A stretch of 46,746 nucleotides of DNA from positions 1 through 46,746 of the forward strand of contig NZ_CANMJB010000013.1 in the NCBI RefSeq assembly GCF_947498175.1, given 5' to 3'. This document shows, piece after piece, positions 1 through 46,746 of the stretch. Numbering within the stretch: the stretch's first letter is position 1; every line of letters begins with the position of its first letter. The notes beneath the pieces were generated by a model. It was not told the DNA's origin and did not search any database. It worked only from the letters and a program-made list of their open reading frames with translations. The position numbers were made by a program, and so were the translations under genes. The DNA is from an uncultured Algimonas sp. (GTDB taxonomy: Bacteria; Pseudomonadota; Alphaproteobacteria; Caulobacterales; Maricaulaceae).

Positions 1-376
1 CCCGGTCGCACGTGGAGGCGTGCGCGATGATCGGAGGCCAGAGGCCATGGACCACGCATGACGCACCTTGCACGACACCCGCCCCGATCTCACCCATCCC
101 CACTAGCCCTCACCCCGGACTTGATCCGGGGTCCATCACCCAGCCCGCGCGGCCAGCCTGGCGGTCTTGCGATGGATCCCGGGTCGAGCCCGGGATGAGG
201 GAGAGAGGCGGGAGCACGCGAGGCGGACACGGACGAAAACCAAACCGTCGTCCCCGGCCCTACCGCCGGGGTCCGCTCTCGACACCGCTTACGAGACGAG
301 GGAGAGGATGAACAGCGATCCGACGCGAACGAGAGCCGCCTTCCCTTCCCCGGCCCGCCCCGCTAGACATGCGCGA
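1..376. other. gene-free left end with hairpins
   Basis: No convincing gene is seen before aroC. The open frames here are short and run through palindromes. The stretch holds a REP-like element (107-200) and a further hairpin with arms CCCCGGC (252-258) and GCCGGGG (265-271). The aroC promoter should lie here, but no clear -35/-10 pair was recognised. Confidence 0.6.
107..200 (+). repeat. REP-like paired-hairpin element, left copy
   Basis: The element has two perfect hairpins. The first has arms CCCCGGA (113-119) and TCCGGGG (125-131). The second has arms ATCCCGGG (176-183) and CCCGGGAT (189-196). They are separated by about 45 bases of variable sequence. The same pair, in inverted orientation, is at 46303-46398, with nearly identical hairpin arms and a diverged middle. 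This is the pattern of a dispersed intergenic palindromic (REP/BIME-like) element. Its role is unknown; in other bacteria such elements act in mRNA 3'-end stability or gyrase/IHF binding, or are mobilised by RAYT transposases. None of this is shown here. Confidence 0.75.
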
Positions 377-1465
377 ATGTCCTTCAACACATTCGGCCGT
401 CTTTTCCGTGTCACGACCTGGGGCGAATCGCACGGGCCGGCGATCGGCTGCGTCATCGACGGCTGCCCGCCGCGCATCGCCCTGTCCGAAGGCGACATCC
501 AACCCTTCCTCGACGCGCGACGGCCCGGCACGTCGCGCTTCGTCACACAGCGCAAGGAACCCGACCGGGTGACGATCCTGTCGGGCGTGTTCGAGGGCCT
601 GACGACCGGCACGCCGATCAGCCTGATGATCGAGAACACGGATCAGCGATCGCGCGACTATTCCGACATCAAGGACCGCTACCGTCCCGGTCATGCGGAC
701 TACACCTACGACGCCAAATACGGCCACCGGGACTATCGCGGCGGCGGGCGGTCCAGCGCGCGGGAAACCGCGATGCGCGTGGCGGCCGGAGCGGTCGCGC
801 GCAAGATTGTCGCCCAAGCCGAACAAGGACGCGTGACGATCCGCGGCGCGGTCGTGTCCATCGGCGACCGGGACATCGACCGGGACCGCTGGGACTGGGG
901 CTCGACGACGGCCAACCCTTTCTGGTGTCCCGATCCGGTTGCGGCGAAGGACTGGGAAACCTATCTGGACGGCATCCGCAAGAGCGGCGATTCCGTGGGC
1001 GCGATCGTCGAGGTCCAGGCGGACGGCGTGCCGGCCGGATGGGGCGCGCCGGTCTATGCCAAGCTCGATGCGGAGATCGCCGCCGGGCTGATGAGCATCA
1101 ACGCCGCCAAGGGGGTCGAGATCGGCGACGGGTTCACGGCCGGACGCGCGCGCGGCACCGACAATGCAGACGAGATGCGCATCGACGACGACGGCAGGAT
1201 CGACTTCCTCGCCAACCATTCCGGGGGCATCCAGGGCGGGATCAGCAATGGCAACACGGTCACGGCACGTCTGGCGATCAAGCCGACCTCCTCCATGCTC
1301 ACCCCGACCCGTTCGGTGACTGCGCGCGGGCAAGAGGTCGAGGTCGTCACCAAGGGCCGCCACGACCCTTGCGTCGGATTGCGCGCCGTGCCCGTCGCCG
1401 AAGCCATGCTCGCCTGCGCGTTGGCGGATGCCTTCCTGATGCACCGCGCGCAAGTGGGAGGCTAA
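377..1465 (+). CDS. aroC: Chorismate synthase
   Basis: This enzyme makes chorismate from 5-enolpyruvylshikimate-3-phosphate with reduced FMN, the last step of the shikimate pathway, in the cytoplasm. The protein starts with the family N-terminus [20 protein letters not shown], followed by the [12 protein letters not shown] stretch, a [27 protein letters not shown] region (FMN/substrate binding) and a C-terminal GRHDPC motif. The length of 362 residues is normal. The frame is open upstream, but homology begins at the ATG at 377. The frame ends one base before the GTG of the next gene, so the two may be co-transcribed although their base composition differs sharply. Identification is firm. Confidence 0.97.
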
Positions 1466-1466
1466 G

Positions 1467-2624
1467 GTGTATAGAATCGACCGCGAGACAAATTCCGTCA
1501 CTCCGCTTGATGCTCGGCGCTTCGGCGAGCTTGATTTCCGCGAACGCGATCATGTGCAAATCTGGATCGAGAAACATCCGGAAATACTTGGAGAAGAACT
1601 TCTCGTAATTCAGAAAGAGTTCGACGGTTGGAGCGAGGCTTCCGAACGGCTCGATCTTCTTGCGCTCGACAAGAGCGGACATATCGTCGTCATCGAGAAC
1701 AAGTTGGACGACTCCGGACGGGACACGGTCTGGCAAGCCATGAAGTATGCTGCATATTGCTCAACCCTGACCAAAAAGCAGATCGTAGGCATCTATGCGC
1801 GATACCTTCGGGGCGAGTCGCCGGTAGAAACGGCCGCAGCCAACATAGTGGAGTTTTTGGAAGCCGGATCAATCGACGAGATTACGCTAAATCCGAGCAA
1901 TCAGCAGAGGATGATCCTAACAGCGCGGAGTTTCCGTACCGAGGTAACGGCCACATGCCTTTGGTTGATCGGTAACGATATTAACATAAAATGCATTGAG
2001 CTGCGTCCATTTCAGGATGGTGAGGCGCTGTATCTTTCAGCTGGTCAGGTCATTCCTCCCCCAAAGACTGAGGAGTTTATGGTCGGAGTCGGTGTAAAGG
2101 AAAAAGCCGAAGCTTCTCAATCGAGACAGGCGACGGAATGGATGCTTGAACGAAAAGAGTTTTTTACGAAACTATTATCGAATTTGTCCGAAGCCGCTGC
2201 CGAAATGTACGCCAACCGCACACCTGGCAGCGAATATTGGGTTGGAGGATCTAGCGGCACGTCTGGCTTTCATTTTTACTTTCACCTCCTCACGGATCGT
2301 GTCCGCGTCGAGTTTGCTTGCGAACGCACCAGAGAGGAAAGTAAATATGTCTATGACCAGTTGGAGAATGACCGGAACGAGATTGACCGGTATTTGACTT
2401 ATCCTGTGTTGTGGAAACGACTAGATCAAGGAAAAGCCAGCAAAATCCAGCTTGAGAAGATTGCGGACATGACAAACCATGAAAATTGGCCGGGTGCATT
2501 GGCGTGGCTTGACACAAGCATGAATGCACTGATTGCTGCTTTTCAGCCACGCATAAAACCGATTACGCAGTCGCCCGGTTTTATCGCAGCCGGGCGTTCT
2601 GAAGCTGAAATTGAAAACATCTAG
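1467..2624 (+). CDS. DUF4268 protein with PD-(D/E)XK nuclease-like N-terminus
   Basis: This 385-residue protein starts at a GTG, with GGGAG about eight bases upstream. Residues about 60-100 carry a nuclease-fold signature: Asp63 in RLDLLALD and Glu77-Asn78-Lys79 in IVVIENKLD, matching the D...ExK core of PD-(D/E)XK enzymes such as the NucS/DUF91 group. The C-terminal part (about 215-355, from RKEFFTKLL to the LAWLD segment) resembles DUF4268. Such proteins are known mainly from accessory or restriction-like contexts; no substrate is established. Codon use and base composition are clearly AT-richer than in both neighbours, which suggests horizontal acquisition. It sits in frame-tight spacing between aroC and an esterase gene. 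A role in DNA processing or phage defence is inference only. Confidence 0.75.
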   Translation: MYRIDRETNSVTPLDARRFGELDFRERDHVQIWIEKHPEILGEELLVIQKEFDGWSEASERLDLLALDKSGHIVVIENKLDDSGRDTVWQAMKYAAYCSTLTKKQIVGIYARYLRGESPVETAAANIVEFLEAGSIDEITLNPSNQQRMILTARSFRTEVTATCLWLIGNDINIKCIELRPFQDGEALYLSAGQVIPPPKTEEFMVGVGVKEKAEASQSRQATEWMLERKEFFTKLLSNLSEAAAEMYANRTPGSEYWVGGSSGTSGFHFYFHLLTDRVRVEFACERTREESKYVYDQLENDRNEIDRYLTYPVLWKRLDQGKASKIQLEKIADMTNHENWPGALAWLDTSMNALIAAFQPRIKPITQSPGFIAAGRSEAEIENI

Positions 2625-2626
2625 TC

Positions 2627-3754
2627 ATGCTCAATCTCCTCCTCATCCTGCTCGCCATCGTGGGCCTGCTGGCGCTCGTGGCCTTCGTCGTCAGCCGCCG
2701 CCTGTCAGGCACGGATCTGCGGGCGTTCGATGCCGCGCCGCCGCTCTACCGCGACACCGATCCGCAAAGCGAAGGCCTCGCCAAGGTGAACGATTATCTG
2801 GTCGAGAATTTCGTCAAGCCCGCACAGGCCGGCGCCAATAAATTCGGGGCCAAGACCGGTTGGGAGCACAAGCGCGAGCGGTTCGACCGGGCCGGGCTGG
2901 CGCGGACCGATCTGGTGGCAGACTATCGCGACGACGCGGTCGAGATGGACGGGCTGCGCGTGCCCGGGCGCTGGACGCTGTTGCCCGGGCACGACCCGGA
3001 CCGGCGCATCCTCTATCTGCATGGCGGAGCCTTCACGGTCGGGTCCGACGTGTCCCACCGGCCAATCACCTGGAACCTGGCGACGCGCACGGGCTGCGCC
3101 GTGTTCGCGCCCAACTACCGGCTGATGCCGGAGAACACGCGGCGGGACGCGATCGCGGACGCGCGGGCCGCCTATCGCTGGATCCTGGAGCATGGGCCGG
3201 ACGGTCCCGGCCCGGCCGAGGCGCTGGGCGTGGCGGGAGACAGCGCGGGCGGCAACCTCGCCCTGATGCTGATCAACTGGGCGCGCGACGCCGGGCTGCG
3301 CCCGCCCGACGCGGCCTATGCCCTCTCCCCGTCCGTGGACAGCACCGCCGCGTCGCCGACCTTCAAGGCCAATCTGGAGACCGACCTGATGCTGCAGCCG
3401 CTGCTGCGCCCGTTGGTCAAGGTGCCGCGTCCGCTCTTGCTGATGGGAATGCGCCGGTCGATCGACATGAACCCGTCCCATCCGGATGTCAGCCCCGTCT
3501 TCGCCAACCTGTCCGACCTGCCGCCCACGCTCGTCCAGGCCAGCCGGGACGAGATGCTCCATGGCGACGCGGTGCGCTGGGTGAACAAGGCGCGCGCCGC
3601 CGGGTCTCTGGCCGAGCTGCAGAGCTGGTCGCACATGCCGCACGTCTTCCAGATCTTCGACGACGTTTTGCCCGAGGCGCATGACGCGCTGGACGCGGCC
3701 GCGGACTTCCTTCGGACGCACGGCGTGGTGGCACGGGTCCGGTCCGCGTCTTGA
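2627..3754 (+). CDS. Alpha/beta hydrolase, HSL-type esterase
   Basis: A serine esterase or lipase of the hormone-sensitive lipase family. An N-terminal hydrophobic helix (residues about 2-22) should anchor it in the inner membrane. The oxyanion motif HGGAF is at 132-136 and the nucleophile Ser206 sits in GDSAGG. An Asp in the segment VQASRDEML and a His in SHMPHVFQIF complete the expected triad. It is 375 residues long, with an N-terminal extension of about 100 residues before the core. It begins two bases after the stop of the DUF4268 gene. Substrate cannot be read from sequence; short-chain esters or exogenous lipids are usual for the family. Confidence 0.87.
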   Translation: MLNLLLILLAIVGLLALVAFVVSRRLSGTDLRAFDAAPPLYRDTDPQSEGLAKVNDYLVENFVKPAQAGANKFGAKTGWEHKRERFDRAGLARTDLVADYRDDAVEMDGLRVPGRWTLLPGHDPDRRILYLHGGAFTVGSDVSHRPITWNLATRTGCAVFAPNYRLMPENTRRDAIADARAAYRWILEHGPDGPGPAEALGVAGDSAGGNLALMLINWARDAGLRPPDAAYALSPSVDSTAASPTFKANLETDLMLQPLLRPLVKVPRPLLLMGMRRSIDMNPSHPDVSPVFANLSDLPPTLVQASRDEMLHGDAVRWVNKARAAGSLAELQSWSHMPHVFQIFDDVLPEAHDALDAAADFLRTHGVVARVRSAS

Positions 3755-3862
3755 ACCCGGGATGAACGCCTGGCTCAGGGCCGCTTCAAAGGGCGGGACC
3801 TAGAGACATCTCATCGGCCCGGGAATCAGCCCGCGCGGTCGAGCTAACCAGGAGATGTTTCG

Positions 3863-4534
3863 ATGACCCTGAAACAGACATTCAAATCCCTGGCCGTCGC
3901 ATCCGTGGCCGCCGCCGCTTTCACCCTGCCGGCCGCCGCGTCGGCCAATGGGCACTACAAGAAATGCGAAGACACAGGCACGTCGGTCGCCGGGGGGCTG
4001 GTCGGCGGCACGCTGGGAGCCGTGATCGGCGAGGAGATCGCGGGACGGGGCAGCAACACCGAAGGCGCCATTGCGGGCGCCATCGTCGGGGGCATCCTCG
4101 GCGCGGCCGTCGGCGACAGCGTCAGCGACTGCGAGAAGGACGGCCATATCTACCGCGACGGCCGGATCATCGGATCCTATCCGCAGGATGCCGGCTTCCG
4201 CGATGCGCAATACCGTCATCGCGACCGCTATCGCGACAATCGCTACCGGGGCCGCCATTACGACCGGCGCGACTATCGCTACACGAACCGCGAGCACGGC
4301 CGCGACCTACAACGCATCGACCGCCGCATGAACCGGTTGCGTGCGGAGCGGCGCGAGCTGAAGGACCGCCGCCGCTGGGAGCGCGGTCGCTGGATCGACC
4401 GCCGCCTAGCCGACATCGCCTGGGAGCTGGACCGGCTGAAAGACGAACGCCGCCGGGTCAAGCGGGCCTGGGACAACCGGCGCGATCCTTATCGCCAGCG
4501 CCGCAATGTGCGCCACTACGATTACGACGATTGA
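3863..4534 (+). CDS. Glycine-zipper (17 kDa antigen-like) envelope protein
   Basis: A 223-residue exported protein with a Sec signal peptide (cleavage likely after ASA, near residue 30). Two short cysteine-containing stretches flank a glycine-zipper double-helix segment (about residues 45-90, GGLVGGTLGAVIG and AGAIVGGILGAAVG), as in Rickettsia 17 kDa antigen and OmpA-linked families. The rest is strongly basic and rich in Arg, Tyr and Asp, ending in a likely coiled coil (RMNRLRAERRELKD and a second heptad run). A good Shine-Dalgarno (AGGAGA, about six bases from the ATG) supports the start. A terminator follows at 4598. The family sits in the envelope; no enzymatic role is expected. Confidence 0.82.
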   Translation: MTLKQTFKSLAVASVAAAAFTLPAAASANGHYKKCEDTGTSVAGGLVGGTLGAVIGEEIAGRGSNTEGAIAGAIVGGILGAAVGDSVSDCEKDGHIYRDGRIIGSYPQDAGFRDAQYRHRDRYRDNRYRGRHYDRRDYRYTNREHGRDLQRIDRRMNRLRAERRELKDRRRWERGRWIDRRLADIAWELDRLKDERRRVKRAWDNRRDPYRQRRNVRHYDYDD

Positions 4535-4597
4535 TCGCGCATCGGGAACCTGCGCGGCGGCGGTCCATCCCATTTGCCGCCCGCTGCGCATCGGGGG

Positions 4598-4624
4598 AGC
4601 CCCGGCCATCGGCCGGGGCTTTTC
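4598..4624 (+). terminator. Rho-independent terminator after the first glycine-zipper gene
   Basis: A perfect 10-bp stem, AGCCCCGGCC (4598-4607) and GGCCGGGGCT (4611-4620), has a three-base loop and is followed by TTTC. It lies about 60 bases after the stop codon. Confidence 0.85.
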
Positions 4625-4696
4625 AATGCCCGGTCGAATTAAGCCGGGGTTCAGTCATGGTTCATCTCGGCCCTGCTTATGGGAACGTGGCGCGTA

Positions 4697-4711
4697 TTAA
4701 TCAGTTGTTAA
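4697..4711. promoter_or_regulatory. CtrA-type binding site
   Basis: A perfect TTAA-N7-TTAA (4697-4700 and 4708-4711) stands 61 bases upstream of the start codon of the next gene. This is the full consensus of the alphaproteobacterial cell-cycle regulator CtrA. The position fits promoter control of that gene. Binding is inferred from the motif alone. Confidence 0.6.
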
Positions 4712-4772
4712 GACAGATAGAGCGGGTGCCGGGGGGCCGGATACCTTTGCCATCGCACAAGGAGACCGACCC

Positions 4773-5678
4773 ATGATCAAATATCTCACCACCGTCGCCG
4801 CGCTCGGGGCCATCACTTTCGCGCCCGGACTCGCCCAGGCGCAATACTATCAGCCGCAGCCGCAGCCGCAGGGCAACAGCACGCTCGGCGGTCTGATCGG
4901 GGCTGGATTGGGCGCCGTCGCGGGCAGCCAGCTGGCCGGCAGCGGCGCGCGCACCGAAGGCTCCGTCATCGGCGCGGTCGTGGGCGGCGTGGCTGGCGCG
5001 GCCATTGCGGGCAATCGCGGTCAATCGTACGGCTATCATGGCGGCTATGCGCAGCCAGCCTATTACGGAGCCGGATTCGCACCGGCGCCTCGTCTACGTC
5101 ACGCCCAGCCGAGCTACTACTCGCAACCGCGCTACTACTCCCAACCGCGCTACTACTCCCAACCCAGCTACTACACCCAGCCGCGCTACAGCTACGCGCA
5201 GCCTCGGCGCACTCATTCCTATTACGGCCAACCGCGCGGCACCACGCAAGGCCGCGTGGTCGGCGGCCTGGCAGGCGGGACGCTAGGCGCCGTGATCGGA
5301 CGCGAAATCGCCGGCAGCGGCAACCGCACCGAAGGCACGGTCATTGGCGGCTTGGTCGGGGGCGTGGCCGGATCGATCATCGGCGACCGTCGCAGCCGAC
5401 CGCGCAGCTATCACAGCTACACGCAGCCGGTATATCACACGCAGCCCCGTTATCATCACACGCAACCGCGTTACAGCTTCGGCTCATACGGCACCCATAG
5501 CGGTCGTCACTATACCGTGCCACGCACCCATGTCGGTACGACCTACAGGATCGGCAGCGGCCATTATGGCAACAGTTTCGGTCGCACCCATGTGGGAACG
5601 CACCGTACGAATTGTCCGTACGGCACGGCTGCACGCCGCGACCCATATTCCGGCCGCACAATCTGCGTCAGGCACTAG
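4773..5678 (+). CDS. Double glycine-zipper, Tyr/Gln/Pro-repeat envelope protein
   Basis: This 301-residue exported protein has a signal peptide ending AQA (about residue 23). It carries two separate glycine-zipper segments: GGLIGAGLGAVAG near 40-80 and GGLAGGTLGAVIG near 165-205. The second is closely similar to the zipper of the preceding gene. Between them lies a Tyr-Gln-Pro-rich linker built on an 18-bp tandem repeat, and the C-terminal 100 residues are rich in Tyr, His, Thr and Gly. The Shine-Dalgarno AAGGAG precedes the ATG at 4773. A CtrA-type box lies upstream and a bidirectional terminator follows. It is probably an outer-membrane or cell-wall associated structural protein; function unknown. 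Confidence 0.8.
   Translation: MIKYLTTVAALGAITFAPGLAQAQYYQPQPQPQGNSTLGGLIGAGLGAVAGSQLAGSGARTEGSVIGAVVGGVAGAAIAGNRGQSYGYHGGYAQPAYYGAGFAPAPRLRHAQPSYYSQPRYYSQPRYYSQPSYYTQPRYSYAQPRRTHSYYGQPRGTTQGRVVGGLAGGTLGAVIGREIAGSGNRTEGTVIGGLVGGVAGSIIGDRRSRPRSYHSYTQPVYHTQPRYHHTQPRYSFGSYGTHSGRHYTVPRTHVGTTYRIGSGHYGNSFGRTHVGTHRTNCPYGTAARRDPYSGRTICVRH
5112..5183 (+). repeat. Four 18-bp tandem codon repeats
   Basis: There are four units of six codons coding [R/S]-Y-Y-[S/T]-Q-P, at 5112-5129, 5130-5147, 5148-5165 and 5166-5183. The middle two are nearly identical at the DNA level, so recent slippage is likely and copy number may vary between strains. Confidence 0.9.
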
Positions 5679-5700
5679 CCCGGCCCAAGGGCATGAGAAG

Positions 5701-5723
5701 AAGGCCCGGCATTGCCGGGCCTT
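5701..5723. terminator. Hairpin between convergent genes
   Basis: A perfect 10-bp stem, AAGGCCCGGC (5701-5710) and GCCGGGCCTT (5714-5723), has a three-base loop. It lies between the stops of the + strand gene (5678) and the - strand gene (5742) and can serve both. The U-runs are short. Confidence 0.75.
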
Positions 5724-5741
5724 GTCCCTTGAACGGACCCG

Positions 5742-6407
5742 TTAGGACTTGAAGCGGACCTTCGACATGAAGCCGTCATCCACGTCACGACCGGACGGGT
5801 TGCCATGGACGGTCACCTGTCCGATGCCGCCCGCATCGGCCTCGATGCTGCGGGTGGCATGAACGTCCATCTCGCCCACGCCGCCCAGCGTGGCATCGAC
5901 ATCGGCACACACCAGATCTTCGGCGTCGATTTCGCCGACCCCGGCCAGTTCGATGCTCAATCTGTCGCAGCGGCCTTCCAGCTCCAGATCGCCCACGACA
6001 CCCGCGACCGACACGTCCAGATCGCCGCCATCGATCCCCGACACGTCGCCGGTCGCCACGCCGGTGATGTCAAGGGATGACAGGCGCGGCAACGTCACGA
6101 TCGCCAGGACGGCGCCGTCCTGGTCGTTCTTGACATAGCGTTCTCGGTTCTTCTCCGTCATGTCCAGAACCAGTCGGTTCGCTTCGACGCCAACCCGCAA
6201 ATGTTGCGCATTCTCGCGGCTGGCTTCCGTCCGGACAGAGAACCGTTCCCCGACGCGGATCTCCAGATCGTAAACGCCGAGTACGACAATTTCGTCGAAG
6301 CCGGACAGCTGGTGGCTCGCCTTGACGTCGCGTCGGTCGTCATCCGCGTAAGCGGTGCCCGCAATGAGAAGTGTCGTGGTCGCGGCCGCAGCCCATAAAT
6401 GTTTCAT
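5742..6407 (-). CDS. Head GIN domain (DUF2807) exported protein
   Basis: A 221-residue protein with a signal peptide ending TAYA (about residue 22). The remainder has the repetitive beta pattern of the head GIN / DUF2807 domain: F-D-E-I-V start, then repeated G-V-G-D-L-E/D-L-E-G units that predict a right-handed beta-helix. Proteins of this family are periplasmic or surface-located and often neighbour small transcription regulators; biochemical role unknown. AAGGAG (complement of 6414-6419) six bases before the ATG fixes the start. The promoter region at 6418-6456 carries two inverted repeats, which suggests repressor control. No regulator gene lies next to it here. Confidence 0.83.
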   Translation of the reverse strand: MKHLWAAAATTTLLIAGTAYADDDRRDVKASHQLSGFDEIVVLGVYDLEIRVGERFSVRTEASRENAQHLRVGVEANRLVLDMTEKNRERYVKNDQDGAVLAIVTLPRLSSLDITGVATGDVSGIDGGDLDVSVAGVVGDLELEGRCDRLSIELAGVGEIDAEDLVCADVDATLGGVGEMDVHATRSIEADAGGIGQVTVHGNPSGRDVDDGFMSKVRFKS

Positions 6408-6417
6408 GTTCGTCTCC

Positions 6418-6456
6418 TTATCGCTAAACGATAAGTAACGACAAGTGTCGTGTCAA
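6418..6456 (-). promoter_or_regulatory. Promoter with two overlapping inverted repeats for the DUF2807 gene
   Basis: Read on the minus strand: -35 TTGACA (complement of 6456-6451), a 17-base spacer, then -10 TATCGT (6433-6428). A perfect inverted repeat TTATCG-N5-CGATAA (6418-6434) covers the -10 and the leading edge of the ribosome binding site. A second, ACGACA-N2-TGTCGT (6438-6451), fills the spacer. Transcription would start near 6421, leaving a leader of only about 14 bases. The layout is that of a tightly repressible promoter. The regulator is unknown. Confidence 0.65.
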
Positions 6457-6467
6457 GCCGGAAAGCG

Positions 6468-7811
6468 TCAAAGCGTCTCCAGGAACCGGTAAGGCTTGCC
6501 TTGGGCTTCGCCGAGGATGTCGTCTTCCTGCATCACGATGCGGCCGTCGATCAAGGTGTGGGTCGGCCAGCCCGTGACCTCGCGCCCGTCATAGGGCGTC
6601 CAGCCGGACCGGTTGGCCTGATCCGCATCGCTCAGAGTCCGCGTCTGTTTCAGATCGACGATGGTGATGTCCGCGTCGTAGCCCACAGCGAGGCGCCCCT
6701 TGCCGACCACACCCCAGACGCGGTTGACGCCGTGGCTGGTCAGGTCGACGAAGCGTTCGAGCGTGAGCGCGCCCTTGCTGACCCAGTCGAGCATCAGAGG
6801 CACGAACGTCTGCACTCCCGGCATGCCCGACGGGCTGGCCGGATAGGGCATGGACTTCTCTTCGAGCGTATGGGGGGCGTGGTCCGTTCCCATCACGTCG
6901 AAGGTGCCGTTGCGCACGCCTTCCCAGAGGCCCTTCGCATTCTCGCGGTCGCGGATGGGCGGGTTCTGCTGCGCCTTGCCTTCCAACCGCTCGTAAGCCT
7001 CCGGCCCGTGGAGCGTCAGATGGTTGGGCAGGATCTCGCAGGTGACGAGGTCCTTGTTGGCCGCTAGCAGGTGCACCTCTTCGGCCGTGGAAATATGCAG
7101 CACATGGATGCGCTTGTTCGCCTCGCGCGCCATGCGGATCAGGCGCTCGGTCGAGATGATCGCGGACTCCTTGTCGCGGACATCGGTGTGGGAGGTCCAG
7201 TCGCCCTCGCGCGCCAGATGGCGGCGCTCGGCCATGCGCGCTTCATCCTCGGAGTGGAAGCTGGCACGGCGATTGATGCTCTTCAGCACGCGGCGCAAGC
7301 CGTCATCGTCGGCGATCAGCAGATCGCCCGTCGACGCGCCCATGAACACTTTCACGCCGCAGCAACCGGGCAACCGTTCGAGTTCGCCCAGATGGTCGGC
7401 ATTGGCGTGGGTGCCACCGACGTAAAAGGCGTGATTGCAGAACATCCCGCCGTGATCGACCTTCCCCGCCGCCCGGTCGAGCTTGTCCTGGAGCATGGCC
7501 GCCGTGGAGGTGGTCGGATTGGTGTTGGGCATTTCGAAAACGCCCGTCACCCCGCCCAACACCGCGCCCATGGAGCCGGTGCACAGGTCTTCCTTGTGGG
7601 TCGGGCCGGGTTCGCGGAAATGGACCTGGCTGTCGATCACGCCGGGCAGGACGTGCAGCCCGGTCGCGTCGACGGTTTCGCCCGCGCTGGCCTGTCCCAA
7701 CTCCCCGATAGCGGCGATTTTGCCGTCGCGGATCCCAACATCGGCGCGCACGCGCCCCGACTGGTTCACGACGGTGCCGCCGCGGATGATCATGTCAAAA
7801 GTCTGGGTCAT
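6468..7811 (-). CDS. Dihydroorotase-family cyclic amidohydrolase
   Basis: A 447-residue protein of the class I dihydroorotase / allantoinase family. Seen: the PGVIDSQVHFREPG motif (residues about 56-69), the carbamylated-lysine region GVKVFMGAS, later ligand segments FHSEDE and LHIST, and the catalytic MGTDHAPH. Functional dihydroorotases have H-x-H in the first motif; here the first position is Gln62. So a complete two-metal site is not present and the true reaction is uncertain. pyrB is not adjacent. It lies downstream of the PepSY gene, which overlaps its start by 17 bases, so it may be co-transcribed with the iron-uptake genes. Pyrimidine synthesis is possible but not safe to assume. Confidence 0.8.
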   Translation of the reverse strand: MTQTFDMIIRGGTVVNQSGRVRADVGIRDGKIAAIGELGQASAGETVDATGLHVLPGVIDSQVHFREPGPTHKEDLCTGSMGAVLGGVTGVFEMPNTNPTTSTAAMLQDKLDRAAGKVDHGGMFCNHAFYVGGTHANADHLGELERLPGCCGVKVFMGASTGDLLIADDDGLRRVLKSINRRASFHSEDEARMAERRHLAREGDWTSHTDVRDKESAIISTERLIRMAREANKRIHVLHISTAEEVHLLAANKDLVTCEILPNHLTLHGPEAYERLEGKAQQNPPIRDRENAKGLWEGVRNGTFDVMGTDHAPHTLEEKSMPYPASPSGMPGVQTFVPLMLDWVSKGALTLERFVDLTSHGVNRVWGVVGKGRLAVGYDADITIVDLKQTRTLSDADQANRSGWTPYDGREVTGWPTHTLIDGRIVMQEDDILGEAQGKPYRFLETL

Positions 7812-8877
7812 GGACCCGTCTTAGCCGTGCGGCGCGTTTCAGGCTAGGCGGGCGGAACCGTTTTGCGAAACTGACCAGCCCGATCAGCGATAAGGCCGAC
7901 ACGGCCAGCCCGAACAGGGCGGTCAGCCCTTTGTAAAGCCCGCTGCCTGCCTTTCCGGCATGAAGCGGATAGAGCGCATTGAATGCCTCTCGCCCGGCGC
8001 CCAGCGACAGCGCGTCTTGCACGACGATACGGTCCGGCGCGAAATGGACATAGCTGCGCCCGTTCGGATGCCATTCGCCGGGCTGTTTCAAGCGCAGGCT
8101 GGGCGCACCGCCGTCGCGCGGCCAGATGGCCATACGCGGTGCGGCGTCGGGGAAAGCGCGCTGCGCGCCCGCAAACCCGGCATCCCAGTTCACCGCACCC
8201 GACGGGTGCGTCGGCGGCGCGACCGCTTCCGGCCCGCCGAATCGGTCGAACAGGGCGCGGCTTTCCGCTGGAAAGCTGAGCGCCGCGCCCGTCAGCAGCA
8301 GAATCAGAACCGGCAGGCATGCGATGACGCCGAGATTGCGGTGCAGCGAGCGGAGCTGGAGCCGCGTCGCCTGCGTGATCTTCAGACCGCGCCGCAGACC
8401 CAGCCGCATCGGCCAGACGGCATAGAGGCCGGTCAGCACGAGCACGCTGCCCGCCAGACCGGAAAGACCCGCAACGAGCAGCCCCAGATCGCCCAATAGC
8501 AGGCGATGGTGCAAGTCGAACAGCCAATCCTCGAACCGGCCATTCTCGTCCCAGCGCGCGATGACGGCACCCGACGCATCCAGATAGGCCGAGCGGCCAG
8601 TCTTCAGATAGGCTTTATGGACCCCAAGATCGTCTGTCGCGAAGACCAGGACGCGCAGCGAGTCCGTGCCGAACGCGTCTTCGGCCGCTTGCGTCGCCGA
8701 GATGAGCGCGTCCGGCGAGAGATCCGCAGATGCGGCCGCTTGCGGCAGGGTCGCACGCAGATAGTCGTCCTTGAAGACCAGCAATGTGCCCGTGACCGCG
8801 ATCAGCAGCAGCAAGGCGGCCAGGACCGCCCCGGTCCAGCCATGAATATCCCGTGCGATCGCGTAGCGGGTCTTCAA
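7795..8877 (-). CDS. PepSY-associated membrane protein, probable siderophore/iron uptake reductase-type
   Basis: A 360-residue inner-membrane protein with about four helices: one at residues 13-35, a pair around 135-160 and 185-205, and one near 330-345. Conserved His residues lie in and next to them (HGW near residue 12, LHHRLLLGD near 122, SLHRNLG near 180). This is the PepSY-associated TM family (PiuB/FegB-like), known from ferric-siderophore uptake loci, where members are thought to help reduce or release iron in the periplasm. It lies 18 bases downstream of a TonB receptor gene that has Fur-like boxes, and it overlaps the amidohydrolase gene by 17 bases. Confidence 0.85.
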   Translation of the reverse strand: MKTRYAIARDIHGWTGAVLAALLLLIAVTGTLLVFKDDYLRATLPQAAASADLSPDALISATQAAEDAFGTDSLRVLVFATDDLGVHKAYLKTGRSAYLDASGAVIARWDENGRFEDWLFDLHHRLLLGDLGLLVAGLSGLAGSVLVLTGLYAVWPMRLGLRRGLKITQATRLQLRSLHRNLGVIACLPVLILLLTGAALSFPAESRALFDRFGGPEAVAPPTHPSGAVNWDAGFAGAQRAFPDAAPRMAIWPRDGGAPSLRLKQPGEWHPNGRSYVHFAPDRIVVQDALSLGAGREAFNALYPLHAGKAGSGLYKGLTALFGLAVSALSLIGLVSFAKRFRPPSLKRAARLRRVHDPDF

Positions 8878-8895
8878 CTCAGAGACCTCCGGGCA

Positions 8896-11052
8896 TCAGA
8901 AGTTTCCGGACCAGCGCAAGGTTATGACGCGGCCGCGTCCGGCATAGATGCGGTCGTCGCGGTTCACGGCACCGGGGACGGACTGGCTGAAATAGGTGAT
9001 GTAGGCTTTATCCAGCGCGTTTTGCACACCGAATTCGAACCGGCCCGCTGCGTCGGTGCGGTATCCGACAGCCAGATCGACAAGCGTGAAGCCGTCGAAA
9101 TCCGTGTTCGTCGCCGCGTCGTTGAAGCTGCGGTCGAACAGGGTCTGCGTCTGCGCCCGCAGCTGCCAGCGGTCCGTCGGTTCGAACGAGACCCAGAGAT
9201 TGAGCCGGTCCGGGCTGATGTTTTCCGCCGTCAGGTCTTCGTCAACGATGCCGTCCCCGTCCTGGTCGGATTGACCTTCCAATGCGGCGAAGGCCGCGCC
9301 GAATTTCAGGTCATCGCGCGCTGCATAGGTCGCGGATAGTTCGATGCCCGAAATCTCGGTCGGTTCGCGACGAACTTCGAAAATTCCGGCGGCGTTGGCG
9401 ACGAGGCGTTGGCCGAAGTCGCTGGTGGACTCAAACCAGCTGCCCTCAATTTGCAAAGGCCCGCGCGAGAACTCCGCCCCGAATTCCAGATTGTCGGCCA
9501 CAATGGGTTCGACGGAAAGCAGCGTGTCAACCGATTGCCCCGGTGTGCGAACGGCGCGCAGCACGCGGCCGACATCGGGCATGTTGAACCCTTCGGAATA
9601 GGCGCCGAACAACGTCAGGCCGTCCACGATTTCGACCGTCGCGCCGATATTGGGCAGGGTTTCGGAAAATGTCGGCGAGCCGCCGGTCACAAACGTCGAA
9701 CCCGACGAGAATATGGTCGTGAAGTCGCCGACATCCAGTGTCGCATCCTCGTGCCGCAATCCGGCGGACACCATCACGCGGTCGTTCCAGAAGCGGTAGT
9801 CGGCCTGGATGAACGGCGCGACGGACGTGAAATCCACTTCCGGTACCCAGAGCCGCCCGGTCTGAACCAACTCCTGAAATGTCAGGTCGCGCAAAAGGTC
9901 GAGACCGCCCGTCAGGGTCAGTCCGTCGACGGGCAAGTCGGCATGGGAATAGGTCAGCTTCAGCCCGGTCTTGTCGGAATTGTTGGCGGATTGATCGAAT
10001 GTGAACCGGCCCGGCGCCTCGAACCCCGTGTTGAAAAAGCCGTTGAAGGTCCCCCCGCCATAGATGGCTTCGAATTCGCGGTGGAAGCCTTGCGCCTGGA
10101 AGTCGCCGCCCCACAGGTCCGAGCGCGTGAAATCGATCGACAGGGTCAGCACGTCGTTGGTCGGGGCAAGACCGTCGATGTCGCCTTCGATGGATGTTGC
10201 CGGCAGACCGGTCGCACGGTCGCCGTTCACCTTGATCAGATCGCCGTCGCCTTCCAGCTCGAACCAGTTGACAGTCACCTGCAGGCGCGTGTCGGGATCG
10301 AAATCGATGCCGGACTTGAAGAACAGGTTGAGCGTGTCGGAATTCTGCACGTCGCCCTGCGCGCCGTCCACGCCGATGGACCGCCCCGCGCCGTCGAAAT
10401 ACTGGCCGCGGCTTTCCTGCGCGACGCCGAACACGAAGTCGGCCGGGCCGATGTCGCGCAGCGCCGTCAGGGCCGCGCGTGTGCCGATGCCGTCGCCGTC
10501 GAACCCGTCGCCGGCGGACACGGCCAGTTCGGGCCGGAATTCCCAGCCGTCTGCGCCGCGCGCATCCGCCGTGACATAGTTAATCACACCGCCCGTCGCG
10601 CCGACGCCCTGGATCGCATTGGCGCCGTAGAGCACCTCGACCCGCTCCACGACGGCCGGGTCGATGGTGAAGCCGTCGCGCGATCCATTGCGCAGCGGAT
10701 TGCTCTGCGGCACGCCGTCGATCAGGAAAAGCGGATCTCGGCCGCGAAAGCTCTCCCCGGCCCCGGACAGTTTCTGCCGCGTCGGCGAAAAGCTCGGCAC
10801 GCGCTGCGACACGATATCTACCAGGCTGGACGAGAACAGCTGCTGGTCGCGGATGTCCTGAATGTCGAAAACGGTTTCGAGACCCGGCAAGGCTTCCGCT
10901 GGCACGGCCCGGCGGGTCGCGGTGACGATGATTTCGTCCTCTGCGTCGATGCCGATGTCCGGCACGGGCTGGGCGGCCGCGCTAGACAGGGTCGCGGCGG
11001 CGCAGGCGGCGCCCAGGAGTGCCGATCGGGCGATAAACTGGTGTGGAGACAT
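8896..11052 (-). CDS. TonB-dependent receptor, likely ferric-siderophore
   Basis: A 718-residue outer-membrane receptor. It has a signal peptide ending AAAQP (about residue 28), a TonB box (DEIIVTATRR, about 38-47), a plug domain with the LYGANAIQGVGATGGVINYVT segment, and a 22-strand barrel ending in the aromatic C-terminus WSGNF. It imports a metal chelate using energy from TonB-ExbBD. The Fur-like sites just upstream and the PepSY partner downstream point to iron. The ligand cannot be read from sequence. No strong Shine-Dalgarno is seen; the ATG at 11052 precedes a good signal peptide. Confidence 0.9.
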   Translation of the reverse strand: MSPHQFIARSALLGAACAAATLSSAAAQPVPDIGIDAEDEIIVTATRRAVPAEALPGLETVFDIQDIRDQQLFSSSLVDIVSQRVPSFSPTRQKLSGAGESFRGRDPLFLIDGVPQSNPLRNGSRDGFTIDPAVVERVEVLYGANAIQGVGATGGVINYVTADARGADGWEFRPELAVSAGDGFDGDGIGTRAALTALRDIGPADFVFGVAQESRGQYFDGAGRSIGVDGAQGDVQNSDTLNLFFKSGIDFDPDTRLQVTVNWFELEGDGDLIKVNGDRATGLPATSIEGDIDGLAPTNDVLTLSIDFTRSDLWGGDFQAQGFHREFEAIYGGGTFNGFFNTGFEAPGRFTFDQSANNSDKTGLKLTYSHADLPVDGLTLTGGLDLLRDLTFQELVQTGRLWVPEVDFTSVAPFIQADYRFWNDRVMVSAGLRHEDATLDVGDFTTIFSSGSTFVTGGSPTFSETLPNIGATVEIVDGLTLFGAYSEGFNMPDVGRVLRAVRTPGQSVDTLLSVEPIVADNLEFGAEFSRGPLQIEGSWFESTSDFGQRLVANAAGIFEVRREPTEISGIELSATYAARDDLKFGAAFAALEGQSDQDGDGIVDEDLTAENISPDRLNLWVSFEPTDRWQLRAQTQTLFDRSFNDAATNTDFDGFTLVDLAVGYRTDAAGRFEFGVQNALDKAYITYFSQSVPGAVNRDDRIYAGRGRVITLRWSGNF

Positions 11053-11067
11053 GAGAGCGGACTTGAT

Positions 11068-11115
11068 TGAGAATGATTATCAAACTCCGGCTACGCCTAT
11101 TGCGAATGATTGGCA
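11068..11115. promoter_or_regulatory. Two Fur-like boxes
   Basis: Box 1, TGAGAATGATTATCA (11068-11082), matches the 7-1-7 Fur consensus TGATAAT-N-ATTATCA except at one position. Box 2, TGCGAATGATTGGCA (11101-11115), is weaker. Their centres are 33 bases apart, about three helix turns on the same face. Box 1 contains GATAAT on the minus strand, which could be the -10 of the TonB receptor promoter. The region lies between divergent genes (11052 minus, 11174 plus). Confidence 0.7.
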
Positions 11116-11173
11116 ACACCAAAGACATCCGCATTTTTGTATCGCCGCCCTGCAGGCCATACGTAGACAGACC

Positions 11174-11569
11174 ATGAGCCCCGAAGCCGTTTCCGACCGC
11201 TGGCTGTCATTGCGCTGTTGGCTGCTGCGCACGGTATTGCCGAGTGCGGGCATGCTGCTTGCCACGCTTGCCTTGCTGCGATGGATCGGCCCCAACCGCG
11301 TGACGCTTGACCACACGTCGGTCATGGTCGGTTTCGCGGCGCTCTACTTCATCCTGGTTCGCGGCGGCCACATGCTGATGCTGCGCAGCCTGCATGCCGA
11401 GCTTATGAAAAAGCACGCCGATGCCTATCGCAGCAAGCTTGCGGGTTTCAGCGAGGGCCGGCTCAGGCGCGGCAATCTCGGCTTCATTCTGGCACGGCTC
11501 AAGCGCGACATATTGGTGGAGGCCCGTTCGGCCAAGGACCGCCGCGCGCGCGATCTTTTTCCCGACTAG
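11174..11569 (+). CDS. Hypothetical two-helix membrane protein
   Basis: No family recognised. A 131-residue protein with a hydrophobic segment at about 22-40 and another at about 52-66, followed by a basic cytoplasmic-looking tail (RSKLAGFSEGRLRRG, ARSAKDRRARDL). The frame is open much further upstream, but that part overlaps the Fur boxes and the TonB receptor, so the ATG at 11174 is preferred; its ribosome site is weak. Being divergent from the TonB receptor, it may share iron control. Confidence 0.55.
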   Translation: MSPEAVSDRWLSLRCWLLRTVLPSAGMLLATLALLRWIGPNRVTLDHTSVMVGFAALYFILVRGGHMLMLRSLHAELMKKHADAYRSKLAGFSEGRLRRGNLGFILARLKRDILVEARSAKDRRARDLFPD

Positions 11570-11593
11570 CCTCAAGTCTTCCCGTTCAGGCCG

Positions 11594-12127
11594 TCAGTCC
11601 AGCACTTCGTAGAGGACGATCATATGGCCGTCAGGATCGACGAATGACATTTCCTTGAAAGTGAACTCCACCCTGCCCGATGTGCGGGTCGTGCTGATTT
11701 CGAGGCCGGCAGCGCGGAGCTTGTCTTTGATCTCCGCCAGTCCGGTCACCCCGATGACGACCGTGCTCATATGCGGCGCCGCGCTCGGGCGCGGTAGGTC
11801 GACGCCGCTGATTTTCATCAGGCCGAAAACGCGGTCCTCGCCCGGTTCGCCCAGATAGACGTAGCGCATCCGCGCCTCGCGCGGGATCTTGAAGACCGGA
11901 TAGGAGAAGCTGTCCAGCGCGCTTTCCCCGATGGGCGCATCGTCGAAGCCGAGAATGTCGCGGTAGATGGCAAGCGAGCGGTCCAGATCGGCGACCAGCA
12001 GATTGGGTCGCTTGACATGCGGATAGACGAATTCGGTCTGTTTTTCGGTGACGGGCGGCCGGACCTCGGACGGTGCGGTGGCACAGGCTGACAGGATGAT
12101 GGCGGAGGCGAGGAGAAGCTGTTTCAT
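11594..12127 (-). CDS. VOC (glyoxalase/dioxygenase superfamily) lipoprotein
   Basis: A 177-residue protein starting at the ATG at 12127, with a lipoprotein signal (LASAIILSAC, Cys about residue 15). The mature part has the VOC fold pattern: LLVADLDRSLAIYRDILGF as the first beta-alpha-beta module and FVDPDGHMIVLYEV as the last strand with the usual metal-ligand region. VOC enzymes include glyoxalases and resistance proteins; an exported lipoprotein form is less usual. The substrate is unknown. The frame extends upstream to 12481, but the lipobox fixes the likely start. Confidence 0.78.
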   Translation of the reverse strand: MKQLLLASAIILSACATAPSEVRPPVTEKQTEFVYPHVKRPNLLVADLDRSLAIYRDILGFDDAPIGESALDSFSYPVFKIPREARMRYVYLGEPGEDRVFGLMKISGVDLPRPSAAPHMSTVVIGVTGLAEIKDKLRAAGLEISTTRTSGRVEFTFKEMSFVDPDGHMIVLYEVLD

Positions 12128-12199
12128 GGGACCGCATATAGTCCTGAAACCAGGACGGCCGCTTTGACCTGCATCGGTCCGCATGGCAACAAGCCGTCC

Positions 12200-12796
12200 A
12201 TGTCCGAAACCCGCATGACAGACTCCGGAACGTCGGAGACCGGCACATCGCAGAGCGAAACCACGTCGCCGCGCGACGACTGGAACGGACTGCTGGATCT
12301 GTTCGGGGCCGGGCGTCTTCGCCGCGCCATGAAATGGAGCTTCGGGTTCAGCCCGCGCCTGTCGCGCCGCCGTATCGCCCACCTGCAGGACACGGGCGGG
12401 GCGGTGGCCGTATCCACCCTCCTCGCCCGCCGGGACGCCGCCTGCATCAAGGCTTTGCGGACCTATGCGGCCGTGAACCACGAACAGGCCGCTGCCGCCC
12501 TGCGCATCACGGCTATCGTCAATGTATCAATTCCGGTGATCGTCCTGACCCTGGCGACGCAGATGTCGGACGGCGCATTCTGGGCGGATATAATGTCCGT
12601 CTACAGCGCGACGCCGCTGGGGTGGGTCGTGCCCGTGGCGCTGCTGAGTGGTCTCCTGCTCGCCACTTCCATCCTGCTCGGCTCCGGCGCGGCGCGGCTG
12701 GGCGAAGCCCGCGATCTGCGCCATCTGATCGAGCTGCACGCCGCGGAACGCGGCATCTATTTCGGTTTGGAGGACGAAGACGACATGCCGTCGTAA
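12200..12796 (+). CDS. Hypothetical membrane protein
   Basis: No family recognised. From the ATG at 12200 it has 198 residues; a TTG at 12164 would add 12. The N-terminal 35 residues are Ser/Thr-rich and probably disordered, then comes a basic region (RRAMKWSFGFSPRLSRRR) and two hydrophobic helices at about residues 105-122 and 135-157. It ends in an acidic tail (LEDEDDMPS). It is divergent from the VOC lipoprotein gene. Confidence 0.55.
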   Translation: MSETRMTDSGTSETGTSQSETTSPRDDWNGLLDLFGAGRLRRAMKWSFGFSPRLSRRRIAHLQDTGGAVAVSTLLARRDAACIKALRTYAAVNHEQAAAALRITAIVNVSIPVIVLTLATQMSDGAFWADIMSVYSATPLGWVVPVALLSGLLLATSILLGSGAARLGEARDLRHLIELHAAERGIYFGLEDEDDMPS

Positions 12797-12947
12797 AAGG
12801 CGCAGTCTGGATCGGACCGGTAGAAGGGCAAAGTTCCAATAGGTTTCGTCCCCCCGCGTCGTCACCTCCTCCCTGCGACTGTCGGCTTGAAACGCGGCTC
12901 CGGCCCCGCTAACCCCCGGACCCATGTCGAGAATTCGAATTATCACC

Positions 12948-12983
12948 CCGATACGCGCCCGCTGATGCGGCGGGCCGTATCGG
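12948..12983 (+). promoter_or_regulatory. Hairpin in the ileS leader
   Basis: Arms CCGATACG (12948-12955) and CGTATCGG (12976-12983) are perfect, and the intervening bases can pair further (GCCCGC with GCGGCGGGC-type pairing). It lies 43 bases before the ileS start and is followed by CTGTTTC. It could be a terminator of an upstream transcript or a leader attenuator. Alphaproteobacteria do not use T-boxes and no T-box motif is seen. Confidence 0.5.
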
Positions 12984-13025
12984 CTGTTTCGATTCCCCGA
13001 CCCTTCTTTTCCAAAGACACCGACA

Positions 13026-16016
13026 ATGACATCTGAACCGCGAGACTACCGCGACACGCTCTTCCTGCCGAAGACGGACTTCCCCATGCGCGCGGGCCTG
13101 CCTAAAGCCGAGCCGAAATGGATCGCGTTCTGGGAAGAGCAGAAACTATACACGACCCTGCGAGAGCAATCCGAAGGCCGTCCGACCTACACGCTCCACG
13201 ACGGCCCGCCCTATGCCAACGGCCATATCCATATGGGCACGGCGCTGAACAAGATCCTCAAGGACCTGATCAACCGCTCCCACCAGATGCTGGGCCACGA
13301 CGCCAACTATGTCCCTGGCTGGGATTGCCACGGCTTGCCGATCGAGTGGAAGGTCGAGGAGGAATTCCGCGCCAAGGGCAAGTCCAAGGACGATGTCGCG
13401 CCTGCCGAATTCCGCGCCCGCTGCCGCGACTATGCGAAACAATGGGTCGATGTGCAGAGCGAGGAGTTCCAGCGCCTCGGCGTCGTCGGCGATTGGGACA
13501 ATCCCTATCTGACCATGCGGTTCGAGAGCGAGGCCCGCATCTGCCACGAACTGCTCAAGATCGCTGAGTCCGGCCAGCTTTATCGCGGCAGCAAGCCGAT
13601 CATGTGGAGCCCGGTCGAACAGACCGCGCTGGCGGAAGCTGAGGTGGAGTATAAGGACCGGAAGGTCAGCCAGATCTATGTCCGGTTTCCGGTTAACCTG
13701 TCAGGTCTCAACGAGAACGATTTCGATTATGCAATTAGCTACGCCAAAACAAATCACCCGAATTCGGAAAATCTCCAGGATTTCGTAGCCAGTCGTGAGC
13801 GTGACAAGAAATACGTCAATGCTTCCGTCGTCATCTGGACCACCACGCCCTGGACCATACCCGCCAACCGTGCCGTCTCCTATTCCACCGATATTCGCTA
13901 CGGCCTTTACGAAATCACCGACTTGGAAGCGGTCGAGTTCGATCTCGGCCAGTCGGTCGGCGATCGCCTGATCGTCGCGGACGATCTCTGGGAGATCGTG
14001 TCCAAGGCTAGCTTCATCAGGGCATCCAAGCGGATCCAGGACGTGACGGCCGAAGACCTTGAACAGATGGTCCTTTCCCACCCCCTCCGCGACATGCCTG
14101 GCGCGAACGGCACGTATCACTTCCCAGTCCCTCTCCTCGCAGGCGACCACGTCACCGCCGAGGCCGGTACGGGCTTCGTCCACACCGCGCCGTCGCACGG
14201 CGAGGACGACTTCAATGTGTGGATGTCCAATGGCGACAAGTTGGCGAGCCTCGGCATCGACCCGGCCGTGCCGATGACGATGGACGACAAGGGCTGCTAC
14301 ACCGACGTCATGCCGAAGCGTTTCCAAGGTCTCGACGTGATCCGCACGTCGGGCAAGAAGCGCGGGCAGGACGGCAAGGCGAACGGCGAAGTCATCAAAG
14401 CCCTTGTGGAGACGGGCAACCTGCTGGCCCGCGCGCCGATGACGCTGCGCGACGCCCATAGCTGGCGTTCCAAGGCGCCCGTCATCCGTCGCGCCACGCC
14501 GCAATGGTTCATCTCCATGTCCAAGACAGGCCTGCGCGACACGGCCCTGGCCGAGATCGACAAGACGACATTCTGGCCCGACCGGGGGCGCAACCGGATT
14601 GGCACGATGGTCAAGGATCGCCCGGACTGGCTGATCAGTCGCCAACGGTCCTGGGGCGTGCCGATCACGCTGATCGTCGGCCCGAAGGGTGAGCTGCATA
14701 CGGACCGCGACGATGCGGACGCCATCAATGCGCGCATCCTCGAAGCCGTCCGCGAACACGGCGTGGACGGCTGGTTCGACACGCCGCTGCAAGACCTCAT
14801 GCCCGACGACAATGACGACTGGGCGAAAGTCACGGACATTCTCGACGTGTGGTTCGATTCAGGCTGCACCCACGCCTTCTGCCTGAAGGAACGCGACGAT
14901 CTGCCCGACCGGGCCGACCTGTATATGGAAGGCTCCGACCAGCATCGCGGCTGGTTCCAATCGAGCCTGCTGGAGAGCTGCGCCGTCTACGGCGAAGCGC
15001 CCTATGACGGTATCCTGACGCATGGTTTCGTGGTCGATGCCAAGGGGCTGAAAATGTCCAAGAGCCTCGGCAACGTGATGAGCCCGCTGGAGCTGACCCA
15101 GAAATACGGCGCGGACATCGTCCGCCTCTGGGTCGCGTCCTCTGACGTGACCGAGGAGATCCGCATCTCCGACGAGGTCATCAAGACCAATACGGACAGC
15201 TACCGCAAGCTGCGCAACACGCTGCGCTACATGATCGGCGCGCTGGACGGCTATGACGACAGCGAAGCCATTGCACCCGAAGACATGCCCGCGCTGGAAC
15301 GCTGGGTGCTGCACCGTTTGTGGGAGCTAGGCAGCGAGCATGAAGCAATGGTCCGCAATCACGATCACCGCACCATCTTCTCCAAGCTGTTCAACTTCTG
15401 CACCAACGATCTGAGCGCATTCTATTTCGACATCCGCAAGGACGCGCTCTATTGTGATCCGCTGGACAGCACCCGCCGTCGGGCATGCCGCACCGTGATG
15501 AACGCCATCTTCGAGCGGCTGACTACTTGGCTCGCGCCGATCCTCTGCTTCACCATGGAAGAGGTCTGGCAGCAGTTGCGCCCGGGCGCGTCCGTACACT
15601 TGGAGACCTTCCGCGACTGTCCGGACGCTTGGCGCGACGACGCCCTCGATGCGCACATGGCCACGGTGCGCATGGCGCGCGATGCGGTCAATGAGGCGAT
15701 CGAGCCTTTGCGTCGCGACAAGGTCATCAAGTCGAGCCTCGAAGCCGCCGTCATAGCCGCAGGACCTGACCTGTCCCGATCGCTTTCGGCGCTCGGCATC
15801 GATGTGGCGGATCGTTACGCCGACCCGGCGGATCCGTCAGACACATTGGCCGACTATCTCATCGTCTCGAAAGCGGAGATCGGCCAGGTGGTGAGCGTGT
15901 CGGACCTCAAGGACACGAAGGCCAGGAAATGCCTGCGCAGCTGGAAGTATTTCGAAGGCGAGGGCGAGATCACGCCGCGGGATGCCGCCGCCATCGGAGA
16001 ACCGAAGGCCGCATAG
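13026..16016 (+). CDS. ileS: Isoleucine--tRNA ligase
   Basis: Class I aminoacyl-tRNA synthetase charging tRNA-Ile, in the cytoplasm. The nucleotide-binding HIGH motif is seen as PYANGHIHMG (residues 62-71) and the KMSKS loop as LKMSKSLGN near residue 675. The editing domain (CP1) carries the WTTTPWTIPANRA and GTGFVHTAPSHGEDD segments. The length of 996 residues is slightly above the usual range. A stretch at 13690-13820, just before WTTTPW, is longer and AT-richer than the usual family sequence. It is likely a monocistronic gene with a leader hairpin upstream and a hairpin at 16062 downstream. Confidence 0.97.
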   Translation: MTSEPRDYRDTLFLPKTDFPMRAGLPKAEPKWIAFWEEQKLYTTLREQSEGRPTYTLHDGPPYANGHIHMGTALNKILKDLINRSHQMLGHDANYVPGWDCHGLPIEWKVEEEFRAKGKSKDDVAPAEFRARCRDYAKQWVDVQSEEFQRLGVVGDWDNPYLTMRFESEARICHELLKIAESGQLYRGSKPIMWSPVEQTALAEAEVEYKDRKVSQIYVRFPVNLSGLNENDFDYAISYAKTNHPNSENLQDFVASRERDKKYVNASVVIWTTTPWTIPANRAVSYSTDIRYGLYEITDLEAVEFDLGQSVGDRLIVADDLWEIVSKASFIRASKRIQDVTAEDLEQMVLSHPLRDMPGANGTYHFPVPLLAGDHVTAEAGTGFVHTAPSHGEDDFNVWMSNGDKLASLGIDPAVPMTMDDKGCYTDVMPKRFQGLDVIRTSGKKRGQDGKANGEVIKALVETGNLLARAPMTLRDAHSWRSKAPVIRRATPQWFISMSKTGLRDTALAEIDKTTFWPDRGRNRIGTMVKDRPDWLISRQRSWGVPITLIVGPKGELHTDRDDADAINARILEAVREHGVDGWFDTPLQDLMPDDNDDWAKVTDILDVWFDSGCTHAFCLKERDDLPDRADLYMEGSDQHRGWFQSSLLESCAVYGEAPYDGILTHGFVVDAKGLKMSKSLGNVMSPLELTQKYGADIVRLWVASSDVTEEIRISDEVIKTNTDSYRKLRNTLRYMIGALDGYDDSEAIAPEDMPALERWVLHRLWELGSEHEAMVRNHDHRTIFSKLFNFCTNDLSAFYFDIRKDALYCDPLDSTRRRACRTVMNAIFERLTTWLAPILCFTMEEVWQQLRPGASVHLETFRDCPDAWRDDALDAHMATVRMARDAVNEAIEPLRRDKVIKSSLEAAVIAAGPDLSRSLSALGIDVADRYADPADPSDTLADYLIVSKAEIGQVVSVSDLKDTKARKCLRSWKYFEGEGEITPRDAAAIGEPKAA

Positions 16017-16061
16017 AGAACCGATAGTCCGGCCATATATGCAAGCGCCGCCGCGGTGGCG

Positions 16062-16084
16062 CGGTCTCGGGAGACCGGAGCTTT
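16062..16084. terminator. Hairpin between ileS and DUF2155 gene
   Basis: Stem CGGTCT (16062-16067) and AGACCG (16072-16077), with loop CGGG, is followed by GAGCTTTCT. It lies between convergent genes. It is a plausible but weak intrinsic terminator because the T-run is short. Confidence 0.5.
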
Positions 16085-16513
16085 CTAGCGCCGCAACCCG
16101 TCCATGCTGTCGGGGCGTTCCGGTGCGACGCAGCCGATCACCCAGACGTCGTAGACCGCATGGTCGAGCGCGCTGATGGCGGGACGGGACGCGAACATCC
16201 AGCCGGAGAACAGCCGCGCATCGTCCTTCGCCTCGGACCCGTCCTCCATCAGGCGGCGGTCGTCGATCTGCAGGAAAGCATAGGTTTCGGGCAATTCGGT
16301 CGGTGGAGTCTTTTCGCAATGGCGTGCATGGATGGTCAGGCTGCCGAAATCGAGGGTGTCGCCGATCGGCACCGTGTAATCGAAAGTCCGCGCCGTGACC
16401 TTGTCCAACGCGCGCAGCTCCACCGCTTCGCCGACCAGATTGGACTCAGGCGAGAGCGCTCCGGAGGCCATCGGCATCAGAAACGCGGCTGCGAAGGCCA
16501 GTCGGCCCATCAT
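16085..16513 (-). CDS. DUF2155 exported protein
   Basis: A 142-residue protein with a signal peptide (hydrophobic run AFAAAFLMPMASGA) and the DUF2155 core: VELRALDKVTART, then FGSLTIHARHCEKTPP, AFLQI and FSGWMFASRPAISALDHAVYDVWVIGC. DUF2155 is an alphaproteobacterial family that regularly follows the NDUFA12-type gene, as here. Function is unknown, presumably periplasmic. The frame opens at 16570 inside the upstream gene; the ATG at 16513, which precedes a proper signal peptide and clears the upstream stop, is preferred. Confidence 0.82.
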   Translation of the reverse strand: MMGRLAFAAAFLMPMASGALSPESNLVGEAVELRALDKVTARTFDYTVPIGDTLDFGSLTIHARHCEKTPPTELPETYAFLQIDDRRLMEDGSEAKDDARLFSGWMFASRPAISALDHAVYDVWVIGCVAPERPDSMDGLRR

Positions 16514-16523
16514 GGCGGCTAGA

Positions 16524-16964
16524 TCAATCACCGGGCGTCCAAGCTTCGTAATCCGCAGCAACCTCATCACGGCGGCCGTCGCGGGCGAGCGAGCCCTTGG
16601 GCCGGTAGGCCGCTGGGGTGCCGGTCATGTTGGGCTTGTGCGGCAACTGCCAGTCATGGCGACGGACATCCAGCTGGTCCGGCGTCTCGTCATAGATATG
16701 ATGCAACCAGCCATGCCATTCCGCCGGGACCGAAGACGGATCGGCATAGCCCTTATAGATCACCCAGCGGCGCTTTCGGCCCTCGAATTCGGGGCTGGGT
16801 TTCTTTTCTTCGTGATAGACATTGCCGAACCCGTCCATGCCGACCCGCGTGAAGTTGCGCTTCACGGACAGGAAAGTGCCGGGCGTGGCGCCGTTCCACC
16901 AGGTGAAGATGCGGGACAGGAATTGCATGCGGGTCGGGATCCGTTTCGGTTGGGGGCGGCTCAT
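16524..16964 (-). CDS. NADH:ubiquinone oxidoreductase accessory subunit, NDUFA12 family
   Basis: Homologue of the mitochondrial complex I subunit NDUFA12 (B17.2), which alphaproteobacteria share with mitochondria. Seen: the RIFTWWNGATPGTFLSVKRN motif, GMDGFGNVYHEE, RRWVIYKGYADPSSVPAEWHGWLHH and the C-terminal HKPNMTGTPAAYRPKGSL. These are all hallmark segments. The ATG at 16964 is used; the family N-terminus fits equally a start at 16928. It is probably co-transcribed with the DUF2155 gene (10-base gap). It supports an aerobic respiratory alphaproteobacterium. Confidence 0.93.
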   Translation of the reverse strand: MSRPQPKRIPTRMQFLSRIFTWWNGATPGTFLSVKRNFTRVGMDGFGNVYHEEKKPSPEFEGRKRRWVIYKGYADPSSVPAEWHGWLHHIYDETPDQLDVRRHDWQLPHKPNMTGTPAAYRPKGSLARDGRRDEVAADYEAWTPGD

Positions 16965-17055
16965 GCCCAAGTGACATATGCCTGTGCGTCATATGCCTGT
17001 GTCCGTCGTCCGTAAAGCGCGCAAGTGACCGCATTGTGGCGGGCGGGCAACCACC

Positions 17056-17103
17056 CTGGCACTGGCACTGGCACTGGCACCAGCATTGACACTGGCACTG
17101 CCA
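17056..17103 (+). repeat. CTGGCA hexanucleotide microsatellite
   Basis: Four uninterrupted CTGGCA units (17056-17079) are followed by degenerate copies to about 17103. The repeat lies between the NDUFA12 gene and the divergent pentapeptide-repeat gene, about 65 bases before the latter's start codon. Confidence 0.8.
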
Positions 17104-17168
17104 AAAGCCCGGTTCCTTACGACTCCGTAATTGGAGGTCGGCGCGGACTGCCCTCTATAACCTGAATT

Positions 17169-18104
17169 GTGCGCCACGACACCCAATCCCGACTCTCCCG
17201 CCCTGCCATTGCGGCGGTCCTGTTCGCCTTGCCAACCGCGGCAGCCCTGTTCGCTCTGCCAACTGCGGCGAACGCCCAGCTGCGCGTGGATACGCGCATC
17301 GTCGCTTCGTCCAGCTCCTGCGCGGGATGCGACCTGTCCGGGCAGCGCATGAACGGCATGACGCTGAAGAACGCCAACTTCGCGGGATCCGTCTTCAACA
17401 ATTCCAACCTGTCGGGCGGCAAGCTGCATGGCTCGGATCTGACCGGCGCGCATTTTCGCAAGGCGATGCTGTACGGCGTCACCGGCGAAGGGGTCATCAT
17501 GCAGGACGCTATGCTGGAAGATGCCACGCTGACGGAAGCCGAACTGTCCCATTCCACCATGCGGCAAGCCAATCTGCACCGGGCGGATCTGACGCGCGGC
17601 GTGTTTCGCGACAATGATTTCCAATCCGCGAACCTGATCGGGGCCAGTGCGCCGTCGGTCGATTTCAGCCGGTCGGATTTCAAGGGGGCGCGGCTCGACA
17701 ACGCCAACCTCGCTGGGGCAACGCTGGATGGCGGGCAATTCACGGGCGTGCGTTTCGGCTTCGCCAATTTGGAAGAGGCCACGCTGGACGGATCCGACTT
17801 CTCGGACGCCGATCTGGCCCATGTCGTCGGATTGACCCAGACCCAGCTCGATAGTGCCTGCGGGAATATGAACACGCGCCTGCCCGACGGGCTGAACCTC
17901 GGCTATTGCGACGGGGCGATGGATGCCAGCCTGCACACGCACGCCGACCATCCGCGCGAACTGAAGGCCGCCCTGTCCGGTCTCGACCGGGCCATCATGG
18001 ACATCGAATCGCTGCTAGCCGTCGAGCGCGACCGCCAGACCCGCACTCGTCTGCAACGCGTCCACCGCGAACTGACGCAATCGCGCGAAGCGATGCGGCG
18101 TTGA
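17169..18104 (+). CDS. Exported pentapeptide-repeat protein
   Basis: A 311-residue protein with a GTG start, a signal peptide (about residues 12-36, ending ANA) and a pentapeptide-repeat region. From about residue 50 to 225, A(D/N)LXX units repeat (CDLSG, ANFAG, SNLSG, SDLTG and so on), predicting a right-handed quadrilateral beta-helix. Two cysteines (CAGC) open the repeat domain. The C-terminal 70 residues are helical and charged. The signal peptide contains a 27-bp internal duplication (17217-17243 and 17244-17270). No Shine-Dalgarno is seen; a TATAAC at 17156-17161 so near the GTG suggests a leaderless transcript. Function unknown; periplasmic location expected. Confidence 0.83.
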   Translation: MRHDTQSRLSRPAIAAVLFALPTAAALFALPTAANAQLRVDTRIVASSSSCAGCDLSGQRMNGMTLKNANFAGSVFNNSNLSGGKLHGSDLTGAHFRKAMLYGVTGEGVIMQDAMLEDATLTEAELSHSTMRQANLHRADLTRGVFRDNDFQSANLIGASAPSVDFSRSDFKGARLDNANLAGATLDGGQFTGVRFGFANLEEATLDGSDFSDADLAHVVGLTQTQLDSACGNMNTRLPDGLNLGYCDGAMDASLHTHADHPRELKAALSGLDRAIMDIESLLAVERDRQTRTRLQRVHRELTQSREAMRR

Positions 18105-18116
18105 CGCCTGCGGGCG

Positions 18117-19934
18117 CTAAGCGTCCTTCTCCACCGGAACCAGTTTCAGGTGCAATTCCTTGAGCTGTTCCTTCGACACTTCGGCAGGCGCGTTCATCAT
18201 CAGATCCTGCGCCTGGCCGTTCATCGGGAACAGGATGACGTCGCGGATCGTGTCCGTTCCGGCCAGCAGCATCACGATGCGGTCCACGCCCGGCGCGATG
18301 CCGCCGTGCGGCGGGGCGCCGTACTTGAACGCATTGATCATGCCGGCGAATTCCTCGTCCACCACATCCTTGCTGTAACCCGCCAGCTCGAACGCCTTGT
18401 ACATGATCTCCGGCTTGTGATTCCGGATCGCACCGGACGACAGCTCCACCCCGTTGCAGACGATATCGTATTGATAGGCCAGCAGGTCGAGCTGTTTATC
18501 CACCGTATCGGCCGCATCCAGCGCCGCCATTCCGCCTTGCGGCATGGAGAACGGGTTGTGGGAGAACTCGACCTTCTTGGCGTCCTCGTCCCACTCATAC
18601 ATGGGGAAATCGACGATCCAGCAGAACTTGAACACGCCCTCTTCGATCAGGTCCAGATCGGCGGCGATCTTGTTGCGCGCATGCCCGGCCAGCTTCGCCG
18701 CGTCGATCGGCTTGCCGGCGGAGAAGAACACGCCGTCGCCCGCCTTCAGACCCATATGGTCGAGCAGCTTGGCAAGGTGGTCCGGATCGAAATTCTTGAG
18801 CGCCGGGTCTTGCGACAGGACCTGGCCGTCTTCTTCCTTCAAACGGGCATAGCCGAGGCCGGGCGCCTGCATTTCCTTCTTCGCCCATTTGTCGAGGCTG
18901 TCGAAGAATTTGCGCGACTGGCTGTCCGTCGCGCCGGGCGCTGGAATGGCGATGACCCTGCCGCCCCCCTTGGTGATCTTCGCAAAGATGCCGAAGCCGG
19001 TCTTGCTCTCGTCGGTGAAGAAGTCGGACACATCGGAAAGTTCGAACGGAATGCGCAAATCCGGTTTGTCGGTCCCGTATTTGGCCATCGACTCCTTGTA
19101 GGGGATCCGCGGGAACGGCGTTTCGACCGTGCGTCCATCCGCGAACTCCTCGAAAACCCCCGCCATGACGGGCTCGATGGCGTTGAAGACGTCTTCTTGG
19201 GTGACGAAGCTCATTTCCACGTCGAGCTGGTAGAACTCTCCGGGGCTGCGGTCGGCGCGGGCGTCTTCGTCGCGAAAACACGGCGCGATCTGGAAATAGC
19301 GGTCGAAGCCTGCCACCATGATCAGCTGCTTGAACTGCTGCGGCGCCTGAGGCAGCGCGTAGAACTTGCCGGGGTTCAGGCGAGACGGCACCAGGAAGTC
19401 GCGCGCGCCTTCGGGGCTGCTGGCCGTCAGGATCGGCGTCTGGAATTCGGTGAATCCCTGCTCGATCATGCGGCGGCGCAGACTGTTGATGACCTGGCCG
19501 CGCAACAGGATATTCTTGTGCAAGGTTTCCCGGCGCAGATCGAGATAGCGGTGCTTCAGGCGGATGTCTTCCGGATAGTCCGGCTCGCCGAAGACCGGCA
19601 GCGGCAGCGGGTCGGCCTGGCTTTCCAAGACGAACTCGGCCGCGCGGACCTCGATGTCGCCGGTCGCGATTTCGGGGTTCTTCGCGTCTGCATCGCGGGC
19701 CAGAACCTCGCCCGTGACGGTGATGACGCTCTCGGCCGGAACGCGTTTCGCCGCGTCGTAGAATTCGACATTCGGATAGACGACGATCTGAGTGATTCCG
19801 TAATGATCGCGCAGATCGATGAACAGCGCGTTGGCATGTTCGCGCTTGCGGTGGACCCAGCCCGAAAGGCGGGCCGTCTCGCCCACGTCATCGGAGCGGA
19901 GTTCGTTGCAGGTATGGCTGCGGAATTCGTGCAT
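18117..19934 (-). CDS. aspS: Aspartate--tRNA ligase
   Basis: Class II aminoacyl-tRNA synthetase of 605 residues, bacterial type. An N-terminal OB-fold anticodon-binding domain ([19 protein letters not shown]) is followed by class II motifs 1-3 (motif 2 at [19 protein letters not shown], motif 3 at [13 protein letters not shown]) and the GAD insertion domain in the middle. It charges tRNA-Asp. In many alphaproteobacteria, which lack AsnRS, the enzyme also charges tRNA-Asn for GatCAB amidation; that is not tested here. The gene is convergent with the pentapeptide-repeat gene, with a 12-base gap. Confidence 0.97.
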
Positions 19935-20029
19935 GAAAAATCATCCGGAAAGAAGGTCGCGCGCCCTTTAACACCGTCTGTGTTCGCTTCAAGCCATAGG
20001 CGCGGTTTACCTTCGCGCGCAAAGGCGGC

Positions 20030-20212
20030 ATGCCTGTGCTCATGATGAAACGTTACGGCCCTCTGCTTCTCGGCGCCCTTGCAGCGACCCTGATCGCCGT
20101 GAGCGTCTTTCGCTGGATCAATGGCGGCGGCGTGGACTGGTTCAGCCTCGTCCTCGCCGGGGCCGCACTCGCACTGCTTATCCTGCAGTTCCGTCAGAAC
20201 GGTTCGCTCTAG
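20030..20212 (+). CDS. Small two-helix membrane protein
   Basis: A 60-residue hydrophobic protein with helices at about 11-27 and 36-53 and no cysteines. No family recognised. AAAGG four bases before the ATG at 20030 favours that start; an ATG pair at 20042/20045 is the alternative. Its 3' end overlaps the tlyA stop by 35 bases on the opposite strand. Confidence 0.55.
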   Translation: MPVLMMKRYGPLLLGALAATLIAVSVFRWINGGGVDWFSLVLAGAALALLILQFRQNGSL

Positions 20213-20912
20213 CCCGCGCGTAGATCAGATATTCCCGGTTCCCCGAGCCCCCGCGAACCGGGCTGTCCGCTATGGCGACGATCCGCCACCCCTGTTCGCG
20301 CAGCCAGTCCCGCACGGCATCCATCGCCTCCTCCACGCCCGCCCGTACGATCCCGCCGCGGCCCACATTCTCGCGCCCGACCTCGAACTGCGGCTTGAAC
20401 AGCAAGACCGCTTCCCGGTTGAACGACAGAGCCGGACCGAGCAGCTTCGTGATGGAGATGAAGGAGGCGTCGCAAACGAGCAGATCCGGAGCAGGATCGA
20501 ACAGGTCCGCCGTGATCTCCCGCGCGTCCTGCCCCTCCATCAGCGTGACATCGGAATGGTCGCGCAGCGAGGCATGCATCTGGTCGCGCCCGACATCCAC
20601 CGCATGGACATGCGCCGCCCCGGCCCGGAGCAGCACATCCGTGAAGCCGCCCGTGGAGCTGCCCACATCCAGGCAGACGCAGCCTTTCGGATCGACACCG
20701 AACACGTCCAGCGCATGGGCCAGCTTCAATCCGCCTCGTGACACGTAAGGGTGCAAGTCGCCTGCCTCGACCGCGGCGCCGTCGACGATCATCGCGGATG
20801 GCTTCTTCAACACCCGACCATCGACCCGAACCAGCCCGGCCTTGATCGCCGCCTGAGCGCGAGCGCGGCTGTCGAAATGGCCGTGTTGGACGAGATAGAG
20901 GTCGGCGCGCAT
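20178..20912 (-). CDS. tlyA: TlyA family rRNA methyltransferase
   Basis: A 244-residue protein: an N-terminal S4 RNA-binding domain (RADLYLVQHGHFDSRARAQAAIKAG) joined to an FtsJ-like SAM methyltransferase domain (CLDVGSSTGGFTDVLL, with catalytic-type Lys and Asp segments SRGGLKLAHAL and DLLVCDASFIS). TlyA enzymes 2'-O-methylate 16S/23S rRNA cytidines; some homologues are called hemolysin A. The frame is open 24 codons further upstream, but the family starts at MRADLYL. The cluster with dxs, ispA and xseB is typical for alphaproteobacteria. Confidence 0.92.
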   Translation of the reverse strand: MRADLYLVQHGHFDSRARAQAAIKAGLVRVDGRVLKKPSAMIVDGAAVEAGDLHPYVSRGGLKLAHALDVFGVDPKGCVCLDVGSSTGGFTDVLLRAGAAHVHAVDVGRDQMHASLRDHSDVTLMEGQDAREITADLFDPAPDLLVCDASFISITKLLGPALSFNREAVLLFKPQFEVGRENVGRGGIVRAGVEEAMDAVRDWLREQGWRIVAIADSPVRGGSGNREYLIYARARANRSDGTAG

Positions 20913-20971
20913 TCTTGATTTCCAATCCGGTTGCACCTTGCTTTCGCCCGGTGGGCATGCAGTCTGCAACC

Positions 20972-21742
20972 ATGAATGCCGCACGTAAGATCCTGCTTGT
21001 TGCTTCCGCTGCCGGCGCGCTCTTTTTCGCAGCCTTCCTTTTCATGCTTTCAGCGGACCCAGCCAGGTTCGAAGCCCGTGCGAAAGGCTTCGCCGTAGCC
21101 ACGGTGCAGGCCAAGGCTGCGGATTTCGCGCAAGAGCGTGGATTGCGATTGCCCGACGGGGTCGAAGGATCGGCTTTGCAGGACGCCCTGACCGAGCGCC
21201 TCGGCGCGCGCAGCGAGCTCTATGCCCGCGCTTTGGAGTCGAAAGTCGATGAATGGGTGGCGGATGTTCTCGCTGGCCACTGCACCATGGATTGCGGACA
21301 TCGGAATGCGGTCGAGGACATTGCCAGAGGCGTGCTGGAAAGAGGTTTCGCCCGCTACGGACAAGGCGCGACGACATTGCAAGATTTCGCCCGGAACCGC
21401 TACGACGCCACGATCAGGAGCTTGCACCGCGATCTGACGATCGTGTCGCTCAGCAATCTGGTCGTATTCCTGTTCATCATTGTCCTGATGCTGACGCGGC
21501 CGCGTTTCATGCCGGCCCTTGTCAAGCTGGGGGCTTTGGCTTTCTTATCCGTGGCCGTGATGCTGGGCTGGTACGTGTTCGGACAGGACTGGATCGCGAC
21601 GTTGATCTTCAACGCCTATGTCGGCTGGGGATATGCCGTGTTCATGGGCCTGATTTTTGCGTCGCTTTCAATGACGCCCGGATCCTACGGGAATTGGGGC
21701 ACATTTTCGGAAGTGTGTCGATGCAATGCTGATTCCCGTCTA
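20972..21742 (+). CDS. Membrane protein whose frame lacks a stop before dxs
   Basis: No family recognised. The believable part, from the ATG at 20972 (alternative 20957), has a signal-type helix (residues 6-25), a periplasmic region with a Cys pair (CTMDC), and three more hydrophobic helices at about 160-175, 185-205 and 212-232. It then continues without a stop codon into sequence antisense to dxs, as far as 23074. The end given here is nominal: it marks where the dxs stop codon is reached. Stops exist close by in the other two frames (21730-21732 and 21741-21743), so a small indel or stop loss is likely. It is divergent from tlyA. Confidence 0.5.
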
Positions 21743-23644
21743 GGCCCGCTTCTCAACACCCTGACGCCCCAGCGCGGCAAAGACCTTTGCCACGATCGCA
21801 TCCGCGTCGAGACCTGCCTGTTCGTACATCTTTTCCGGCGTGTCCTGGTCGATGAAGGTGTCGGGCAATGTCATCGTCCTGATCTTCACGCCGCGGTCGA
21901 GGGCGCCGCTGGCCGACAGGTCGTGAAGACAGAAGGCGCCGAAACCGCCGACGGAGCCTTCCTCGATCGTGACGAGCACTTCGTGGTCTCGCGCAAGTCG
22001 GTGGAGCAGGTCGCTGTCGAGCGGCTTGGCGAAGCGGGCGTCGGCGACCGTGGTGGACAGGCCGTGGCTTTCCAACCGTTCAGCGGCCAGCAGGGATTCG
22101 CCCAATCGCGTGCCGTAAGAGAAGATCGCGACCTGGCTGCCTTCGCGCAAGACGCGGCCCTTGCCGATCTCCAGGGGTTGCGGATCGTCGGGAATCTCGA
22201 TGCCGGTCGCTTCACCGCGCGCGTAGCGGAAGCCGGTCGGGCCGTCGTCGCGCGCCACGGCCGTCGCGACCATGCGTGCCAGCTCGGCTTCGTCGGCCGC
22301 CGCCATCAGCACCATGTTGGGCAGGCAGCCGAGATAGGCGATGTCGAACGCGCCCGCATGGGTGGGGCCATCGGCGCCGACGAGACCGGCCCGGTCCATC
22401 GCGAACCGCACCGGGAGGTTCTGGATGCAGATATCGTGGACGACTTGGTCGTACCCGCGCTGCAGGAAGGTCGAATAGATGGCGCAGAACGGTTTGAACC
22501 CATCCGCCGCGAGACCGCCCGCAAACGTCACCGCATGCTGTTCGGCGATGCCGACATCGAACATGCGGTCGGGGAAGGCCTGGCCGAATTCCTTCATGCC
22601 CGTCCCACCCGGCATGGCCGCCGTGATGCCGACGATACGGTCGTCCTTTTCGGCTTCCTTGATGAGGCTGTTGGCGAAGACCTTGGTGTAGGACGGCGCG
22701 TTGGGAATGGATTTGGACTGCTCGCCCGTGACCACGTTGAATTTGGACACGCCGTGATATTTGTCGGCCGAATTTTCCGCCGGGGCGTAGCCCTTGCCCT
22801 TTTGCGTCACGACATGGACCAGAACGGGGCCTTCCTTCATGTCGCGGACGTTTTCCAGCACCGGAATGAGCGCGTCGAGATCGTGACCGTCCACGGGACC
22901 GACATACTGGAAGCCCAACTCTTCGAACCAAGTGCCGCCCATGACCATGCCGCGCGCATACTCCTCGGCCTTCTTGGCCGTGCTGCGGATCGGGCGCGGG
23001 GCGTCCTTGACGAGGGCTTTGGCGGCGCCGCGCAAGGCCTGATAGCCGCCAGACGACACGGTGCGGGACAATAGATGGCTCATCGCGCCGACCGGGGGGG
23101 CGATCGACATGTCGTTGTCGTTGAGGATCACGATCTGGCGCGAATCGCTCGCGCCTGCATTGTTCATCGCCTCATAGGCCATGCCCGCCGTGATCGAGCC
23201 GTCGCCGATGACGGACACGACATTATTGTTCCGTCCGGCCAGGTCGCGCGCGACCGCGAAGCCCATGCCCGCGCTGATCGATGTGGACGAATGCGCCGCC
23301 CCGAACGGGTCGTATTCGCTTTCCGCGCGCTTGGTGAAGCCCGACAGGCCGCCGCCCTTGCGGATGGTCCGCATGCGGTCGCGCCGCCCGGTCAGCACCT
23401 TGTGCGGGTAGCACTGATGGCCGACATCCCAGATCAGCTTGTCGTCGGGTGTGTCGAAGACATGGTGGATGGCAACGGTCAGTTCGACCACGCCCAACCC
23501 CGCGCCCAGATGCCCGCCCGTGACGGAGACGGCATCGATCACCTCCGTGCGGACCTCGTCGGCCAGCTGCTTGATCTGCTCGCGGGTGAAGTCGCGGATG
23601 TCGGCCGGGTACTCGACCGTATCCAGCAGCGGTGTATCGACCAT
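21740..23644 (-). CDS. dxs: 1-deoxy-D-xylulose-5-phosphate synthase
   Basis: The first enzyme of the MEP pathway: it condenses pyruvate and glyceraldehyde 3-phosphate with thiamine diphosphate. It is 634 residues from the ATG at 23644 (a GTG at 23659 is possible). Seen: the [17 protein letters not shown] start region, the TPP motif [18 protein letters not shown], the transketolase pyrimidine domain ([19 protein letters not shown]) and a transketolase C-terminal domain. The gene is followed downstream by the run-on frame of a convergent membrane gene. With ispA upstream it supplies prenyl diphosphates for quinones, hopanoids and carotenoids or retinal. Confidence 0.97.
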
Positions 23645-23697
23645 CGAAATTCTATCCACTTGCGCCCGTTCGGGCTGTTCTATCTGCCAAGGCGCCC

Positions 23698-24615
23698 TTA
23701 GTGGCGGCGCTCCAGAACGAAGTCCACGGTTCCCAGCAGCGTTTGCGCCTTTTCGCCATAGGGCGCAAGGGCGGCCCGCGCCGTCTCGCCCAGGGACCGC
23801 GCCTTGTCTTTCGCCCCATCGAGGCCGAGCAGCGACACGAATGTGGCCTTTCCAAGGTCCGCATCCTTGCCCACGGCCTTGCCGACCGTTTCCATGTCGC
23901 CTTCCACATCCAGCACGTCGTCCTGGATCTGGAACGCCAAGCCGAGCGCGTCGGCATAGCGGTCCAGCGCGGCGATATCCTGCGGCTGCGCGTCCGCGAT
24001 CAGGGCGCCGGCTTTCATCGCAAACCGGATCAACGCCCCGGTCTTCATGGCTTGGAGCTGCGTGATCAAGGCGGTGTCGCGCGCGGCCTCGGCCACCGTG
24101 ATATCGACCACTTGGCCGCCGATCATGCCGCTCGCCCCGCCCGCGCGAGCCAGTTCCAGCACCAACCGCGCCCGCACGGCCGGATCCGGATGGGCCGCAT
24201 CAGTCGCCAGCAATTCGAAAGCGTGGGTCAGCAACCCGTCGCCGGCCAGCACGGCCATGGCGTCGCCGTAAACCTTGTGAACGGTCGGCTTGCCCCGGCG
24301 CAGATCGTCATCGTCCATGCACGGAAGGTCGTCATGTACGAGCGAATAGACATGCAGGCATTCCAGCGCGCACCCGACCGTCAAGGCGTTGTCCGCATCC
24401 CCGCCCAGCATCCGCGCCGTCTCGATGACGAGGAACGGCCGCAAGCGCTTGCCACCGCCCAGCGCCGCATAGCGCATGGCTTCGGCCAGCACCGCGTGAT
24501 GGCCGGTCGGGCGCGGCAAGAGGCGGTCCAGCGCGGTTTCGACGTCGGCTGCGACGGAAGCAAGGCCGGACCGGAATCCTGACGCGGCCACAGGTTTGTC
24601 CAAGGTCTCGTCCAA
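23698..24615 (-). CDS. ispA: Farnesyl diphosphate synthase (polyprenyl synthetase)
   Basis: A 305-residue all-helical prenyl transferase. The first Asp-rich motif is [10 protein letters not shown] (Asp95, 96, 101), with the two-residue insertion of bacterial type II FPP synthases. The second is QDDVLD (Asp232, 233, 236). GGGKRLRP near residue 55 binds isopentenyl diphosphate. It makes farnesyl (possibly geranylgeranyl) diphosphate. The start appears to be a TTG five bases after the xseB stop, with no clear Shine-Dalgarno, so translational coupling is likely. Order xseB-ispA-dxs is conserved in alphaproteobacteria. Confidence 0.94.
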
Positions 24616-24619
24616 CGGA

Positions 24620-24859
24620 TCAGTCCGCGTCGAAGGGTACGGTGCTGGCGCTGCCGTCAGGCGCCAACACGATCTTCTCGACCTTCAGCTGCGCGCTCTT
24701 GAGCTTGCCTTCGCAATGCGCCTTCAGCTTGGCGCCGCGCTGGTAAAGCGCGATGCTTTCCTCTAATGGCGCGTCGCCGCCTTCCAGCTGGCGCACGATG
24801 CCTTCCAGTTCGGACAGTGCGTCCTCGAAACTCAAATCCTTTATCGGTGTGTCGCTCAC
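24620..24859 (-). CDS. xseB: Exodeoxyribonuclease VII small subunit
   Basis: A 79-residue protein with the XseB pattern LSFEDALSELEGIVRQLEGGDAPLEESIALYQRG. It binds the large subunit XseA and is needed for single-strand DNA exonuclease activity. The GTG start at 24859 is chosen because it overlaps the upstream stop by four bases (GTGA) and gives the family's usual N-terminus; the longer open frame to 24931 runs inside the upstream gene. Confidence 0.93.
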   Translation of the reverse strand: MSDTPIKDLSFEDALSELEGIVRQLEGGDAPLEESIALYQRGAKLKAHCEGKLKSAQLKVEKIVLAPDGSASTVPFDAD

Positions 24860-25464
24860 GCGGCGTCCTTCTCTCTGCTCGGCTCTTTCGCCGGCCCTGT
24901 CGTGGGCCGGACCAGCCGACGGCGGCTCCAATGAAGGTCGCCGTTCTGGCTGACGCAGCGCCAGCCACGCCGGATCAGGCTGCCCTTGAGCATCCGGTTA
25001 AACCATCCATGGCCGGAGACATAGACGATTTTCCCGCCCGCCGCCCGGCGACCCAATGTCTCGCTGACGATTTCGGCGCGGGCGCGGGCCTCGGCCAGCG
25101 TCTCCATCCCGTCGCTGTAACCGGCGCACCACAGGATGCGCGCGACCGTGCCCCAGCTTTTGGGCCGCATTTTCCACGGGCCGAGGGGCGGCGACGGCAA
25201 GGCGGCTTCGACCAGTCCCGGCAGCGTGTCGTCCGGCATGCGCCCGGCGGCGAGTTCGGCGCTCTGAACGGCGCGCGGCAAGGGCGAAGAGAGGACCAGA
25301 TCCGCCCGGTGCGCCCAATGCGCGACCTTGTCCGGCGGGGTCTGGCCGGGCGCGATGCCGCCTTCGTCGTAGCGGTGCCACCAGTCGCGGAACCCGGTCC
25401 AGGTCAGGCGGACCTTGCGCGACAGGGCCGGTTTGCCGTGGCGTACCAGAATGATGGTGTCCAT
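24856..25464 (-). CDS. Histidine phosphatase family protein
   Basis: A 202-residue protein starting MDTIILVRHGKPALS, the phosphohistidine (RHG) motif of the branch-1 histidine phosphatase / phosphoglycerate-mutase-like superfamily. SSPLPRAVQSAEL gives the second arginine region, an acidic segment METLAEARAR follows, and the C-terminal histidine is in VSGHGWFNR. An ATG at 25497, five bases after the lepB stop, is an alternative start. The substrate is unknown. It lies in a tight minus-strand run from lepB to dxs. Confidence 0.82.
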   Translation of the reverse strand: MDTIILVRHGKPALSRKVRLTWTGFRDWWHRYDEGGIAPGQTPPDKVAHWAHRADLVLSSPLPRAVQSAELAAGRMPDDTLPGLVEAALPSPPLGPWKMRPKSWGTVARILWCAGYSDGMETLAEARARAEIVSETLGRRAAGGKIVYVSGHGWFNRMLKGSLIRRGWRCVSQNGDLHWSRRRLVRPTTGPAKEPSREKDAA

Positions 25465-25501
25465 GGAGGGCGCTTCGAGGCCGTTCCGGTCTGCCATGAT
25501 T

Positions 25502-26329
25502 CTAGAGGAATGACGGGGCGCGGCCTTCGGGCGGACAACGAAGCCCCTCCGATCGGTCGCACCGGTTGAAAGTGAACATGAGCGCGTCCGCCCGGCCGAT
25601 GAGATGGTCGACCGGCACGAAGCCCGGCCCCATCTCGCTGTCCGGCATGACGCGACCGAACTGGTCCGTCCGGTCCACACGCGAATCCGTCGAACGGTCG
25701 CGATTGTCGCCCATGAAGAAAACGTGCCCTTGCGGCACGACGAATATGTACGTGTCGTCGAGCGGGCCGTCGTCGCGATGCTCGAAGATCGGATGGGCGC
25801 CCTCGTCGCCAGGCAGGCTTTCCGCATATTCGGTCGCGCCGGACACGGTGCGGAATGGATCGCGCGTGCGATAGAGCAGCTCGCCGACCGTTTCGCGCGG
25901 CACGGGCCGGTCGTTCAGATAGAGTCGGCCGCCCGTCACGCGCACTTCGTCGCCCGGCAGCCCGACCGTCCGCTTGATCATGACCGTGCCGTTGTTCGGA
26001 TTGCGGAAGACGACGATGTCGCCGCGTTCCGGCAGGCGCGAGAGGATGCGCCCGTCCGGCAAGGGCAGATTGTGCAGGCCCAGCGGCAGGGAATGGCGCG
26101 AATAGCCATAGGCGAACTTCGACACATAGATATGGTCGCCCACTTCCAGCGTCGGTTGCATCGATTCAGACGGGATCTTGTAATGACCCCAGACCAGCGT
26201 CAGCACCGCCAGCATGATGGCCGACAGCTTGGCGAAGAAACGCAGCTCCTCGCCGATGCGCGCCAGCAGGCCCGGCTTCTGTGCAGGCATGGCCGTCGTT
26301 GGCGCGATATTGGAACCGTGCAAGGTCAT
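25502..26329 (-). CDS. lepB: Signal peptidase I
   Basis: A 275-residue serine/lysine peptidase that removes Sec signal peptides at the inner membrane. One N-terminal helix (about residues 31-50) is followed by catalytic Ser56 in IPSESMQPT and general-base Lys119 in MIKRTVGLPGDEV. Later conserved boxes include FFMGDNRDRSTDSR. The start at 26329 is preceded by GGGCGGG. The frame opens 12 codons further upstream. It has the periplasmic insert usual for Gram-negative enzymes. Confidence 0.95.
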   Translation of the reverse strand: MTLHGSNIAPTTAMPAQKPGLLARIGEELRFFAKLSAIMLAVLTLVWGHYKIPSESMQPTLEVGDHIYVSKFAYGYSRHSLPLGLHNLPLPDGRILSRLPERGDIVVFRNPNNGTVMIKRTVGLPGDEVRVTGGRLYLNDRPVPRETVGELLYRTRDPFRTVSGATEYAESLPGDEGAHPIFEHRDDGPLDDTYIFVVPQGHVFFMGDNRDRSTDSRVDRTDQFGRVMPDSEMGPGFVPVDHLIGRADALMFTFNRCDRSEGLRCPPEGRAPSFL

Positions 26330-26421
26330 CCCGCCCGCAATGGCAAGGCAGGCGCAGCCTTTCAACCGTCAATGCTCATATGCGCTGCCAACCGCGGCCG
26401 GGCCGTGCTAGGGGCCCGGCC

Positions 26422-27357
26422 ATGCCTGCCCTGACCTTGAAAGCCGGACCGGACGCCTATGCGCGGGCCGCCGCCTTGCTGAGCGACGGCGGGCTGGTCG
26501 CCCTGCCGACGGAAACCGTTTACGGCTTGGCCGCGGACGCCCGGTCCGACGCCGCCATTCGGGACATCTACACTGCCAAGGGGCGGCCGTCTGACAATCC
26601 GCTCATCACCCACTTGCTTCGCGCCGAAGAGGCCGCCCGCTATGCCCGCATTCCCGATCTGGCGGCGAAGCTGACGATCCGGTTCTGGCCCGGGCCGCTG
26701 ACGCTGGTGCTGCCGCGCCGCGACAGCGACCTGGCGGCGCGGGCGTCCGCCGGGTTGGGCACGATCGCCCTGCGCTGTCCCGATGCGCCCTGGCGCGCGG
26801 GGCTGGTCGCGGCGGGCTGGGACGCCCCGCTCGTCATGCCCAGTGCCAACCTGTCAGGTCATGTCAGCCCGACGACGGCCGCGCATGTGTTCCATGATCT
26901 CGGCGACCGGATCGACCTGATCGTGGACGGCGGACCGTGCGCGCGCGGCGTGGAATCGACTGTGATCCGCGTGGACGATGACGGGGCCGCACTCTTGCGC
27001 AGCGGCGCCGTCGCGCGAGCCGATATCGAAGCCGTGACGAGCCCGTTGAGAGAGCCCGCGCCCGGCGCGCCTCTCGCATCGCCTGGCATGATGCACCGCC
27101 ATTATGCACCGCAGGCGAGCTTGCGCCTCAACGCCAAGGCTGCGCGGGATGGCGAGACGCTGATCGGGTTCGGGCCCGGCTTTGCCGGACCCAGCCTCTC
27201 CGGAACCGGCGATCTGGCCGAGGCCGCGCGCAATCTCTACCGGCTGTTGCGCGAATTGGACGGACCGGGCGTGAAACTCGCGGTCGCACCGATCCCCGGA
27301 GGCGGACTCGGGGCGGCCATCAACGACCGCTTGCAACGCGCCGCGCGCGGTCGCTAG
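26422..27357 (+). CDS. sua5: Threonylcarbamoyl-AMP synthase, Sua5 type
   Basis: This enzyme makes threonylcarbamoyl-adenylate for the t6A37 modification of ANN-decoding tRNAs. The 311-residue protein has the YrdC domain (GGLVALPTETVYGLAADA; AKGRPSDNPLITH; FWPGPLTLVL; MPSANLSGHVSPT) and a C-terminal Sua5 domain after the SPGMMHRHYAPQ linker, so it is the long Sua5 form rather than short TsaC. The ATG at 26422 starts the conserved region. It is divergent from lepB. Confidence 0.94.
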   Translation: MPALTLKAGPDAYARAAALLSDGGLVALPTETVYGLAADARSDAAIRDIYTAKGRPSDNPLITHLLRAEEAARYARIPDLAAKLTIRFWPGPLTLVLPRRDSDLAARASAGLGTIALRCPDAPWRAGLVAAGWDAPLVMPSANLSGHVSPTTAAHVFHDLGDRIDLIVDGGPCARGVESTVIRVDDDGAALLRSGAVARADIEAVTSPLREPAPGAPLASPGMMHRHYAPQASLRLNAKAARDGETLIGFGPGFAGPSLSGTGDLAEAARNLYRLLRELDGPGVKLAVAPIPGGGLGAAINDRLQRAARGR

Positions 27358-27366
27358 GATGCCGGC

Positions 27367-28767
27367 ATGGAAAGCCCCGGCATAAACGCTTTGAAGACCG
27401 CCTTGTCCGAGAAGGCATGGACGGACGATCCCGACATCATCGCCCCGCATCTGAGCGAGTGGCGCGACAAATATTTCGGCAAGACGCCGATCCTGTTGAC
27501 GCCGGGGTCGACGGATGAGGTCTCGGCCGCCGTGCAAATCTGCGCCGAACACGGCCTGCCCATCGTGCCTCAGGGCGGCAATACGGGACTGGTCGGAGGC
27601 CAGACGCCGCAGGGCGAAGTGCTGATGAGCTTGAAACGCATGACGCGGATCCGCGACGTCAATCCGGTGTCCGACGCGATCACGGTGGAAGCGGGCGCGA
27701 CATTGCACGCCGTGCAGGAGGCCGCCATCGCCGCCGATCGGAAATTCCCGCTCACCCTGTCTTCCGAAGGCAGCTGCACGGTCGGCGGGGTGCTGTCCAC
27801 CAATGCAGGGGGCAACCACGTGTTGAAATATGGGACGACCAAGGACCTGGTCTTCGGCGTCGAAGCCGTGCTGGCGGACGGGCAGGTCTTCAACGGCCTG
27901 ACGTCCTTGCGCAAGGACAATACGGGCTACGACATCTCGCGGCTGTTCCTGGGCGCGGAAGGCACGCTGGGCATCATCACGGCGGCGACGCTGAAACTGT
28001 TCCCGCAGCCCGGTCACGTCGCCCGTGTCCTGATGGGCGTCGCATCCGTGGAGGACGCGGTCGGCCTGCTGACGCGCTTGCGCGGCCCCGCCCTGGCCAT
28101 GTTCGAGGTCATGCCCCGCATCGGGTTTGCCGCGGTAACCGACAATTTCGAGAATGAACGCGACCCCTTCCCTGACACCCATCCCTGGTACGTCCTGGCC
28201 GATTTCGAGGTGGAGACCCAGGACGCGGGCGAAGCGATGGTCATGGCCTTGTTGGAAGGCGCGATGGAGAACGGCCTGATCCGAGACGCGGTTCTGGCCC
28301 AGAGCGAGACGCAATTCCGCGCGCTGGGATCCATCCGCGAACATATGAGCGCGGGCCAGAAACATCTCGGGGGGTCGATCAAGCAGGACATCACCGTGCC
28401 GATCGACCGCATTCCGGAGTTTTTCACCCGCGCCGATGCGGCGGTCGAGCAAATCGTGCCCGGCTGCCGCCCGGTCGGCTTCGGCCATTTCGGCGATGGC
28501 AACATCCACTACAATATCGCCCAGCCCGAAAGCGCCGACATGGCGGCGGGCCGCGCGCCGTTCCTCGATCGCTGGGACGATATCAGCGAGGCCGTCTTCG
28601 ATGTCGTGGACGGCCTTGGCGGGTCGATCAGCGCCGAACACGGCATCGGCATCATGAAGCGCGAGACGCTGGCAGCGCGCGCCGATCCGGTGAAGATGGA
28701 CTTGCTGCACCGCATCAAGACGGCGATGGACCCGGACGGGCTGATGAACCCGCGCGTGATGCTGTAA
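27367..28767 (+). CDS. FAD-linked D-2-hydroxyacid dehydrogenase (D-2-hydroxyglutarate / D-lactate type)
   Basis: A 466-residue flavoprotein of the VAO/GlcD family. The FAD-binding PCMH domain has PGSTDEVSAAVQICAEHGLPIVPQGGNTGL, the LSSEGSCTVGGVLSTNAGG stretch and FLGAEGTLGIIT. The C-terminal domain holds the metal/substrate segments VGFGHFGDGNIHYN and ISAEHGIGIMKR. It matches eukaryotic D2HGDH and bacterial DLD enzymes, which oxidise D-2-hydroxyglutarate or D-lactate and pass electrons to quinone or ETF. The exact substrate is unclear. It starts nine bases after sua5. Confidence 0.9.
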   Translation: MESPGINALKTALSEKAWTDDPDIIAPHLSEWRDKYFGKTPILLTPGSTDEVSAAVQICAEHGLPIVPQGGNTGLVGGQTPQGEVLMSLKRMTRIRDVNPVSDAITVEAGATLHAVQEAAIAADRKFPLTLSSEGSCTVGGVLSTNAGGNHVLKYGTTKDLVFGVEAVLADGQVFNGLTSLRKDNTGYDISRLFLGAEGTLGIITAATLKLFPQPGHVARVLMGVASVEDAVGLLTRLRGPALAMFEVMPRIGFAAVTDNFENERDPFPDTHPWYVLADFEVETQDAGEAMVMALLEGAMENGLIRDAVLAQSETQFRALGSIREHMSAGQKHLGGSIKQDITVPIDRIPEFFTRADAAVEQIVPGCRPVGFGHFGDGNIHYNIAQPESADMAAGRAPFLDRWDDISEAVFDVVDGLGGSISAEHGIGIMKRETLAARADPVKMDLLHRIKTAMDPDGLMNPRVML

Positions 28768-28811
28768 ACGTTTGCGTTATTGCGGCATGGCGCTGTTGAT
28801 ACATGCCGGTA

Positions 28812-28828
28812 ATGTGATTAGGTCACGT
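28812..28828. promoter_or_regulatory. Imperfect inverted repeat before the His-rich gene
   Basis: ATGTGA-N5-TCACGT (28812-28828), one mismatch, ends four bases before the start codon of the small His-rich gene. It is a possible operator. It is not a clear Zur box, and it has the wrong spacing for a CRP site (N6). Confidence 0.3.
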
Positions 28829-28832
28829 CGCC

Positions 28833-29153
28833 ATGACGCGCCTGCCGCTCATACGGGGACTCGCCATCCTTTTCGCCGCTCTGTTCCTGCTAGGCCAGGG
28901 ACTGGCGCAGGCGCATGATGCCGAACACGGGCTCGGACACAGTCATGACGGCGTGCCCTGCGCCGTATCCGTGCTGGGTGAAGACAAGGCGGAGTTGACG
29001 GTTCCGCCGTCCTTGGACGCCCCGGTCGTCGATCACGGCCCGGACATCACGCCGCGCCCGACGCCACTTGCGACGTTCCACGATGCACGGACCTGCCGCG
29101 CTCCGCCGCCCCGCGCGCCGCCGAACCCGGCATCCCGACACCAGCCTTGCTGA
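28833..29153 (+). CDS. Small His-rich exported protein
   Basis: A 106-residue protein with a signal peptide (hydrophobic 8-24, cleavage near GLAQA) and a mature start dense in metal-ligand residues (HDAEHGLGHSHDG followed by a Cys). The rest is Pro-rich and probably unstructured, with two more cysteines near the end. No domain recognised. It stands 105 bases before the ZnuD-like receptor and is likely in the same transcript; a periplasmic zinc-binding role is inferred from composition and neighbour. Confidence 0.6.
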   Translation: MTRLPLIRGLAILFAALFLLGQGLAQAHDAEHGLGHSHDGVPCAVSVLGEDKAELTVPPSLDAPVVDHGPDITPRPTPLATFHDARTCRAPPPRAPPNPASRHQPC

Positions 29154-29257
29154 CCGGCTCGACCGATCCGGCCCTTCCGAAAATGCCCTGCTTTGCGACC
29201 GGCGCGACACGCGACCGGAGCGAAGCACCCCTCGATCGCTCTTTGAAGTTTCAAACC

Positions 29258-31333
29258 ATGACCAAAACCCTTTTCGGCTCCGTTGCGAGCCTGTCCCTGA
29301 TCGCGGCCAGCGCGCAAGCGCAAACCGCCGACATTCCCTCCCCTTATGTAGACGAGATCATCGTTACCGGTTCGCCGATTGCGGTGCCGGCCGACGAAGT
29401 GCTCGTCGGCGTCTCCGTCCTGACGGATGACGAATTGGAACGCCGCATCGCCAAGACCATCGGCGAAACGCTGAAATACGAACCGGGCGTATCGTCCACC
29501 TTCTTCGGAGCGGGCGCGTCCCGGCCCATCATCCGCGGCCAGGGCGGCGACCGCGTCCGCGTGCTGACCAACGGCGTCGGGTCGATCGATGCCTCCGCGT
29601 CGTCGCCCGACCACGCCGTCGCCGCCGAGCCCGCCCAGGCGGAGCGCATCGAAGTGCTGCGCGGAGCGTCCATCCTGCGCTACGGCAGTTCCGGCGCGGG
29701 CGGCGTCGTCAATGTGATCGACGGCCGCATTCCGACCGCCCTGCCCGAAGACGGGCGCGAGGTGAACCTGCGCATGAGCGCGACCAGCGTCGATAGCGGC
29801 ATCGAGGCCGCCGGATCCATCGACCAAGCGATCGGGAGCAATCTGGTCCTGCATCTGGACGGCACGTTCCGCGATTCGGGCGACTTCCGCATTCCGGGCT
29901 TTGCCGAAAGCGCCGCCCTTCGCGCCGAAGAGGAAGCCGAACATGCGGCGGAAGGCGAAGACCATGAAGAGGAAGAGGAAGAGGAGGTCCGCGACCGCCT
30001 GCCCAACAGTTTCGTCGAAAGCCGCTCCGGCACGGTGGGCTTGAGCTGGATCGGCGACCGCGGCTTCTTCGGCGCGGCCCTGCACCGGTTCGAATCCGAC
30101 TACGGCATCCCCGGTGGCCATGAACACGGCCACGAGGAGGAAGAAGGCGAAGAGCATGACGAAGAGGAACATGGCGAGGAGGACGTCACCATCGATCTGG
30201 AACAGACCCGCTTCGACGTGAATGCAGGGCTGGATCTGGACGGTTTCTTCGAACGGCTGCAATTCTTCGGCGGCTATGCGGACTACGAGCATACCGAGTT
30301 CGAAGGCACCGAGACCGGCACGGTTTTCGCCAATGAAGGCTATGAAGGCCGGCTGGAGCTGGTCCAGCGCCAGGACGGCGCTTGGTCGGCCGCGCACGGC
30401 GTGCAGATCCGCAGCCGCGACTTCTCCGCCATTGGCGAGGAAGCCTTCGTGCCGCCGACGAAGACGATGCAATATGCGGGCTACACCTTCCACCGCTACG
30501 ACACGGAGAACTGGCATCTGGAAGGATCCGGCCGGATCGAATTCACGGATCACGACAACAGCGTCACGAACCAGACCCGCGACTTCACCGCGCTGAGCGT
30601 CAGTGCGGGGGCCGACCGGCACATCACCGAGACCCTCAAACTGGGCGGCACATTGTTCCGCACGGAGCGCGCGCCGACATCCGAAGAGCTGTTCAGCAAC
30701 GGACCGCACATCGCCACGAACGCCTTCGAAATCGGCGATCCGAGCTTGGGCAAGGAAGTGGCGACGGGCGGCGAAATCGCCCTGCGCCACCGCGCGCTCG
30801 GTCACGCCGTGACGGTCAACCTGTTCTACACCTCCTATGACGATTACATCTACGAGCGTCAGACCGGGGCGGAAGAGGACGATCTGCCCGTGTTCCAGTT
30901 TGTCGGCGACGATGCCGAATTCTACGGCGTCGAGGCTTACGGCGAGGTCGACCTGTTCAGTACCGGCCGCTGGGACGTCAGCGTCGATGCGCTGGCCGAA
31001 TATGTCGAGGCCGAGACCGACACTGGCAATCTGCCCCGCATCCCGCCCCTCGCCATCCTGACCGGCATCGAAGCGCAAGCCGAAGCCTTGCGCCTGCGCG
31101 CCGAGCTGGACTGGGCGGCCGATCAGGACGACACGGCGGCCTTCGAACGCGCGACCGACGGCTACACGTTGGTCAACCTGTTCGCGGCCTATGATTTCGG
31201 CGAGGCGATGACCTTCTCGCTCGGCCTGGACAATGTCTTCGACGAGGAGGCCCGCCAGCACACCTCGTTCCTGAAGGACGACCTGCCCCTGCCCGGACGC
31301 AATCTCCGCTTCACGGTTAGCGCGAAGCTCTAA
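29258..31333 (+). CDS. ZnuD-like TonB-dependent receptor
   Basis: A 691-residue outer-membrane receptor: signal peptide ending AQAQT, TonB box DEIIVTGSP, plug domain (RPIIRGQGGDRVRVLTNGVG, LRGASILRYGSSGAGGVVNVIDGR) and barrel with C-terminal FTVSAKL. Two extracellular-type loops are packed with Glu, Asp and His (around 29931-29995 and 30115-30186), the feature of ZnuD zinc receptors. So zinc, or zinc complex, uptake is the best guess. The frame is open upstream to a TTG at 29147, but the signal peptide begins at the ATG at 29258. The ribosome site is weak. Confidence 0.85.
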   Translation: MTKTLFGSVASLSLIAASAQAQTADIPSPYVDEIIVTGSPIAVPADEVLVGVSVLTDDELERRIAKTIGETLKYEPGVSSTFFGAGASRPIIRGQGGDRVRVLTNGVGSIDASASSPDHAVAAEPAQAERIEVLRGASILRYGSSGAGGVVNVIDGRIPTALPEDGREVNLRMSATSVDSGIEAAGSIDQAIGSNLVLHLDGTFRDSGDFRIPGFAESAALRAEEEAEHAAEGEDHEEEEEEEVRDRLPNSFVESRSGTVGLSWIGDRGFFGAALHRFESDYGIPGGHEHGHEEEEGEEHDEEEHGEEDVTIDLEQTRFDVNAGLDLDGFFERLQFFGGYADYEHTEFEGTETGTVFANEGYEGRLELVQRQDGAWSAAHGVQIRSRDFSAIGEEAFVPPTKTMQYAGYTFHRYDTENWHLEGSGRIEFTDHDNSVTNQTRDFTALSVSAGADRHITETLKLGGTLFRTERAPTSEELFSNGPHIATNAFEIGDPSLGKEVATGGEIALRHRALGHAVTVNLFYTSYDDYIYERQTGAEEDDLPVFQFVGDDAEFYGVEAYGEVDLFSTGRWDVSVDALAEYVEAETDTGNLPRIPPLAILTGIEAQAEALRLRAELDWAADQDDTAAFERATDGYTLVNLFAAYDFGEAMTFSLGLDNVFDEEARQHTSFLKDDLPLPGRNLRFTVSAKL

Positions 31334-31386
31334 GACCTGGCAAATCAGTCCATAGCCATCGCTAGGGGGTGATGGCGCGTATAGAC

Positions 31387-31414
31387 ATAAGGTCGCCCGA
31401 AAGGGCGGCCTTAT
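31387..31414. promoter_or_regulatory. 12-bp hairpin with GAAA tetraloop upstream of the rhodopsin gene
   Basis: ATAAGGTCGCCC (31387-31398), loop GAAA, GGGCGGCCTTAT (31403-31414); all twelve pairs form, one of them G-U. It lies 53 bases after the receptor stop and 58 bases before the rhodopsin start. There is no T-run on the plus side, so it may be a weak terminator of the receptor transcript, a processing or stability element, or part of the rhodopsin 5' leader. Confidence 0.6.
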
Positions 31415-31472
31415 GGAATGCGGGCACGACCCCTGCCTGCTGAAACGCTCTTCGCGTGCGGGAGGCACGGCT

Positions 31473-32318
31473 ATGGACAACTATCTCAATCTGCCTAATT
31501 TCGTGGAGCTGTCGGATCCGGCCTGGACGCTGGGATCGCTATCGCTCGTCGTCGCCTACGGCGCATGTTTCGCCTTCGCGATCTATTTCGTGCTCAGCAG
31601 TTTCCAACTGTCCCAGCGCTACCGCTTGGTCGCGGTCCTATCCGCGGTCGTCATGGTGTCGGCTGGGCTGTCGCTGTTCCGCGAAGCCATGATGTGGGAC
31701 CGCGCCTATGTCTGGGACGCCGCGCGCATGCTTCACGTGCCGATGCTGGACGGCGATACGTTCTCCAACGCCTACCGCTACGGCAACTGGACCATCACCG
31801 TGCCCTTGCTGTTGTGCCAGCTGCCCATCGCCATGGGACTGCCACGGCCCGAACTGCACAAACGCGCCCTGCGCATGGGCATAGCCGGGATCGCGATGAT
31901 CTGGACCGGCTTGGTCGGTCAGTTCGGCGAGGTGTCGGATTGGGGCCTGCTGAACCTGTGGGGCATCGTTTCGACGCTGTTCTTCGCGTGGCTGCTCTGG
32001 GAAGTCTGGGGCACGATCCGGGCGGGCGCGGCGACCACCCCGGCGGAGATCGACGGCTGGCGCAAGAATATCTGGTGGTACATGTTGCCGACCTGGGGCC
32101 TGTATCCCTTGGCCTACGCAATGCCGCAGCTGGGCCAGACGGAAACCATCGTCGTGGCGCAGCAATTCCTGTTCACCACGGCCGATATCACGACCAAGCT
32201 GGTCTACGGGGTCATACTGGCGCGCTTCTGCCTGCGACGGTCCGCGCTGGAAGGCCATGTCTCGGCCATCGAGGCGCTGGCCGATCCGGCCGCGATCGGA
32301 AGGGCCGTTCGGCGCTGA
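31473..32318 (+). CDS. Microbial (type 1) rhodopsin with NTQ motif, probable chloride pump
   Basis: A 281-residue seven-helix retinal protein. Helix C reads RYGNWTITVPLLLCQ: Arg102, Asn105, Thr109 and Gln116 align with bacteriorhodopsin Arg82, Asp85, Thr89 and Asp96. The proton acceptor and donor are therefore replaced, giving N-T-Q. That motif defines the inward chloride pumps such as Fulvimarina FR and Nonlabens NM-R3. Retinal Lys242 and counter-ion Asp238 lie in DITTK, and the pocket residues Trp208, Tyr211 and Pro212 are present. Leu113 at the proteorhodopsin tuning site predicts green absorption. GGGAGG seven bases before ATG 31473 fixes the start. No retinal-forming gene is adjacent. 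Ion specificity is inferred from the motif. Confidence 0.93.
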   Translation: MDNYLNLPNFVELSDPAWTLGSLSLVVAYGACFAFAIYFVLSSFQLSQRYRLVAVLSAVVMVSAGLSLFREAMMWDRAYVWDAARMLHVPMLDGDTFSNAYRYGNWTITVPLLLCQLPIAMGLPRPELHKRALRMGIAGIAMIWTGLVGQFGEVSDWGLLNLWGIVSTLFFAWLLWEVWGTIRAGAATTPAEIDGWRKNIWWYMLPTWGLYPLAYAMPQLGQTETIVVAQQFLFTTADITTKLVYGVILARFCLRRSALEGHVSAIEALADPAAIGRAVRR

Positions 32319-32323
32319 CGGCC

Positions 32324-33004
32324 TCAGCCGCAGCGTGATCCGGGCAGGGCCAGCGTCTGACCGATGGCGATGGCATAGTCGCCACCGATCGCGTTGGCAG
32401 CCGTGATCTCGCCGACCGGCACGCAGAGGCGGCGCGACAGCGAATAGACCGTGTCGCCTTGCTGCACCGTGTAGGACAGGCCGACCGCCGGCATGCTGGC
32501 GGCCGTACCGCTGACCGGTCCCTGCGGGGCCGGAGCCGGTGCGGCAATGACATTGCCGCCGATCGTGTTCTGAGCGAAATCGTAATTCACCTCGCGCGGC
32601 TGGCCGGGGACGAGCGGGCGCGGAGCCTGGACGGGCGCCGTTCGGGGCGCAACCGCTTGCGGCGTGGGTTGGATCTTGAATGGGGCGGGCTGATGCGGGC
32701 TTTGTTGCGCCACCATCATTTCATAGCCGGGCGTTCCGGTCATGCGGTCCGTATCATAGGCGTGTTCAGTCGGCGACACGGCCGTTTCCGGACCCCTTTC
32801 CGAACCGGCCAATTCCGGATGGGCGGCCGGGATCGCGCTGTACTGCACGCCTGCAACCGTCCGGGCCTCCGCTGCCAGAACGGGCGCCGTGTCGAGATCG
32901 GGCTCAACATATTTGGAGGAATACTGGTAGTTCGGGTTTTCTTGCACCGTCGAGCAGGCGGCAAGGGCGAGTGCGGAACCCACGAACAAGAGGCGGATGG
33001 ACAT
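32324..33004 (-). CDS. LysM-domain lipoprotein
   Basis: A 226-residue lipoprotein with lipobox LALAAC (Cys about residue 17), a long Pro/Ala/Gln-rich linker, and one C-terminal LysM domain (SYTVQQGDTVYSLSRRL to GQTLALPG, about 177-222) for peptidoglycan binding. It resembles NlpD-type proteins without the peptidase domain. The start at 33004 gives a proper lipoprotein signal. It is convergent with the rhodopsin gene, stop to stop within six bases. Confidence 0.83.
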   Translation of the reverse strand: MSIRLLFVGSALALAACSTVQENPNYQYSSKYVEPDLDTAPVLAAEARTVAGVQYSAIPAAHPELAGSERGPETAVSPTEHAYDTDRMTGTPGYEMMVAQQSPHQPAPFKIQPTPQAVAPRTAPVQAPRPLVPGQPREVNYDFAQNTIGGNVIAAPAPAPQGPVSGTAASMPAVGLSYTVQQGDTVYSLSRRLCVPVGEITAANAIGGDYAIAIGQTLALPGSRCG

Positions 33005-33184
33005 GGCGGTCTCCAAGCGGTTTGGCGCTCAGGCTGCGTTGAAAAGGTCAATTTTGGGTAAAGGCGTGTTTCCGCGCACCCGGGGGTTCCGGTCGCGGCT
33101 CCGACGCGCTATCCGCGTTGCGAAAGCCGAGCGCGTCCGGGCCGGACGCGTTTTTCGGGCCGAAACGCCGCCGCGAGGATATCG

Positions 33185-33922
33185 ATGACCATTTCCACCC
33201 GCACATTCGACTATCGGGACGGCGACACGCGCTGCACCGGCTACCTGGCCTATGACGAAAGCGTGGCGCGGGCCCGGCCCGGCATCCTGATCAATCACGC
33301 CTGGGGCGGGCGGGACGATTTTGCCGAAGGCGTCGCGGTGCAGATGGCCGCGAACGGCTATGTCGGCGTGGCGCTGGACAATTATGGCGGCGCGGCGCGT
33401 CCTGAAACCGTGGACGACAAGATGTCCTTGATGGGCCCGCTGAAGGAAGACCGGGCCGCGCTGCGCCAGCGCCTCAAGGCCGGGTACGACGCGGCCGCCG
33501 CCCTGGACGAAGTGGACTCCGGCGCCATGGCGGCGATGGGCTTCTGCTTCGGCGGGCTCTGCACGCTGGACATGGCGCGGGCCGGTTTGGACCTCAAGGC
33601 GGCGATCTCCTATCACGGCCTGCTCGATGCGCCCGATCTGCCCAGAAGCGACATCCGGGCCGATGTACTGGTCTGTCACGGCTATGACGACCCGATGGCC
33701 GATCCGGACAGCCTGCGCGCCGTGCAGGACGAGCTTTCGACATCGGGCTGCGACTGGACGGTGATGAGTTTCGGCAACACCAAGCACGCTTTCATGGTGC
33801 CCGAAGCCGACGATGCGGAGCTGGGCCTGAAATACAACAAGTCCGCCGCCGATCAGAGCTGGGCGGCGACGTTCGACCTGCTGCGCAAGCACTTCGGGAT
33901 GCACGGCACCGATGCGGCGTAA
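33185..33922 (+). CDS. Dienelactone hydrolase family protein
   Basis: A 245-residue alpha/beta hydrolase. The nucleophile motif is GFCFGG, with cysteine in place of serine as in dienelactone hydrolases; Asp in CHGYDDPMADP and His in NTKHAF complete the triad. An early HAWGGRDDF segment is the oxyanion region. GAGGAT before the ATG supports the start. It overlaps rnd by 11 bases. Substrate unknown; such enzymes act on lactones and small esters. Confidence 0.87.
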   Translation: MTISTRTFDYRDGDTRCTGYLAYDESVARARPGILINHAWGGRDDFAEGVAVQMAANGYVGVALDNYGGAARPETVDDKMSLMGPLKEDRAALRQRLKAGYDAAAALDEVDSGAMAAMGFCFGGLCTLDMARAGLDLKAAISYHGLLDAPDLPRSDIRADVLVCHGYDDPMADPDSLRAVQDELSTSGCDWTVMSFGNTKHAFMVPEADDAELGLKYNKSAADQSWAATFDLLRKHFGMHGTDAA

Positions 33923-35117
33923 ACCCGCAGGCAGCGTCAGCGGCGACGCGAGCGGCATCACCGTCATCCGCGACACGGAGGCGCTGGCGGAATTCTGCGA
34001 CGCGGCGCGCGAGCACGATTTCGTCTGTCTCGACACGGAGTTCATGCGCGAGACGACCTTCTACTCCATCCTCTGCCTGATCCAGATGGCGACGCCCGAC
34101 GACGAAGTGATCGTCGACCCGCTGGCCGAGGGTCTCGACCTCGCGCCCTTCGTCGATCTGCTGATGGACGACCAGCTGGTGAAGGTCATGCATGCCGCGC
34201 GTCAGGATATGGAGATCTTCTACGAGCTGTGCGGCAAAACCGTGCCGGGCCCGATCTTCGACACGCAGGTCGCGGCCATGGCGGCCGGGTTCGGCGACAG
34301 CGTCGGGTATGGCGGGCTGGTCAAGGGCCGGCTCGGCATCAATCTGGACAAGGGCGCGCGGTTCACCGACTGGTCGCGCCGCCCGCTCTCGGACAAGCAG
34401 CTCTCCTACGCCCTCGCCGACGTGACGCATCTGCGTGATCTGTTTCCGGATCTTGTGGACGAGCTCGAAGATGCGGGCCGCCTGCCTTGGGTCATGGAAG
34501 AGATGGCTCCGCAGATGGAAGAAGACCTCTACGCATTCGACCCCGAAGATGCCTGGCAGCGCCTGAAAGTGCGCAATCCGCGCAAGCCCTATCTGGCCGC
34601 ATTGCGTGCCGCCGCCGCCTGGCGCGAGGAGCAGGCGATCGAGCGCGACGTGCCGCGCCGCCGCGTGCTGAAGGACGACGCGCTTTACGACCTGGCCACG
34701 CAGAAGCCCCGCGACCTGGACGCACTCGGTCGCTTGCGCGGCATTCCGCGCGGGTTCGAGCGCTCCGGCGCGGCCAAGAGCCTGATGGCGCGGATGAACG
34801 ACGCGCTCGACAATGCGGAGGATTACGCCCCGGACGTGCCCAAGCCGACGGCCATGCCGCCCAATCTCGGTCCGCGCGTGGAAATGCTCAAGACCTTGCT
34901 GCGCCTGCGCACCGAGGTCGTCGGCATCGCCCCGCGCCTGGTCGCCGGGGCGCGCGAGATCGAGAAGATCGCCGCGTTCGGCGAGGAGGCCGGCGTGTCG
35001 GCGCTGAAGGGCTGGCGGCGGGAGCTGTTCGGCGACGACGCGCTGGCATTGTTGCGGGGCGAGATCGGGCTGCGGCTGGATGGCGACGATGTGGTGGCGG
35101 AGCGGTTTCAGGGGTGA
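33912..35117 (+). CDS. rnd: Ribonuclease D
   Basis: A 401-residue 3'-5' exoribonuclease for tRNA and stable RNA processing. DEDD motifs are seen as CLDTEFMRE (Exo I), HAARQDMEIFY (Exo II) and SYALADVTHL (Exo III), followed by two HRDC domains (around 215-290 and 310-400). The start overlaps the end of the hydrolase gene. The N-terminal 15 residues are unusual and a slightly later start is possible. Confidence 0.94.
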   Translation: MRRKPAGSVSGDASGITVIRDTEALAEFCDAAREHDFVCLDTEFMRETTFYSILCLIQMATPDDEVIVDPLAEGLDLAPFVDLLMDDQLVKVMHAARQDMEIFYELCGKTVPGPIFDTQVAAMAAGFGDSVGYGGLVKGRLGINLDKGARFTDWSRRPLSDKQLSYALADVTHLRDLFPDLVDELEDAGRLPWVMEEMAPQMEEDLYAFDPEDAWQRLKVRNPRKPYLAALRAAAAWREEQAIERDVPRRRVLKDDALYDLATQKPRDLDALGRLRGIPRGFERSGAAKSLMARMNDALDNAEDYAPDVPKPTAMPPNLGPRVEMLKTLLRLRTEVVGIAPRLVAGAREIEKIAAFGEEAGVSALKGWRRELFGDDALALLRGEIGLRLDGDDVVAERFQG

Positions 35118-35130
35118 AACCGTCCCCCGC

Positions 35131-35243
35131 TCATCCCGTGCCCCGACACGGGACCCAGCACATCTGCGAGGGCACAGCGAACTCGTCTTTGCGGACTGGA
35201 TCCGGTCTTGCCCATGGCTGGGCCCCGATTTCCGTCGGGTTGA
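35131..35243. repeat. Second-type palindromic repeat between rnd and the RluA gene
   Basis: It opens with hairpin CCCGTG (35135-35140) / CACGGG (35147-35152). Further on are a GGATCC-like stretch and CATGGCTGGGCCCCG, which partly pairs back. It resembles another class of dispersed alphaproteobacterial palindromes (CATCCCGTG...CACGGGACCC) and differs from the element at both window ends. Confidence 0.5.
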
Positions 35244-35247
35244 GCGG

Positions 35248-35868
35248 ATGATGGACGTTTCCATTCTCTACGCCGACTCCGACCTTCTTTTCATCGACAA
35301 ACCCGCCGGTCTTCTGTCCGTGCCCGGCAAGACCGAACCCGATTGCGTCGAGGCGCGTCTGCGCGCGCAGCATCCCGAAGCCCTCACCGTTCACCGGCTC
35401 GACATGGCGACATCGGGCATCATGGTGTTCGCGCGCAGCAAGGCGGCGCAGCGTCACCTCGGCCTGCAGTTCGAACGCCGCCATCTGGCCAAGACCTACA
35501 TCGCCGTCGTCGACGGGATCGTCGCCGCAGACAAAGGCCGCATCGACCTGCCCCTGCGCGCCGACTGGCCGAACCGGCCGCTGCAAATGGTCTGCCACGA
35601 TCAGGGCCGACCGAGCACGACCGATTGGCGTGTGATCGAACGCGGCGCGGACCGCACACGGCTCGAACTGACCCCGCTGACGGGCCGCAGCCACCAGCTT
35701 CGCGTCCATCTGAAAGCCATCGGCCATGTCATTCTGGGCGACGAATTCTATGCTGACGGCGCCGCGTTGGCCGCGAGCGAGCGTCTGATGCTCCATGCGC
35801 ACCGGTTGAGCCTGTTCAAGCCGACCGGCGGCGAGCGGATCACGGTGGAGAGCGTCGTGCCGTTCTAG
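35248..35868 (+). CDS. RluA family pseudouridine synthase
   Basis: A 206-residue RNA pseudouridine synthase. The catalytic motif HRLDMATSGIMVFARS contains the active-site Asp, flanked by LLFIDKPAGLLSVPGK and the C-terminal TGRSHQLRVHLKAIGHVILGD. It lacks an S4 domain, so it is the short RluA/TruC-like form; the target is 23S rRNA or tRNA. The start is at one of two adjacent ATGs (35248 or 35251); the open frame further upstream runs through the palindromic repeat. Confidence 0.88.
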   Translation: MMDVSILYADSDLLFIDKPAGLLSVPGKTEPDCVEARLRAQHPEALTVHRLDMATSGIMVFARSKAAQRHLGLQFERRHLAKTYIAVVDGIVAADKGRIDLPLRADWPNRPLQMVCHDQGRPSTTDWRVIERGADRTRLELTPLTGRSHQLRVHLKAIGHVILGDEFYADGAALAASERLMLHAHRLSLFKPTGGERITVESVVPF

Positions 35869-36022
35869 CCAAGCCCCGCACCGGAGCTGTGCGACCGGCG
35901 GCGATGGCGGTTTCCTTCGCCCCTCCGGATGCTCGAGCGTCGGCGTCCCGCCCGCCCCCACTCCGCTCCCGGCGACACCGGCGGAAACGGCGCCCATGAA
36001 GATTGCCTGCCGTGAGGCGCGA

Positions 36023-36232
36023 TCAGGGGATCGGTGAGTGGCGATCCTCGCACACGAATCCGTCGAGCGACACTTCCTGCACGTTGTCAGCCGATCCGCA
36101 GGTATCGATGGCGAGTTCGGTGATACGCTCCAGCTCCGACGCGTTCGGCTCATCGACGGAATAGGTCGAGACGCAAGCCGTTGACGCCAATGCGGCGCAG
36201 GCGAGCAGAGCGGATCTAATATGTTTCGTCAT
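36023..36232 (-). CDS. Small lipoprotein
   Basis: A 69-residue protein with a lipoprotein signal ([13 protein letters not shown], lipid Cys about residue 20), then a short mature part with two further cysteines (DTCGSAD, FVCED) that could form a disulfide. No family recognised. It lies between the RluA gene and the photolyase gene; the 150 bases downstream hold nothing recognisable. Confidence 0.6.
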
Positions 36233-36309
36233 GTTCCGGTTGTGACCCGCAATTTCTGGCAGGGCAAGTCTTCGCGGTGAGCCTGACCACCGCCCCGACC
36301 TGGCAAACC

Positions 36310-37860
36310 CTACAGATACGCCTCCGCCTTGACCGTCTTCAGCCCCGCAATGAACCCGTCTGCCTGCTCCAGCAACGCATCGCGCTTATCGCCGTCCATC
36401 CGGTCGAGGTTGCGGTAGACCATGCTCATGCGGCGATTGCCGCGCAGCTTGTCCTCGTTGCGCGCGACGAAGTGCCAGTAGAGCGAATTGAACGGGCAGG
36501 CATCCTCGCCCACGCGCTGGGTCACCTTGTACCGGCAATTGCCGCAATAATCGCTCATCCGGTTGATGTAGGCGCCGGACGCCGCATAGGGCTTGGATCC
36601 CAGCAGACCGCCATCGCCATACTGGCTCATGCCGAGCGTGTTGGGCAGTTCCACCCATTCGAAGGCGTCCAGATAGACCGACAGGTACCATTCGTGAACC
36701 GCATGCGGGTCCGCGCCGATCAGCAAGGCGAAGTTTCCCGTAATCATCAGCCGCTGTATGTGATGGGCGTAGGCGTGCTCGATCGTCTGGCCGATCGTGC
36801 TGCGCAGGCATTCCATGTCGGTCTCGCCGGTCCAGTAGAATTCCGGCAGATCCAACGTGTTGCCGAAGAAATTCTTCTCCTCGTAACCCGGCATTTCCAT
36901 CCAGTAGATGCCGCGCACATATTCGCGCCAGCCAATGATCTGGCGGATGTAGCCTTCGGCGGCATTGATCGGCACGTCGTCGTCCTTGTACCGCGCCTCG
37001 ACCGCCTGGCAGACCTCCAGAGCGGTGAGCAGCCCCGCATTGAGGTAGGGCGAGATCAGCGAGTGGAACAGGAAGTCCTGCCCCGTGACCATCGCGTCCT
37101 GATAGTCGCCGAATTGCGGCAGGCCGTGGGTCAGGAAGTTGTCCAGGCTGACCAGCGCGTCCGCCCGGCTCACGCCCCAGAAAAACCCGTCCGCATGGCC
37201 GAAGCGCGTCGGAAACTCGGCCTTGACCATGGCGATGACGCCGCGCGTGATGCCGTCGGGCTGGAAGCGCTGCGTCTCCGGGAAGACCATGCCCTCCTTG
37301 GCAGGCTTGCGGTTTTCCTTGTCGTAATTCCATTCGCCCCCTTCGGGCTTTTCGTCCGCCGTCATCAGCAGCCCGGTCTTGCGCCGCATTTCGCGGTAGA
37401 AATATTCCATGCGCAGCTGCTTGCGGTCTTCGGCCCAGTCGGCGAATTCCTCGATGCCGCAGACGAAGCGGTCGTCGGGCGAGATCGTCACGCGCTTGCC
37501 GAACCGGTCTTCCCAGCGACGAACCGCCTCAAGCACGCGGTGATTGCCGGGCCAGGTCACGGCGATCTCCGCCACGTCATGGCGATCCAAGGCGCGCTCG
37601 ACCTCTGTCGTGAAGCTGTGCGTGTTGTCCGGGTCCGTCAGTTCGACATAGTCCACCGCCCAGCCATCTTCCCGCAGCTCTTCGGCGAAATGGCGCATGG
37701 CGGAGAAAAGGAAAATCAGCTTGGTGCGGTGGTGCGGCACGGATCGAGCCTCCTCCTTCACCTCGACCATCAAGACGCGCGCATGATCGCGATCGGCGAA
37801 CTGAAGCGCGGACAGACCGTGGGAGAGCTGGTCGGCAAAGAGGGGGATGAGCGTCGTCAT
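36310..37860 (-). CDS. phrB: (6-4) photolyase / FeS-BCP cryptochrome (PhrB type)
   Basis: A 516-residue light-driven DNA repair flavoprotein. Four cysteines at 351, 439, 442 and 455 match the [4Fe-4S] ligands of Agrobacterium PhrB (350, 438, 441, 454) almost number for number. His366-His367, Trp343, Trp391 and Tyr392 match its active-site His pair and electron path. The family uses FAD plus 6,7-dimethyl-8-ribityllumazine and repairs (6-4) photoproducts. The N-terminal [10 protein letters not shown] replaces the classical photolyase start, as usual for this clade. The ATG at 37860 starts the homology; the frame stays open to 38502 opposite the SDR gene. It is divergent from a DUF2256 gene, its usual partner. 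Confidence 0.93.
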
Positions 37861-37917
37861 GATTGTGATACGCGCTGTCGCTGCCAACCGTTTCGCAGCC
37901 GCGTCCGTATTGAGTCC

Positions 37918-38064
37918 GTGAGCAAGGCGAACAAAAGCTATCTGCCGTCCAAGGACTGCGCGACTTGCGGGCGGCCTTTCAGCTGGCGCAAGAAATGGGC
38001 CCGCTGCTGGGACGAGGTCCGCTATTGTTCGGAGCGCTGCCGGAGAGAGAAGCATGCTGGATAG
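37918..38064 (+). CDS. DUF2256 zinc-ribbon mini-protein
   Basis: A 48-residue protein with a GTG start and Cys14, Cys17, Cys30, Cys37 and Cys41 in the DUF2256 pattern [16 protein letters not shown]...VRYCSERCR. It is likely a zinc finger. The family is regularly found beside FeS-BCP photolyases, as here, but its role is not known. It overlaps the SDR start by 11 bases, so the two are translated together. Confidence 0.88.
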
Positions 38065-38791
38065 TTTCGAGACGCCGATCCGCGCCGTCGTCGTCGGCAG
38101 CACGGGCGGCATCGGCGCGGCTTTCGTCGAGGCGCTGGCGGGCAGCGACCGGGTCGAGGCGGTCCACGCCTTGTCGCGAACCGGCGCGTCGCACCCCTTC
38201 CCCAAGGTTCGCAATCTGACGTTCGACTTCCTCGACGAGCCCAGCCTCATCGCCGCTGCGCAGGCGCTGGGCGAAGTCGGTCCGTTCGACCTGATCCTGG
38301 TGGCGACCGGCTTTCTGCACGGCTCGGACGTCCAGCCGGAAAAGACGATGCGGTCGCTGGATCTGGACGCCATGCGACGCAATTTCGAGATCAACACGTT
38401 CGGTCCGGCCCTGACGGCCAAGCATTTCCTGCCGCTGCTCGCGCGCGACCGCAAAGCCGTGTTCGCGGCCCTGTCGGCCCGGGTCGGCTCGATTTCCGAC
38501 AACCGGCTCGGTGGCTGGTACAGCTACCGCGCCTCGAAAGCGGCGCTGAACATGATGATCCAGACCCTGTCGATCGAGACGGCGCGCCGCCGCAAACAGC
38601 AAGTGGTGATCGGCCTGCATCCCGGCACGGTCGATACGGAGCTGTCGGAACCGTTCCAGGGCAACGTGCCGGAGGGCAAGCTGTTCACGCCCGCGTTCTC
38701 GGCCAGAAAATTGCTGGAGGTGGTGGACCGGGTAGGCCCTGAGGATACGGGCGGATTATTCGCCTGGGACGGGGCGCGGATATCGTCTTAA
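38054..38791 (+). CDS. Short-chain dehydrogenase/reductase, CsgA/C-factor-like
   Basis: A 245-residue SDR. The nucleotide-binding motif is [16 protein letters not shown] (a TGxxxGIG variant) and the active site is [13 protein letters not shown] with YxxxK, preceded by the catalytic-Ser region [11 protein letters not shown]. The closest type is the C-factor/CsgA group of small SDRs. Position in the photolyase/DUF2256 locus is common in this group of bacteria; substrate unknown. Start ATG 38054 lies inside the DUF2256 gene. Confidence 0.9.
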
Positions 38792-38811
38792 CGGGCGAGC
38801 TGTAGCCGGCT

Positions 38812-39435
38812 TCACTCGAACAGATCCTCCCGCACAACCTTTCCTGCGAACGCTTTCGTCACATCCGCCTTCGCGCTCGATGCCGCCTCGTCGATCATCC
38901 GGATCGTGTCGCGCAAGGCCGGGACGCTGCGGTCTGTGTATTTGAGCAGATAGTCCACCACGTCGCGCGATACGTCCCTGCCCCGGCGGCGGAACAATTC
39001 GCGCGTGATCGGGTGCAGGCTGTCATCGTCGGGCTCGTGCAGTTCGATCTTGGGCATGGCGGACAGGCGCGAGCGCAGATCGGGCAGAGCGACACCCCAA
39101 TCGTCCGGGACGACGCGCGACGCCAGCAGCAGACCCGGGATCTCGCCCCGCAGGGCCCGGTTGATGAAACCGAACAGCGCATCGTCGTCGCGCGTATGCG
39201 CGTCGTCCAGGAAGACGCCGTGGGCGGTCTTCAGCCAGGCTTCGCCCAAATGGGTCTTGCCCGTGCCTTCCGGTCCCAGCAACAGCATCGCCGGGGCGGG
39301 CCAGGCGGGCCAGGCGCGCACGACGTTCAACGCACCCGCATTGCTGGGCGCTTCGATGAAGCTCTCATAGGTGAAATCCGGTGCCGGAGTCAGGTCGAGC
39401 GGGATCTGGCCCTTTCTACGGACGGGGGCTGTCAC
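38812..39435 (-). CDS. hdaA: Regulatory inactivator of DnaA, HdaA
   Basis: A 207-residue AAA+ protein like the ATPase part of DnaA without its DNA-binding domain. The N-terminal sliding-clamp motif GQIPLDL (residues 9-15) and Walker [10 protein letters not shown] are seen; the Walker B region FLDDAH and the sensor segment ASRVVPDDW follow. With the beta clamp it triggers ATP hydrolysis by DnaA and so limits initiation, as shown for Caulobacter HdaA. The start is a GTG at 39435. It lies 14 bases after the DUF2066 gene, in the order conserved in alphaproteobacteria. Confidence 0.92.
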
Positions 39436-39449
39436 GGGCTCTCCTGCGC

Positions 39450-40409
39450 CTAGCGCCGGATGACGAGACCCATTTGCGGATCTTCATAGACGCGCAAACC
39501 CTTCTGCGCCATTTCGTCGGCCAGCCGTTCGACGCTGCCGAACCGGAGGGTCATCAGTGCGCCGTCCTTGGACACGGCGTCGAGCCGGGCATCGCTGATC
39601 TGCACGCTATTGTTGATGGCGCGCTGCAACCGCTGCCATTCCGAAATGGAATCGTACAGAACGGAGACCGGCGCGGACTGAGCGCTACCGCTGGGCACGG
39701 CGGAATTGGCCTTCCAGTCCGCTTCCAGCCGCGCGACGAGCGCGGCCGGGCTCCGCGCGCTCAGGCTGCGACGTTCGCCCGTTTCCATGACCAACTCCGT
39801 CACATCGATGCCGCCCGACGAGGGCCGCACGATCAACAGCCGTTCCACGCCGTAACGATCGGCCAACGATTGCAGCTGGATTTCGCTGGGCTCGTCCGTC
39901 AGCCGCCGCAGCTCGTCGGCGTCGATCGATTTGACCGGCGTCAGCGCATGGGCGTAGCGGCCCGACACCAGGTCGCGCGCCGTGTCGCTGTCGGGATCGA
40001 AACCGACCGGCACGAACAGGCGCTCGCGTGCCTGGCTCCTGACCATGGTCAGACCCTGGTCGCGCAGCAGGCGCTGCACGGCGGCCGGGTTGAAGGCGAT
40101 GGACACGTCGCCGAGATAGCGCGTCGCCGAGCGCCGTTCATTGTCGATGGTCTGGCCGCGGATCAATGGGCCGACCGTGGCCAGCGTCAATGGCGGCAGG
40201 CCGCGCGCCTCGCGTTCGGACTCCAGCGTCAGCCGGTTCAGCAATTCGCGCGCCGCCTTGATGTAACCGGACTGGACCGCATTGGTCTGCGCCTGGATGG
40301 CCGTATCGGCCGTGGCGTCCACGGGGACTTTCGCCACGGTGAACGGATCGGCCGCAAGGGCTGGCAGGGCCAGCAGGGTGGCGGCGAGGGCGAGGAGGAG
40401 CTGTTTCAT
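39450..40409 (-). CDS. DUF2066 exported protein
   Basis: A 319-residue protein with a signal peptide (ALPALAA, cleavage near residue 20). It has the DUF2066 pattern: [50 protein letters not shown] and the late [20 protein letters not shown]. Function unknown; periplasmic. The ATG at 40409 fixes the signal peptide. The gene pair DUF2066-hdaA divergent from purM is a known conserved neighbourhood. Confidence 0.87.
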
Positions 40410-40535
40410 GGGTCGGGCTATAGCAGGGTTTGGCGTATGGAAAAGGCCGGGTCTCTCACCTGTGTCGATCGCCGATCCCGACATCCGGCCACACTGACTT
40501 GCGATTGCGGCGGATTTGGCACACAGGCCGCCCCC

Positions 40536-41564
40536 ATGACAGATCATGAAAAACCCCTCTCCTACAAGGATGCCGGCGTGGACATCGATGCGGGCGACGC
40601 CTTGGTGGACCGGATCAAGCCGATGGTGCGCTCGACCCGGCGCCCCGGGGCGGACGGCACGATCGGCGGCTTCGGCGGTGCGTTCGACCTGAAAGCGGCC
40701 GGGTTCGACGATCCGGTGCTGGTGTCCGGCACGGACGGGGTCGGAACCAAGCTGAAGGTCGCGATCGAAACGGGAAAACTCGACACGGTCGGGATCGACC
40801 TGGTCGCCATGTGCGTCAACGACGTGTTGGCTCAGGGTGCCGAACCGCTCTTCTTCCTTGACTATTTCGCGACCGGGCGTCTGGACGTGGACGGCGCGGC
40901 CGCCGTCGTGTCCGGCATCGCCGAGGGGTGCCGCCAGGCCGGATGCGCGCTGATCGGCGGCGAGACGGCGGAAATGCCCGGCATGTATGCGGACGGCGAG
41001 TTCGATCTGGCCGGTTTCGTCGTCGGCGCGGTGGAACGCGACGCGATCCTGCCGCAGCGCGACGCGATGAGCGCGGGCGACGTGCTGATCGGGCTGGAAA
41101 GCTCCGGTCCGCATTCCAACGGCTATTCGCTGATCCGCAAGATCGTGGACCGCTCCGGTCTCGGCTTCGAGGCGCCCTCTCCCTTCGGCGACGGCACGCT
41201 CGGCGAAACCCTGCTCGCACCGACGACGATCTATGTCGAGGCCGTCAAACCCGTGCTCGGCGACATTCTGGGCCTCGCCCACATCACCGGCGGCGGGTTG
41301 ACCGACAATGTACCGCGCATGCTTCCAAGTGGGCTCCAGGCCGCTTTCGACTTCGACGCCTGGGAGCGTCCGGCCGTGTTCCGTTGGCTGCAGGAAACGG
41401 GCGGCGTGGAGGAAGCCGAGATGCGGCGCGCCTTCAATTGCGGGATCGGGCTGGTCCTGTGCGTCAAGCCGGAAGCCGTCATGGACGTGCTGGCCAAGCT
41501 GGAGGCTTCCCGGTCCGGGGCCGGCATCCCGGCGCACGTCATCGGAGAGTTGCGCGCGGCATGA
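40536..41564 (+). CDS. purM: Phosphoribosylformylglycinamidine cyclo-ligase
   Basis: AIR synthetase, the fifth step of purine synthesis (FGAM plus ATP to AIR). It is 342 residues. Family segments are [62 protein letters not shown] and [16 protein letters not shown]. The start at 40536 matches the family. It overlaps purN by four bases (ATGA). Confidence 0.97.
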
Positions 41565-42154
41565 AGCGCGTGCGCACAGCGGTCCTGATTTCGGGACGCG
41601 GGTCGAACATGGCCGCGCTTCTGGACGCCGCAAATGCCCCGGACTATCCGGCCGATATCGTCCTGGTCGTGTCCAACCGTCCCGGCGCCGGGGGGCTGGA
41701 CAAGGCGAAGGCGGCGGGCGTGACGGCCCTTGCCATCGACCATACCGGCTATGGCAGCCGCGAAGCCTTCGAGCGCGCTCTGGACGCCGCCTTGCGCGAC
41801 CACCATATCGAATTCGTCGCCTGCGCCGGGTTCATGCGCGTGCTGACCGAATGGTTCGGGTCGCGCTGGGAAGGACGGCTGGTCAACATCCACCCGTCCC
41901 TGTTGCCGAATTATAAAGGCCTTCACACCCATCGCCGCGCCATCGAGGCCGGAGACACCCATGCCGGTGCGTCGGTCCATTGGGTCGTGACCGAAGTGGA
42001 TGGCGGCGACGTGATCGACCGCGAAACCGTAGCGATCCGTCCCGGCGATACGCCGGAAGCCCTGGCCGCACGCGTGCTGGAGCGCGAATTGGTCCTCTAT
42101 CCGCGCGCCCTGGCGGCGGCGGTCCGTCAACGCCGCGTTAACCCTGTCTCCTAA
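41561..42154 (+). CDS. purN: Phosphoribosylglycinamide formyltransferase
   Basis: GAR transformylase, the third purine step, using 10-formyl-THF. It is 197 residues. Seen: [16 protein letters not shown], the catalytic stretch [24 protein letters not shown] and [20 protein letters not shown]. It is translationally coupled to purM by an ATGA overlap. Confidence 0.97.
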
Positions 42155-42216
42155 GTCGGCGGCAAGCCTTGCCGCCCTAACATGGCCCCGAATTTCGAGT
42201 ATCGGGTGGGCAAATC

Positions 42217-43632
42217 GTGGGCTGGCGGAGTTTCAGAAATTACCGGGAGGATGAGGACGGCAACGTCGCCATGATGACCGCGGTCGCCATGGTCGGCCTG
42301 CTCGCCATGGTCGGCGCCGCGATCGACTATACCACCGCGTCCTCGTCCAAATCCCGGTCGCAGAACATCGCCGACGCGGTCGCGCTGAACGCGGCCGCCT
42401 TCGTGCGGGCCAACAAGGGCAAGATGCCGACGGACCGCAAGAACGGCTTGCCAACCGGAGACTATACGGCGGCCGAACTCGGCTACGACGTCAAGGGCTG
42501 GGTCGCGGGCGGCGCCGAGGATGTCATCGTCAACGTCGCCTACGACATGACCGCCAAGGAAGCCATCGTGACGGTCAGCGGCGAGACCAACGCGTCCTTT
42601 TCAGCCGTCATGGGGATCGACACGGTCGGCTATTCGAGCCGCAGCGTGGTCGGCATGGAGGATCTGGAGCTCAACGACGTCGCCTCGCTGGCCCTGATCC
42701 TGGACAATTCCGGGTCGATGGCCTGGGACGACAGGCCCTACAAAGCCAACGGCTTCGGCTGGCTCGTCCCGCCGACCGGGGCGGTCGCACGGATCACGGC
42801 GCTGGAGGACAGCGTCAAGGGTTTCATGACCTATCTCGAACCGCTGGTCGGCACGCAGACCGGGACCGACCCCAAGGTCTTCCGCTCCGGCATGCTGGCC
42901 TATAACGGCAACACGATCAACAGCCGCACGAAGCCCATGGGCTGGCGCCTGCTGTCGGACGGCACGATCGACGCCATGACGGCGCAGGGATCGACCCGGC
43001 CCGCCAACGCCCTGGCCACGGCGGCGGACTGGCTGGTCTCCGAACCGGCCGTCCACAAGGCGGCCAGCGGCAAGACGCCCCTGCGCTACGCCGTTTTCAT
43101 GACGGACGGCGTCAATGACGGCAACGACCCCGTCTGGATCGACCAGACCGGAACCGGGAAATGGCGGCGTCAACGGTGCAGCCGCCCCGACCGCTGGTCG
43201 CGTTGGAGTTGCTGGTACTCGTACAGAACCTCGTCGGCCAGACCGTCCGGCAATGCCAGACAATGGAATGGCGGCAGGCAGAGGCGGGGCAACTGGTCCG
43301 AAGGCCGGGACAGCTACCCCCAGAACGAAACCGCCCTCGCCTCCTGCAAGCGCATGAAGGATGACGGCGTGACCGTCTATACGATCGGTTTCGCGCTCGA
43401 GCCCGGAACCTACGGCATGAACGATTTCTACTGGGACTACAATGCGGGCCGCTATGTCGAGAATACGAGAACCCTCGACGCCTCCATCAAGTCTCAGGCC
43501 TTCAACTTCCTCGCCGCCTGTGCGAGCAATGCGGACACGTTCATCAAGGCCGCCAATGCCGACGAGCTGACCGCGGCGTTCAACACGATCGGCGAGGACA
43601 TCCTGTCCGACACGATCCGCATCAAGCGCTGA
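42217..43632 (+). CDS. TadG-like protein with von Willebrand A domain
   Basis: A 471-residue protein with a GTG start. The N-terminus (EDGNVAMMTAVAMVGLLAMVGAAIDYTTA) is the TadE/TadG pseudopilin-type helix, with the conserved acidic residue before it. A vWA domain starts near residue 155 with the metal-site motif DNSGSM (MIDAS); MTDGVNDGND is the third MIDAS loop. An odd Arg/Trp/Ser-rich insert (about 310-360) interrupts the vWA domain. It ends with the IKR tail common in these proteins. No other tad/flp genes are near, so it is an orphan; surface adhesion is the family's usual theme. Confidence 0.85.
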   Translation: MGWRSFRNYREDEDGNVAMMTAVAMVGLLAMVGAAIDYTTASSSKSRSQNIADAVALNAAAFVRANKGKMPTDRKNGLPTGDYTAAELGYDVKGWVAGGAEDVIVNVAYDMTAKEAIVTVSGETNASFSAVMGIDTVGYSSRSVVGMEDLELNDVASLALILDNSGSMAWDDRPYKANGFGWLVPPTGAVARITALEDSVKGFMTYLEPLVGTQTGTDPKVFRSGMLAYNGNTINSRTKPMGWRLLSDGTIDAMTAQGSTRPANALATAADWLVSEPAVHKAASGKTPLRYAVFMTDGVNDGNDPVWIDQTGTGKWRRQRCSRPDRWSRWSCWYSYRTSSARPSGNARQWNGGRQRRGNWSEGRDSYPQNETALASCKRMKDDGVTVYTIGFALEPGTYGMNDFYWDYNAGRYVENTRTLDASIKSQAFNFLAACASNADTFIKAANADELTAAFNTIGEDILSDTIRIKR

Positions 43633-43640
43633 GCGGGCCC

Positions 43641-43665
43641 GAAAAAGGCCGGGTCGCCCCGGCCT
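43641..43665 (-). terminator. Rho-independent terminator of ndk
   Basis: The stem AGGCCGGG (43646-43653) / CCCGGCCT (43658-43665) has a four-base loop. On the minus strand it is followed by five Ts (complement of 43641-43646), so it best fits termination of ndk; it may also end the TadG-like transcript. Confidence 0.85.
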
Positions 43666-43704
43666 CTTCCGCTTCCTCTTCCTCATCCGTCAAGATCGGT
43701 GCGC

Positions 43705-44127
43705 CTAGCCGACGATGTCTTCGTCGGTGAAGAACTGCGCGATCTCTTCGGCGGCCGTTTCCGGTGCGTCGGAGCCATGGACCGTGTTGGCGTCGATGGA
43801 TTCGGCGAACGCCGCGCGGATCGTGCCGGGCTTGGCTTCGGACGGGTTGGTCGCGCCCATCACGTCGCGATATTTCGCGATGGCGTCTTCGCCTTCCAGC
43901 ACCTGGACCACGACCGGACCGGACGTCATGAACTTGACCAGATCGCCGTAGAACGGACGTTCGGCGTGAACCTCGTAGAAGCGCTTCGCCTGATCCTCGG
44001 ACAGATGCACGCGGCGCTGGCCGACGATGCGCAGGCCCGCATCCTCGATCATGGCGTTCACTTTGCCGGTGAGATTGCGCTTGGTGGCATCGGGCTTGAT
44101 GATGGAAAAGGTGCGTTGCACGGCCAT
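43705..44127 (-). CDS. ndk: Nucleoside diphosphate kinase
   Basis: A 140-residue enzyme that moves the gamma phosphate between NTPs and NDPs. Seen: [35 protein letters not shown], and the catalytic His in [14 protein letters not shown] before the ATG at 44127 fixes the start. It is divergent from the ABC-F gene and ends in a strong terminator. Confidence 0.97.
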
Positions 44128-44229
44128 GGACTGATCCTTCGAGGCTGTATTAAGAATTTGCGCGGCCCCTAATCCGGGATGACGCGTTTCGCAAGCCGTG
44201 TTAGCGGGCGCGCGAATTAAGAACGCGCC

Positions 44230-46116
44230 ATGCTCCACATCAACGATCTGACATACCGCATCGAAGGGCGACCCCTGTTCGAGAAAGCCACGCTCGCCAT
44301 CGATGCGGGGCAGAAGGTCGGGCTAGTCGGCCGCAACGGCACCGGCAAGTCCACGCTCTTCCGGCTGATCAAGGGGGAAACAGCTCCCGATGACGGCGAG
44401 ATCACCTTGCGCAAGGGCATGCGCATGGGGGCGGTCGACCAGGAAGTGCCCTCCGGCCCGGAAAGCCTGATGGACACCGTGCTGGCCGCCGACACGGAAC
44501 GGCTGGCCCTGCTGCGAGAAGCCGAGACCGCAACGGACCCGATGCGCATCGCGCAGATCCACACGCGTCTGGGCGACATCGACGCCTACACGGCCGAAGC
44601 CCGCGCCGGGTCGATCCTGTCGGGCCTGGGGTTCGACGGCGACGACCAGCAGCGCGCCTGCGCCGACTTCTCCGGCGGCTGGCGGATGCGCGTCGCCCTG
44701 GCCGCCATGCTGTTCGCCCAGCCGGACATCCTGCTGCTGGACGAACCGACCAACTATCTCGACATCGAAGGCGCGCTGTGGCTGGAAAACCACATCCGCA
44801 AATATCGCGGGACGATTTTCGTGATCTCTCACGACCGCGACTTCCTCACCAACGCCGTCACCCACATCGCCCATCTGCAGGCGGGCAAGATGACGATGTA
44901 TTCGGGCAATTACGACCAGTTCCAGCGCCGCCTGGCCGAGCGCAACCGGCTCGACATGGCGCTCGTCGCCAAACAGGAGGACGAACGCCGCAAGCTGCAG
45001 GCCTTCGTCGACCGCTTCAAGGCCAAGGCGTCCAAGGCCAAGCAGGCGCAGTCCCGCGTCAAGCGGCTGGAGAAGATGGAGCCGATCGCGACCATGGTCA
45101 GCGATCCCATCGCGCCGATCGAGCTGCATGGTCCAGAACGGCTGCTCAGCCCGCCCATGGTGCGGTTCGACGATGCCGCGCTCGGATATGGCGACACGAC
45201 CATCCTGCGAAACATCAATCTGAGCGTCGATCCGGACGACCGGATCGGGCTTCTGGGCCGCAACGGCGAAGGCAAGACGACGTTTGCCAAGGGCTTGCTC
45301 GGCATCCTGTCCGCGCAGACCGGCCATATCCGCGCCCACAAGAAGATGCGCGTCGGCTATTTCGCCCAGCACGAGGTGGACGCGCTCAACACGGCTCATT
45401 CCGCCTACGACCATGTGGTCGACCTCATGCCCGACGCGACCGAGGCCGAGCGGCGCGCGCGCCTCGCGCAATTCGGGCTGGGCGCGAAGAACGCCGAGAC
45501 GCCCGCAGGCGATCTTTCGGGCGGCGAGAAGGCGCGGCTGCTGTTTTCCCTGATCGGTTTCCACAAGCCGCATCTGCTGGTCCTGGACGAGCCGACCAAC
45601 CATCTCGACATCGACAGCCGTGAAGAGCTGGTCCGCTCGCTCAACAGCTACTCCGGTGCCGTGCTGCTCATCAGCCACGACCGCGCCTTGCTGGAAGCCA
45701 CGACGGAACGGCTCTGGCTGGTCGATGGAGGTGCGGTCACGGTCTATCCCGGCACGCTGGACGATTACCGCGAGGAACAGGCCGAACGCGCGCGTCCGGA
45801 CAAGAAGGCCAAGATCGACACCGGCCCGTCCAAGGCCGACGAGCGCAAGGCCCGCGCCGAGGCCCGCAAGGCCGTCGCCCCGCTCAAGCGCGCCGCCGAA
45901 CGGCTGGAAAAGGATCTGGACCGCGCCACCCGCATGCTGGCCGACATCGACGCCGAGCTCTCGGAGCCCGGCCTGTTCGAAGACGACCCCGACCACGCCG
46001 TCGCCCTGGGCCAGGACCGCGCCCGCTGCGCCGAACGCATCGAACGCCTGGAGGAACGCTGGCTGGACGCGCTGGGGGCATATGAAGGAGCGAAAGAGGA
46101 CGCGGGACTGGACTGA
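44230..46116 (+). CDS. ABC-F family ATPase (Uup/YheS type)
   Basis: A 628-residue cytoplasmic protein with two ATP-binding cassettes and no membrane segment. Walker A motifs are GRNGTGKST and GRNGEGKTT, signatures are FSGGWRMR and LSGGEKAR, and Walker B segments are [11 protein letters not shown] and [11 protein letters not shown]. The inter-domain linker (about 235-300) is rich in Lys and Arg (the P-site tRNA motif region), and a C-terminal coiled coil (about 535-620) follows. ABC-F proteins act on the ribosome; the housekeeping branch is more likely than antibiotic resistance. No strong ribosome site is seen before ATG 44230. Confidence 0.93.
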
Positions 46117-46125
46117 GGTTCAACG

Positions 46126-46247
46126 CAGGTTTGCGTGCCACCTCGACCCTGGCCCCCTCAGGTTTGCGTCCCGCGTGCGGGTCTAAGATTGCCAACGGCA
46201 ATCGTCGCAAACCTCGTTCCGCAGGAACACGCGTCCCAAAGGACGCG
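46126..46247. repeat. Cluster of short perfect hairpins and repeats
   Basis: The direct repeat CAGGTTTGCGT is at 46126-46136 and 46159-46169, with an inverted GCAAACCT at 46207-46214. Perfect hairpins follow in a row: CCCGC/GCGGG (46170-46181), GATTGCC/GGCAATC (46187-46203), GTTCC/GGAAC (46216-46228) and CGCGTCC/GGACGCG (46230-46247). It lies just after the ABC-F gene. Confidence 0.75.
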
Positions 46248-46302
46248 AAGGGAACGCCGCCCCGCAAGCCCGGACGGCGTCTTGCCCAGCCATTTCCCTA
46301 CC

Positions 46303-46398
46303 CCCTCATCCCGGGCTCGACCCGGGATCCATCTCCCCACCGTTCCGGCTGGCCTAGCCGTCCCGTGATGGACCCCGGATCAAGTCCGGGGTGAGGTG
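46303..46398 (-). repeat. REP-like paired-hairpin element, right copy
   Basis: It is the inverted copy of the element at 107-200: ATCCCGGG/CCCGGGAT (46308-46315, 46321-46328), then CCCCGGA/TCCGGGG (46373-46379, 46385-46391). The hairpin arms and adjoining bases are conserved; the middle is diverged. Confidence 0.75.
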
Positions 46399-46589
46399 TA
46401 TGGGAGACGCCGTCCTTGGCAATGAATGCCGATAACGAAAGGGAATAAGCCGCGTTCCCGACGCCCATCCTCGTTTATCGCGCAACCCTTCCGCGTCTTC
46501 GCCCGCGCCAACCCCTTGTTCTGCGTGGTGTCCTCTCCCGCCCATCCGAAAGAATCGACAATTAGATCCTCGCTTTCCAAACCTGGTGT

Positions 46590-46746
46590 ATGTTGCTCTC
46601 GTTCGCTGCAAGACACGAGGAGGGGCGTAACCCTCGGTGCAGGGAACAGGAGCGAGGGCTCGGTGGTGTGAGCGGGGATCCTTCCGCCGCACAAGGACTG
46701 TGAAGAGCAGTCCGCGGGTCCTTTCCGGGAGAGCCGACGCCAGGGT
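46590..46746 (+). ncRNA. Putative structured RNA or leader, cut by window end
   Basis: GTTCGCTGCA (46601-46610) pairs with TGCAGGGAAC (46638-46647) with one mismatch, enclosing CGAGG/CCTCG (46616-46620, 46632-46636). Further on, GGACTG/CAGTCC (46695-46700, 46708-46713) competes with AAGGAC/GTCCTT (46693-46698, 46718-46723). No protein frame explains this conservation of pairing. It matches no RNA family I can name. The strand is a guess. Confidence 0.35.

Follow-up and report, generated by a model that had tools for sequence, protein, structure and literature searches.

Two questions are raised by a rhodopsin gene in an uncultured Algimonas sp.: which ion does its product transport, and why does the gene stand where pyruvate kinase is found in the rest of the genus? 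The window, i.e. the whole stretch of 46,746 nucleotides that was analysed, is the entire contig C13 of a genome of 2.85 Mb that is rated 100% complete and is present as 26 contigs. We consider it very probable that the product of the gene is an NTQ (ClR) rhodopsin that pumps chloride inward in the light. The gene occupies the pyruvate kinase slot, for which an exchange incidental to the function of the pump is the likelier explanation. The features of the locus are listed in Table 1.

Table 1. Features of the rhodopsin locus, with positions in the window.
Feature	Position	Strand	Remarks
TonB-dependent receptor gene (Plug + barrel), bordering the slot on the left	29147..31333	+	Conserved in the genus
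Exchanged stretch	31334..32330		DNA similar to that of G046 up to 31333 and again from 32331
Hairpin in the gap between the receptor and rhodopsin genes (13-bp stem, GAAA loop)	31386..31415	+	Possible terminator of the receptor gene, no T run
GGGAGG, ribosome-binding-site-like	31460..31465	+	7 nt 5' of the ATG at 31473; read directly
NTQ rhodopsin gene, putative light-driven inward chloride pump	31473..32318	+	281 aa; N105, T109, Q116, R102, D238, Schiff-base K242
LysM-domain gene, bordering the slot on the right	32324..33016	-	Stop codon 5 nt from the rhodopsin stop
Unnamed gene	33029..34045	-	Beside the LysM gene in 17/17 other genus genomes
RNase D-like gene (3'-5' exonuclease + HRDC)	33912..35117	+	Start uncertain; within the 1.5-kb flank in 15/17

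The rhodopsin gene and its product

The reading frame is open and its product is an intact microbial rhodopsin, which matches the Bac_rhodopsin model of Pfam with an E-value of 3e-29 and 102.5 bits (cut-off 24.6); NCBIfam models gave zero matches to this protein. The start chosen here fits because the GGGAGG stands at a suitable place upstream. An alternative in-frame ATG is located further upstream at 31413, and the near relative L031 has its own ATG one residue ahead of the point aligned with our start. The G+C content is 0.638 for the gene and 0.647 for the window. At the positions of residues 85, 89 and 96 of BR, the protein presents Asn, Thr and Gln. The preliminary description had already noted this motif, together with an intact Schiff-base Lys, an Asp in the counterion region and an Arg; the same residues were read again in the translation and the alignment.

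Relatives and phylogenetic placement

Searching bacterial and archaeal genomes with a query alignment of eight NTQ proteins gave 34 related loci: 32 with NTQ, one with NDQ (L062) and one with a broken frame (L051). They are hosted by Hellea, Erythrobacteraceae, Sphingomonadaceae, Novosphingopyxis, Fulvimarina, Parvularcula and one member of the Acidimicrobiia, the latter with the NDQ protein. In a tree of 49 rows, from which L051 was dropped, the window protein groups with that of Hellea MAG-189 (support 99/89), then with that of Hellea AM-377-K14 (100/99) and that of Novosphingopyxis baekryungensis (96/92). A 27-row subclade (100/99) contains the window protein and, in its sister part, the Fulvimarina rhodopsin FR. 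The sister group of this subclade is made up of the NTQ proteins from Parvularcula, and the alphaproteobacterial NTQ clade of 33 rows is supported at 96/94. NM-R3 stands loosely with the NDQ proteins (87/70), and a single NTQ clade including NM-R3 was not rejected in the AU test (p 0.25). The tree flags long branches, among them that of the window protein (0.51).

Two other affiliations were discarded. The AU test rejects a position of the window protein among the NDQ sodium pumps (p 3.4e-6), and T109 stands in place of the Asp. A proton pump of the DTE/DTX type or a xanthorhodopsin does not fit the non-acidic N105, and the eight DTE/XR rows are split from the window protein at 100/99. The protein had been described beforehand as a candidate chloride pump, a view that placement in a non-pumping clade would speak against. 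No such placement was found: the protein lies inside the alphaproteobacterial NTQ clade that holds FR, which supports the candidate.

Alphaproteobacteria with NTQ pumps are already known (FR, PoClR), and PMC5118547 mentions putative NTQ pumps in Citromicrobium and Sphingopyxis. The window protein extends these pumps to a further lineage, probably the genus to which Hellea sp. MAG-189 belongs. Full-length close relatives of its gene are rare. In the family, 9 of 137 genomes have any match, and full-length close copies are present in three, namely the window genome, G048 (68%), which is grouped in the same genus, and G019 (67%). At the level of the order, 10 of 249 genomes match at 1e-20, remoter types included, and within the genus any Bac_rhodopsin match is seen in 3 of 18 genomes. 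In our literature search, the words rhodopsin and Robiginitomaculaceae co-occurred in a reference list only.

Among the relatives, Parvularcula oceani JLT2013 has two different NTQ genes (L058 and L059) in one genome; PMC5118547 reports three rhodopsins for P. oceani, one NTQ, one NDQ and one DTL. An identical NTQ protein is encoded in P. dongshanensis (L057) and P. oceani (L058), and the surrounding DNA, about 11.4 kb, is 98.5% identical between the two, which is either a recent island transfer or a contamination. A heavy-metal P-type ATPase gene adjoins the NTQ gene in L058.

The pyruvate kinase slot

The two flanks of the rhodopsin gene are general in the genus, as both the LysM gene and the TonB receptor gene were matched in 18/18 genomes. 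In all 17 other genus genomes it is pyruvate kinase that is next to the LysM gene (match gaps of 74–1093 bases), in G050 as a remnant. The receptor follows 455–1971 bases beyond pyruvate kinase in 14 of these 17 genomes; in G049, G050 and G060 the two are on separate contigs. In G046 and G059, a pyruvate kinase gene (PF00224) on the minus strand lies between the LysM gene and the receptor gene. The exchanged stretch measures 997 bases with the rhodopsin here versus 1637 with pyruvate kinase in G046.

No match to PF00224 was found in the window genome. The 17 other genus genomes gave 16 open frames over the cut-off and the G050 remnant, and the control genomes were positive in 14/14 cases. A tblastn search with the G046 kinase detected no remnant in the slot of the window, and one chance-like match (E 0.2) elsewhere in the window. 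PPDK, which uses AMP and pyrophosphate to convert PEP to pyruvate, is encoded in full length in the window genome. It is over the cut-off in 16 of the 18 genus genomes, the two exceptions being 65% and 70% complete. Since PPDK can form pyruvate from PEP, loss of pyruvate kinase should be survivable. In G050, a genome with no rhodopsin match, two remnants next to the LysM gene are all that is left of pyruvate kinase (contig C10, pieces at 1987–2406, L106). This suggests a second loss in the genus, tolerated there.

It may be asked whether the rhodopsin was gained in return for the kinase, i.e. whether one recombination swapped pyruvate kinase for a chloride pump that was then kept for its function, an ATP-yielding step being traded for light. 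If so, the PEP-to-pyruvate step would be left to the pyrophosphate-linked PPDK, PEP would be spared for carboxylation in the light, and light-driven membrane energisation would have been gained at the very locus of the lost ATP-making step. We consider such a trade unlikely. Pyruvate kinase is kept in 31 of 32 rhodopsin-bearing genomes, the window genome being the only one to lack it. This set consists of 16 family or order matches (G136, a weak match with stops, was omitted) and the hosts of 16 of the 34 loci; it holds about 30 distinct genomes, as coordinates are identical within the pairs G228/G351 and G236/G350, each of which probably represents a single genome, and it is not restricted to NTQ, some members having DTE rhodopsins only. 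A general link between rhodopsin and loss of pyruvate kinase was therefore rejected, and because the two are not generally coupled we hold an incidental exchange, in which a dispensable gene was hit by an insertion or replaced by recombination, to be likelier than a selected trade. Gain of the one and loss of the other need not be linked.

Our literature search, which covered mainly titles and abstracts, returned nothing on a rhodopsin in the place of pyruvate kinase. As a parallel, and as a lead only, PMC10030771 describes proteorhodopsin-bearing SAR11 IIIa as being without pyruvate kinase, one member excepted. The surprising part is that a phototrophy gene sits exactly at the address of a central glycolytic gene that has seemingly been lost. 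With one such organism and sister species that bear pyruvate kinase, the role of chloride-pumping rhodopsins becomes testable.

Residues of the chloride path and rate of change

Aligned with NM-R3, the window protein keeps the residues corresponding to N92, R95, Y96, N98, T102, Q109, Q143, E146, W201, Q224, T228, D231 and K235; roles of the chloride-path residues of NM-R3 are described in PMC4999514. The substitutions are Q230 for R223, S47-Q48 for A44-P45, T241 for S234, V53 for A50 and H88 for the aromatic Y83. In the extracellular cavity, four of the five residues N92, Y96, Q143, E146 and R223 are kept, the exception being R223, i.e. Q230. We compared these positions with 32 NTQ relatives, after removal of L051 (frame breaks after 27 aa) and L062 (NDQ). 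The R223 position has R in 28 and Q in 4 of them. P48 is constant in 32/32 and is Q in the window protein. Position 88, in a loop of uncertain alignment, is aromatic in 32/32 and is H here. In the 3-omega triad of NM-R3 (F15, W72, Y83), the tryptophan is kept as W75 and the third position corresponds to H88, with the same uncertainty.

The branch of the window protein is the longest in its 4-row subclade. In relative-rate counts with L032 as outgroup, the window protein has 42 unique changes versus 13 in L031, and 33 versus 18 in L030; with FR as outgroup, it has 26 versus 20 in L030. Pairwise dN/dS of the window gene is 0.19–0.43 in the three unsaturated of four pairs; over all ten pairs compared, dN/dS is below 0.5 in 6/6 unsaturated ones. 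The window rhodopsin is thus under constraint, though not a tight one. Given the replacement of R by Q in the outer cavity and the somewhat fast evolution, there is room for a weak pump.

One step further, the product could be an NTQ-clade retinal protein with poor pumping, encoded by a relaxed copy that is decaying at its new place as in G059, where the gene has an internal deletion. The unusual residues V26, S47, Q48 and H88 at positions otherwise constant in the family, the long branch and the faster change relative to L031 all point in this direction. Against this, the frame is intact, the residues contacting chloride and the Schiff base are kept, and every unsaturated dN/dS value is that of a constrained gene. 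The replaced proline also need not be harmful, as the P45A variant of NM-R3 is reported to pump like wild type (PMC4999514). Taken together, we regard a poorly pumping, decaying copy as quite unlikely, and a chloride pump as the better reading.

The deleted copy of G059 (C2:130923-131329, L006 / L091) is itself an NTQ gene, with about residues 35–160 missing. It adjoins a sodium:dicarboxylate symporter gene, whose counterpart near the NDQ gene in the window genome has about 70% identity to it, and G059 also carries a DTE rhodopsin (L014). Four NTQ copies in one family, one of them deleted, at four addresses, represent a natural set for tracking movement and decay of such genes.

Neighbourhood and integrity of the locus

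The rhodopsin gene starts 140 bases after the receptor gene. The intervening stem is contained in a 56-base stretch that folds at -36.1 kcal/mol (z -7.0), with 0/200 shuffles as low. A consensus scan of the gap found neither a terminator nor a sigma-70 promoter. The gaps between the receptor and pyruvate kinase genes of G046 and G059 also form stem-loops upon folding. If the stem is the terminator of the receptor gene, the rhodopsin gene would be a separate transcription unit. An operon with the TonB receptor is disfavoured by the strong hairpin, by the stem-loops of G046 and G059, and by absence of the pair in 37 related loci, which include L004 and L005 as repeats of L030 and L031. With nine window neighbours as queries, no match was obtained at 1e-10 in these 37 loci (flanks of at most 6 kb), and one weak SDR match at 1e-3. 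The neighbourhood is thus not common to the relatives within reach of these flanks.

Mobile origin was also considered and set aside: in plasmids, tblastn found only two 30% matches, in Polymorphobacter, and the viral contig scan was without any relative. There are no tRNA genes in the window, repeats around the rhodopsin gene are weak, and the gene does not stand out from the window in G+C content. About 4 kb from the rhodopsin gene, another light-related cluster is located at 36313-38788, in which a photolyase-related (DPRP) gene on the minus strand is divergent from a DUF2256 gene and a short-chain dehydrogenase gene.

The genome is a draft in 26 contigs, so that the apparent exchange might be an artefact in which pieces were misjoined and pyruvate kinase was lost from the assembly; the gene could sit in an assembly gap. 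Both flanks are however in genus order on a single contig, and the G+C content is even across the joins. Moreover, pyruvate kinase was not found elsewhere in the genome, whereas a mere misjoin would leave it behind. An assembly artefact appears improbable on these grounds, and we retain a genuine exchange.

Structure model and ion selectivity

An AlphaFold2 model of the window protein, built from an alignment with 27 of the 34 related loci, has seven helices, a mean pLDDT of 90.7 and a pTM of 0.87. It superimposes on the NM-R3 chloride pump (5g28) with TM 0.90/0.96 and rmsd 1.3, and on the sodium pump ErNaR with TM 0.89/0.92. Among solved structures ErNaR is the top match by E-value in sequence and fold searches, narrowly ahead of NM-R3, which could be taken to mean that the protein pumps sodium or protons in spite of its motif. 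This is very improbable. The Asp of NDQ is T109 here, both the tree and the AU test exclude an NDQ affiliation, and residues 105 and 116 are both non-acidic. The threonine site is also decisive, as in NM-R3 the T102D change is reported to abolish chloride pumping and chloride binding (PMC4999514). A light sensor instead of a pump, to which the separation of the gene from both blh and the second rhodopsin gene could point, is very unlikely, as no transducer or kinase was found among the 20 frames scanned (23632-46113) and the clade contains pumps.

The glycine aligned with XR G156 and GR G178, presumably the residues that open the window for a carotenoid antenna, is kept as G164. The fold search also returned the myxol-bound structure of NM-R3 (9jow), which makes an antenna possible for the window rhodopsin too.

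A second rhodopsin, retinal genes and proposed function

The genome holds two rhodopsins, the NTQ protein in the window and an NDQ protein on C3 (NWLIDVPMLLTQ, L001 / L064, G000:C3:357-361 kb); the genome search found none beyond this pair. A blh gene adjoins the NDQ gene on the opposite strand, with a sodium:dicarboxylate symporter gene beyond. From its sequence, the NDQ protein is a putative light-driven sodium pump near a sodium-using transporter. C1 carries a full-length lycopene-cyclase match, and C1 and C7 hold two phytoene/squalene synthase family genes. These two names are less certain than that of blh, because both families match control genomes (9/14 and 7/14 over the cut-off, versus 0/14 for blh). 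The rhodopsin gene had been said to stand alone, with neither partner nor retinal genes. This holds within the window, but not for the genome, given the NDQ rhodopsin and blh. In Hellea AM-377-K14 (L031:5995-7652), a blh frame begins right where the NTQ frame ends, with both on one strand, so that opsin and retinal-making enzyme are probably cotranscribed there.

Chloride is the most plausible ion for the window rhodopsin, since chloride pumping is reported for both FR and PoClR; direction, retinal binding and cycle are likewise inferred from relatives. Retinal, supplied via blh, would be bound to K242. N105 would replace the acidic counterion, and a chloride held by N105 and T109 would neutralise the protonated Schiff base. 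Upon photoisomerisation, the chloride would move past the Schiff base toward Q116 and the cytoplasm, and a new one would enter from outside past R102 and D238. The NDQ sodium pump may act as partner: with sodium going out and chloride coming in, both proteins would render the cell interior negative, with no proton-pumping rhodopsin involved. PPDK could take over the step from PEP to pyruvate.

Comparison with known systems

NM-R3 (ClR) of Nonlabens marinus is like the window protein in motif and fold, and its chloride-path residues are mostly identical; it differs by an identity of 37% in the fold alignment and by its loose position in the tree relative to the alphaproteobacterial NTQ proteins. 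FR of Fulvimarina pelagi (L046), described in PMC4585134 as a Cl- pump with chloride-dependent colour, is likewise an NTQ protein of an alphaproteobacterium, with 57% identity over residues 2–270. In contrast to the window protein, FR has R at the R223 position and S before the Schiff-base Lys, and 0/9 window neighbours were found in its 6-kb flanks. SpClR of Novosphingopyxis (Sphingopyxis) baekryungensis (L032) resembles the window protein more closely, with 61% identity. Both have Q where NM-R3 has R223, and both have T directly ahead of the Schiff-base Lys; the gene neighbourhood is another one. We take L032 to be the S. baekryungensis protein that gave a 518 nm pigment in E. coli according to PMC7979833. 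Finally, PoClR of P. oceani (L058 or L059), for which PMC5118547 reports chloride-dependent transport in E. coli, is 46–51% identical to the window protein. P. oceani also differs in having a xenorhodopsin (PMC5118547) and pyruvate kinase. It offers the same arrangement as the window genome according to PMC5118547, i.e. an NTQ pump accompanied by an NDQ rhodopsin, with no outward proton pump.
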